From assembly GCA_018714805.1 (NCBI GenBank), contig DVMW01000044.1, positions 1 through 39,892 on the forward strand: a stretch of DNA of 39,892 nt. Reading direction: 5' to 3'. How positions within the stretch are numbered: position 1 is the stretch's first letter; every line of letters starts with the position of its first letter. This document shows positions 1 through 39,892 of this stretch, one piece after another. The notes under the pieces were generated by a model, which was not told the DNA's origin, did not search any database, and saw only the letters and a list, made by a program, of their open reading frames with translations. This DNA is from Candidatus Fimenecus excrementigallinarum. Its GTDB lineage: Bacteria > Bacillota > Clostridia > Oscillospirales > Acutalibacteraceae. Position numbers and translations under genes: made by a program.

Positions 1-21
1 CTAGCATCTAACATCTAACAT
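1..21. repeat. Heptamer repeat at the left edge
   Basis: Three 7-bp units (ctagcat, ctaacat, ctaacat). On the minus strand they read TTAGATG-like and resemble the TTAGAAG units at 34510-34544. It may continue outside the window. Confidence 0.6.
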
Positions 22-81
22 CGCCCGTGCCTTATCGACAAATTTTTCGGCGGCGGAATGTGCGGTTTGTGATTTTTACTA

Positions 82-110
82 TTGATAAACCTGTGCCAAA
101 TCAGTATAAT
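82..110 (+). promoter_or_regulatory. Sigma-A type promoter for the NifU-like/GGGtGRT operon
   Basis: The sequence shows TTGATA at 82-87 and a consensus TATAAT at 105-110, separated by exactly 17 bp. The start codon of the first gene follows at 147, so the leader is short. Confidence 0.8.
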
Positions 111-146
111 ATAGGCAGTCCTGTTGAGAAAGGAGTTTCAAAAAAC

Positions 147-842
147 ATGATTCACTATTCCGAAGAAGTCGAAAAGATGTGTTGTGTTGCCAAAGGCCCC
201 AACCACGGTCCCGCACCCATCCCCGAGGAGGGCAAATGGGTAAAAGCGTATGAGATTAAGGACATTTCGGGCTTTTCGCACGGCGTGGGCTGGTGCGCCC
301 CGCAGCAGGGCGCCTGCAAGCTGTCGCTCAACGTCAAAAACGGCATTGTTGAAGAGGCGCTCGTTGAAACGCTCGGCTGCTCGGGCATGACCCATTCCGC
401 GGCGATGGCGGCGGAAATCCTGCCCGGCAAAACGCTGCTGGAATGCCTCAACACCGACCTTGTCTGCGACGCCATCAACGTCGCAATGCGCGAAATCTTC
501 CTGCAGTTCGTCTACGGCCGTTCGCAGTCCGCGTTTTCCGAGGACGGCCTGGTCGTCGGCGCGGCGCTCGAGGACCTCGGCAAGGGGCTTCGCTCCCAGG
601 TCGGCACCATGTTCTCCACGAAGGTAAAGGGCGTCCGCTATATGGAAATGGCGGAGGGCTATGTCACGCGTATGGCGCTGGATGAAAACAACGAGGTCAT
701 CGGCTATGAGTTCATCAAGGTCGGCAAGATGCTCGAGGACATCCGCCACGGCGTGTCCGCCGACGAAGCGCTCAAGAAAAATACGGGTACGTACGGTCGT
801 TTTGCAAACGCTGCAAAATACATCGACCCTCGTGAAGAATAA
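147..842 (+). CDS. NifU/IscU-like iron-sulfur cluster scaffold family protein
   Basis: A 231-aa protein. The ATG at 147 was chosen because AGGAG lies at 131-135 and the promoter at 82-110 is just upstream; a longer frame starting near 27 would begin before that promoter. The stretch around residues 70-100 resembles the NifU/IscU core: VETLGCSG with Cys78 in the position of a cluster-binding Cys, followed by GKTLLECL. Other cysteines are C12, C13, C50, C57, C100 and C107. No C-terminal NFU domain is present. Family members of this kind are commonly found beside a GGGtGRT protein, as here (the next gene begins 14 bp downstream). A role in Fe-S cluster or metal handling is inferred from the family. 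It may not be the housekeeping scaffold, because no iscS/sufBCD genes are nearby. Confidence 0.8.
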   Translation: MIHYSEEVEKMCCVAKGPNHGPAPIPEEGKWVKAYEIKDISGFSHGVGWCAPQQGACKLSLNVKNGIVEEALVETLGCSGMTHSAAMAAEILPGKTLLECLNTDLVCDAINVAMREIFLQFVYGRSQSAFSEDGLVVGAALEDLGKGLRSQVGTMFSTKVKGVRYMEMAEGYVTRMALDENNEVIGYEFIKVGKMLEDIRHGVSADEALKKNTGTYGRFANAAKYIDPREE

Positions 843-856
843 GGAGGGAGCACACA

Positions 857-1864
857 ATGGCAAACGATGTGATGTTTGAAGGTAAAGAAAGAAGAATGGC
901 GAAAATCGAGAAGTGCCTTGCCGAAAACGGCATTGCCAGCCTCGAGGAAGCCAAAGCCATTTGCCTGGAAAAGGGCATTGACGTGGAAAGCATCGTCAAG
1001 GGCGTGCAGCCCATCGCGTTTGAAAACGCCGTCTGGGCGTATACGCTCGGCGTGGCGCTCGCCATCAAAAGCGGCGTAAAGTCCGCTTCCGAAGCGGCGG
1101 CGACGATTGGCAAGGGCCTGCAGGCGTTCTGCGTGCCCGGCTCCGTTGCCGAGCAGCGCAATGTCGGCCTCGGCCACGGGAACCTCGGCGCGATGCTTTT
1201 GAACGAGGACACCAAGTGCTTCGCGTTCCTTGCCGGTCACGAATCCTTCGCGGCGGCGGAGGGCGCTATCGGGATTGCCAAGACCGCGAACAAGGTCCGC
1301 AAGGAGCCCCTGCGCGTTATCCTCAACGGCCTGGGGAAGGACGCGGCGATGATTATTTCGCGCATCAACGGCTTTACCTATGTCAAGACCGAGTATGACT
1401 TCTACACCGGCGAGCTGACGGTGCTCAGCGAAACGCCGTATTCCGACGGCGAACGCGCGGCGGTCAAGTGCTACGGCGCGAACGACGTGCTCGAGGGCGT
1501 CGCCATTATGAAAAAAGAGGGCGTGGACGTCTCGATTACCGGCAACTCCACGAACCCGACGCGCTTCCAGCACCTGGTTGCGGGCACCTATAAGAAGTGG
1601 GCCAACGAAAACGGCGTCAAGTACTTCTCCGTGGCGTCCGGCGGCGGCACGGGCAGAACGCTGCACCCCGACAACGTCGCGGCGGGCCCGGCTTCCTACG
1701 GTCTTACCGACTCCATGGGCCGCATGCACGGCGACGCGCAGTTTGCGGGCTCCTCCTCCGTGCCGGCGCACGTCGAAATGATGGGCCTTATCGGCGCGGG
1801 CAACAACCCCATGGTCGGCATGACCGTCGCCTGCGCGGTGGCTGTCGAAGAAGCGATGAAATAA
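857..1864 (+). CDS. GGGtGRT family protein
   Basis: A 335-aa soluble protein, with GGAGGG at 843-848 ahead of the ATG at 857. It carries the motif that names the family: Ser261 followed by Gly262-Gly263-Gly264-Thr265-Gly266-Arg267-Thr268, then LHPDN. The biochemical function of this family is not established to my knowledge. The glycine-rich loop suggests phosphate or nucleotide binding, which is inference. It is co-transcribed with the NifU-like gene and followed at once by a strong terminator, so the two genes form a closed unit and probably act together. No signal peptide or membrane segment is visible. Confidence 0.88.
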   Translation: MANDVMFEGKERRMAKIEKCLAENGIASLEEAKAICLEKGIDVESIVKGVQPIAFENAVWAYTLGVALAIKSGVKSASEAAATIGKGLQAFCVPGSVAEQRNVGLGHGNLGAMLLNEDTKCFAFLAGHESFAAAEGAIGIAKTANKVRKEPLRVILNGLGKDAAMIISRINGFTYVKTEYDFYTGELTVLSETPYSDGERAAVKCYGANDVLEGVAIMKKEGVDVSITGNSTNPTRFQHLVAGTYKKWANENGVKYFSVASGGGTGRTLHPDNVAAGPASYGLTDSMGRMHGDAQFAGSSSVPAHVEMMGLIGAGNNPMVGMTVACAVAVEEAMK

Positions 1865-1893
1865 GCGCGTACCGCGAACACAACAGTACGGCT

Positions 1894-1931
1894 AAGCCCC
1901 GCTCTGAAGAATTTTCAGAGCGGGGCTTTTC
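1894..1931 (+). terminator. Rho-independent terminator of the GGGtGRT operon
   Basis: A 15-bp perfect stem (1894-1908 with 1914-1928) and a 5-nt loop, ending in a T run at 1927-1930. It starts 30 bp after the GGGtGRT stop codon. Confidence 0.85.
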
Positions 1932-1946
1932 TGCGGCGGTCAAAGG

Positions 1947-1987
1947 AAAGCCCGCGTCCCGTTTCTTTGAAACGGGACGCGGGCTTT
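1947..1987 (-). terminator. Long hairpin between convergent genes, likely terminator for the L,D-transpeptidase
   Basis: A 19-bp perfect stem (1947-1965 with 1969-1987) and a TTT loop. It lies 20 bp past the stop codon of the minus-strand L,D-transpeptidase gene. The T tract is short on both strands, so it may act in both directions. Confidence 0.65.
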
Positions 1988-2007
1988 GTCGGTTTTCAAA
2001 AGCCGGT

Positions 2008-3036
2008 TTACCACGGGTTGTTCGCGTCGGGGTCGGTGGGGTCCCAGCCGCGGCGGCTGTCGTTCACGTCGATTTTCGCGGGCGTGGGCGGGGTGAGGGG
2101 TTCGGCTTCGGCGCTGTCGTAAATCACGACGGTCGTGCCCTTCGGGCAGTTGTCGTAAATCCACTTTGCGTCCTCGACGGTTAAGCGGATGCAGCCGAGC
2201 GAAGCGGCCTGGCCGAGCTTGTTGTATTCCTCATATTCAAGGTCGCTCTTGTCCTGCGTGAAATACGGGACGGAGTGGAAGAGAATGTGCCCGGTGATGC
2301 GCGTCGCATACTGGCCGTAGACGTTGCCCGAAAGCAGCCGCCAGGTGTATTTATCGGTCGTGTTGTAGGTGCCGGTGGGCGTTTTGCCGTCCGTCCCGAC
2401 CGAGCAGAGCATCGCCTTGTAGGGGACGGTGTAGTCGCCGTTCGCATCCTTGGCGTATACGGTCACAATGTTCTGCTGGCGGTTGACGTGCAGCAGGTAC
2501 GGCGCGTCGTCGTTTTGCTTGCCGCCGGGGGCTTCCTCCACATATTTGCCGGAAACATAGCCCACGCCGCCGTTATAGGCGATGCGGTACCAGCCGTTCG
2601 AGCACCGCCCGGTGACGGAAAGCGCCTGGTCCTGCCCGACCATGCCGAGCTTCGCGCTGTCCGCCGAGGGCGCGGCGCGCACGTTTAGGGTGACGACGTT
2701 GGAATACATTGTCGTCTGCATATCCGTCACCGTCACGTCGCCGATGGCCTGGGTCGGCGCTTCGGTTGTCGGCGCTTCGGTTGTCGGCGCTTCGGTTGCC
2801 GGCGCGGCGGTCTGCGATTCCGTAACGGGCGCGGCGGTCTGGAACTCGTCCCCGCCGGCGGGGGAGGCGGCGCGGCGGCTGTGGACGACCAGCCCGATGG
2901 TGACAAACACGGCGGCAACCAGCAGCGCGGCGACCGCGATTAAAATGTTCCTTTTTTTCGGGTCGAGCGGCCTTTTCCCGCGGCGCGGCCGTTTGCCGGG
3001 TGCGGGACGTTTTTTATAGCTCTGAGAAAATTCCAT
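2008..3036 (-). CDS. Membrane-anchored L,D-transpeptidase (YkuD domain) with SH3b domain
   Basis: A 342-aa protein. The start at 3036 is supported by an AAAAGGA ribosome site just upstream and a consensus promoter further up. Order of parts: a strongly basic cytoplasmic N-terminus (about 1-30), one membrane segment (about 31-52), a Thr/Glu/Ala/Pro linker with TEAPT repeats, a bacterial SH3 domain (about 100-165) and a C-terminal YkuD catalytic domain. His254 (HSVPYF) and Cys282 (SLGCIRL) are the expected catalytic pair. The residue two before the Cys is Leu where the classic motif has His, a variant that I recall in gut Clostridia. The family makes 3-3 peptidoglycan crosslinks or attaches proteins to peptidoglycan outside the membrane; the SH3b domain would bind the wall. 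Confidence 0.9.
   Translation of the reverse strand: MEFSQSYKKRPAPGKRPRRGKRPLDPKKRNILIAVAALLVAAVFVTIGLVVHSRRAASPAGGDEFQTAAPVTESQTAAPATEAPTTEAPTTEAPTQAIGDVTVTDMQTTMYSNVVTLNVRAAPSADSAKLGMVGQDQALSVTGRCSNGWYRIAYNGGVGYVSGKYVEEAPGGKQNDDAPYLLHVNRQQNIVTVYAKDANGDYTVPYKAMLCSVGTDGKTPTGTYNTTDKYTWRLLSGNVYGQYATRITGHILFHSVPYFTQDKSDLEYEEYNKLGQAASLGCIRLTVEDAKWIYDNCPKGTTVVIYDSAEAEPLTPPTPAKIDVNDSRRGWDPTDPDANNPW
2754..2798 (-). repeat. Three tandem 15-bp units coding the TEAPT linker
   Basis: Three identical in-frame 15-bp copies (2754-2768, 2769-2783, 2784-2798) encode the Thr/Glu/Ala/Pro linker of the L,D-transpeptidase. Copy number can probably vary by slippage without changing the frame. Confidence 0.9.
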
Positions 3037-3068
3037 GCGTTTCGTCCTTTTCTTTATAATACACCCAC

Positions 3069-3097
3069 AGTATATGCACAAAACCGCGTCTTGTCAA
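3069..3097 (-). promoter_or_regulatory. Consensus promoter for the L,D-transpeptidase
   Basis: On the minus strand, a perfect TTGACA (3097-3092) and TATACT (3074-3069) with a 17-bp spacer. The start codon is at 3036. Confidence 0.85.
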
Positions 3098-3127
3098 GGC
3101 GCGGCAGATTTTTCCGCGCGGCGGCGC

Positions 3128-3183
3128 GCTTGCGTTTCCGCCGGGCGTATGCTACAATGCAGGCGGACGCCGGAAACGCAAGC
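3128..3183. repeat. 13-bp inverted repeat bracketing the two-component promoter
   Basis: Positions 3128-3140 (GCTTGCGTTTCCG) and 3171-3183 (its exact reverse complement) are separated by 30 bp. The left arm contains the -35 box and the right arm sits about where transcription starts. It could be an operator pair or a leader stem. Confidence 0.7.
3130..3158 (+). promoter_or_regulatory. Promoter for the two-component operon
   Basis: TTGCGT at 3130-3135 and TACAAT at 3153-3158 with a 17-bp spacer, upstream of the response regulator start at 3203. It lies inside a larger inverted repeat (3128-3183). Confidence 0.7.
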
Positions 3184-3202
3184 GAATACGAAAGGAACCG
3201 AT

Positions 3203-3877
3203 ATGATTTATTACGCCGAAGACGACAAAAGCATCCGCGAGCTTGTGGTGTATACGCTGCAAAGCACCGGCTATGAAGCGCGCGGCTTTGAAAACGGAGA
3301 GGCGCTGTTCGAAGCCATCCGGCAGGCGCGCCCGGAGCTTGTGCTGCTGGACATCATGCTGCCCGGCGAGGACGGGCTCAGCATTTTAAAGCGGCTGCGC
3401 GAAGCGCAGGAGACGCAGGACATCCCCGTCATCATGCTGACGGCCAAGGGCTCGGAATACGACAAGGTCAAGGGGCTCGACTGCGGCGCGGACGATTATA
3501 TCACCAAGCCCTTCGGCATGATGGAGGCCGTTTCCCGCGTGCGCGCGGTGCTGCGGCGCACCAAACGCCGCGAGGACGGCGAGGTCTACCGCTGCGGCCC
3601 TATCGAGCTCAACGTCAAGACCCACCGCGTGACGGTGGACGGCAAAAACGTGGAGCTGACGTATAAGGAATTTGCGCTGCTCAAGTACCTTTTGCAAAAC
3701 GAGGGCATTGCGCTCACGCGCGATATGCTGCTGGAAAAGATATGGGGCTACGACTTCGACGGCGAGACGCGCACCGCCGACGTGCACATCCGCACCCTGC
3801 GCGCAAAGCTGGGCGACGCGGGCAAATACGTCGAGACCGTCCGCGGCGTCGGCTACCGGATAGGCGGTGAGGGCTGA
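3203..3877 (+). CDS. OmpR/PhoB-family response regulator
   Basis: A 224-aa DNA-binding response regulator. The ATG at 3203 has AAAGGA at 3191-3196. The receiver domain (1-~115) has the acidic pair Glu6/Asp7-Asp8, the phospho-acceptor Asp50 (LLDIMLPG), and the conserved Thr (MLTAKG) and Lys (ITKPFG). The winged-helix effector domain (~125-224) ends with the typical RGVGYRI motif. Its stop codon shares one base with the start of the kinase gene (TGATG), so the two are translationally coupled. The partner has a PhoR-like layout, so phosphate starvation is a reasonable guess for the signal, but no pst or phosphatase genes are in the window. Confidence 0.92.
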   Translation: MIYYAEDDKSIRELVVYTLQSTGYEARGFENGEALFEAIRQARPELVLLDIMLPGEDGLSILKRLREAQETQDIPVIMLTAKGSEYDKVKGLDCGADDYITKPFGMMEAVSRVRAVLRRTKRREDGEVYRCGPIELNVKTHRVTVDGKNVELTYKEFALLKYLLQNEGIALTRDMLLEKIWGYDFDGETRTADVHIRTLRAKLGDAGKYVETVRGVGYRIGGEG

Positions 3878-5133
3878 TGCGCCGGCATACCGCGCACACC
3901 GCCTTCGCCGTCCTGCTTGCGCTGCTGCCGGGGCTTTTGGGCGCTGTGCTTTTGTGCCTGCGCATTTCCGACGTGTGGGCGTACACCTGCGCGGGGGTGC
4001 TGCTGGTGTTTTCCGCGGTCGACCTTTTGTTTGTGCGGCAGTCGGCGCGCCGGGAACGGGCGTTCCAAAAACGGCTCGACGCGCAGGACGCGGCCGCCGC
4101 CCGCCGGGAAAAGGCGCTGTCCGAGAGCGTCGAGGAGTTTAACGCGATTGTCGCCGGCATGCCCGACGGGCTGGTCGTGTATGACGCCGCGGGGACGATT
4201 GTGTCCGCCAATCCCGCCGCGCGGGAGATTCTGGCGGGCGACCCGACGGGGCCGTACCGGTCCCTCAGCCGCGAAAAGCATTACCTTTCCGTGGTGGAAA
4301 GCGCGCTCGCGGGCAAAACCAAGACCCGCAAAATGAAGCGGGGCGGCAAGGTGTATTCCCTGTCCGCCGCGCCCGCCACGGGCAAGCGCGGCGGCACGGC
4401 GGCGGTGCTGTTCATTGCGGATGTCACCGAAGCGGAGCTGTCGCGCAAAATGCGCCGCGAATTTTCCGCCAACGTCTCGCACGAGTTGAAAACGCCCCTG
4501 ACCTCTATCCTCGGCTATGCCGAGATTATCGGCAACGGGCTTGTGAAGCCGGAGGATATCCCGAAATTTGCGGGGCGCATCCGCAAGGAGGCCTCCCGGC
4601 TTTTGACGCTGATTGAGGACATCATCAAGCTCTCGCGCCTGGATGAAGACGAGCTGCGCGCGGAATTTGCGCCGGTCGAGCTGCACGCGCTGTGCAGCTC
4701 GGTGCTGGAGTCGCTGTCCGCCAAGGCGCAGCGCGCGCAGGTGACGCTCTCGCTGTCGGGCGGGGAAACGGTCGTCAGCGGCTTTGAGCCCGCGCTTTAC
4801 GAAATGGTGCACAACCTCTGCGACAACGCCATTGCCTACAACCGCCCGGGCGGCGGCGTGCGCGTCAAGCTTGAAACGGCGGAGGGCCGGCCGCAGCTAT
4901 CGGTTTCCGACGACGGGATTGGCATCGCCCCCGAGCACCTCGGGCGCATTTTCGAGCGGTTCTACCGCGTGGACAAAAGCCATTCCAAGGAGACGGGCGG
5001 CACGGGGCTCGGCCTTTCGATTGTCAAGCACGACGCCGAGCTGCACGACGCGCAGCTTTCGGTGGACAGCGCCCCGGGCGCGGGCACGACCATCCGCGTG
5101 CTGTTCCGCGCGCAGGTAAGGGAAAAAGAATAA
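3877..5133 (+). CDS. PhoR-like sensor histidine kinase
   Basis: A 418-aa membrane kinase whose ATG overlaps the regulator's stop by one base. Two closely spaced membrane segments (about 8-28 and 33-50) leave almost no extracellular part. A cytoplasmic PAS-like sensor follows (about 85-190), then the dimerisation domain with phospho-acceptor His202 (VSHELKTPL), and the ATPase domain with N box (NLCDNAIAYN), G1 (DDGIGI) and G2 (GTGLGLSIVKH). This order, short-loop membrane hairpin then PAS, is that of PhoR/WalK-type kinases. With so little outside the membrane, the signal is probably read inside the cell or from another membrane protein. A terminator follows 13 bp after the stop. Confidence 0.92.
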   Translation: MRRHTAHTAFAVLLALLPGLLGAVLLCLRISDVWAYTCAGVLLVFSAVDLLFVRQSARRERAFQKRLDAQDAAAARREKALSESVEEFNAIVAGMPDGLVVYDAAGTIVSANPAAREILAGDPTGPYRSLSREKHYLSVVESALAGKTKTRKMKRGGKVYSLSAAPATGKRGGTAAVLFIADVTEAELSRKMRREFSANVSHELKTPLTSILGYAEIIGNGLVKPEDIPKFAGRIRKEASRLLTLIEDIIKLSRLDEDELRAEFAPVELHALCSSVLESLSAKAQRAQVTLSLSGGETVVSGFEPALYEMVHNLCDNAIAYNRPGGGVRVKLETAEGRPQLSVSDDGIGIAPEHLGRIFERFYRVDKSHSKETGGTGLGLSIVKHDAELHDAQLSVDSAPGAGTTIRVLFRAQVREKE

Positions 5134-5146
5134 ACAGAAGGCAAAA

Positions 5147-5185
5147 GACGGTTTCGTTACAATACGGAACCGTCCTTGTTTTTTT
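5147..5185 (+). terminator. Terminator of the PhoP/PhoR-like operon
   Basis: An 11-bp stem with one G-T wobble (5147-5157 with 5164-5174), followed by a T-rich tract at 5176-5185. It lies between convergent genes. Confidence 0.8.
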
Positions 5186-5289
5186 GGAGCGTAATATGCG
5201 CGCCGCAGGACCGCTTTTGCGGCTTCGCGGAAAATCGAAGTTACACAGCGCAGGGCGGGGAGAAATAGAATATCTCCATTCCAAATGCT

Positions 5290-5781
5290 CTATGGGGACA
5301 GCGTTTTTGCATAATACAATACCGTATCCCCGTCTTCGACCGCTTCCCCCAAAAATTCCGTATAGCCCCAGTGCCGGTAGATGGCGCGGGTGCGCGCCTC
5401 GTTTGCGTCCACCCCGATGGTTAGGCGCGTAAATCCCCGCGCTGCGGCGTATTGCTCCATTTCCTTGATAAGCGCCGAGATGTGTCCTTGCCCCTCATAG
5501 GCTTTGTAAATGCGCAGGGCGTTGATGTTCGCCGTGTGCGTGTTGTCGGCAAGCCAAGCCCGTCCGCGTATGGCGTCGGCTTGCGGCGAGAACAGCAGCG
5601 TCCCCTCGCCAATGGGCGTTTTGTTATGCAGGACCGCGAACGTCGCGCCCATGTTGTTCCGGTTGAGCTGCAAAAACGCCTGCTTCCACGCGCGGCAGCG
5701 ACGGTCGAACGGATGCATCCGAATCGTTCGATTCCAAAGGCGGCGAAGCTCTTCTTCGGTTGCCTTCCTGTATTGAAACAC
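5290..5781 (-). CDS. GNAT-family N-acetyltransferase
   Basis: A 163-aa protein starting with GTG, supported by an AAAGGGGGC ribosome site and a promoter at 5809-5837. The acetyl-CoA binding motif A appears as IYKAYEGQGHISALI (a QGHIS form of the usual Q/RxxGxG/A), followed by the helix EMEQYAAARGF and then the typical NEARTRAIYRHWGY motif in which a Tyr acts as general acid. The family moves acetyl from acetyl-CoA to an amine on a small molecule, antibiotic or protein N-terminus; the substrate cannot be told from sequence. It stands alone, converging on the kinase operon. Confidence 0.85.
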   Translation of the reverse strand: MFQYRKATEEELRRLWNRTIRMHPFDRRCRAWKQAFLQLNRNNMGATFAVLHNKTPIGEGTLLFSPQADAIRGRAWLADNTHTANINALRIYKAYEGQGHISALIKEMEQYAAARGFTRLTIGVDANEARTRAIYRHWGYTEFLGEAVEDGDTVLYYAKTLSP

Positions 5782-5808
5782 GTAAAACGCCCCCTTTGTT
5801 TTTCTACC

Positions 5809-5837
5809 ATTCTATCCAAAATCTTTCGTGCTGTCAA
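5809..5837 (-). promoter_or_regulatory. Promoter for the GNAT gene
   Basis: Minus-strand TTGACA (5837-5832) and TAGAAT (5814-5809), 17-bp spacer. Confidence 0.8.
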
Positions 5838-5883
5838 TTTGCGGCGCACACGTCGCCGCCCGAAAACAAAGTATAAAAAACAG

Positions 5884-5912
5884 TTGTACAAGCACACAAG
5901 ATATGGTATAAT
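5884..5912 (+). promoter_or_regulatory. Promoter for rlmB and the pseudo-ATPase/mgtC genes
   Basis: TTGTAC at 5884-5889 and a consensus TATAAT at 5907-5912 with a 17-bp spacer. The rlmB start codon is at 5960. No other promoter is obvious before mgtC. Confidence 0.75.
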
Positions 5913-5959
5913 CTTATAATAACTATACCTATATCGCCAGGTTGCCAAAGGAGCGGGCT

Positions 5960-6715
5960 ATGCAGCGGGACGCAAAAAACGAAGATTTCATCGTCGGGCG
6001 CAACGCCGTAGCGGAGGCGCTGCGCGCCGGGCGCGAGATTGATACGCTTTACGTGCTCGCGGGCGAACGCGTCCCGGCGGTACGCCGGCTCGTTTCGGCG
6101 GCGCGCGAATCCGGCGCGGTCGTCAAAGAGGTCGACCGCAAAAAGCTCGACGCGCTTTCCGGCGGCGCGGTGCACCAGGGCGTCGCGGCGCTTGCCGCCG
6201 CGCACAGCTATGCGTCGCTCGACGACATTTTTGCGCTGGCAAGGCAGCGCGGCGAGCCGCCGTTCGTGGTCGTCTGCGACGAACTCGAGGACCCGCACAA
6301 TCTCGGCGCGGTCTTGCGTACCGCGGAGGCCGCCGGCGCGCACGGGGTCGTCGTCCCCAAGCGCCGCAGCGCGCCGCTTTCCGCCACGGTCGCCAAGACC
6401 TCGGCGGGCGCGCTCGAATATATTCCCGTCGCCCGCGTGCCGAACCTGCCCGCGGCGCTCGATACGCTCAAGGCGAACGGCTGCTGGGTCTACGGCGCGG
6501 ATATGGACGGCACGGATTACAAGCAAACGGATTTTTCCGGCGGCGTCGCGCTGGTCGTCGGCGCGGAGGGCAAGGGCCTCGGGCGGCTTGTCCGCGAAAA
6601 ATGCGACGCGATTGTTTCGCTGCCCATGAAGGGGAAAATCAATTCGCTCAACGCCTCGGTGGCGGCGGGCATTTTGCTGTATGAAATTTCCGCACACAGA
6701 ACTTCGGAAGGCTGA
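5960..6715 (+). CDS. rlmB: 23S rRNA (guanosine-2'-O-)-methyltransferase RlmB / TrmH-family SpoU methylase
   Basis: A 251-aa protein. ATG 5960 was chosen over a TTG at 5942 because AAAGGAG (5947-5953) lies between them at good spacing. An N-terminal L30e-like RNA-binding domain (residues ~1-80) is followed by the SPOUT catalytic domain with the three SpoU motifs: ELEDPHNLGAVLRTAEAAG, the GAEGKGL loop, and PMKGKINSLNASVAAGILLYE at the C-terminus, which form the trefoil knot that binds S-adenosylmethionine. RlmB methylates the ribose of G2251 in the 23S rRNA peptidyltransferase centre. A relative acting on another rRNA or tRNA site is possible. The next gene starts 12 bp downstream. Confidence 0.88.
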   Translation: MQRDAKNEDFIVGRNAVAEALRAGREIDTLYVLAGERVPAVRRLVSAARESGAVVKEVDRKKLDALSGGAVHQGVAALAAAHSYASLDDIFALARQRGEPPFVVVCDELEDPHNLGAVLRTAEAAGAHGVVVPKRRSAPLSATVAKTSAGALEYIPVARVPNLPAALDTLKANGCWVYGADMDGTDYKQTDFSGGVALVVGAEGKGLGRLVREKCDAIVSLPMKGKINSLNASVAAGILLYEISAHRTSEG

Positions 6716-6727
6716 GGTGCAGAACCT

Positions 6728-9607
6728 ATGTCGGAACAGGATATTTTGTCGGGGCTCAAGGTCGATGAAATTTTAGACGACGTCAAGCGCCGAAAAGCGA
6801 ATACCGAGCGGCGGGTCTGGTCGATGGATGAGATTGACGCGCTGCTGTCCTCCGACGCGCCCGAAAGCCATGCCGAGCCTGTGCAGGCGCAGCCGGAGCC
6901 GAAGCCTGCGCCGGAACCAAAGCCGGAGCCGAAGCCGGAACCCGCGCCGCAGCCCGACCTGCCGGCGCAAAAGCCGGCGGCGCCGCACACGCCGTCCTTA
7001 AAGGAGCTCGCGCGGCGCAAGGCGCATATGGAGGCGGCCGAGGAGCCCGCGTCCGACGCGGATATAGAGCCGCTTCTGGCGGGCGCAACGCCGCAGGCCG
7101 AGCCTGCGCCGGCAAAGGAACAGGCCGGCGCGCCCGCAGCGCTGCCGGGGCAGATTTCCATAGAAAAAACCCGTGTGTTCAACGAGGTCGAGGCGCACGC
7201 GGTGCGGCGCAGTGACGTCGAGCACCAGATTGGCCGGCGCGTGACGCACACCACGGGCAAACGCCCCGACCCGATTGGCGCGCACGGGCAGGGGCTGGAG
7301 GCCGACCCGGTGCGCGACCGGTTCCTCAACCGGCCGCAGCAGAATCTTGAAAAAACGCAGGAGCACCGCGAGCTGCTCGCGAAACGCCCGCCGCAGACGA
7401 TAGAAAAGCCGGGCGTGATTGTCCGCAAGGCGGAAGCGCAGAACGCAGACGGCGAGCTGCAGGCGATTCCGACGCTGGTGACGCCGGAGGACGTCCTGCG
7501 CGCGCAGCAGGCGGAATCCGCCGAAGCCGGCGCGCCGCGGGAGCCGGAGAAGGAGCCGCTCGAGGACCAGATTCGCCTGGCCGGGTACGAGACGGAGGAA
7601 GAGCCGGTCGAGCAGATTGACGAATCCGAGGCCGAAGCAAAGCTGCGCGAGCGGCAGTATGCGCGGGCGAAGGATTTTCGCCTGTTCCGCGGGATGTTTG
7701 ACGAAAACGGCGCGGCAGAGCCGGACGCGGCAAGCCCGGCGCCGCAGGCGGACGGCCGCACGCGCGTCGTGCCCGAGCTGCCCGATGAAAACGAGCCGGA
7801 AGCGGAAGCGTCCGAACCGGAGGAAGCGCCCGAACCCCGCCGCCGCGCCCGCAAAAGGACGCGCGAGGCGCCGCCGGTGCGCGTGCTGCGCGAATTTTAC
7901 GGGCCCAAGGACGAGGACGCCGTTTTGGAGCTGTATCTGGCGGAAAAACGCGGGTACACGCTGCGGCTGTGGCTGAGCGTCGTATTTTTGGCCGCGTCGG
8001 CGGTTTCGGCGCTGCTGGTGCAGCTGACGGGGGGCTTTTCGCTGTTCGGCGGCAGCGCCGGCGTATACGCCGCGCTGCACGCGGTGCTGCTCATGACGGC
8101 GCTGCTGCTTTGCATCCCGCAGTGGAAGACGGCGTTTTCGGCGCTGCGCTGCCGCAGCGTCTCTGCCGAAGGGGGTCTGCTCGCCGCGCTTTTGGCGGCG
8201 CTCGTGCAGACGGCGGCCGCCTTTGCGTATCCCGAATCGCTCACAAGCGTCCCGCTGTACAGCGCGCTGGCCTTTTGGAGCCTGACCGTTTATTTTGCCG
8301 GCCGCCGCAAGGGCGTGCAGACCGACATCGACGATTTCCGCCTGCTGGCGGCCCGGTACGGGCGGTTCTCGAGCGTCGCGCGCATCGAGGACCCCGACAC
8401 GGCGTTTGAAATCGGCCGCGGGCTGCTGCTGGGCGACCCGGACGTCCGCTACTCGAAAAAGCTGGCGTTCCCGTCCGATTTTGTGCGCGTTTCCAAAAAC
8501 AACGACCGTGACCTCGGCGTCTATTCGGCCGCGCTGCCCGCGGTGTTCGCTGCCGCCGTTGTTATCGGCGCGGTGACCGGCTTTGTCCGCGGGACGGTGT
8601 TCGCCGGCATTTCCGCCGCGGCCGCCACGGTGCTTGCGGGTCTTCCCGCGGCCGCCGTCGCGGGAGCCGCCTCCGCGTTTTCTGCTGTGAACCGCCGCCT
8701 GCGTTCGTCGCACGCGATGATTGCGAGCTTCGACGCCGCGTTCGACGCGGTTACGGCCAACGCCGTAGTGCTCGACGCCGCCGAGCTGTTTGACGGCTGC
8801 AACTGCCGCGTGTGCGGCATGAAAACCTACCATAAGATGCGCGTGGACGAAGCGCTTTTATACACGGCCGCCATGACCATCGGCTCGGGCGGGACGCTGT
8901 CCGACGTATTCGACGCGGTCGTGCTGGGCAAGCGCGAGATTTTGCCGCCGGTCGAATCGCTCGCCTATGAGGAGCGGCTCGGCTGCTCGGGCTGGATTTA
9001 CAACCAGCGCGTGCTCGTCGGCAGCCGCGAGCTGCTTTTGAAGCACAACGTCGACGCGCCCTCGCGCGAGGAGGAGCAGCGCTTTAAAAAGGACGGCTGC
9101 GAGGTTCTCTATCTTGCGGTCGAGGGCAAAACGGCGGCGCTGTTCGTCGTGGAATACGCCTCCGACCGGCAGATTTCCGCTTATTTGCAGCGGCTTGAAA
9201 AATACGGCGTGACCATTTTGCTGCGCACGTCGGACCCGAATATTACGGAAACGCTTGTGGAGCAGTATTTCCGCCTGCCGCATAACCTGGTGAAGGTCAT
9301 CGGCCCCGTGGCGGGCGAGCTGTTCCGCGAGCTCAAGGACGCCCCGCCGCGCGAGGAGCCCTGCGCCGTGCTGCACGACGGCACGACCGCGTCGGCGCTG
9401 CGCGCCTTCCTCGCCTCGTTTGCGCTCGAGGAAAAGCACCGGCTTTTGCAGGTGCTGCTGTACATCGGCGTCGGCCTCGGGGTGCTGCTCATGGCGGCGC
9501 TGGGCTTCTTTACGGGGCTAAGGCAGGCGGGCGTTTTGGAGCTTTTGCTGTTTGAGGGCTTCTGGACGGCGGTCGTAACGCTGGTGCCCCGGTTCAAAAA
9601 AGTGTAA
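6728..9607 (+). CDS. Catalytically degenerate P1B-type ATPase-like membrane protein with long disordered N-terminus
   Basis: A 959-aa protein with GAGGTG 5' of ATG 6728. Residues 1-~405 are Pro/Glu/Ala-rich and probably disordered (PEPKP runs near 56-80). The rest follows the P1B-ATPase plan: four membrane segments (~412-527), a short cytoplasmic part where the actuator domain should be, two segments (~598-655), a large cytoplasmic domain (~660-900) and two last segments (~905-948). Pro640 sits where the CPC-type Pro should be, and Asp683 (AVVLDAAEL) lies 43 residues later, in the place of the phosphorylated Asp. The surrounding DKTGT is gone; TGDN reads T834-S-D-P; GDGxND reads H883-D-G-T-T; the HP motif and the actuator TGE are absent. 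The sub-region with YNQRVLVGSRELLLKHNVD still resembles a real nucleotide-binding domain. I infer a non-pumping pseudoenzyme, perhaps a sensor or scaffold. mgtC follows 11 bp later. Confidence 0.8.
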   Translation: MSEQDILSGLKVDEILDDVKRRKANTERRVWSMDEIDALLSSDAPESHAEPVQAQPEPKPAPEPKPEPKPEPAPQPDLPAQKPAAPHTPSLKELARRKAHMEAAEEPASDADIEPLLAGATPQAEPAPAKEQAGAPAALPGQISIEKTRVFNEVEAHAVRRSDVEHQIGRRVTHTTGKRPDPIGAHGQGLEADPVRDRFLNRPQQNLEKTQEHRELLAKRPPQTIEKPGVIVRKAEAQNADGELQAIPTLVTPEDVLRAQQAESAEAGAPREPEKEPLEDQIRLAGYETEEEPVEQIDESEAEAKLRERQYARAKDFRLFRGMFDENGAAEPDAASPAPQADGRTRVVPELPDENEPEAEASEPEEAPEPRRRARKRTREAPPVRVLREFYGPKDEDAVLELYLAEKRGYTLRLWLSVVFLAASAVSALLVQLTGGFSLFGGSAGVYAALHAVLLMTALLLCIPQWKTAFSALRCRSVSAEGGLLAALLAALVQTAAAFAYPESLTSVPLYSALAFWSLTVYFAGRRKGVQTDIDDFRLLAARYGRFSSVARIEDPDTAFEIGRGLLLGDPDVRYSKKLAFPSDFVRVSKNNDRDLGVYSAALPAVFAAAVVIGAVTGFVRGTVFAGISAAAATVLAGLPAAAVAGAASAFSAVNRRLRSSHAMIASFDAAFDAVTANAVVLDAAELFDGCNCRVCGMKTYHKMRVDEALLYTAAMTIGSGGTLSDVFDAVVLGKREILPPVESLAYEERLGCSGWIYNQRVLVGSRELLLKHNVDAPSREEEQRFKKDGCEVLYLAVEGKTAALFVVEYASDRQISAYLQRLEKYGVTILLRTSDPNITETLVEQYFRLPHNLVKVIGPVAGELFRELKDAPPREEPCAVLHDGTTASALRAFLASFALEEKHRLLQVLLYIGVGLGVLLMAALGFFTGLRQAGVLELLLFEGFWTAVVTLVPRFKKV

Positions 9608-9618
9608 GGAGGAACGCG

Positions 9619-10341
9619 ATGGAATGGCTCAAGGAGGCCGCGCTGTGGCTTTGGGGGCAGGAGGAGTTTCGCTTCGCCGTCGACGCGGCGTGGAAGCTGG
9701 CTTTAAGCGTCCTCTTAAGCGGCATCATCGGCTTTGAACGCGAACACTCGCACCGGCCGGCGGGCTTTCGCACGCATATCCTCGTGGCGGTCGGCTCGAC
9801 GCTCATTATGCTGACCTCCGTCTACGTCGCGAATACCTATGAAGGCCAGGCCAACGTGGACATCACCCGCATGGCGGCGCAGGTGGTCAGCGGCATCGGC
9901 TTTTTGGGCGCGGGCACCATTCTGCGCGAGGGCTTTTCGGTCAAGGGCCTGACGACGGCGGCGAGCCTCTGGGCGGTCTCCTGCATCGGCATCGCGGTCG
10001 GCGCGGGCTTTGTGACCGGCGCCATTGTCGCGACGCTCGTCATTTACCTGACGCTCAATTCGCTCAAAAAGGTCGTTGTCCGCGGCCGGGCGGGCAAGGC
10101 GCTCTACATCGAGGTGCGCGACCTCGCCGAGCAGGTCCCGAAAATCTCCGGGCTTATCAAGCGCACGGGCACGGTCGTGCATTCCATGGAAATTTTGTAC
10201 GACAACGACTCGAAATTCCGCAAAAAGAAGGACACCTCCACCATCAAGGCGCTCATTTTTCCCAAAACGGACAACGCGCTCAAAATCATCATCTCCAACC
10301 TGCAGGCGGATGAAAACGTGGTGGACGTATACGTGGACTAA
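9619..10341 (+). CDS. MgtC/SapB-family membrane protein
   Basis: A 240-aa protein with AGGAGG 5' of the ATG. The N-terminal half has about four to five membrane segments and the family signature GIIGFEREHSHRPAGFRTHI, then the Gly-rich GIGFLGAGTILREG and GLTTAASLWAVSCIGIAVG blocks. The C-terminal ~90 residues (from about 150) form a soluble ACT-like domain. In enterobacteria MgtC is encoded with the Mg2+ P-type ATPase MgtB and controls ATP/phosphate balance; other SapB members have unclear roles. Here the upstream partner is a pseudo-P-type ATPase, which parallels that pairing. The two are probably co-transcribed from the rlmB promoter. The natural terminator seems to have been split by an inserted element (10373-10645). 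Confidence 0.88.
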   Translation: MEWLKEAALWLWGQEEFRFAVDAAWKLALSVLLSGIIGFEREHSHRPAGFRTHILVAVGSTLIMLTSVYVANTYEGQANVDITRMAAQVVSGIGFLGAGTILREGFSVKGLTTAASLWAVSCIGIAVGAGFVTGAIVATLVIYLTLNSLKKVVVRGRAGKALYIEVRDLAEQVPKISGLIKRTGTVVHSMEILYDNDSKFRKKKDTSTIKALIFPKTDNALKIIISNLQADENVVDVYVD

Positions 10342-10411
10342 AGCAAGCGCAGCACGCGGCCGGGCGGCTTTTTCTAATAGTCCAAAAGGCCTTTTGAGAA
10401 TAAAACGCTAT

Positions 10412-10514
10412 AAAAGTTTTCGCCCGCCTTTTTCAAAAGGCGGCGGGGTCGAGGGGCGGCGCCCCCGTCGCGTCCCGCAGGACGCGAAACTCCCTTGCCT
10501 TCTCAAAGCGCAGG
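10412..10514 (+). repeat. Dispersed structured repeat, copy 1
   Basis: The first 78 bp (10412-10489) match 24458-24535 at 77 of 78 positions (difference at 10434), and weaker similarity runs on to GCGCAGG at 10514. The core contains three consecutive inverted repeats: around CCGCC/GGCGG, around GGGGCG/CGCCCC, and CGCGTCC/GGACGCG. That suggests a structured RNA or a palindrome-rich mobile repeat. Confidence 0.85.
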
Positions 10515-10519
10515 AGGGG

Positions 10520-10548
10520 CGAAAAACATCCCGGCGGGATGTTTTTCG
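10520..10548 (+). repeat. Strong hairpin in the insert
   Basis: A 13-bp perfect stem (10520-10532 with 10536-10548) and a GGC loop, ending in TTTTTCG. It could act as a terminator in either direction. Confidence 0.75.
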
Positions 10549-10550
10549 GT

Positions 10551-10575
10551 GGGGAACCCTCGCCGGGGGTTCCCC
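10551..10575. repeat. GGGGAACCC/GGGTTCCCC hairpin
   Basis: A 9-bp stem (10551-10559 with 10567-10575) and a 7-nt loop, three bases after the previous hairpin. It resembles the GGGGAACCC-type repeats that I recall between genes in many Clostridia. Confidence 0.7.
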
Positions 10576-10651
10576 AAGACGCGTTTGCATACTGTCAAAA
10601 GCTTGCAGCGCGAATTGGCGAATAGGAGTCAAGTTTCTATCAAATGCACGC

Positions 10652-10687
10652 GGCCGGGCGGCTTTTGCCGTCCGGCCTTTTGTTTTT
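10652..10687 (+). terminator. Intact (displaced) mgtC terminator
   Basis: An 11-bp stem with one G-T wobble (10652-10662 with 10667-10677), a TTTT loop and a T-rich tract at 10678-10687. It lies 311 bp after the mgtC stop, whereas the half copy at 10352 is only 11 bp after it. Confidence 0.8.
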
Positions 10688-10760
10688 GCATGGCGCGGCG
10701 TTTTCTGCAAATGCTATTTCCGGGCGAAGGCCCCAAAAACCTTCGAAAGGAAGCGCAGAT

Positions 10761-10949
10761 ATGCCGAAGAACGAACGCAAAAAGCCGTCGCAGAAGGCGG
10801 TTGACCGGATTCACGCGGCCGCAAGGGAAATCGCCGGCGTCTGGAACGGCGTCGACCCGGACGGCGCGCGCGCCGACGTGCTCGGCAGCTATACCGGCAC
10901 GCCCAAGGACCGCACGGAAAACCCCGTGCAGGACGCGGACGACCTGTAA
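10761..10949 (+). CDS. Small 62-aa hydrophilic protein of unknown function
   Basis: Starts at ATG 10761 with AAAGGAAG at 10746-10753. The protein has a basic N-terminus (MPKNERKKPSQKAVDRI), an amphipathic helix-like middle (AAREIAGVWNGV) and an acidic end (PVQDADDL). There is no membrane segment and no Cys. The good ribosome site, the position just before the rimP promoter and the protein-like composition support a real gene. I do not recognise a characterised family. It may act in nucleic-acid or ribosome binding given its basic head, but that is a guess. Confidence 0.65.
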   Translation: MPKNERKKPSQKAVDRIHAAAREIAGVWNGVDPDGARADVLGSYTGTPKDRTENPVQDADDL

Positions 10950-10983
10950 GCCCGGCCCGCCGCGCCCGCGGCGCAAAAAAAGC

Positions 10984-11012
10984 TTGCATTTTCGGCCGGG
11001 TTGTGCTATGAT
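10984..11012 (+). promoter_or_regulatory. Promoter of the rimP-nusA-infB operon
   Basis: TTGCAT at 10984-10989 and TATGAT at 11007-11012 with a 17-bp spacer. The first certain start codon is at 11128, so the leader is about 110 nt. Confidence 0.75.
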
Positions 11013-11039
11013 ACCACCGTAAGAATACAGGCTGCGAAT

Positions 11040-11063
11040 GGAGAGTGGGGCGACCCGCTCTCC
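11040..11063 (+). promoter_or_regulatory. Leader hairpin upstream of rimP
   Basis: A 10-bp stem with one G-T wobble (11040-11049 with 11054-11063) and a GCGA tetraloop, followed by TCGTTTTGT. It lies about 20 nt into the predicted transcript. Possible roles are RNA stability, attenuation or protein binding; I recall similar GAGAGTGGG/CCCRCTCTC stems before rimP in other Clostridia. Confidence 0.65.
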
Positions 11064-11127
11064 TCGTTTTGTACGGACCTTGCAGCGGAAAGGAGCTGCG
11101 CTGCCCGGGGGCGGGCGCGCAAAACGT

Positions 11128-11604
11128 ATGGCGGAAAAAAAGCAGAATACGGCGTCTGTCGTCTGGCAGCTCGCCGAACCTCTTGCAAAAGCGCTCGGGC
11201 TTGTGCTTTGGGACGTTCGCTTTTTAAAGGAGGGCACGGAGTGGTATCTGCGCGTGGTCATCGACAAGCCCGGCGGCGTTTCCATTGACGACTGCGTGGC
11301 CATGAGCCAGGCACTCGACGCGCCGCTCGACGAAGCGGACCCCATTGACCGCAGCTACAGCCTGCAGGTGCAGTCGCCCGGGCTCGAGCGGGAGCTGACG
11401 CGCGATTTCCATTTCGCGCAGTTTCTCGGCGCGGACGTCACCGTCCGGTTCATCCGCGCCCAGGACGGCCGGCGCGAGTACAAGGGCAGGCTGCTCGACT
11501 ATGCCGACGGCACGGTGACCGTCGCGTGCGACGACGGCGCGACGCGCGTGTTTGACAAGAAAGAAGCATCGTGGATAAAGCTCGATGATTTTGGAGGTTT
11601 TTAA
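11128..11604 (+). CDS. rimP: Ribosome maturation factor RimP
   Basis: A 158-aa protein needed for 30S subunit maturation. An N-terminal alpha/beta domain (1-~80) carries LGLVLWDVRF, the LRVVIDKPGGVSIDDC strand-turn and the SQALDAPLDEADP segment; the conserved SPGLERELTRDFHF bridge follows, then an SH3-like C-terminal domain. ATG 11128 is the family-like start, but the sequence 5' of it (GGGGGCGGGCGCGC) is a poor ribosome site. A good AAAGGAG sits too far upstream (11088-11094), so the true start or coupling is unclear. The gene opens the classic rimP-nusA-ylxR-ylxQ-infB cluster; nusA follows 3 bp later. Confidence 0.92.
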   Translation: MAEKKQNTASVVWQLAEPLAKALGLVLWDVRFLKEGTEWYLRVVIDKPGGVSIDDCVAMSQALDAPLDEADPIDRSYSLQVQSPGLERELTRDFHFAQFLGADVTVRFIRAQDGRREYKGRLLDYADGTVTVACDDGATRVFDKKEASWIKLDDFGGF

Positions 11605-11607
11605 GAG

Positions 11608-12657
11608 ATGAACAAGGAATTTTTCGAGGCGGTCAAGGCGCTGGAAAAGGAAAAAGGCATTCCGGCCGAGTACCTGTACGAGAAAATCCAGGCGGCCATT
11701 TTGGTTGCGGTCAAAAAGGATTACAACGGCAAGGACGTTATCTCCTGCGAAATTGACCCCGCGCACAGCGAGCTGCGGGTGACGCTGCACAAGCAGGTGG
11801 TTGAGACGGTCGAGGACCCCGACTGCGAAATGACCGTGGAGGAGGCGCAGGCCTACAAGCCCGGCGCCGCCGCGGGCGACGAGGTGCAGATTGCGCTCGA
11901 GGCCAAGGATTTCGGCCGCATCGCCGCCCAGACGGCGAAGCACGTCATCCGCCAGGGGATTCGCGACGCGGAGCGCGGGCAGATTCTGACCGAGTTCCAG
12001 TCCCGCCAGCAGGAGCTCGTCACCGCAAAGGTGCAGCGCATCGACCCCGTCACGGGCAACGTGACGCTGGAAATAGGCAAGGCGGAGGCCATTTTGCCGA
12101 AGGGCGAGCAGGTCCCCGGCGAGACCTTTACCGAAGGGGCGCTGACGAAGGTGTACATCGTCGACGTGCGCGAGACCGAAAAGGGCCCGAAGGCCATGAT
12201 TTCCCGCACGCATCCGGGCCTTGTCAAGCGGCTGTTTGAAACCGAGGTGCCCGAAATCTACGACGGCACCGTGACGATTGAGGCCGTCTCGCGCGAGGCG
12301 GGCGCCCGCACGAAAATGGCGGTGCACAGCAAGGATGAAAACGTGGACGCCGTCGGCGCGTGCATCGGGCCGCGCGGCGCGCGCGTCAACAAGATTGTCG
12401 AGGAGCTCGGCGGCGAAAAAATCGATATTGTCGTGTACAGCGAGGACCCGCAGGCCTTTATTGCGGCGGCGCTCGCGCCCGCCAAGGTGCTGGGCGTGGA
12501 GGTGCTCGACGCCGAGGCGCGCTCCTGCCAGGTGACCGTGCCGGACGGCCAGCTGTCGCTTGCCATCGGCAACAAGGGCCAGAACGCCCGCCTTGCCGCG
12601 CGGCTGACCGGCTGGAAGATTGACATCAAGCCCGAAAGCGGCTTTTACGAGGGCTAA
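11608..12657 (+). CDS. nusA: Transcription termination/antitermination factor NusA
   Basis: A 349-aa protein with GGAGG 5' of ATG 11608. It has the N-terminal RNA-polymerase binding domain (1-~125), an S1 domain (~130-200, including KVQRIDPVTGNVTLEIG) and two KH domains (~210-345; IGPRGARVNKI and IGNKGQNARLA are the GxxG loops). The acidic repeats found at the end of enterobacterial NusA are absent, as is usual in Firmicutes. NusA controls pausing, folding of nascent RNA and intrinsic termination, which matters here because the window holds a T-box leader and many strong intrinsic terminators. Confidence 0.96.
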   Translation: MNKEFFEAVKALEKEKGIPAEYLYEKIQAAILVAVKKDYNGKDVISCEIDPAHSELRVTLHKQVVETVEDPDCEMTVEEAQAYKPGAAAGDEVQIALEAKDFGRIAAQTAKHVIRQGIRDAERGQILTEFQSRQQELVTAKVQRIDPVTGNVTLEIGKAEAILPKGEQVPGETFTEGALTKVYIVDVRETEKGPKAMISRTHPGLVKRLFETEVPEIYDGTVTIEAVSREAGARTKMAVHSKDENVDAVGACIGPRGARVNKIVEELGGEKIDIVVYSEDPQAFIAAALAPAKVLGVEVLDAEARSCQVTVPDGQLSLAIGNKGQNARLAARLTGWKIDIKPESGFYEG

Positions 12658-12690
12658 ACGAACCGAAACCGGGAAAGGGGAGGACGCAGT

Positions 12691-12960
12691 ATGCCGAAAA
12701 CCATACCGATGCGCCTGTGTACGGGCTGCAAAACGCAGAAGCCCAAGCGCGAGCTTGTGCGCGTCGTGCGTTCCAAAACGGGCGAGGTCGCGCTCGACAC
12801 GACCGGCAAGATGCCGGGCCGCGGCGCCTATCTCTGCCCGGATGCGCAGTGCCTTTTGAAAGCGAAAAAGGCCAGGTGCCTCGAGCGCGTATTCGGCTGC
12901 GACGTCCCCGACGAGGTCTATGAAAAGCTGGAGGAGGCGCTGCGGCGTGACGGAAGCTAA
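12691..12960 (+). CDS. rnpM: RNase P modulator RnpM (YlxR)
   Basis: An 89-aa basic protein of the YlxR family, with GGGGAGG before ATG 12691. The signature [19 protein letters not shown] and the later [18 protein letters not shown] block are both present, with Cys10 and Cys13 as a CxxC pair. Recent work on Bacillus subtilis showed that the family binds RNase P RNA and tunes its activity; older annotations call it a DUF448 nucleic acid-binding protein. Its 3' end overlaps the next gene by 14 bp. Confidence 0.93.
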
Positions 12961-13285
12961 GCTCGGCGGGCTTTTGGGGCTCGCGCGTCGCGCGGGACTC
13001 CTGCGCGTGGGGCACGATGCGGCGCTCGGGGCGCTGCAGGCGAAAACGGCGCGCCTTTTGCTGTTCGCCGCGGACGCGTCCGACCGCCTGTTTGCGGAAA
13101 TGGAACGCGCCGCCGCGAAATTTTCCCCGGAAACGGCGCTTGTGCGCAGCGACGTTTCCATGCAGGCGCTCGGGCATTATATCGGCAAGCGAAACGTCGC
13201 GGTGCTGTGTGTGGACGACGACGGGCTTGCCAAGCGCATACAAACCCAAGTTTGGGAGGGACGACAGGATGACGAAGAAATATAA
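12947..13285 (+). CDS. L7Ae-family ribosomal protein YlxQ
   Basis: A 112-aa protein. GTG 12947 was chosen because GGAGGAGG (12930-12937) sits at good distance and the following residues ([21 protein letters not shown]) start the family fold; an earlier ATG at 12920 would add a tail encoded within rnpM. The L7Ae/L30e fold binds kink-turn RNA. YlxQ is a non-essential ribosome-associated protein encoded in this position in most Firmicutes. It overlaps rnpM by 14 bp and infB by 17 bp, which implies translational coupling. Confidence 0.9.
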
Positions 13286-15590
13286 GGTACATGAAGCCGC
13301 CAGGGATTTCAACCTGCCCGCCAAACGGCTGACGGACATCCTCGGGAAATACTTCACCGGGGAAAAGAAGTCCCAGACGGCGCTCGAAGAAAAGGAACTG
13401 GACGTGTTGTTCGACGTCTTGACGGCGGAAACGGCGGTGGAGTCGCTTGACAGCTACTTCTCCGCACAGCGCGCCGCCGCGCCGAAAAAGCCGGCGGCCG
13501 AAAAAGCGCCGGCAAAGCCGGCGGCGGATGCGGGCAAAGCGGCCGCGCCCCAAGGGGCCGGCGCGAAAAAGCCGAAGGACCCGGCAAAGCCGATGCAGGC
13601 GCGCACCAAGGGCGAGGTCCGGCGCGTGGATACGCGCGCGGGCAACGTGGAGCTCGACAAATACAACGAGCGCTATGAAAACATCGCGCCCGGCAACAAC
13701 CGCCTCGGCGGCGACAACGCGGTACACAAGCAGAAGCTCAAGCAGAAATCCCAGCAGTACCGCCGCCAGGGGATGCGCTCGCGCAAGCGCGAGACCGAAA
13801 AGGAGCGCATGGCGCGCATTGCCGCCGAACGCGCGAAAAAGCCCGTGCACGTTATCATTCCCGACGAAATTACCGTCGGGGAACTGGCCGCGCGCCTGAA
13901 AATGACGGCGGCCGAGGTTATCAAAAAGCTGTTCGCCTTGGGGCAGATGGCGACGGTCAACGAGGTTATCGATTACGAGACGGCGGCCATTGTCGCGTCC
14001 GAGCTCGGCGCGAAGGTGGAAAAAGAGGTCGTCGTAACCATTGAAGAGCGGATTATCGACGACACCGTGGACGCCGAGGAGGATTTGCAGCCGCGCGACC
14101 CGGTTGTGGTCGTGATGGGCCACGTCGACCACGGCAAGACGTCGCTGCTGGACACCATCCGCCATACCGCGGTCACCTCGACCGAGGCGGGCGGCATCAC
14201 CCAGCACATCGGCGCGTACCGCGTCGACGTCGGCGGGCAGAAGATTACGTTCCTCGATACCCCGGGCCACGCGGCGTTTACCGCCATGCGTGCGCGCGGC
14301 GCGCAGGCGACGGACATCGCCGTGCTGGTTGTCGCGGCGGACGACGGCATTATGCCGCAGACCGTGGAGGCGATAAACCACGCCAAGGCCGCCGGGGTCA
14401 GCATCATTGTCGCCATCAACAAAATGGATAAGCCCGGCGCCTCGACCGAAAAAATCATGCAGCAGCTTACGGAATACGAGCTTATCCCCGAGGAGTGGGG
14501 CGGCGACGTAATCTGCGTGCCGGTCTCCGCAAAAACGGGCATGAACATCGACAAGCTGCTCGAATCCATCCTGCTTGTCGCCGAAATGAAGGAGCTCAAG
14601 GCCAACCCGAACCGTCCCGGCAAGGGCGTGGTCATCGAAGCGCGGCTCGACAAGGGCCGCGGCCCCGTGGCGACGCTGCTTGTGCAGAACGGCACGCTCA
14701 AGGCGGGCGACACCATCGTCGCGGGCATGGCGGTCGGGCGCGTGCGCGTCATGACCAACGACCGCGGGCAGCGGGTGCAGGCGGCCGGCCCCTCCGTGCC
14801 GGTAGAGGTGACGGGCCTGGTCGACGTCCCGCAGGCGGGCGACGCCTTCGACGCCGTTTCCGACGAGCGCCTGGCGCGCGAGCTGGTTGAGCAGCGCAAG
14901 CACGAGGCGAAGGAGGAGGAATTCAAGCAGTACCACAAGGTTACGCTTGACAACCTGTTCGCCTCTATCAACGAGGGCGAGATAAAGGAACTCGACATCA
15001 TCGTCAAGGCGGACGTGCAGGGATCCGTGGAGGCCGTGCGGCAGAGCCTGGAAAAGCTTTCCAACGACGAGGTGCACGTCAAGGTTATCCACGGCGGCGT
15101 CGGCGCGGTCAGCGAATCCGACGTCATGCTCGCCAACGCCTCGAACGCCATTATCGTCGGCTTCAACGTGCGTCCCGACCCGGTGGCGCAGCAGCTGGCC
15201 GAGCGCGACGGCATCGATATGCGGATGTACCGCGTGATTTACGACTGCATTGAAGAGATTGAAGCGGCCATCAAGGGGATGCTCGCCCCGAAATTCCGCG
15301 AGGTACAGCTGGGGCGCGCCGAGGTGCGCAATGTGTTCAAGCTGTCGTCCGCGGGCATGATTGCGGGCTCCTATGTGCTGGACGGCAAAATCACCCGCAA
15401 CGCGCAAATCCGCGTGGTCCGCGACGGCGTGGTCATCACCGAGGACGCCATTGCGTCGCTCAAGCGCTTCAAGGACGACGTCAAGGAGGTCGCGCAGGGC
15501 TACGAATGCGGCGTGGGGCTTGAGAAATTCAACGACATCAAGGAAGGCGACGTCTTGGAGGCGTTCGTCATGGAGGAATACCGCGACTGA
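13269..15590 (+). CDS. infB: Translation initiation factor IF-2
   Basis: A 773-aa GTPase that brings fMet-tRNA to the 30S subunit and promotes subunit joining. ATG 13269 lies after GGGAGGG and starts the typical IF2 N-terminal helix ([19 protein letters not shown]). A Lys/Ala/Pro-rich linker (~75-120) precedes the IF2N domain. The G domain follows with G1 GHVDHGKT at 284-291, G3 DTPGHAAF and G4 NKMD, then the beta-barrel domains and the C-terminal fMet-tRNA binding domain. All GTPase motifs are intact. It overlaps ylxQ; rbfA begins 33 bp downstream. Confidence 0.97.
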
Positions 15591-15623
15591 CGCGGCGTTC
15601 GAGCGAGAGGACAGGCGACAGCC

Positions 15624-15980
15624 ATGGCAGGATATAAAACGGACCGCACGAGCGAGGACGTCCGCCGCGAGCTCGTGCTGCGCATCAAGGAACTCAAGGA
15701 CCCGCGCGTCAAGGGCAAAATGCTTACGGTCGTGCGGGTGGAGGTCAGCGCGGACCTTTCGGTTGCGAAGGTTTATGTCAGCGCGCTCGAGGGGCTCGAC
15801 GCGGCGAAGGAGGCCGTCAAGGGCCTGCAAAGCGCGACGGGCTACCTGCGCCGCGAGGTCGGGCAGGCGCTGCACCTGCGCAAGGCGCCGGAGCTGCGCT
15901 TTATCGCGGACGATTCCGTGGAACGCGGCATGGAGATTTTTCAGAAAATGCGGGAAATCTCGGGAGGGGAAAATGCGTAA
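15624..15980 (+). CDS. rbfA: 30S ribosome-binding factor RbfA
   Basis: A 118-aa KH-like protein that helps 16S rRNA 5'-end processing and 30S maturation. The family pattern is clear: TDRTSEDVRRELVLRIKELKDPRVKG-like start, then VRVEVSADLSVAKVYVSAL and LRREVGQALHLRKAPELRFIADDS. A GAGAGGA ribosome site precedes ATG 15624. The last 8 bp overlap nrnA. Confidence 0.95.
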   Translation: MAGYKTDRTSEDVRRELVLRIKELKDPRVKGKMLTVVRVEVSADLSVAKVYVSALEGLDAAKEAVKGLQSATGYLRREVGQALHLRKAPELRFIADDSVERGMEIFQKMREISGGENA

Positions 15981-16932
15981 CGTGACGGTAGAGGAGGCCG
16001 CCGCGCTGCTGCGCGGGCAGGACCAAATCCTCATTTTGACGCACCGCAGCCCCGACGGCGACACGCTCGGCAGCGGGTTTGCGCTGCTGCGCGCGCTGCT
16101 GTCCTGCGGGAAACGCGCGCGGCTTTTGTGCAGCGACCCCATTCCCGCAAAATACGAGTACCTGCGCCGCGGGATTTCCGACGCGGATTTTGCGCCCGCG
16201 TTCGTCGTTGCGGTGGACATCGCCGACGAAAAGCTGCTGGGCGCGCCGCTCGAAGCGCAGTACGCGGGCCGGATTGACCTGTGCGTCGACCACCACCTGT
16301 CCAATACCGGCTATGCAAAGGCGCTGCTTCTGCGCGAATGCGCGGCGACCTGCGAGCTCATAGAGCCGCTGGTGCGTGCGCTGGGCTGCCGCGTAACGCC
16401 GGCGATTGCCGACTGCATTTACACCGGGCTTTCGACGGATACGGGCTGCTTCCGGTATTCCAACGTCACGCCCGAAACGTTTGAGCTCGCGGCCGAAATG
16501 CTGCGCGCCGGCGCGGATTTTGACAACATCAACCGTGTGATGTTCGAGACCAAGACGAAAACGTATTTGAAGCTCGAAGCGCTGGTGCTCGCCTCGCTCG
16601 AGCTGCACTTCGGCGGCCGCTGCGCCGCGGTGACCATTACGCAGGAGATGTTCCGGGAAAGCGGCTCGAACGAAACGGAGTGCGACGGCATCGCCTCTCT
16701 CCCGCGTAAAATTGAGGGCGTCGAGGTGGGGCTGACCCTGCGCGAGCGCGCGGACGGCAGCTTCAAGGTCTCGGTGCGCACCTACGCGCCGTATGACGCG
16801 TCCGCCGTTTGCGCGGCGCTCGGCGGCGGCGGCCATGCGCGCGCCGCGGGCTGCGAGATTGACAAAAACGACCTGGCTGCGGGCAAGGCGCGTCTGCTTT
16901 CCGCCGTGCAGCGGGAACTGGAAGCAAGATGA
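15973..16932 (+). CDS. nrnA: DHH-family bifunctional oligoribonuclease / PAP phosphatase NrnA
   Basis: A 319-aa protein with GGGAGGGG before ATG 15973. It has the DHH domain motifs (THRSPDGDTLGSG near the N-terminus, VAVDIAD, and CVDHHLSNTGYA) and the DHHA1 domain ending in GGGGHARAAGCEI. The family degrades short RNA oligonucleotides to mononucleotides and removes the 3' phosphate from pAp with Mn2+. It is commonly encoded between rbfA and truB in Firmicutes, as here. It overlaps truB by 4 bp (ATGA). Confidence 0.93.
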   Translation: MRNVTVEEAAALLRGQDQILILTHRSPDGDTLGSGFALLRALLSCGKRARLLCSDPIPAKYEYLRRGISDADFAPAFVVAVDIADEKLLGAPLEAQYAGRIDLCVDHHLSNTGYAKALLLRECAATCELIEPLVRALGCRVTPAIADCIYTGLSTDTGCFRYSNVTPETFELAAEMLRAGADFDNINRVMFETKTKTYLKLEALVLASLELHFGGRCAAVTITQEMFRESGSNETECDGIASLPRKIEGVEVGLTLRERADGSFKVSVRTYAPYDASAVCAALGGGGHARAAGCEIDKNDLAAGKARLLSAVQRELEAR

Positions 16933-17819
16933 CGGGATTTCTTTGTATCGACAAACCGGCGGGGCTCACCTCGTTTGCGGTCGTGCGCCGCGTGCGGGGG
17001 ATTCTTGGCGTAAAAAAGGCCGGCCATACCGGCACGCTCGACCCGATGGCGACCGGGGTGCTCCCCGTGGCGCTTTCGGGCGCTTCGCGTTTTATCGAGC
17101 TGCTGCCCGCCAAGGAAAAAGCTTACACGGCGCGCGTGCGGCTGGGGCTGACGACCGACACGCTCGACATCACGGGCAGGGTTCTGACGACCTGCCCCGT
17201 CCGCGTCTCTCCCGACGAAATCCGCCGCGCGGCGGCGCGGTTTTTGGGGGACAGCGAGCAGCTGCCGCCGATGTATTCGGCGCTTTCGCAAAACGGCGTG
17301 CGGCTGTACGAGCTCGCCCGCCGCGGCGAGACGGTCGAGCGCAAGCCGCGCCCTGTGCATATCGCCGTGCTCGAGGTGACGGACATTGCGGACGACGAAT
17401 TTACCCTGACCGCCACGGTTTCGGCGGGGACGTATATCCGCTCGCTTGCGCACGACATCGGGCAGGCGCTCGGCACGGGCGCGGTGCTCACCGCCCTGCG
17501 GCGTACGGCGGCGAACGGGTTTACAAAAACGCAGTGCGTCACGCTCGAGACGCTCGAACGCCTGCAAAGCGAGGGCCGCGTATCCGAGGTCCTGCACTCG
17601 GTGGACGCGTGTCTTGGCGCGTACCCGGCGCTGACGGTGACCGCGCCGCAGGCCGTGCGCTTTCATAACGGCGGCGAGCTGGCCGCCGAACGGCTCAAGG
17701 GACTTTGCGCCCCGGGGCTTTACCGCGTGTACGCCCCGGACGGCGGCTTTTTGGGCGTCGGCAGCCTCCCCGCGGACGGGGAAAGTTTACTTGTAAAGCG
17801 GGTGTTTGCCGATGGCTGA
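16929..17819 (+). CDS. truB: tRNA pseudouridine-55 synthase TruB
   Basis: A 296-aa enzyme converting U55 to pseudouridine in the T arm of tRNAs. The catalytic Asp38 lies in GHTGTLDPMATGVLP; the FLCIDKPAGLTSF start, EKAYTARVRLG and SAGTYIRSLAHDIG motifs are all present. Its start overlaps the nrnA stop by 4 bp and its stop overlaps ribF by 8 bp. Confidence 0.96.
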   Translation: MTGFLCIDKPAGLTSFAVVRRVRGILGVKKAGHTGTLDPMATGVLPVALSGASRFIELLPAKEKAYTARVRLGLTTDTLDITGRVLTTCPVRVSPDEIRRAAARFLGDSEQLPPMYSALSQNGVRLYELARRGETVERKPRPVHIAVLEVTDIADDEFTLTATVSAGTYIRSLAHDIGQALGTGAVLTALRRTAANGFTKTQCVTLETLERLQSEGRVSEVLHSVDACLGAYPALTVTAPQAVRFHNGGELAAERLKGLCAPGLYRVYAPDGGFLGVGSLPADGESLLVKRVFADG

Positions 17820-18714
17820 ACCGGGCTTCTGTCTGGCGCTTGGCGCCTTTGACGGGCTGCATCTGGGGCACCAAAATGTTCTAAGAGAAACGGAAAAAGG
17901 CCCGGGGCGCAAAGCCGCGCTGCTGTTTACCAAGCATCCCGCCGCGGTGCTTGCGGGCGTTTCCCCGCCCGCGCTTCTGACCGGCGAAGACCGGGAGGCG
18001 CTGCTGGCACGCTGGGGGATACAGCCGGTGTACCTGGACTTTTCCGGCGTGCGCGACCTTTCCGCCGAAGCGTTTTTTTCGGAGATTCTGCAAAACCGCC
18101 TGCACGCGACGGCGCTGTGCTGCGGGGAAAATTATACGTTCGGCCAGGGCGGCCGCGGCGACGCGTCGCTTTTGAAAACGCTGTGCGAGGCGGCCGGCGT
18201 CCGGCTGCACATTGCCGAGACCGCGATGTTCGACGGCGCGCCGGTCTCCTCCTCGCGCATCCGCCGCGCGCTGCAGGCGGGCGACGTCCCGGCGGCGAAC
18301 GCGATGCTCGGCCGGCCGTTTTCCTATGCGTTCGAGGTCGTGGCGGGCGACCGCCGCGGCCGGAAGCTGCGGTTCCCCACGATAAACCAGTTTTTCCCCG
18401 CGGGCTTTGTGCGCCCGAAATACGGCGTGTACGCGTCGCGCGTGCGCGTCGGCGGCGCGCTTTATCCGGCGGTGACGAATTTCGGCGTGCGCCCGACCAT
18501 CGGGACGAACACCGCCCGCAGCGAGACCTGCATTTTGGACTACAGCGGCGACCTGTACGGACAGCGCGTACGCGTGGAGCTGCTTTGCTACCTGCGCCCC
18601 GAGGAGAAATTCCCGTCGCTCGACGCGCTTTCCGCCGCAATTGCCCGCGACGCCGCCCGCGCGCGGGAATATGTGGAAAAGGCTTGCATTCTTGGTGAAA
18701 ATTCGGTAAAATAA
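17812..18714 (+). CDS. ribF: Bifunctional riboflavin kinase / FAD synthetase RibF
   Basis: A 300-aa enzyme making FMN and FAD from riboflavin. The N-terminal adenylyltransferase half has LGAFDGLHLGHQ and later SSSRIRRAL; the C-terminal kinase half has GDRRGRKLRFPTIN, where most relatives have Gly before FPT rather than Arg, and KYGVYASRV. ATG 17812 is preferred; a TTG at 17806 is an in-frame alternative and no clear ribosome site favours one. It ends the rimP operon; a weak hairpin (18724-18738) follows. A promoter for the next gene lies in its last codons. Confidence 0.93.
   Translation: MAEPGFCLALGAFDGLHLGHQNVLRETEKGPGRKAALLFTKHPAAVLAGVSPPALLTGEDREALLARWGIQPVYLDFSGVRDLSAEAFFSEILQNRLHATALCCGENYTFGQGGRGDASLLKTLCEAAGVRLHIAETAMFDGAPVSSSRIRRALQAGDVPAANAMLGRPFSYAFEVVAGDRRGRKLRFPTINQFFPAGFVRPKYGVYASRVRVGGALYPAVTNFGVRPTIGTNTARSETCILDYSGDLYGQRVRVELLCYLRPEEKFPSLDALSAAIARDAARAREYVEKACILGENSVK
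18684..18712 (+). promoter_or_regulatory. Promoter for the iron-type alcohol dehydrogenase, inside the end of ribF
   Basis: TTGCAT at 18684-18689 and TAAAAT at 18707-18712 with a 17-bp spacer, overlapping the last codons of ribF. The dehydrogenase starts at 18767. Confidence 0.7.
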
Positions 18715-18766
18715 TTTTGTATCGGCAGCGTTTCTGCCAAAAATTCATAAAGGACGGTGCTACGCC

Positions 18767-19975
18767 ATGTGGGCATTGAAGGTCGCATACTACCGCGCGT
18801 TTCAGAAAATCATGAAGGTCTTTATGTATTTCCTCGACTGGTCGGAGCCGCAGCTTCTGACGGGGCCGGGCTGCATTAAGCAGCTGCCGGACGTCATTGC
18901 GCAAAAGGGGATTCAGAACATCCTTATCGTAACGGACAAGGGCCTGATGAACCTCCACCTGCTCGACGGGCTTTTTGCGCAGCTGACGGCGAAGAACATC
19001 CACTACGTCGTCTATGACGGCGTGCAGCCCAACCCCACCATCGACAACATCGAGGAGGCGCGCGACCTCTTTTTGCAGCACAACTGCGAGGGGATTATCG
19101 CCTTCGGCGGCGGCAGCCCGATGGACTGCGCCAAGGCGGCGGCGGCGCGCGTGGTGCGCCCGAACAAGACCATCCCGCAGATGCGCGGCGTCTTAAAGGT
19201 CATGCACAAGCTGCCCCCGTTCTATGCGGTGCCCACGACGGCGGGCACGGGCTCGGAAACGACGCTTGCGGCGGTCGTCTCCAACCCCCAGACGCATGAA
19301 AAATACGCGATTAACGACCCGTCTTTGCGCCCGAAGTTCGCGGTGCTCGACCCGGAGCTGACCGTGGGCCTGCCCCCGCACATTACCTCCACAACGGGGC
19401 TCGACGCGCTGACGCACGCGGTGGAAGCGTATATCGGCAAGAGCAACGTCCCCTCGACGCGCGAATACGCCGAAAAGGCGACGAAGCTTATCTTTGAAAA
19501 TCTCGAAACCGCATACGCGGACGGCAAAAACATCGAGGCGCGCAACAATATGCTGCTCGCGTCGTTCTATGCGGGCATGGCGTTTACGCGCGCCTATGTC
19601 GGCTATGTCCATGCCATCGCGCACAACCTCGGCGGGATGTACGGGATTGCCCACGGCCTTGCGAACGCGGTGATTCTGCCCGTGGTGCTCGAGGAATACG
19701 GCGCCGCCATTTACCCGCAGCTTGCGCGGCTGGCGGATATTGCGGGCGTTTCCGGCGCGAGCGAGGCGGACAAGGCGTGCAAGTTTATCGAGGCCATAAA
19801 GGGCATGAACGCGCGCATGAACATCCCGACGGGCTTTGCGCAGATTCGCGACGAGGACATCGACCTGGTTGTCGAGCGCGCCATGAAGGAAGCGCACCCG
19901 CTCTACCCGACGCCGGTCATCTTTACGAAAGACCGCCTGGCGGCGATTGTCCGCCGGCTGAAGACGGAAGCGTAA
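18767..19975 (+). CDS. Iron-containing alcohol dehydrogenase
   Basis: A 402-aa group III (Fe-ADH) enzyme; AAAGGA at 18749-18754 precedes the ATG. The N-terminal NAD(P)-binding half has FGGGSPMDCAKAAA. The metal ligands match the family spacing: Asp213 and His217 (GLDALTHAVEAY), His282 (VHAIAHN) and His296 (IAHGLANA). The family reduces aldehydes to alcohols or the reverse; close types include butanol and 1,3-propanediol dehydrogenases, so a fermentative role is likely, but the substrate is not readable. It has its own promoter and terminator, so it is a single-gene unit. Confidence 0.92.
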   Translation: MWALKVAYYRAFQKIMKVFMYFLDWSEPQLLTGPGCIKQLPDVIAQKGIQNILIVTDKGLMNLHLLDGLFAQLTAKNIHYVVYDGVQPNPTIDNIEEARDLFLQHNCEGIIAFGGGSPMDCAKAAAARVVRPNKTIPQMRGVLKVMHKLPPFYAVPTTAGTGSETTLAAVVSNPQTHEKYAINDPSLRPKFAVLDPELTVGLPPHITSTTGLDALTHAVEAYIGKSNVPSTREYAEKATKLIFENLETAYADGKNIEARNNMLLASFYAGMAFTRAYVGYVHAIAHNLGGMYGIAHGLANAVILPVVLEEYGAAIYPQLARLADIAGVSGASEADKACKFIEAIKGMNARMNIPTGFAQIRDEDIDLVVERAMKEAHPLYPTPVIFTKDRLAAIVRRLKTEA

Positions 19976-19994
19976 TTCGGCGAACAGAGACAAG

Positions 19995-20030
19995 AAAAGC
20001 GGCTCCCACGTTCGGAGCCGCTTTTTCTTT
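19995..20030 (+). terminator. Terminator of the alcohol dehydrogenase gene
   Basis: A 12-bp perfect stem (19995-20006 with 20014-20025) followed by a T-rich tract. Confidence 0.88.
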
Positions 20031-20290
20031 TGCGCGGTTACCCTTTTCGGGCGAAATCCTGCCAGTCGCCGCATGTCCGGCGGTTTTTGGCTTTCGCCTT
20101 GCAAGCTGAAACGGATTTTAAAGGTGTGTTCATTATAAAAGGGAATACAGGCAAATGGTAAGCGTTTTGCGGCTCGATTCGGGTGAAAATCTGCCCGAAC
20201 GGTGCTTTTGTGCGAAAAAACAGTTGATACTTTGTCGGTTTTCTGCGATAATATATCCGTATATCGGCAAAAAGGAAAGGTGGACTTTTC
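20031..20290 (+). other. gltX upstream region with no recognisable gene
   Basis: About 260 bp. It contains a few short GC-rich inverted sequences near 20060-20095, an AT-rich part near 20110-20150, and the gltX promoter at 20224-20252. No T-box motif or other known riboswitch was recognised. A 31-codon minus-strand frame (start near 20133) lacks a ribosome site and is not called. Confidence 0.6.
20224..20252 (+). promoter_or_regulatory. Promoter of the gltX-glnS operon
   Basis: TTGATA at 20224-20229 and GATAAT at 20247-20252 with a 17-bp spacer; the GTG start of gltX is at 20291. Confidence 0.72.
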
Positions 20291-21958
20291 GTGACGGACA
20301 CCGAAAAAATAGCGGCGCTGTTGTTCCCGGAGGTCAACAAGACGCCGGCGGACTTAGAGGCGCAGTACCCGCCGCGCGCGCTGCCCGAGGGGGCGCGTGT
20401 GACGCGGTTTTCGCCGAGCCCCACGGGGTATTTGCACATCGGCGGCCTGTTTGGGGCGCTGGCGGACTATATGACCGCGAAGCAGTCCGGCGGGCTTGTG
20501 TACCTGCGCATTGAGGATACGGACAAAAAGCGGGAGGTAAAAGGCGGCGTAGAGGCCATCTTGGACGGCCTGACGGGCTTTGGCATCACCTTTGACGAGG
20601 GCGTGACGAAAGACGGCGAAGCCGGTGCGTACGGCCCCTATACGCAAAGCGAGCGCGTGGAAATTTACCGCATTGTCGCCAAGGACCTGGTGAGGCGCGG
20701 CCTTGCGTACCCGTGCTTTTGCACCGAGGAGGCGCTTTCTGCGCTGCGCGCGCAGCAGGAGGCCGACGGCGCGCCGTTTTTCGGGTATTACGGGCAGTAC
20801 GCCAAGTGCCGCGATTTGTCGGACGAGGAGATTGAAGAAAAGCTTCGCGCCGGCAAGCCCTATGTGCTGCGCTTTCGTTCGACGGGCGATATGGACAGGC
20901 GCATCCGCATAGAGGACCTTGCCCGCGGCAAGCTTGAAATGCCCGAAAACGTGATTGACGAGGTGCTTTTGAAAAGCGACGGCGTGCCGACCTACCATTT
21001 CGCGCACGTCTGCGACGACCATTATATGCGCACCACGCACGTGATTCGCGGCGAGGAGTGGCTCCCGTCGCTGCCCAAACATATCGCGCTGTTTTCCGCG
21101 TGCGGCTTCCGCGCGCCGAAATATGCCCACACCCCGCAGATTATGAAGCTCGACGAGGAAACGGGCGGCAAACGGAAAATTTCCAAGCGCAAGGACCCGG
21201 AGGCGGCGGTGCAGTATTTCGCAAAGGCGGGCTACCCAGCCGAGAGCGTCCTCGAATATTTGCTGACGCTGCTCAATTCCAATTTTGAGGACTGGCGGCG
21301 CGCCAACCCCGACGCCCCGCTTACCGCATTCCCCTTCAACCTCAAAAAGCTGTCGGTTTCGGGCGCGCTGTTTGACGCGGCCAAGCTGCGCGACGTCAGC
21401 AAGACCTGCATTTCCCGTATGTCGGGGCAGGCGGTGTACGACGCGACGCGCTCTTGGGCGAAGGCGAACGACCCCGATTTTGCCGCGCGGCTCGAGGCGG
21501 ACCGGGAAAAGGCGCTCGGGATGCTCTCCCTGGACCGCGGCGGCAAAAAGCCGCGCAAGGACCTGGCGGCGTTTTCCGAGGTGCAGCCGTATTTTTCCTA
21601 TATGTACGACGACCTCTTTGCGCCCGACTACACGCTGCCCGGGCACATTGCCCCCGCGGACGCGGCGGCGGTGCTGGAGCGGTATTTGGAGGTCTGGTCG
21701 CCGGACGATGACAATCCGGCTTGGTTTGAAAAGGTCAAATCCATTTGCGCGCCGCTGGGCTTTGCGGCGGAAATGCGCGACTGGAAGGCCGCGCCGGGCG
21801 ATTACAAGGGCAGCGTCAGCGACGTGTCCACGGTGATTCGCATTGCGGCGACAGGCCGGCAGAACACGCCGGATTTGTGCGCGATTCTCAAGCTTTTGGG
21901 CGAAACAAGCGTGCGCGCAAGGCTTTCGGCGGCGGCGGCGCACTACCGCGGCGCGTGA
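20291..21958 (+). CDS. gltX: Glutamate--tRNA ligase
   Basis: A 555-aa class I synthetase starting with GTG after an AAGGAAAGGTGG ribosome site. The ATP-binding motif appears as SPSPTGYLHIGG (HIGH-type) near residue 40-50 and the KMSKS-type motif as KRKISKRKD. It is longer than the usual ~485 aa, with about 35 extra residues before the first motif and a long C-terminal half, a layout that I recall in several gut Clostridia. It charges tRNA-Glu; whether it also misacylates tRNA-Gln is uncertain because a GlnRS gene follows 24 bp downstream. Confidence 0.95.
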   Translation: MTDTEKIAALLFPEVNKTPADLEAQYPPRALPEGARVTRFSPSPTGYLHIGGLFGALADYMTAKQSGGLVYLRIEDTDKKREVKGGVEAILDGLTGFGITFDEGVTKDGEAGAYGPYTQSERVEIYRIVAKDLVRRGLAYPCFCTEEALSALRAQQEADGAPFFGYYGQYAKCRDLSDEEIEEKLRAGKPYVLRFRSTGDMDRRIRIEDLARGKLEMPENVIDEVLLKSDGVPTYHFAHVCDDHYMRTTHVIRGEEWLPSLPKHIALFSACGFRAPKYAHTPQIMKLDEETGGKRKISKRKDPEAAVQYFAKAGYPAESVLEYLLTLLNSNFEDWRRANPDAPLTAFPFNLKKLSVSGALFDAAKLRDVSKTCISRMSGQAVYDATRSWAKANDPDFAARLEADREKALGMLSLDRGGKKPRKDLAAFSEVQPYFSYMYDDLFAPDYTLPGHIAPADAAAVLERYLEVWSPDDDNPAWFEKVKSICAPLGFAAEMRDWKAAPGDYKGSVSDVSTVIRIAATGRQNTPDLCAILKLLGETSVRARLSAAAAHYRGA

Positions 21959-21982
21959 AACCAGAAAAGGAGGCGTTTTGAA

Positions 21983-23665
<1,683 letters not shown>

Positions 23666-23700
23666 AGCATTCTTTTTGCGGCAAAGGAGTTCCTGTGCAA

Positions 23701-24387
23701 ATGGCAAAGAAACCAAAAACCGACGGCCACGCCGTCCTGTACCGGATTGTGCTGGCGGTGCTCGCCGTGTGCGTGCCCGTCTCGGCGTATTTTTGCAATT
23801 TCTTTTACACCCTGACCAAATCCACCGCCTTTCAGCTGCTCGCGCAGCTGCAGGGGGATTCTACGGACTCGGGCCTGACCGAGGATTTCTGGAGCATTCG
23901 GGCGCTGCTGCGCGACGTCCTGCCCTCGGTGCAAAGCCTTTTGGGGGAGGGGGAGCTCGGCGTATCGCTGCCCGCGTCCGTTGCGGCGCTGAAAGCGCCC
24001 GCCGTGGTGTTCGTCGTCTGCCTGGTGCTGGCTGCGGCGCTCGCGGTCGTGCTGTTCTTTTTCGCCTGCTTTTCCAAAAAGAAAACCATCCCGATTTGCA
24101 TTTCGGTCGTCGGCGTGCTTACGATGCTTGCCATGTACATAGCGTTCCGCCAAATTTCCGCGCCGTTTTTGGACGGCAGCATCAACCTGGCGGATTTCCT
24201 GCCCTCGTCCGTCATCTCCGTGCTGCTGGGCGGGATGTTCTCCGTAGAGGCCTTCCGGCTGACGACGGGCTATTACCTGATGCTGTTCCTGTTTATCGCC
24301 ATGGCGCTTTGGGCGGGCGCGAATAAGCTTATCGAGCTCGGCGACCGTCCCCCGAAGGAGAAAAAGCCGAAAAAGCAGGCCGAATAA
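23701..24387 (+). CDS. Polytopic membrane protein of unknown function
   Basis: A 228-aa protein; AGGAG at 23685-23689 precedes ATG 23701 (a GTG at 23695 is a possible alternative). About four membrane segments: ~13-38, ~97-120, ~126-146 and ~180-200. An extracytoplasmic loop of about 55 residues (Ser/Leu/Asp-rich) lies between the first two, and a lysine-rich cytoplasmic tail (PPKEKKPKKQAE) ends the protein. No family was recognised. It lies 35 bp after glnS and is probably co-transcribed with the synthetases, though nothing suggests a functional link. Confidence 0.8.
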   Translation: MAKKPKTDGHAVLYRIVLAVLAVCVPVSAYFCNFFYTLTKSTAFQLLAQLQGDSTDSGLTEDFWSIRALLRDVLPSVQSLLGEGELGVSLPASVAALKAPAVVFVVCLVLAAALAVVLFFFACFSKKKTIPICISVVGVLTMLAMYIAFRQISAPFLDGSINLADFLPSSVISVLLGGMFSVEAFRLTTGYYLMLFLFIAMALWAGANKLIELGDRPPKEKKPKKQAE

Positions 24388-24394
24388 ACAAAAC

Positions 24395-24424
24395 AGAACC
24401 GGCGCAGCCAAAAGCTGCGCCGGT
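24395..24424 (+). terminator. Hairpin after the membrane protein gene
   Basis: An 11-bp perfect stem (24398-24408 with 24414-24424) and a CAAAA loop, 10 bp past the stop codon. It lacks a T tract. The same stem, with a different loop and a T tract, recurs at 24610-24644. Confidence 0.6.
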
Positions 24425-24457
24425 CAGACGTTTGAAGAAGCTTCAATCGAGCCACAC

Positions 24458-24558
24458 AAAAGTTTTCGCCCGCCTTTTTGAAAAGGCGGCGGGGTCGAGG
24501 GGCGGCGCCCCCGTCGCGTCCCGCAGGACGCGAAATACCTGCCTTTTCATAGCGCAGG
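24458..24558 (+). repeat. Dispersed structured repeat, copy 2
   Basis: 24458-24535 match 10412-10489 at 77 of 78 positions in the same orientation; weaker similarity extends to GCGCAGG at 24558. Unlike copy 1, the two later hairpins of the first element are absent here. Confidence 0.85.
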
Positions 24559-24609
24559 TGACAGCGCGTGGTCCGGCTTGCTGTGGTGCGGCAATTTTTT
24601 GGATAATTT

Positions 24610-24646
24610 AAGAACCGGCGCAGCTGAATGCTGCGCCGGTTCTTTC
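24610..24646. terminator. Terminator hairpin, likely bidirectional
   Basis: A 15-bp perfect stem (24610-24624 with 24630-24644) and a TGAAT loop. It follows the stop of the minus-strand small membrane protein by about 20 bp and also faces the plus-strand gene. The 11-bp core stem duplicates that at 24398-24424. Confidence 0.75.
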
Positions 24647-24663
24647 CGGTTTCACAGCGCCAA

Positions 24664-24861
24664 TCAGAGGCGGATTTGCCCGGAGGCGAGCCCGTAAAAG
24701 GCCACGCTGCCCAGCGCAATGAGGACGTAGCCGAAGGCCTGCACGCCCTCGAGCACCTCGCACGCAAGGCCCGCGGCGGGGCTGCGCTTCAGCCGGCGCG
24801 CAATCAGCAGGGCGGCAGAAGCGCCCAGGGCGATGATGCCAAGACAAAGGGATAAAAGCAT
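24664..24861 (-). CDS. Small 65-aa two-segment membrane protein
   Basis: Starts at 24861 with AAAGGTAGGAAC upstream, 6 bp after the end of the sensor kinase gene, so it is the third gene of that operon. Two hydrophobic segments (about 2-20 and 43-60) are joined by a basic loop (ARRLKRSPAAG), giving a helical hairpin whose basic loop should be cytoplasmic. No family recognised. Small membrane proteins encoded with two-component systems often modulate the kinase, which is a possible role here. Confidence 0.75.
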   Translation of the reverse strand: MLLSLCLGIIALGASAALLIARRLKRSPAAGLACEVLEGVQAFGYVLIALGSVAFYGLASGQIRL

Positions 24862-24867
24862 AGGTTC

Positions 24868-27381
24868 CTACCTTTCCGCCGGCGTGTCGCCGGGCGTTTC
24901 CACGGGTGCTTTTGCGGGTGTTTCGGCGGGAGCGGGCGCCGGCAAGGCGGCGTCGGCCACGGGTGCGTCTGCGGGCGTTTCCTGCGGCGGGGCGGGCGTC
25001 GTCCGGGCGCTGCCCGAAAGCGGCAGGCGGACCGTCGCCTTGAACAGGTCGCCGTCGATTTCCAGCTGCAGCCGGCCGCCCTGCAGGGCGCACAGGTCCT
25101 TGGCAATGGAAAGCCCCAGCCCGCTGCCCTCCAGCGTCCGGGAGGCGTCGCCGCGCACAAAGCGCTGCGTCAGCTCCTCGGGGTCGATGTTGAGCGGCTC
25201 GCCGGATATGTTCTTGATGCAGAACACGCCGTCCGTGCCGTCCGGGAAGACGTCCACATAGACGCGCGAGCCCGGCAGCGAATATTTACGGGCGTTCGAC
25301 AGGAGGTTGTCGATGACGCGCCAGGTCTTTTGGCTGTCCGCAAAGACGACGGGCGGCGTTTTGGGCGCGTCGAGCACAATTTGCAGGTTCCGTTCGGCAA
25401 AGCTGTCCTCCAGCTCCCCGACCGCCTGCACCGCAAGCTCGTAAAGGTTCACGTGCATTTTGTGCAGCGTCACCGCGCCCGAGGAGGCCTTGGAGGCCTC
25501 GACAAGGTCCTCGATAAGCCGCTTGAGGCGCGTGGATTTTTCGTCGAGCACGCCGAGGTAGCTTTGCGCGTCCGGGTCGGAAATCTCGCATTTTTTCAGC
25601 AGGTCCACATACGAGATGATGGAGGTCAGCGGGGTTTTGAGGTCGTGCGAAACGTTGGTGATAAGCTCGGCCTTCATGCGCTCATTTTTGACCGCCTCCT
25701 GCACGGCCTTGTGCATTTCCGCCTGCGTGACGGTCAGGTTGCGCGCCAGCGTCCCGAGCGGCTCGGGCATCCGGGCGGTATCCATGGGTTTCGGCGCGTC
25801 CCCGCGCTTGCCGGCTTCGGCGGCGTCCAAAATGCGGTCGAGCGACGAAAGGTACCGCCAGACGAGCAGGAAGGCGAGCACGTTCCAAACGAGCGCGACA
25901 AGCAGGGAGCCGGCACCGCCGATGGAGAGCAGCAGAAGGTTTATGAACAGATACAGCGCGGCGAACACGACGGCTTTGCGCGAAATGTGCTTCGGCCGCG
26001 CAAGACCGGCGTGCACGATACGGGACAGGCGGCGCGCGGCGCGCACAAGAAGCATGGAGGCGAAATACGGCCGGTCGGATTTCGCGTATTTCGCGACGGA
26101 CAGGACCCACTCGGCAAGGACCGCGTACAGCCCCGCCGCGCACAGACCCGCGGCGACCCGCCACAGCGAGACGCTGCGGATTTGATAGCTGGTGCCGTCG
26201 TCCGAAATGTAATGGCCCATAAAGTAGAAGGCGCCGATGAGCAGGGCCACGGCCAGCGCCGCGGACAGCAGGGTGTGGACGTCGCCGGGCAGGCGGTCCT
26301 GCGGCAGGAACTGCACGTCGTCGCGCCCCTTGACGCGCCCGGCGGTCAGCAGCAGATAGACGGACAGCGCCAGCGCCGCGGACAGCGCGACGACCAGCCC
26401 GACGGTCTGCCGGTCAATCTGCGCGGAGCTTTCCGAAAAGGTTGCCAGGGCGTCCGAAAACGTGTCGCCGGCGGCAAGCGCTTCCGGCACGCAGAAATAG
26501 ACGTCGTAGCCGTTTTCGGCAAAGGTGTCCAGCCACTGGGTGACGTACTGCCCGGACTTCTCCGGGTCCGCCGCGTCAAACACCATGGACGACGCCGCGC
26601 CCGAGTAGCGCTCCAGGCCGCTGTCCACGGTGTAGCCGACGAACCAGTCGCGCTCGCCGCAGGCCGCGAAAAAGTCGTCCGGGGTTTTGACGTTTGCCAG
26701 GTTCGTCATCGTCTCGCCGGTCGCCGCGTCCACCAGAAGGTATCGGAAATTTTGCAGGGAGGCGAGCGCCTCCTCGGCGCGCAGCACGCGCGCGCGGAAA
26801 TTGCGCTGCTCCCAGTTTAGGGTGCTCGTGTAGATTTGCTCCACGTCGGCGGCCAGCGCCTCGGCGGTCATGTCGGCGGAGATATAGACCTGCGCGCTTT
26901 CATTCCCCATCCCCAAGGGGCTCGTGGTGGAGGATGTCGGGTACGCCGCCTCCAGCTCCTCCTCGGTCGGCGTATAGGCGGGTGCGCCGTCGGCGGCCGT
27001 CACCGGCTCGTTGTAGGCGGCCTGCGCGCTGTTTACAAGCGACCAGTAAACGTCCTCGCGCAGCAGCTGCCGCGTCTTTTCGGCTTTTTCCTGCGCCTCG
27101 GCCAGCGTCGGGTAGTTCGGCAGGGCGTCGCGCGTCCAGTCGTTCTGCACGCAGGCGGTAAAGACGTACCCCGACGCGGCGTTCACCTGGTTTTGGAACA
27201 GGGCGGTGTCGGTAAATACCGGGTCCTCGCGCACCATGGTGTTGTCCCAGCCGAGGTCGTTGAGGATGTTGACAAGCCCGCCGCACAGCCAGGCCCCGGC
27301 AAACACAAGCGCCGCCGCCAGCATGAAGGCGAGGGTCTTCAGGCCGTAGGAGTATTTAATATTTTTCGATTTTGTAGCCAA
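24868..27381 (-). CDS. Large polytopic sensor histidine kinase
   Basis: An 837-aa kinase. The frame starts with TTG at 27381, with AAGGTGG upstream, and overlaps the regulator gene by 26 bp. After a basic N-terminus there is one membrane segment (~14-34), an extracytoplasmic region of about 300 residues with no recognised fold, then about five more membrane segments, the dimerisation domain with His579 (VSHDLKTPLTS) and an ATPase domain (NLLSNARKYS; GSGLGLSIAKDL). An unusual tail of about 45 residues, rich in Pro, Ala and Thr, follows the ATPase domain. The layout of big extracellular sensor plus multi-pass region recurs in Clostridia kinases of unknown signal. Confidence 0.9.
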   Translation of the reverse strand: MATKSKNIKYSYGLKTLAFMLAAALVFAGAWLCGGLVNILNDLGWDNTMVREDPVFTDTALFQNQVNAASGYVFTACVQNDWTRDALPNYPTLAEAQEKAEKTRQLLREDVYWSLVNSAQAAYNEPVTAADGAPAYTPTEEELEAAYPTSSTTSPLGMGNESAQVYISADMTAEALAADVEQIYTSTLNWEQRNFRARVLRAEEALASLQNFRYLLVDAATGETMTNLANVKTPDDFFAACGERDWFVGYTVDSGLERYSGAASSMVFDAADPEKSGQYVTQWLDTFAENGYDVYFCVPEALAAGDTFSDALATFSESSAQIDRQTVGLVVALSAALALSVYLLLTAGRVKGRDDVQFLPQDRLPGDVHTLLSAALAVALLIGAFYFMGHYISDDGTSYQIRSVSLWRVAAGLCAAGLYAVLAEWVLSVAKYAKSDRPYFASMLLVRAARRLSRIVHAGLARPKHISRKAVVFAALYLFINLLLLSIGGAGSLLVALVWNVLAFLLVWRYLSSLDRILDAAEAGKRGDAPKPMDTARMPEPLGTLARNLTVTQAEMHKAVQEAVKNERMKAELITNVSHDLKTPLTSIISYVDLLKKCEISDPDAQSYLGVLDEKSTRLKRLIEDLVEASKASSGAVTLHKMHVNLYELAVQAVGELEDSFAERNLQIVLDAPKTPPVVFADSQKTWRVIDNLLSNARKYSLPGSRVYVDVFPDGTDGVFCIKNISGEPLNIDPEELTQRFVRGDASRTLEGSGLGLSIAKDLCALQGGRLQLEIDGDLFKATVRLPLSGSARTTPAPPQETPADAPVADAALPAPAPAETPAKAPVETPGDTPAER

Positions 27382-28045
27382 TGCCCCACACCACCTTCAG
27401 GTACTTTGGGTCTTTTGGGTCGATTTCAATCTTTTCGCGGATGCGCCGGATGTGTACGGTCACGGTTTTTTCGGTCGAAAGCGCGGGCTCGTTCCAAACC
27501 GCCTCGTAAATCTGACTGGTCGACAGCACCCGCCCCATGTTTTGCATCAGGTATTCCAGAATGCCGTACTCCGTCGCGGTCAGGCGGACCGGCTCGCCGT
27601 CGAGCGTGACCTCCTTGGCGTCCGGGTCGAGCGTCAGCCCGCCCGTGGTCAACAGGTTCTCGCGTACCTCCAGGCTGCCGAGCGTCGCATAGCGGCGAAT
27701 CTGCGACTTGACGCGCGCCATGAGCTCGAGCGGGTTGAAGGGCTTTGTGACGTAGTCGTCCGCGCCGAAGGAAAGGCCGGTTATCTTGTCGGTGTCCTCA
27801 CTTTTGGCGGACAGCAGGATGATAGGGACGTTGTGGCGCTCGCGCAGCTTGAGCGTCGCCTGCAGCCCGTCGAGCCCCGGCATCATGATGTCCAAAATGA
27901 TGCAGTGCAGGTCCCGGCTCGCCGCGGCGGCCAGCGCGTCCTTGCCGTTTGCCGCCTTGACCACCTCGTAGCCCTCCAGATGCAGATAAATTTCCAGGGA
28001 ATCCAAAATCGCCTTGTCGTCGTCGCAGACCAAGACCGTATACAT
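27356..28045 (-). CDS. OmpR-family response regulator
   Basis: A 229-aa regulator; the ATG at 28045 has GAAGGG upstream. The receiver has CDDD (Asp8-10), phospho-acceptor Asp52 (IILDIMMPG), LLSAKSED for the Ser/Thr position and VTKPFNP for the Lys. The winged-helix domain (~130-229) ends in VVWGIGYKIEKY. It pairs with the overlapping kinase gene. An extended -10 (TGGTAAGAT on the minus strand, 28089-28081) lies upstream, and a stem (about 28107-28139) lies further up; no good -35 was seen. Confidence 0.92.
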   Translation of the reverse strand: MYTVLVCDDDKAILDSLEIYLHLEGYEVVKAANGKDALAAAASRDLHCIILDIMMPGLDGLQATLKLRERHNVPIILLSAKSEDTDKITGLSFGADDYVTKPFNPLELMARVKSQIRRYATLGSLEVRENLLTTGGLTLDPDAKEVTLDGEPVRLTATEYGILEYLMQNMGRVLSTSQIYEAVWNEPALSTEKTVTVHIRRIREKIEIDPKDPKYLKVVWGIGYKIEKY

Positions 28046-28080
28046 CGCGTCGCCCTTCTTTGCCGTTGATTCTTTTGTCT

Positions 28081-28089
28081 ATCTTACCA
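28081..28089 (-). promoter_or_regulatory. Possible extended -10 promoter of the second two-component operon
   Basis: Minus-strand TGG followed by TAAGAT, 36 bp before the start codon. The -35 region (TTTTCC) is poor, so transcription may depend on an activator such as the regulator itself. Confidence 0.4.
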
Positions 28090-28194
28090 GATTTTCCGCA
28101 AAAGGAAAAGCCTTCTCTTTTCGGTACAGAGAAAGCTTAGCACGTTTTTCTAACAAAACAAGCCGGAAAATGGTTACAAATTTCTTAAGCGGAC

Positions 28195-28227
28195 AAAAAA
28201 GCCGCCCCGGCTGCCCGGAGCGGCTTT
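28195..28227 (-). terminator. Terminator of the hydrolase/dockerin gene
   Basis: On the minus strand a 13-bp stem with one mismatch (28227-28215 with 28210-28198) is followed by a TTTTTT run (28200-28195). The gene's stop is at 28240. Confidence 0.85.
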
Positions 28228-28239
28228 GCAATATGCGGT

Positions 28240-30078
28240 TTAAGCGGCAAGCCCGCCAAAAAGGCCGCCGAGCAAATCACCGAGGCCCGCAAGGCCGCCG
28301 AGGTCCAGCCCGCCGCCGGTCAGGTCCCCGAGGCTGTCCGTCACGCCCTGGAGCGCGTCCTCCAGCTGCCCGGCAATGTCCCCGCCGTCCGAAAGGCCGA
28401 GGTCGGGCAAAAACGTGCCGGTTTCCGCGTCCGTCTGCGGCTTGGCGCCGGCGTAGGCGTCCATAATGGCCTGCGCGTCCGCGTCGCGCAGCGTGCTGCT
28501 GCCGTCCATGTCGGCGGCCTCCTGCGCCACGGCGGAAAGCTTGTCGTTCGCGCGCACGTGCCGCAGCACAAGCCGCGCGTCCACAAGGTCCACCTTGCCG
28601 TCAAAGTTCACGTCGCCGCGCAGCAGCGTCTGCGGGTAAAGCACCTGCGTGTCGTTGTTGTACTGCATGAACTGCGGGTACAGCGGGTTCGAATGGATGT
28701 CCACCGGCTCTTCTGCAGTCATCAGCCAGGCGTAAAATTCGCCCTGGTTCTGCGCAACGGAGAAGCCCGTGTGGTGCATATCCTTGATGAACCAGGTCTC
28801 GTCGGGCAGCAGGCAGGTGGAAGCGTCAATCATGCGGTCGGGGGAAACGTAGGACCCCGTCACGCTCTCGGGCAGCGTTTCGCCGATGTCCGCGCAGGTC
28901 GCGAAGCCGCTGGTGTGCATGGTTTCGATGACCTGGTCGCCGGTCATGTCCGATGCGGTGGACACGGGCGGCATTTGCAGGTTGTAGTTGGAGACGACCG
29001 CGACGTTGACGCCGGCCTTCTGCGCGGCCTTGAGCGTGTCGCCGACGTTCGCCTGCACCTCGTGGTAGGCGTCGATTTTCGCTTCCAGCGCCGCCTTTTC
29101 TTCGTCGGTCGAATCCATCAGCGGGAACATGAACGCCTTGCAGGCCTCATAGTCCGCCGCCGGCACGAACGACCAGAGGCCGGGGCAGTAGCCGAACGCC
29201 GGAATCAGGCATTCGGTGAAAATGCGGTCGCCCGAGGCCGCGTACAGGTCGTCGACCAGGGCGATAATGTCGCGCACGATGCTCGTGGAGCCGAAAATGC
29301 GGGTGAGCACGTCGGAGCCGATGAGCTGCTCAAGCATCCGGAAGAGGCCCGCTTCGTCGATTTTCACCTCGCCGCGGAACAGCCGCCCGATGTATTCCAG
29401 CCCCGTAAAGGCGCTCGAAACCATCGTGACGTTGGAAATGTCCGCCGTGCCGTATTTTGCAAGATACGCCGAGACCATGACGCCGCCCATGCTGATGCCC
29501 GCGATGGAAACCTTGTCCGACCCGGTTTTTTCCTTGATGTGCTGCACCCAGCCGTTGAGCTCGTCGGCGACGTCCATCGGGTCAAGCCGCCAGTCGAGGC
29601 CGTAGACAAAGGTATTCTCGGCGCCGACCGCCTCAATGGCGGCGAGCGCAAGCCCGTTCGAAATGGTGCCCTCCGGATAGTCGGCGGCCGATTCGGGGTA
29701 CTGGTACATCAGGCCGACCTCCGGGTGTGCGACCGTGCCGTCCGGGTTGCAGGAAATGGGGTCAAACAGGCTGTTGACCGCCGGCAGGACCGTGTCGCAC
29801 AGCGCGTCAAAATCCGCCTCTGTTTTGCCGCTTGCCAGCAGCTGCAAAAGCGACGGCGCCGCCGCCGCGACCAGCTCCAGGATGGCGTCCGTTTCGGGCG
29901 GGAACGCGGATTCGCCGGTTGCGGTGTTGCCCAGCGGGTATTCCGCGAACCCGGTGACAATCAGGATGGGGGTCTTGTTCGCCTTGTCGGAGGCCGCAAG
30001 CGCCGGCACCAGAAGCGTCAGGGCCAGCACGACCGACAAAAGCAGGCAGACAAGCTTTTTCGCGCGCGACTTTTTCAT
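28240..30078 (-). CDS. Secreted alpha/beta-hydrolase-like protein with dockerin-like domain
   Basis: A 612-aa protein with GGGAGGAAG before ATG 30078. It has a clear signal peptide (MKKSRAKK, then a Leu/Val-rich core, cleavage near ALAAS, residue ~30). The N-terminal part has the lipase/esterase nucleophile elbow G-I-S196-M-G (IAGISMGGVM). Asp/His partners were not assigned. Residues ~487-545 form a type I dockerin-like pair of Ca2+ loops (GDVNFDGKVDLVDA and ADMDGSSTLRDADA). The last ~45 residues are Gly/Leu/Asp-rich with no charge from Lys or Arg. The protein is probably exported and may attach to a cohesin elsewhere; the substrate (lipid or ester) is a guess. It is a single gene with its own promoter and terminator. 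Confidence 0.82.
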   Translation of the reverse strand: MKKSRAKKLVCLLLSVVLALTLLVPALAASDKANKTPILIVTGFAEYPLGNTATGESAFPPETDAILELVAAAAPSLLQLLASGKTEADFDALCDTVLPAVNSLFDPISCNPDGTVAHPEVGLMYQYPESAADYPEGTISNGLALAAIEAVGAENTFVYGLDWRLDPMDVADELNGWVQHIKEKTGSDKVSIAGISMGGVMVSAYLAKYGTADISNVTMVSSAFTGLEYIGRLFRGEVKIDEAGLFRMLEQLIGSDVLTRIFGSTSIVRDIIALVDDLYAASGDRIFTECLIPAFGYCPGLWSFVPAADYEACKAFMFPLMDSTDEEKAALEAKIDAYHEVQANVGDTLKAAQKAGVNVAVVSNYNLQMPPVSTASDMTGDQVIETMHTSGFATCADIGETLPESVTGSYVSPDRMIDASTCLLPDETWFIKDMHHTGFSVAQNQGEFYAWLMTAEEPVDIHSNPLYPQFMQYNNDTQVLYPQTLLRGDVNFDGKVDLVDARLVLRHVRANDKLSAVAQEAADMDGSSTLRDADAQAIMDAYAGAKPQTDAETGTFLPDLGLSDGGDIAGQLEDALQGVTDSLGDLTGGGLDLGGLAGLGDLLGGLFGGLAA

Positions 30079-30119
30079 AAAACTTCCTCCCTCATAAAAC
30101 GCTGGGGATATACAACGTT

Positions 30120-30148
30120 ATTGTAGCATAGTCCACAAAAAAATGCAA
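30120..30148 (-). promoter_or_regulatory. Promoter of the hydrolase/dockerin gene
   Basis: Minus-strand TTGCAT (30148-30143) and TACAAT (30125-30120) with a 17-bp spacer; start codon at 30078. Confidence 0.75.
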
Positions 30149-30163
30149 ACCTCAATTCGGTTT

Positions 30164-31093
30164 TTACGGGATTTCGGAAAATACCGTTTCGATGCGCTTT
30201 TTGCAGTCCGGCGGCGAATAGACCCACCGCGTCAGGCGGCGGACGTCCGGGTACCGGCAGGCGGGCGCGCGCACCGGCGCGGGAAAGCGGTCGACGACGG
30301 CGAGCTTCACCTTCATGCGCTCGGGCTGGATGCTTTTGATGTAAACGCTCACGCCGTCGCCCGGCCGAACGCCCGGCGTCGGCTCCGCGAGCCCCGCAAG
30401 GTTCGGCGCAAGCTCAATGAAGACGCCGTAGGGCTCGCACGAGCGCACAATGCCCGGCACCGTTTCGCCCGGCGAAAAGCGCGCCGCGTTTTCCAGCCAC
30501 GTTCCCAGAAGCTCCTTGTGCGTCAAAAGGATGCGCCCAAGCGCGTCGCGCCCGCGCACGACGGCGCGGATGCGCTGTCCCGGGGAAAACCGCGCGTCCG
30601 GGTGGGGGATGCGCGAAACGCAGATGCTGTCAATCGGCAGCAGCGCCGCAATCCCCGCGCCGATGTCGCAAAACGCGCCGAACGGCTCGCTGCGCGTGAC
30701 CACCGCGTCCAGAACGTCCCCGGGGCGAAGGCGCGCAAGCTGCCCGCGCAGGCAGTCCTCCTGCACGCTCCTGCGGTCGAGCAGGGCGGCGACGCCGCCG
30801 GCCGCCGGCCGGAAGCCCGCGACGCGAAAGCAGACGGGCTTGCCGACGCGCGAGAGCACCGCCACGTCGCGCACCGTCCCTTCCGTCAGGCCCCAAGCGC
30901 ACCGCGCGCGCTCGAGGACGCCCTGTATCTCGCCGAGCTGCACGTACAGGTCGTGCGCCGCCGAGCACCGCACCGCGCGCGCCTCCAGCACCCGGTTCTG
31001 CGCCTGCGCCGCGCGCAGCCCCTCCAAACTTTCCGTGTACCGCCGGTTCTCCGCGGTCTCGAGCAAAAAGCCCTCCGGCAAAAATTCCTGCAT
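30164..31093 (-). CDS. S1 RNA-binding domain protein
   Basis: A 309-aa protein. ATG 31093 was chosen for its GGAGGG ribosome site; the frame runs further upstream but into the divergent promoter region. Residues 1-~110 have no recognised domain. Two S1-type domains follow: about 120-190 (RPGDVLDAVVTRSEPFGAFCDIGAGIAALLP pattern) and about 205-270 (GETVPGIVRSCEPYGVFIELA pattern). It resembles truncated ribosomal protein S1-like proteins of Clostridia that bind RNA, but it is too short to be a full S1. It is transcribed away from the 31254 operon. Confidence 0.82.
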   Translation of the reverse strand: MQEFLPEGFLLETAENRRYTESLEGLRAAQAQNRVLEARAVRCSAAHDLYVQLGEIQGVLERARCAWGLTEGTVRDVAVLSRVGKPVCFRVAGFRPAAGGVAALLDRRSVQEDCLRGQLARLRPGDVLDAVVTRSEPFGAFCDIGAGIAALLPIDSICVSRIPHPDARFSPGQRIRAVVRGRDALGRILLTHKELLGTWLENAARFSPGETVPGIVRSCEPYGVFIELAPNLAGLAEPTPGVRPGDGVSVYIKSIQPERMKVKLAVVDRFPAPVRAPACRYPDVRRLTRWVYSPPDCKKRIETVFSEIP

Positions 31094-31177
31094 AGGCACC
31101 CTCCGCAACATTCTTTTTCCGTCATGGGTATATATGCGCGCGCGGCGGAAAATAGAAATCGGGCCGCCCCGGCGCGC

Positions 31178-31206
31178 TTGCTTTTTGCGGGGGAACGTGC
31201 TAAAAT
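31178..31206 (+). promoter_or_regulatory. Promoter of the 31.25-34.5 kb operon
   Basis: TTGCTT at 31178-31183 and TAAAAT at 31201-31206 with a 17-bp spacer; the GTG start of the first gene is at 31254. Confidence 0.75.
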
Positions 31207-31253
31207 AGCGGCAAAGATTTCTGCCTGCGCTGCAGGGGAGAGAGGGTATTTCG

Positions 31254-32555
31254 GTGCTGTTTACACAGGACGCCGCGCCGGGCGGCAAGGTGAGGACCTC
31301 GGCGAAAAAGAATGTGCTGACCATTCTCGTGGCGCTCATTGCCGCGGCGGCGGTGTTTGCCGCCGTTTGGCTGTACCGCAATCCGCAGCCGGGGGAGGAC
31401 ACATCAGTGCTCGGCGACCCCGAAAAAATGGAAACGGTCGAGCTTGCGCGGACCATCACCGCCATCCCGTATATGTCCACCGACTTTTCCCGGGTGTTTT
31501 ACACGGCGGATGCGGCGGGCAACGTGCTGTTTTACGAATTCAACGGCTCGGACTTCGTCGAGCTGCCCGAAACGGGCGCCATGTCGCTGACGGTGCCGCT
31601 GAGCGGCCAGCAGATTCCCGTCACCGTCCACTATATCGAGCGCGACGGCAGCATCTGCGGGTACGGCGTGTATTCCGTGGAAAGCTCGGACAGCGACGTA
31701 TACATTTACAGCTATATGTTCTTTAAGGTCACGGACCTGCCGACGGCCTACGCGCAAAGCGGCCGCTGCCTGCTGCTGGCCAACTCCGACCGGACCGACG
31801 CCTATGCGCAGGAGCCCGTCTGGGAGGAGGCGTACGTCCTGGACCGTTCCGACAACTCCCTGACGCGGTTCCTAAGCGAAAACAACCGCACCCTCGGGAT
31901 GTCCGGCGCCATGCGCGCGGATTTCTGCATGGTGACGGACGAGGCGCTGACCGCCGCGGGGAAGGCCGTCCCGTTTTTCTCGAGCCGCAGCCATGAGCCG
32001 GTCGAAAACGGCGAAACACCCATCGACATCTACACGAAAAACGACAGCCGGGAGACGTCCGCGGCGCTGAACGTGGCGGAATGCTATGTCAAGCCGCTCG
32101 CAAACGACGCCTTCGCCTTTATCCGCGAAACGGCCGGCGGCTTCCAGACCGTGCGGTACGAGGGCGGCGAGGAAACGGTGATTTCGAATTTCTATTCGGC
32201 CTACGGTTCGTCGTATATCCGCAGCGGCGACTATATCCTCTCCAAGGAGGACGGCCGCGTCTATACGACCTACGACGATACGGTTATCACGCCGGTCGGC
32301 TACCAGATGAACCCGATGGAATTCGCCGTCAGCCCCGACGGGAAATACGTCGTGATGGCGGGGACGGTTGCGAACGCGCTGGACTACCGCGTCTATGTTT
32401 ACAACACCGAGACCGGCCGCAGCGTGACCTATGACGAGACGAACTATGCCGCGCACAGCAATATGCGCTTTATCGACGATACAACCGTGATGTTCTTTGT
32501 CGCGAATGTGGACGGGTACGAAAACGTCGTGCTCGACGTCCGGGCGGTGCGCTGA
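31254..32555 (+). CDS. Membrane-anchored protein of unknown function
   Basis: A 433-aa protein starting with GTG at 31254 after GGGGAGAGAGGG. A short basic N-terminus (RTSAKKN) is followed by one membrane segment (~25-45); there is no lipobox. The remaining ~385 residues are outside the membrane and rich in Tyr, Thr and Asp with many beta-strand-like stretches. Near the end, MEFAVSPDGKYVVMAG and YVYNTETGRSVTYDE look like beta-propeller (WD40/TolB-like) blades. No enzyme motif was seen. The stop overlaps the next start (TGATG), so it is coupled with the HAD phosphatase. Confidence 0.8.
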   Translation: MLFTQDAAPGGKVRTSAKKNVLTILVALIAAAAVFAAVWLYRNPQPGEDTSVLGDPEKMETVELARTITAIPYMSTDFSRVFYTADAAGNVLFYEFNGSDFVELPETGAMSLTVPLSGQQIPVTVHYIERDGSICGYGVYSVESSDSDVYIYSYMFFKVTDLPTAYAQSGRCLLLANSDRTDAYAQEPVWEEAYVLDRSDNSLTRFLSENNRTLGMSGAMRADFCMVTDEALTAAGKAVPFFSSRSHEPVENGETPIDIYTKNDSRETSAALNVAECYVKPLANDAFAFIRETAGGFQTVRYEGGEETVISNFYSAYGSSYIRSGDYILSKEDGRVYTTYDDTVITPVGYQMNPMEFAVSPDGKYVVMAGTVANALDYRVYVYNTETGRSVTYDETNYAAHSNMRFIDDTTVMFFVANVDGYENVVLDVRAVR

Positions 32556-33253
32556 TGGAGGGGCGGGAAGCGGCTGTGCCGCAGAATCGGAAAACGCCCC
32601 GGTACAAGGCCGTGCTGTTCGACTTTGACGGGACGCTTTTCGACACCTCCGAGGGCATTTTCGAAAGCCTGCGCTATGCGTTCGCCTGCGACGGCAAAGC
32701 GCCGCCGGACGACGCGGTCCTGCGCAAATTCGTAGGGCCTCCCATTTACGAAAGCTTCAAGACGCTGTTCGGCTACCCGGACGAAAAGATTGACTTTATG
32801 GTGGAAAAATACCGCGAGCGCTACCGCGAGAGCGGCTGGCGGGCGGCGCGCGTTTACGACGGCGTTCCCGCGCTGCTTCGCACGCTGTCGGCCGCCGGCG
32901 TCAAAATTGCGACCGCGTCGTCCAAGCCCGTGGCGTATATCGAGCAGATTCTGCGCGAGCAGGGGCTGCTGCCGTTGTTCGATTACCTCGGCGGCACGCA
33001 GTTTGACGACCGGCACACGAGCAAAACCGATGTGATAAAAAACACCATGCGCGCGCTCGGCGAGCCGGCGCAGGCGTGCGTTATGGTCGGCGACCGGCTT
33101 TACGACATCCGCGGGGCAAAGGGCGCGGGCGTGCCGTGCATCGCCGTGCTTTACGGCTTCGGCAGCCGGGCGGAATTTGAAGCCTACGGCGCGGACTATA
33201 TTGCCGAAACGCCGGCGGACGCGGAAAAACTGCTTTTTGAGGAGACGACATGA
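32555..33253 (+). CDS. HAD-superfamily phosphatase (phosphoglycolate phosphatase-like)
   Basis: A 232-aa cytosolic protein. Motif I is FDFDGTLFDT with nucleophile Asp23 and acid Asp25; motif II ATASSK; motif IV GDRLYDIRGAKGAG; a helical cap lies between motifs I and II (about 32-100). It resembles Gph/PpaX-type phosphatases, which remove phosphate from phosphoglycolate or pyrophosphate. It overlaps the gene before by one base and rarA by 4 bp, so all three are translated together. A role in clearing phosphoglycolate from DNA repair would fit rarA, but that is inference. Confidence 0.88.
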   Translation: MEGREAAVPQNRKTPRYKAVLFDFDGTLFDTSEGIFESLRYAFACDGKAPPDDAVLRKFVGPPIYESFKTLFGYPDEKIDFMVEKYRERYRESGWRAARVYDGVPALLRTLSAAGVKIATASSKPVAYIEQILREQGLLPLFDYLGGTQFDDRHTSKTDVIKNTMRALGEPAQACVMVGDRLYDIRGAKGAGVPCIAVLYGFGSRAEFEAYGADYIAETPADAEKLLFEETT

Positions 33254-34527
33254 CAGCACCGTTAGCGGACCGGCTGCGGCCGGAAACCATAGACGAAATG
33301 GTCGGGCAGCGCCACCTCCTTTGCGAGGGGGCGCCGCTTCGCAATATCGCGCAGTCCGGGCATTTGCCGAACCTGATTTTTTACGGCCCGCCCGGCACGG
33401 GCAAAACCACGCTTGCGCGCATTTTGGCGAAAACGACCGATTTGACGCTGCGCAAGCTCAACGGCACGAGCGCGTCCATTCAGGACGTCAAGGAGATTGT
33501 TGCGGAGATTGGCACGCTTGCCGCGCCGAACGGCGTGCTTTTGTACCTCGACGAAATCCAGTATTTCAACAAAAAGCAGCAGCAGTCCCTGCTCGAATAC
33601 ATGGAGAGCGGGCAGATTACGCTTATCGCCTCCACCACGGAAAACCCGTATTTTTACGTCTACAACGCCGTCTTGAGCCGCGCGACGGTCTTTGAATTCA
33701 AGCCGCTGACGCCCGAGGAGGTCGAGCCCGCCGTGCGCCGGGGCTTTGCGTTTCTCGAAAAAGAGCAGGGCTGCAAGCTCGACGTGTCCGACGAGGCGGC
33801 CGCCTGCATTGCGGCCGCGTCGGGCGGGGATGTGCGCAAGGCGCTTAATTTTACCGAGCTTGCGGTGCTCGCGGCGCGGCCCGACGAAAACGGCGGCAAA
33901 ACGATAACGGCGGAAGCGGTGCAAAAGCTTACCGGCGGCAACGCCTTTCGCTACGACCGCGCGGGCGACGAGCATTACGACGTAATTTCCGCCTTTCAAA
34001 AATCCATGCGCGGCTCCGACCCCGACGCGGCGCTCCACTACCTGGCGCGGCTGCTGGCGGGCGGCGACCTGCCCTCGGCGGTGCGGCGGCTAATGGTCTG
34101 TGCGGCGGAGGACGTGGGGCTCGCCTATCCGCAGATTCTGCCCATTGTCAAGGCGGCGTGCGACATGGCGCTGGCGGTCGGGCTGCCCGGGGCGCGCATC
34201 CCGCTTGCCGACGCGGTGATTCTTGTGGCGACCGCGCCGAAATCGAACACCGGCGAAGCGGGGATTGACGCGGCGATGGCGGACGTGGAAAGCGGCAGGT
34301 ACGGCCGCATCCCGCGCGCTTTGCAGAACAAGCACTTCGACGGCGACGACGCGGCGCAGAAGGGGCAGTTTTACAAATACCCGCACGACTTTTCGCACCA
34401 CTGGGTCGAGCAGCAGTATCTGCCCGACGCGCTTTTGGGAAAGCAGTATTATTTCTACGGCGACAACCGCAACGAGCAAGCCGCCAAAGCGTATTGGGAC
34501 GCGATCAAATCAGAGGACAGAAGTTAG
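33250..34527 (+). CDS. rarA: Replication-associated recombination protein RarA (MgsA), AAA+ ATPase
   Basis: A 425-aa AAA+ ATPase that overlaps the HAD gene by ATGA. Motifs: a start typical of the family (PLADRLRPETIDEMVGQ), Walker A GPPGTGKTT, Walker B YLDEIQYF and sensor 1 STTENP, then the C-terminal tetramerisation region with RAGDEHYDVISAFQKSMRGSD and KYPHDFSHHWVEQQYLPDAL. RarA acts at stalled replication forks together with SSB. The last codons (KSEDRS) and the stop are part of a heptamer repeat array (34510-34544), so the exact C-terminus may drift between strains. Confidence 0.94.
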   Translation: MTAPLADRLRPETIDEMVGQRHLLCEGAPLRNIAQSGHLPNLIFYGPPGTGKTTLARILAKTTDLTLRKLNGTSASIQDVKEIVAEIGTLAAPNGVLLYLDEIQYFNKKQQQSLLEYMESGQITLIASTTENPYFYVYNAVLSRATVFEFKPLTPEEVEPAVRRGFAFLEKEQGCKLDVSDEAAACIAAASGGDVRKALNFTELAVLAARPDENGGKTITAEAVQKLTGGNAFRYDRAGDEHYDVISAFQKSMRGSDPDAALHYLARLLAGGDLPSAVRRLMVCAAEDVGLAYPQILPIVKAACDMALAVGLPGARIPLADAVILVATAPKSNTGEAGIDAAMADVESGRYGRIPRALQNKHFDGDDAAQKGQFYKYPHDFSHHWVEQQYLPDALLGKQYYFYGDNRNEQAAKAYWDAIKSEDRS

Positions 34528-34544
34528 AAGTCAGAGGTCAGACG
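34510..34544. repeat. Degenerate heptamer array at the end of rarA
   Basis: Five 7-bp units with consensus TYAGARG: tcagagg, acagaag, ttagaag, tcagagg, tcagacg. The first two and part of the third are within rarA and the stop codon lies in the third. A related array is at 1-21. Confidence 0.75.
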
Positions 34545-34578
34545 CGGCGCGGGAAACCACCCGCCTCTAACCCCGTAG

Positions 34579-34601
34579 GGACAGCCCTTGCGGCTGTCCG
34601 C
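34579..34601. repeat. Short GGACAGCC hairpin
   Basis: An 8-bp stem GGACAGCC/GGCTGTCC with a CTTGC loop, preceded by CCCCGTAG. Similar GTAGGG-hairpin units are, from memory, common between genes in Clostridia. There is no T tract, so it is unlikely to be rarA's terminator. Confidence 0.6.
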
Positions 34602-34609
34602 ATTCCATT

Positions 34610-34662
34610 CAACAAAAAATAGAGGACGGGTCTGTGTCAGAAAAGACACAGACCCGCCCTCT
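34610..34662 (-). terminator. Terminator of the GntR-ABC operon
   Basis: An 18-bp stem with one A-C mismatch (34621-34638 with 34645-34662) and an AGAAAA loop; on the minus strand it is followed by a run of T (ATTTTTTGTTG). It may also stop rarA transcription on the plus strand. Its arm resembles that of 36782-36821. Confidence 0.82.
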
Positions 34663-34678
34663 TTATCCGTTTCCGGTT

Positions 34679-35401
34679 TCATCCTTTCAGCTCCGCGCGG
34701 CGGATCAGTGCAAAAGCGCCGAGCCCGAAAACGAGGCCGATCACAAGAAACGTGATCACGGGGAAGAAAATATTTGTCGTTCCGTCGCCCGTAAAGCCCA
34801 TCGCCCGTATCCAAAAATCCGCGACCGCGCGCACGGCTTTGTCAGAGAGTACGAATCGAAACAGTGCGATCACCAGCAGTACGCCGCCGCCGAGCCCAAC
34901 GGCAAGCAAAAGCGACGCCGTTTTCCCGATCCTGTGGATCACCAAAATCGCTAAGTAGGACAGACTGCAAAACAATAGATATAAAACCGTGAGCCATAAC
35001 CAATTCGCGAAAAGGCTGCTGTATCCGTACAGACTCCCGAACAGGGTAAAATATTGATTTGCAAAATGGTGGATGGTGTTGCCGATCACAGTGTCGATCA
35101 GAGCCATCGTCCCGCAAAGCAGCACAAACATGCAGACGGTCGAAAGAAAGATGGATTTGCGGGTGTATCCGTTTTGCAGCAGCGCCTTAAAGTCTTCCTT
35201 GTAGCCCAATACCCCGATCACGCTTACAAAAACGACCGAGCTGATTTCCAAAGCGTTGGAACCGGTCTGGCTCCCGTCCGTGAAAATGAGGACGATCGCG
35301 AAAATCAACGCCGTGATCGCATACTGGATCAAATAAAAGACGCCCATAGCCTTGATTTTGGTTGCGTATTCGTATAGAACCGCCGCTTTTAATTTATTCA
35401 T
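34679..35401 (-). CDS. ABC transporter permease, six membrane segments
   Basis: A 240-aa integral membrane protein whose start overlaps the end of the ATPase gene by 8 bp. About six membrane segments are visible (~18-40, ~52-68, ~85-105, ~130-152, ~160-182, ~212-235), with no substrate-binding domain, as in ABC-2 type permeases. With the YtrA-type regulator and ATPase it should form an exporter; such systems often respond to cell-wall-active agents or peptides. Base composition is visibly lower in GC than the rest of the window and AAA, ATC and AAC codons are more frequent. Confidence 0.85.
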   Translation of the reverse strand: MNKLKAAVLYEYATKIKAMGVFYLIQYAITALIFAIVLIFTDGSQTGSNALEISSVVFVSVIGVLGYKEDFKALLQNGYTRKSIFLSTVCMFVLLCGTMALIDTVIGNTIHHFANQYFTLFGSLYGYSSLFANWLWLTVLYLLFCSLSYLAILVIHRIGKTASLLLAVGLGGGVLLVIALFRFVLSDKAVRAVADFWIRAMGFTGDGTTNIFFPVITFLVIGLVFGLGAFALIRRAELKG

Positions 35402-36263
35402 TTCCGTTGCCGCCTTTCTCCGTCAGCTTGACAAACAGCTTTTGCAGATTGATCGCCGCGATCTGCAAATTGCTGCCCTGCGGCAGCGCTGCTTTTTCCC
35501 CTAAAACATAAGCGATCTTCATACCGCCCAGCGTATCCTGCCCGATCACGTTTTTGCCTTCGCAATAGCTGTCTACTTCCTGCGCCGTGCCTGAAATGCT
35601 GTATCCGGTTTCCGATAAGGCTTCAACGCTTTCCTGCAGGAGCACCTTCCCTTTGTCAATTAAAACAACTTCCTCGATCAGGTTCGCGACCTCTTCGATC
35701 AGGTGCGTTGCAAGGATAAACGTCCGCTCGCCGGTTTCAAACTCTTCCAGAAGCAATTCGTAAAACAGTTCCCGGTGGTTTGCGTCAAGCCCTAAAACGG
35801 GCTCGTCGAAAATGACATAGGGAACACGAAGCGACAGTGCAACGATCAGCTTGAAAATAGACTGATAGCCTTTGGATAATGCCTTGAACCGCTTATGGAT
35901 ATCCAAATTAAATTTCTCGGAAAGCGCCAAGGCTTTATCGGAATCAAAGGCATCATAAAAGCGATCCGTCCATTTGAAAAGCTCTTTCACTTTCAGATCC
36001 CGATCATACAGATCCGCTTCGCTCATGCAAAAGAGCTTTTCGTGAACACCCATGTTCTCTTTTGCCGGGATCCCATCGATCCGGACTTCACCGCAGTCCG
36101 CAAAAATACGGTTCGCAATAATGTTGATAAGAGTAGATTTCCCGGCGCCGTTTCTGCCTAAAAGCCCATAGATTTTCCCGAATGCGAAAGAAAGGGAAAC
36201 ATCCTCCAGCGCCGTTACGTCCTTATATCGCTTTGCAACATTCTGAATTTCAATGGCGTTCAT
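35394..36263 (-). CDS. ABC transporter ATP-binding protein
   Basis: A 289-aa ATPase. ATG 36263 was chosen since GAGGG lies about 8 bp upstream; an ATG six bases earlier is too close to it. Walker A is GRNGAGKST with Lys42, the signature-like stretch is LSKGYQS (a degenerate LSGGQ), and Walker B is VIFDEPVLGLD. The C-terminal ~85 residues are an accessory region (ends in NLQKLFVKLTEKGGN). It overlaps the regulator gene by 14 bp and the permease by 8 bp, so all three are translationally coupled. Confidence 0.92.
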   Translation of the reverse strand: MNAIEIQNVAKRYKDVTALEDVSLSFAFGKIYGLLGRNGAGKSTLINIIANRIFADCGEVRIDGIPAKENMGVHEKLFCMSEADLYDRDLKVKELFKWTDRFYDAFDSDKALALSEKFNLDIHKRFKALSKGYQSIFKLIVALSLRVPYVIFDEPVLGLDANHRELFYELLLEEFETGERTFILATHLIEEVANLIEEVVLIDKGKVLLQESVEALSETGYSISGTAQEVDSYCEGKNVIGQDTLGGMKIAYVLGEKAALPQGSNLQIAAINLQKLFVKLTEKGGNGNE

Positions 36264-36627
36264 CGTCATACCCTCTTTCAATCAGTGCCATGATATCTTC
36301 CTTTGACATTTGCAGCTTTTCCGCTTCACGGATCAGCGCCGCGATATACTGCTCATAAAACTGCCCTTGCCTTTTTTGCCGTATTTTTTCAACAGCGCCT
36401 GTTTTTACGAACATCCCAAGTCCTCTTTTTTTGTAGATGATATCCTCGTCGACCAACAGATTCATGCCCTTGAGCACCGTGTGGGGATTGATGTTCAGCA
36501 CAGCGGCGACCTCATTGGTGGAAGGGATCTTCGTCTCCTCGGGGAAAACACCTGTGAAGATCGAATCTTCCAGCTGCTCCGCGATTTGAAGGAATATGGG
36601 CTTATCTATGCTCGGATGCACTTGCAA
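36250..36627 (-). CDS. GntR-family regulator, YtrA type
   Basis: About 125 aa. The TTG at 36627 is preferred since AAGGCGGTGAT lies 8 bp upstream; a GTG at 36636 lies inside that ribosome site. The wHTH domain (~1-75) has PIFLQIAEQLEDSI, then IPSTNEVAAVLNINPHTVLKGMNLL as the recognition helix region, and KKRGLGMFV in the wing. The short C-terminal tail without a ligand domain is typical of YtrA members, which repress the ABC transporter encoded with them. A palindromic site lies between its promoter and its start. Confidence 0.88.
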   Translation of the reverse strand: MQVHPSIDKPIFLQIAEQLEDSIFTGVFPEETKIPSTNEVAAVLNINPHTVLKGMNLLVDEDIIYKKRGLGMFVKTGAVEKIRQKRQGQFYEQYIAALIREAEKLQMSKEDIMALIERGYDDERH

Positions 36628-36655
36628 TAGGATCACCGCCTTAGCTTGCTGGTTT

Positions 36656-36673
36656 GTTAGTTGAGCAACTAAC
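36656..36673. promoter_or_regulatory. Palindromic operator for the GntR regulator
   Basis: An 18-bp perfect inverted repeat (8-bp arms GTTAGTTG/CAACTAAC around 2 bp) just downstream of the -10 box, where a bound repressor would block transcription. A second small inverted repeat (AACCGA/TCGGTT) lies between the -35 and -10. Confidence 0.7.
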
Positions 36674-36687
36674 TGCCTTACAAGTGG

Positions 36688-36716
36688 AGTATAACCGAGA
36701 AAAGTTCGGTTGTCAA
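36688..36716 (-). promoter_or_regulatory. Near-ideal promoter of the GntR-ABC operon
   Basis: Minus-strand TTGACA (36716-36711) and TATACT (36693-36688) with a 17-bp spacer. Such strength implies that repression is the main control. Confidence 0.88.
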
Positions 36717-36740
36717 CACCTTTTTTTGAAAAACTTAATA

Positions 36741-36773
36741 CAAAAACAAAACTGCCTGCGTTTTTACAGGCAG
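36741..36773 (-). terminator. Second terminator of the malQ-trpB2 operon
   Basis: Minus-strand 7-bp stem CTGCCTG/CAGGCAG (36773-36767 with 36758-36752), followed by TTTTGTTTTTG. Confidence 0.8.
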
Positions 36774-36777
36774 CGTA

Positions 36778-36821
36778 TAAAAAGGACGGCTCTGTATCGG
36801 TTTGAATACAGAGTCGTCCTT
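36778..36821 (-). terminator. First terminator of the malQ-trpB2 operon
   Basis: A 16-bp stem with one mismatch (36782-36797 with 36806-36821), 20 bp past the trpB2 stop, followed by TTTTT on the minus strand. Its arm resembles that of the terminator at 34621-34662. Confidence 0.85.
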
Positions 36822-36841
36822 CATAAGTATCAGAAGAAGAA

Positions 36842-38221
36842 TTATTCCTGGATGCCGGGGAGCTTCGGCAGCTTGTCGAAGCCGACCTGCAAATCCGCGT
36901 CGGTGGGGATGTAGTCGTGCATTTTCCCCTCGCGGAACGCCGTGTAGGCGGTCATGTCGAAATAGCCCGTGCCCGTCAGCCCGAAGAGAATCGTTTTCGC
37001 CTCGCCGGTCTCCTTGCACCTGAGCGCCTCGTCCACGGCGGCGCGGATGGCGTGCGCGCTTTCGGGGGCGGGGAGGATGGTTTCAATCTTGGCGAATTCG
37101 GTCGCCGCCTCAAAAACCCGGGTCTGCTCGACGGCGACGGCCTCCATGTACCCGTCGTGGTAAAGCTTCGAGAGAATCGGCGACATCCCGTGGTAGCGCA
37201 GGCCGCCGGCGTGGTTGGGGGAGGGCTTGAATTCGCAGCCGAGCGTATACATTTTTGCCATCGGCGTCATTTTGCCGGTGTCGCAGTAGTCGTAGGCGTA
37301 TTTCCCGCGCGTTAGGGACGGGCAGGAGGCGGGCTCGACCGCGACAATGCGCGGGTCGGCCTTCCCCAGAAGCTTATCCTGCATGAAGGGCGCGATGAGG
37401 CCCGCAAGGTTCGAGCCGCCGCCGGCGCAGCCGATAACGACGTCGGGGTACTCGCCGAGCATCTCCATGGCGGTCTTGCTCTCAAGCCCGATGATGGACT
37501 GGTGCAGCACGACCTGGTTGAGCACGGAGCCCAAAACGTAGCGGCAGCCGTCGGTCGTCAGGGCCGTCTCGACCGCCTCCGAAATGGCGGTGCCCAGCGA
37601 CCCGCTGTTCTGCGGGTCGGCCTGCAGGATTCTGCGCCCGGCCTCGGTGGTGTTTGAAGGGCTCGCGACGACGTTCGCGCCGAAGGTGCGGATGATGGAC
37701 TGGCGGAACGGCTTCTGCTCGTAGGAAACCTTGACCATATAGACCGTCAGCGGCAAATGGAAGTACGCGCACGCCTCGGCGAGCGCCGTGCCCCACTGCC
37801 CCGCGCCGGTTTCGGTCGTCAGGGAGGTCAGCCCCTCCTCCTTTGCGTAGTAGGCCTGCGCAATCGCGGAGTTGAGCTTGTGGCTGCCGGAGGTGTTGTT
37901 GCCCTCGAATTTATAGTAGATTTTTGCGGGCGTGCCCAGCGCCTTTTCCAGGTTGTACGCGCGGCACAGCGGCGAGGGCCGGTAGATTTTGTACATCTCC
38001 CGCACCTCGTCGGGAATGTCGACGTAGCGCGTCGTGTTGTCCATTTCCTGATGCGCGAGCGCCTTGCAGAAGACCGGGTACAGGTCCTCCTCGGTCGCGG
38101 GCTTGCCCGTTTGGGGGTTGAGCATCGGGTCGGGCAGTTCCTTCATGTCCGCGCGCAGGTTGTACCATTGCTTCGGAATCTGGTCCTCGGTCAAATAGGT
38201 TCGGTAGGGGATTTTTGCCAT
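36842..38221 (-). CDS. TrpB-like pyridoxal-phosphate enzyme (TrpB2)
   Basis: A 459-aa protein with AAGGTGA before ATG 38221. The PLP lysine is Lys115 in GSHKLNSA; the phosphate-binding loop is GCAGGGSN; TETGAGQWGTALA is the conserved substrate-binding stretch. The length of about 450 aa and the N-terminal extension are those of TrpB2, not of the ~400-aa TrpB1. TrpB2 condenses indole with serine (or O-phosphoserine) and is usually not bound to TrpA. No trpA or other trp gene is in the window, so it may salvage indole. It is 11 bp after malQ and so in the T-box-controlled transcript. Confidence 0.92.
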   Translation of the reverse strand: MAKIPYRTYLTEDQIPKQWYNLRADMKELPDPMLNPQTGKPATEEDLYPVFCKALAHQEMDNTTRYVDIPDEVREMYKIYRPSPLCRAYNLEKALGTPAKIYYKFEGNNTSGSHKLNSAIAQAYYAKEEGLTSLTTETGAGQWGTALAEACAYFHLPLTVYMVKVSYEQKPFRQSIIRTFGANVVASPSNTTEAGRRILQADPQNSGSLGTAISEAVETALTTDGCRYVLGSVLNQVVLHQSIIGLESKTAMEMLGEYPDVVIGCAGGGSNLAGLIAPFMQDKLLGKADPRIVAVEPASCPSLTRGKYAYDYCDTGKMTPMAKMYTLGCEFKPSPNHAGGLRYHGMSPILSKLYHDGYMEAVAVEQTRVFEAATEFAKIETILPAPESAHAIRAAVDEALRCKETGEAKTILFGLTGTGYFDMTAYTAFREGKMHDYIPTDADLQVGFDKLPKLPGIQE

Positions 38222-38232
38222 AGCGGTTCACC

Positions 38233-39738
38233 TTATCCTCTCTTAAACAGACGGTTGATTTTTTGGTAATAGGCTTTGTCAATCTGGTCTATCGTTTCCT
38301 GCGTGGTGCGGAACAGCCAGTTGCCCTGCGCTCTTCCGGGTACGTTCATGCGCGCGTCCGAGCCGAAGCCGCAAAGGTCCTGAAAGGCAATGACGGCGAG
38401 CTTCGCGCCCGAGCGCCAGACGGTTTCTATGACCCTGCGGCAGGCGGGGCTTTGAAAGCCGCCCTCGCCCCAGTTGCCGCCGGAAAAGCCGCAGTAATCC
38501 AGCGCAAAGCGGCGGTCGCGCTCCGAGGCCTCCCACAGCCACGCAAGCAGCGTGGTGTTGTCGTGCGTGCCGACGTAGGCGACGCAGTTTTGCGGGTAGT
38601 TGTGCGGCAGGTGGGTGGAGTCCGCGTCCGGCGAAAAGCCGAACTGAATCACGCGCATCCCCGGAAAGCCGGTGTCCTCCAAAAGCCGGGTCACGTCCTC
38701 GCCGTAGGTTCCGAGGTCCTCGGCGACGATGGGCAGCTCCCCGAACGCCGCGTACAGCGTGTCAAAAAGCCGCATCCCCGGCCCCTTTTCCCAAACGCCC
38801 TCGCGTGCGCTGTCAGCCGCGGCGTCCACCGCCCAGTAGGAGGCGAAGGCGCGGAAATGGTCGATGCGAATCGTGTCATAAAGCGTGCGCGCTTCTTTCA
38901 GGCGGTCGCACCACCATCGGTAGTTGTCCTTTTCCATGGCCGCCCAGTCGTAAAGCGGGTTGCCCCAGAGCTGGCCGTCGGCGGAAAAATAATCGGGCGG
39001 CACACCGGAAACGCGCCGGCGCAAATAGGTGCGCGCGTCCAGCTCGAAAAGCGCCCGGTTCGCCCAGACGTCCGCGCTGTCGGCGGACACGTAAAACGGC
39101 ATATCGCCGAGCACCTTGACGCCCTGCTCGTTGGCATAGAGCTTTAACGCGTACCATTGGGTACAGGCGAGGTACTGCCCGAATTCGTAAAAGCGCGTTT
39201 CGCGCTTGAGCGCGTCGTCCATGGCGTCCGCCGCGCGCGCGTAGTCGGCAAACGGCGCGGGCCATTCGTACCAGGGCCTGCCGCCGAACGCCCGGTGCAG
39301 CGCGCAGAACCGCGCGTAGTCCGTGCACCATCGGTGCTCGCCGCAAAAGGCGCGGACGCGTTCGAGCAGCGCCTGCGGCGCGTTTGCAAAGGCCCGGCGC
39401 AAGAGCGTCTCATGCGCGGCCTTTGAAAAGGCGTAGTCGGCCGTGTAGGGCGAGCCCGAAAAGGCCGCCGCCTCGACGTCCGCGGGGGAAACAAGGCCCT
39501 CGCGAGCGAGCGTGTCGGGGTCGATATACAGCGTGGAGACGGCGAAGGCCGACGCGCTCGCGTAGGGGGAACCGTGGGGGTCGGGCGGGTTTAGGGGCAG
39601 GACCTGCCAGTAGGAAAAGCCCATTTCCTTCACGGCGCGCACGAACCGCCGCGCGTCTTCCCCGAACGTCCCGCAGCCGAAACGCCCCGGCAGCGACGAA
39701 ACCGGCATCAAAACGCCGGAAGCGCGGGTATGCAGCAT
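38233..39738 (-). CDS. malQ: 4-alpha-glucanotransferase (amylomaltase)
   Basis: A 501-aa GH77 enzyme. ATG 39738 has GGGAGGCG upstream and lies 13 bp after the T-box terminator's T tract. Family motifs: the N-terminal RASGVLMPVSSLPG and FGTFGEDA-like start, SPYASASAFA, then the nucleophile region IRIDHFRAF, the acid/base VAEDLGTYGEDV, and THDNTTLLAWL. It disproportionates maltodextrins and is needed for maltose/glycogen use in the cytosol. Its placement directly behind a T-box leader is unusual. Confidence 0.95.
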   Translation of the reverse strand: MLHTRASGVLMPVSSLPGRFGCGTFGEDARRFVRAVKEMGFSYWQVLPLNPPDPHGSPYASASAFAVSTLYIDPDTLAREGLVSPADVEAAAFSGSPYTADYAFSKAAHETLLRRAFANAPQALLERVRAFCGEHRWCTDYARFCALHRAFGGRPWYEWPAPFADYARAADAMDDALKRETRFYEFGQYLACTQWYALKLYANEQGVKVLGDMPFYVSADSADVWANRALFELDARTYLRRRVSGVPPDYFSADGQLWGNPLYDWAAMEKDNYRWWCDRLKEARTLYDTIRIDHFRAFASYWAVDAAADSAREGVWEKGPGMRLFDTLYAAFGELPIVAEDLGTYGEDVTRLLEDTGFPGMRVIQFGFSPDADSTHLPHNYPQNCVAYVGTHDNTTLLAWLWEASERDRRFALDYCGFSGGNWGEGGFQSPACRRVIETVWRSGAKLAVIAFQDLCGFGSDARMNVPGRAQGNWLFRTTQETIDQIDKAYYQKINRLFKRG

Positions 39739-39750
39739 AATTTCGCCTCC

Positions 39751-39793
39751 CAAAACAAAAGAAAACGCCTGTCCTTGATAACAAGGACAGGCG
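39751..39793 (-). terminator. T-box regulatory terminator
   Basis: Minus-strand 12-bp perfect stem (39793-39782 with 39777-39766) and a TTAT loop, followed by TTTTCTTTTGTTTTG. Its left arm is shared with the antiterminator, as in all T-boxes. Confidence 0.9.
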
Positions 39794-39892
39794 AAAGACC
39801 TGCGGTACCACCTTGCTTGACGGCGAAAACGCCGCCCGCTCAAACAGGATACGGACATATCCCTCTTTCTGTAACGGGAAAGCCCCGTCGCA
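39751..39892 (-). promoter_or_regulatory. 3' part of a T-box riboswitch leader (truncated by the window edge)
   Basis: Read on the minus strand. The T-box motif AAGGTGGTACCGCAGG spans 39814-39799. The antiterminator can form from CAAGG (39815-39811) with CCTTG, and CAGG with CCTG, around a bulge starting TGGT that pairs with a tRNA 3' end. The competing terminator follows. Upstream (39892-39820) are parts of the preceding stems (GGATA/TATCC near 39864-39849 and a GGCG/CGCC stem). The stem I specifier loop is outside the window, so the amino acid cannot be read. Confidence 0.92.

Follow-up and report, generated by a model that had tools for sequence, protein, structure and literature searches.

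What does a membrane protein do that is built like a P1B-type pump, lacks the catalytic motifs of such a pump and is nevertheless under strong purifying selection? The question is raised by a gene, here called X, in the window, a 39,892-nucleotide stretch of DNA from Candidatus Fimenecus excrementigallinarum (Oscillospirales). The open reading frame (ORF) is real: it starts with ATG at 6728 and ends with a stop at 9607. Searched against Pfam, its product gives nothing above cut-off. A phosphorylation cycle defines the P-type ATPases. The X product descends from CopA-like P1B ATPases and probably has a non-pumping membrane job. The features of the locus are collected in table 1.

Table 1. Gene X, its parts and its immediate neighbours in the window (residue numbers refer to the X product).
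Feature	Positions	Strand	Basis or remark
rlmB, 23S rRNA G2251 2'-O-methyltransferase	5942..6715	+	12 bases upstream of X; start codon listed mechanically
X, pseudo-P1B-ATPase gene, 959 aa	6728..9607	+	ORF, CopA profile, profile-profile alignment
Variable acidic Pro/Glu/Ala-rich head, residues 1-401	6728..7930	+	disorder read from composition
Helix-like N-terminal motif DILSGLKVDEILDDVKRR, residues 5-22	6740..6793	+	
Second helix-like motif WSMDEIDALL, residues 31-40	6818..6847	+	
Block PGQISIEKTRVFNEVE, residues 140-155	7145..7192	+	conserved across genus
Block RDRFLNRPQQNLEKTQEHRELLAKRPPQTIEKPGVIV, residues 196-232	7313..7423	+	conserved across genus
TM helices 1-4 (P1B MA, MB, M1, M2), residues 411-527	7958..8308	+	hydropathy, AlphaFold2, alignment
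A-domain loop, shrunken, residues 528-600	8309..8527	+	LGD where TGE expected
TM helices 5-6 (M3, M4)	8528..8692	+	Pro640 (8645-8647) of CPC retained, two Cys gone
P domain, part 1	8693..8827	+	DAAEL at 683-687 in place of DKTGT
N domain, best-conserved part	8828..9205	+	SEHP gone; G752 and G765 invariant, 53 rows
P domain, part 2	9206..9436	+	T-x-D-x-N at 834-838 in place of TGDN; GDGxND segment deleted
TM helices 7-8 (M5, M6)	9437..9598	+	M6 motif replaced, Trp946 in 47/53
MgtC-family membrane protein, downstream neighbour	9619..10341	+	33/90 loci, 32 from the window's genus set

Descent from CopA is seen at several levels. The NCBIfam CopA profile matches the X product with E=3.7e-15. A likeness to P1B pumps had been put forward in a preliminary description, and it lies above chance: LpCopA is found by phmmer with the X product (E=6e-9) and by the family profile (E=2.4e-41). 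Profile-profile alignment with CopA by hhalign (E=1.3e-38) extends over 550 columns, so that the homology spans the whole pump core. LpCopA is also the best structural match of the predicted core, and the top Foldseek matches are P1B. In the models the P/N region has low pLDDT, and a surface patch cannot be mapped for this reason. A single branch parts X from P1B in the tree (100/100). NCBIfam CopA matches 43/53 family rows (E up to 0.01), whereas ZntA-type models match fewer (P_type_ZntA 12/53, PRK11033 23/53) and with weaker best E-values. The window core scores 56.8 bits on the CopA model, for which the curated cut-off is 1316.

The expected membrane pattern of four segments, a short loop, two segments, a large domain and two further segments is recovered by hydropathy and in the AlphaFold2 model. 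CopA (NF007952/TIGR01511; structures 3rfu and 4bbj) and X have in common the eight-helix plan, the domain order, an Asp-TGD spacing of about 153 residues, the N-domain length and two N-domain glycines. They also share the 43-residue spacing from Pro640 to Asp683, as first noted; it is 43 residues in 24/24 true CopAs and 42-43 in 53/53 family rows. In contrast to CopA, the window protein carries an extra long, variable N-terminal head, and its A and P domains are shorter by about 64 and 32 residues, respectively. Throughout the family rows, the A part between the TM blocks is a loop of only 62-86 residues.

None of the CPC, TGE, DKTGT, SEHP, P-domain Lys and GDGxND elements of CopA survives intact in the window protein: each is altered or deleted. 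Most of the substitutions first reported hold in the profile-profile alignment. CPC reads LPA, DKTGT reads DAAEL and TGDN reads TSDP; HP is missing, with SEHP aligned to SGGT, and TGE is missing, with TGES landing on LGDP within the shrunken, poorly aligned A loop. One reading was wrong. HDGTT is not a remnant of GDGxND; it aligns with an MKSDL stretch further on, and GDGxND itself is deleted, with 32 residues missing. Spacing agrees with this deletion: TGD and TM7 are 70 residues apart in X and 102 in CopA, and D836 and residue 906 are separated by 66-72 residues in 53 rows versus 102 in 24 CopAs. By the same measure, the deletions are uniform across the family. At CPC, Pro alone is retained, and in M6 the MALSS of CopA reads EGFWT.

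These losses belong to the family as a whole. DKTGT, GDGxND and CPC occur in 0/90 family rows; all three are present in both P1B controls and in 24/24 top matches read outside the order. X has a rewritten nucleophile motif, has lost by deletion both the Mg-binding GDGxND segment and most of the A domain that bears TGE, and no longer has the membrane metal ligands. It should therefore be non-catalytic, and formation and breakage of an aspartyl phosphate should be impossible. On this sequence evidence, loss of pumping in X is well supported. Some role based on altered chemistry is conceivable.

The family was searched with a 53-row profile in 197 genomes of the order and in 187 genomes of the class outside it. 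X is found in 192/197 of the former and 0/187 of the latter; the five misses within the order were repeated in a second search. As sampled, X is nearly universal in the order, and Subdoligranulum variabile is a named isolate that carries it. The inactive P/N domain is under strong purifying selection, with dN/dS of 0.016-0.13 (seven pairs); over the whole of X the values are 0.10-0.25. Motif loss throughout the family, together with dN/dS far below 1, supports the earlier suggestion that the protein cannot pump and is kept for another purpose. Old functional sites have acquired new fixed states (Y810 in 51/53 rows, N838 in 46/53, W946 in 47/53), and others keep theirs (D836 in 51/53, G752 and G765 in 53/53).

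Which purpose this might be is a matter of inference. X is proposed to be a pseudoenzyme of ancient origin, specific to the order, that arose from a CopA-type P1B ATPase and now serves as a non-catalytic membrane scaffold or receptor, a reading given slightly better than an even chance. X would have been fixed early in the order and retained as a membrane-anchored interaction protein that acts at the inner face of the membrane. The eight-helix bundle would be the anchor. A partner would dock on the N domain, which has kept the size it has in CopA and is now under the tightest constraint, with 40/126 of its columns above 2 bits. The disordered head, variable as it is, would serve as a flexible tether, and a second partner might be recruited by the one or two short helix motifs that many members carry close to the tip of the head. 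Two remnants count against a scaffold: Asp683, the former nucleophile, is still Asp in 27/53 rows, and at the TGE site a residual x-G-D/E is common, with 1/53 rows (L052) still reading TGE. A bolder form of the proposal is distinctly speculative and on balance doubtful. On this view, a copper pump became, throughout an order of gut bacteria, a membrane hub that is nearly universal, apparently single-copy and in charge of a new job; it might tie translation functions of the rlmB operon to the membrane, and its nucleotide domain would now serve for docking proteins.

The head is the least uniform part of the scheme. The disordered head of about 400 residues first described stands for the window protein, by composition (W/C/F/I/Y/V/L make up 17% of the head and 38% of the core; the head has a net charge of -27), but not as a family trait: its length ranges from 11 to 544 residues in 64 rows, two further rows, cut or broken, being excluded. 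Among 62 heads, a single low-complexity Extensin_1 match is the only Pfam hit. In L073 and L086 the head is only 11 residues long, and because it is nearly absent in such members, the tether cannot be essential to the core role. In other families the site of DILSGLKVDEILDDVKRR often reads FSLDDILxE. The head motif is found in 30/38 genus heads (shuffle mean 0.35) and in 16/48 others (shuffle mean 0.18), by a pattern drawn up after inspection of the very heads on which it was scored; 32/48 non-genus heads are without a match. The exact pattern of WSMDEIDALL (WSxDEIDxLL) occurs in 9/39 genus genomes, once each and always within the X gene. A docking motif common to other proteins of the cell is rejected on this and the following results. 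A broader pattern has no match in genome G000, X included, because the window motif has Lys where the pattern requires Ser. Neighbouring ORFs match the motif in 10/555 cases (shuffles 0.99): eight are an internal helix of RlmB, a further one belongs to a broken X (L058), as its upstream fragment, and the last is an unrelated ORF (L077). The head motif is probably a common helix cap.

The N domain might instead make X a sensor, in which this domain binds a nucleotide or small ligand, or the bundle binds metal or lipid, and the head relays the signal. Such a role is unlikely, although it would suit the conservation pattern. The N domain has kept its CopA length, the first glycine of its GxG is present in 53/53 rows, and no other part is better conserved; the response-regulator/histidine-kinase pair seen in the window upstream of rlmB (3035-5133) would also fit. 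The two SEHP residues with which P1B pumps hold ATP, Glu and His, are in X mostly replaced by Gly or other residues (position 721 Gly in 28/53; position 722 Gly in 28/53, Ser in 14/53), and the second GxG glycine is Ser in 36/53. The bundle has lost the membrane metal ligands, and the TM positions conserved at 50% include none that is acidic or Cys (at position 943, 27/53 rows have Gln).

Rather more improbable is that X uses the P1B bundle without ATP, as a passive or secondary transporter, a channel or a lipid scramblase. All eight TM helices are kept, as is the M4 proline (45/53 rows), and in the human protein TMEM94 a lipid-shaped density adjoins the putative canonical site, according to PMC12134183. 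The membrane segments of X, however, are among its least conserved parts (1.06-1.30 bits per column versus 1.73 in the N domain). They contain no conserved polar path: apart from Trp946, no polar residue reaches 70% at predicted TM positions, and this Trp has taken the place of a Ser in the M6 motif. The top constraint on the N domain would also be left unexplained.

Descent from CopA is compatible with X serving a true P1B pump of its own cell as subunit or inhibitor, and 6/7 order genomes tested have a P1B pump above the TIGR01525 cut-off, G000 having two such pumps. This role is nevertheless very unlikely. One genome, G184 (97% complete), has a family match at E=3e-105 but, at the level of profile matches, no TIGR01525 match over the cut-off. 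Across the loci read, X has rlmB as its constant neighbour and not a pump. Outside the order, bacterial P1B pumps are not known to act with such a subunit.

The neighbourhood suggests that X might work in translation or ribosome maturation, being co-expressed with RlmB and acting as the membrane tether of ribosomes, RNA or a maturation factor. The gene rlmB lies directly upstream of X at 85/90 loci, with gaps of <=50 bases in 73 of the 80 measured, and EF-G-like genes lie downstream at eight loci. Genes of one operon may serve different functions, however, the downstream gene varies, and the 62 heads contain no RNA-binding Pfam domain; this role ranks marginally below the previous one. A conserved neighbourhood beyond rlmB is rejected by a Pfam scan that covered 87 ORFs upstream and 86 downstream. 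No upstream family occurs more than three times, and EF-G is the commonest downstream (eight, plus one match to its GTP-binding domain). Finally, a decaying gene or assembly artefact, to which two split rows among 90 might point (G081/L058 by one TGA, G070/L092 into two ORFs), is refuted by the order-wide spread, the low dN/dS and the near-identical spacing in 53 rows.

No described bacterial family of dead P1B ATPases was found in the literature searched, in line with the preliminary description. A precedent for the proposed scaffold or receptor is human TMEM94/ERMA. According to PMC12134183, this protein has a P-type-like fold argued to be a non-pump, lacks TGES and shows no detected nucleotide in its structures under various nucleotide conditions. 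It differs from X in being eukaryotic, with ten TM helices, an A-like domain and SPCA as its most similar known P-type ATPase. Among the models, those of CopA match X best. The function of TMEM94 is contested: PMC13322241 calls it a Mg2+ ATPase. Apicomplexan guanylyl cyclases carry a P4-ATPase module that links a P-type fold to signalling (PMC7858053), but there a conserved catalytic residue of the module matters and the module is fused to the cyclase.

A clade without the phosphorylation cycle, but with its scaffold under strong selection, would show a second use of the P-type fold. Near-universal in the order and yet without a Pfam family, X makes a promising candidate for a core function specific to this lineage. 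Metal-pump models come nearest to naming it, and X therefore cautions against automatic annotation as metal resistance. X as a mobile gene is rejected: plasmid matches comprise only a Subdoligranulum 'plasmid 3' and a Legionella copper pump. Seven faecal 'Bacteriophage sp.' records also match X; the one that was read is marked unverified, holds rlmB-X and resembles bacterial DNA.

X, the 959-residue CopA-like product of the window, is very probably a non-catalytic descendant of the P1B ATPases. A profile-profile alignment with CopA places LPA at the CPC site, DAAEL at DKTGT and TSDP at TGDN, as the preliminary description had read them. Its choice of HDGTT as the GDGxND counterpart was a misalignment: HDGTT aligns with MKSDL, and the GDGxND site falls within a 32-residue deletion. 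Spacing agrees with this deletion, as the distance from the TGD Asp to TM7 is 66–72 residues in the 53 profile-aligned X family rows versus 102 in 24/24 CopAs. The window protein also lacks TGE and HP, as described, reading LGDP at TGES and SGGT at SEHP. LGDP lies within an A loop that, by count from the profile alignment, falls about 64 residues short of the A domain of CopA. The absence of TGE does not extend to the whole family, which keeps a remnant at that position (53 rows: Gly at the second place in 26, Asp or Glu at the third in 27). One row of the 53, L052, has TGE itself at the actuator position (about residue 568, window numbering), together with the loss of DKTGT, GDGxND and CPC; this TGE may survive from the pump ancestor.

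The motif survey covered 92 distinct rows, 90 from the X family and two true P1B controls (L097, L098), after six duplicates were dropped. Strings matching DKTGT, GDGxND or CPC occur in none of the 90 and in both controls. The single X row with a DKTG string, L016, has DAHDL at the motif position. Over full length, TGD strings occur in 13 and TGE strings in 34 of the 90 rows; within the cores each occurs in six, TGD never at its motif position and TGE there in L052. Among eight further rows from the order, TGD or TGE strings occur in L102, L105 and L107 but away from the TGD motif, and L101 has EHP away from the SEHP motif. Two rows are broken, by one TGA in L058 (genome G081) and by a split into two frames in L092 (G070), reflecting either real loss or assembly error; L037 and L053 end at contig edges. 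By established P-type chemistry, a protein so altered would be unable to run the catalytic cycle. As X fails the defining catalytic features of P1B ATPases, it is not classed as a pump.

By descent X is nevertheless a P1B ATPase, and outside the deletions it keeps the spacing of CopA. The 43-residue gap from Pro640 to Asp683, noticed at the outset, proved general: this CPC Pro to DKTGT Asp spacing is 42–43 in 53/53 X rows and 43 in 24/24 CopAs. Asp–Asp spacing is 144–156 (median 153) in X versus 151–154 in CopA. G752 and G765 are invariant in the 53 rows. D836 is kept in 51/53; Asp683 is Asp in 27/53, and residue 684 is Asp in 20. Other positions differ from CopA: Y810 (51/53) stands where CopA has Asp, N838 is found in 46/53, and W946 (47/53) replaces a Ser of the M6 motif, a residue that belongs to the metal site. 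A tree was built from 27 of the 53 X cores together with 26 P1B rows, namely the two controls and 24 CopAs of genomes outside the order. In it a 100/100 branch splits X from P1B; long branches within X were flagged as uncertain by the program.

New relative to the preliminary description are the status of X as an order-wide signature, nearly always adjoining rlmB, the uniformity of its deletions across the family, and the N domain as the site of strongest constraint. A single-protein search matched 91/98 relatives' genomes, and loci were read for 88 of the 91 (G011, G013 and G028 were left out). Matches span 24/26 family codes of the order; the other two, f5 and f25, are each represented by one incomplete genome. 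With the profile, and with the genomes of the order restricted to those at least 90% complete, 192/197 match better than 1e-52. The remaining five (G085, G118, G141, G153, G175) gave weak matches only, also on a repeat search; in four, the top matches carry DKTGT and GDGxND and are true pumps. Among 196 genomes sampled across the class, X is present in 9/9 order members (E of 3.3e-117 or better) and in 0/187 genomes outside the order, where the best match is a partial stretch (8.7e-42). In a phylum sample of 149 genomes it is limited to the two order members. All catalytic motifs are present in the 24/24 top hits read from outside the order. The rlmB–X pair also occurs in the named isolate TSDC17.2-1.1 of Subdoligranulum variabile (Oscillospiraceae; profile E=9e-147), on OY725837.1 (L146); the order is therefore probably the Oscillospirales/Oscillospiraceae group. 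This 116-kb record is labelled 'plasmid 3', and is either a chromid or a mislabelled contig. Seven faecal virome 'Bacteriophage sp.' records match X; the one read, MT835508.1 (L147), has rlmB–X and appears to be bacterial DNA.

The gene rlmB lies directly upstream of X on the same strand in 80/90 loci by the script criterion, with gaps below 200 bases in 79 and of 50 or fewer in 73. In L039, L064, L070, L088 and L096, the coordinates can be read as rlmB overlapping or fused with an over-extended X frame, bringing the total to 85/90. Of the other five, L037, L049 and L053 begin too near the edge of a contig, and rlmB is missing upstream in L069 and L091. The linkage may reflect shared expression alone. 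In 33/90 loci the gene downstream of X is of the MgtC family, and 32 of these loci belong to the genus set of the window; enterobacterial mgtC is linked to the gene for a P-type Mg2+ ATPase. EF-G-like genes follow X in eight loci outside this set; beyond the genus, every other family among the neighbours was limited to at most three of the ORFs scanned.

Features of the window discussed in the text
Feature	Position	Strand
Protein with a sub-threshold NifU-like match	27–842	
GGGtGRT protein, beside the preceding	857–1864	
rlmB, 23S rRNA G2251 2'-O-methyltransferase	5942–6715	+
X, CopA-like P1B ATPase relative	6728–9607	+
MgtC-family gene	9619–10341	

Selection on X is purifying, as anticipated. 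By NG86 on seven pairs, rough because several dS values exceed 1, dN/dS is 0.10–0.25 for the whole gene, 0.09–0.34 for the variable, acidic head (residues 1–401; one pair saturated) and 0.016–0.13 for the P/N region. In all seven pairs constraint is strongest in the 'dead' P/N domain. Conservation is highest in the N domain (1.73 bits per column; 40/126 columns above 2 bits) and lowest in TM1–4 (1.06 bits per column). These results support the earlier interpretation of a non-pumping protein kept for another purpose. The favoured role for X, rated somewhat more likely than not, is that of a scaffold or receptor anchored in the membrane. The residues lost from its N domain hold ATP in P1B pumps; the domain has kept its size and two glycines, and this pattern of constraint fits reuse for protein binding. 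(i) X would be anchored in the membrane. (ii) Its N domain would bind a protein. (iii) Its head would act as a tether bearing a short docking helix. The main rival is a sensor. Genome G184 has X and no P1B match above the cut-off, which makes a regulator of a true P1B pump less likely. Passive transport fits poorly, since conservation in the membrane segments is low and these lack a conserved polar path.

Human TMEM94 is the nearest precedent identified for a protein that has the P-type fold but lacks the cycle: one paper reports that the TGES motif is absent and that no nucleotide was detected (PMC12134183), and another regards it as a Mg2+ ATPase (PMC13322241). In the main text of a P-type ATPase review, the words 'inactive' and 'degenerate' are absent (PMC10654040). 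No bacterial P-type-fold protein without the cycle was found in the literature searched, a body with subscription papers mostly outside its scope.

Head length is 11–544 residues (64 rows, excluding the truncated or broken L053 and L058). L073 and L086, of 545 and 544 residues in all, begin nearly at TM1 without a head and are minimal members. Pfam domains are absent from 62 heads, except for one low-complexity match. Two long blocks are retained within the genus, with variations: PGQISIEKTRVFNEVE and RxRFLNxPxQxLEKTQEHxxL...KTIExPGVxVxK. Outside it the element that could still be traced is a helix-like motif at the N terminus, which many rows give as FSLDDILxE. This form occurs in 15/48 non-genus heads (shuffle mean 0.13), and a looser form in 30/38 genus heads (shuffle 0.35) and 16/48 others (shuffle 0.18), figures that are descriptive because the pattern was chosen after viewing the same sequences. 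An internal helix of the adjoining gene's product, RlmB (about residues 83–94; L016, L017, L020, L045, L052, L066, L076, L086), reads approximately YSSVDDILxxA and resembles this motif; the likeness is probably that of a common helix cap.
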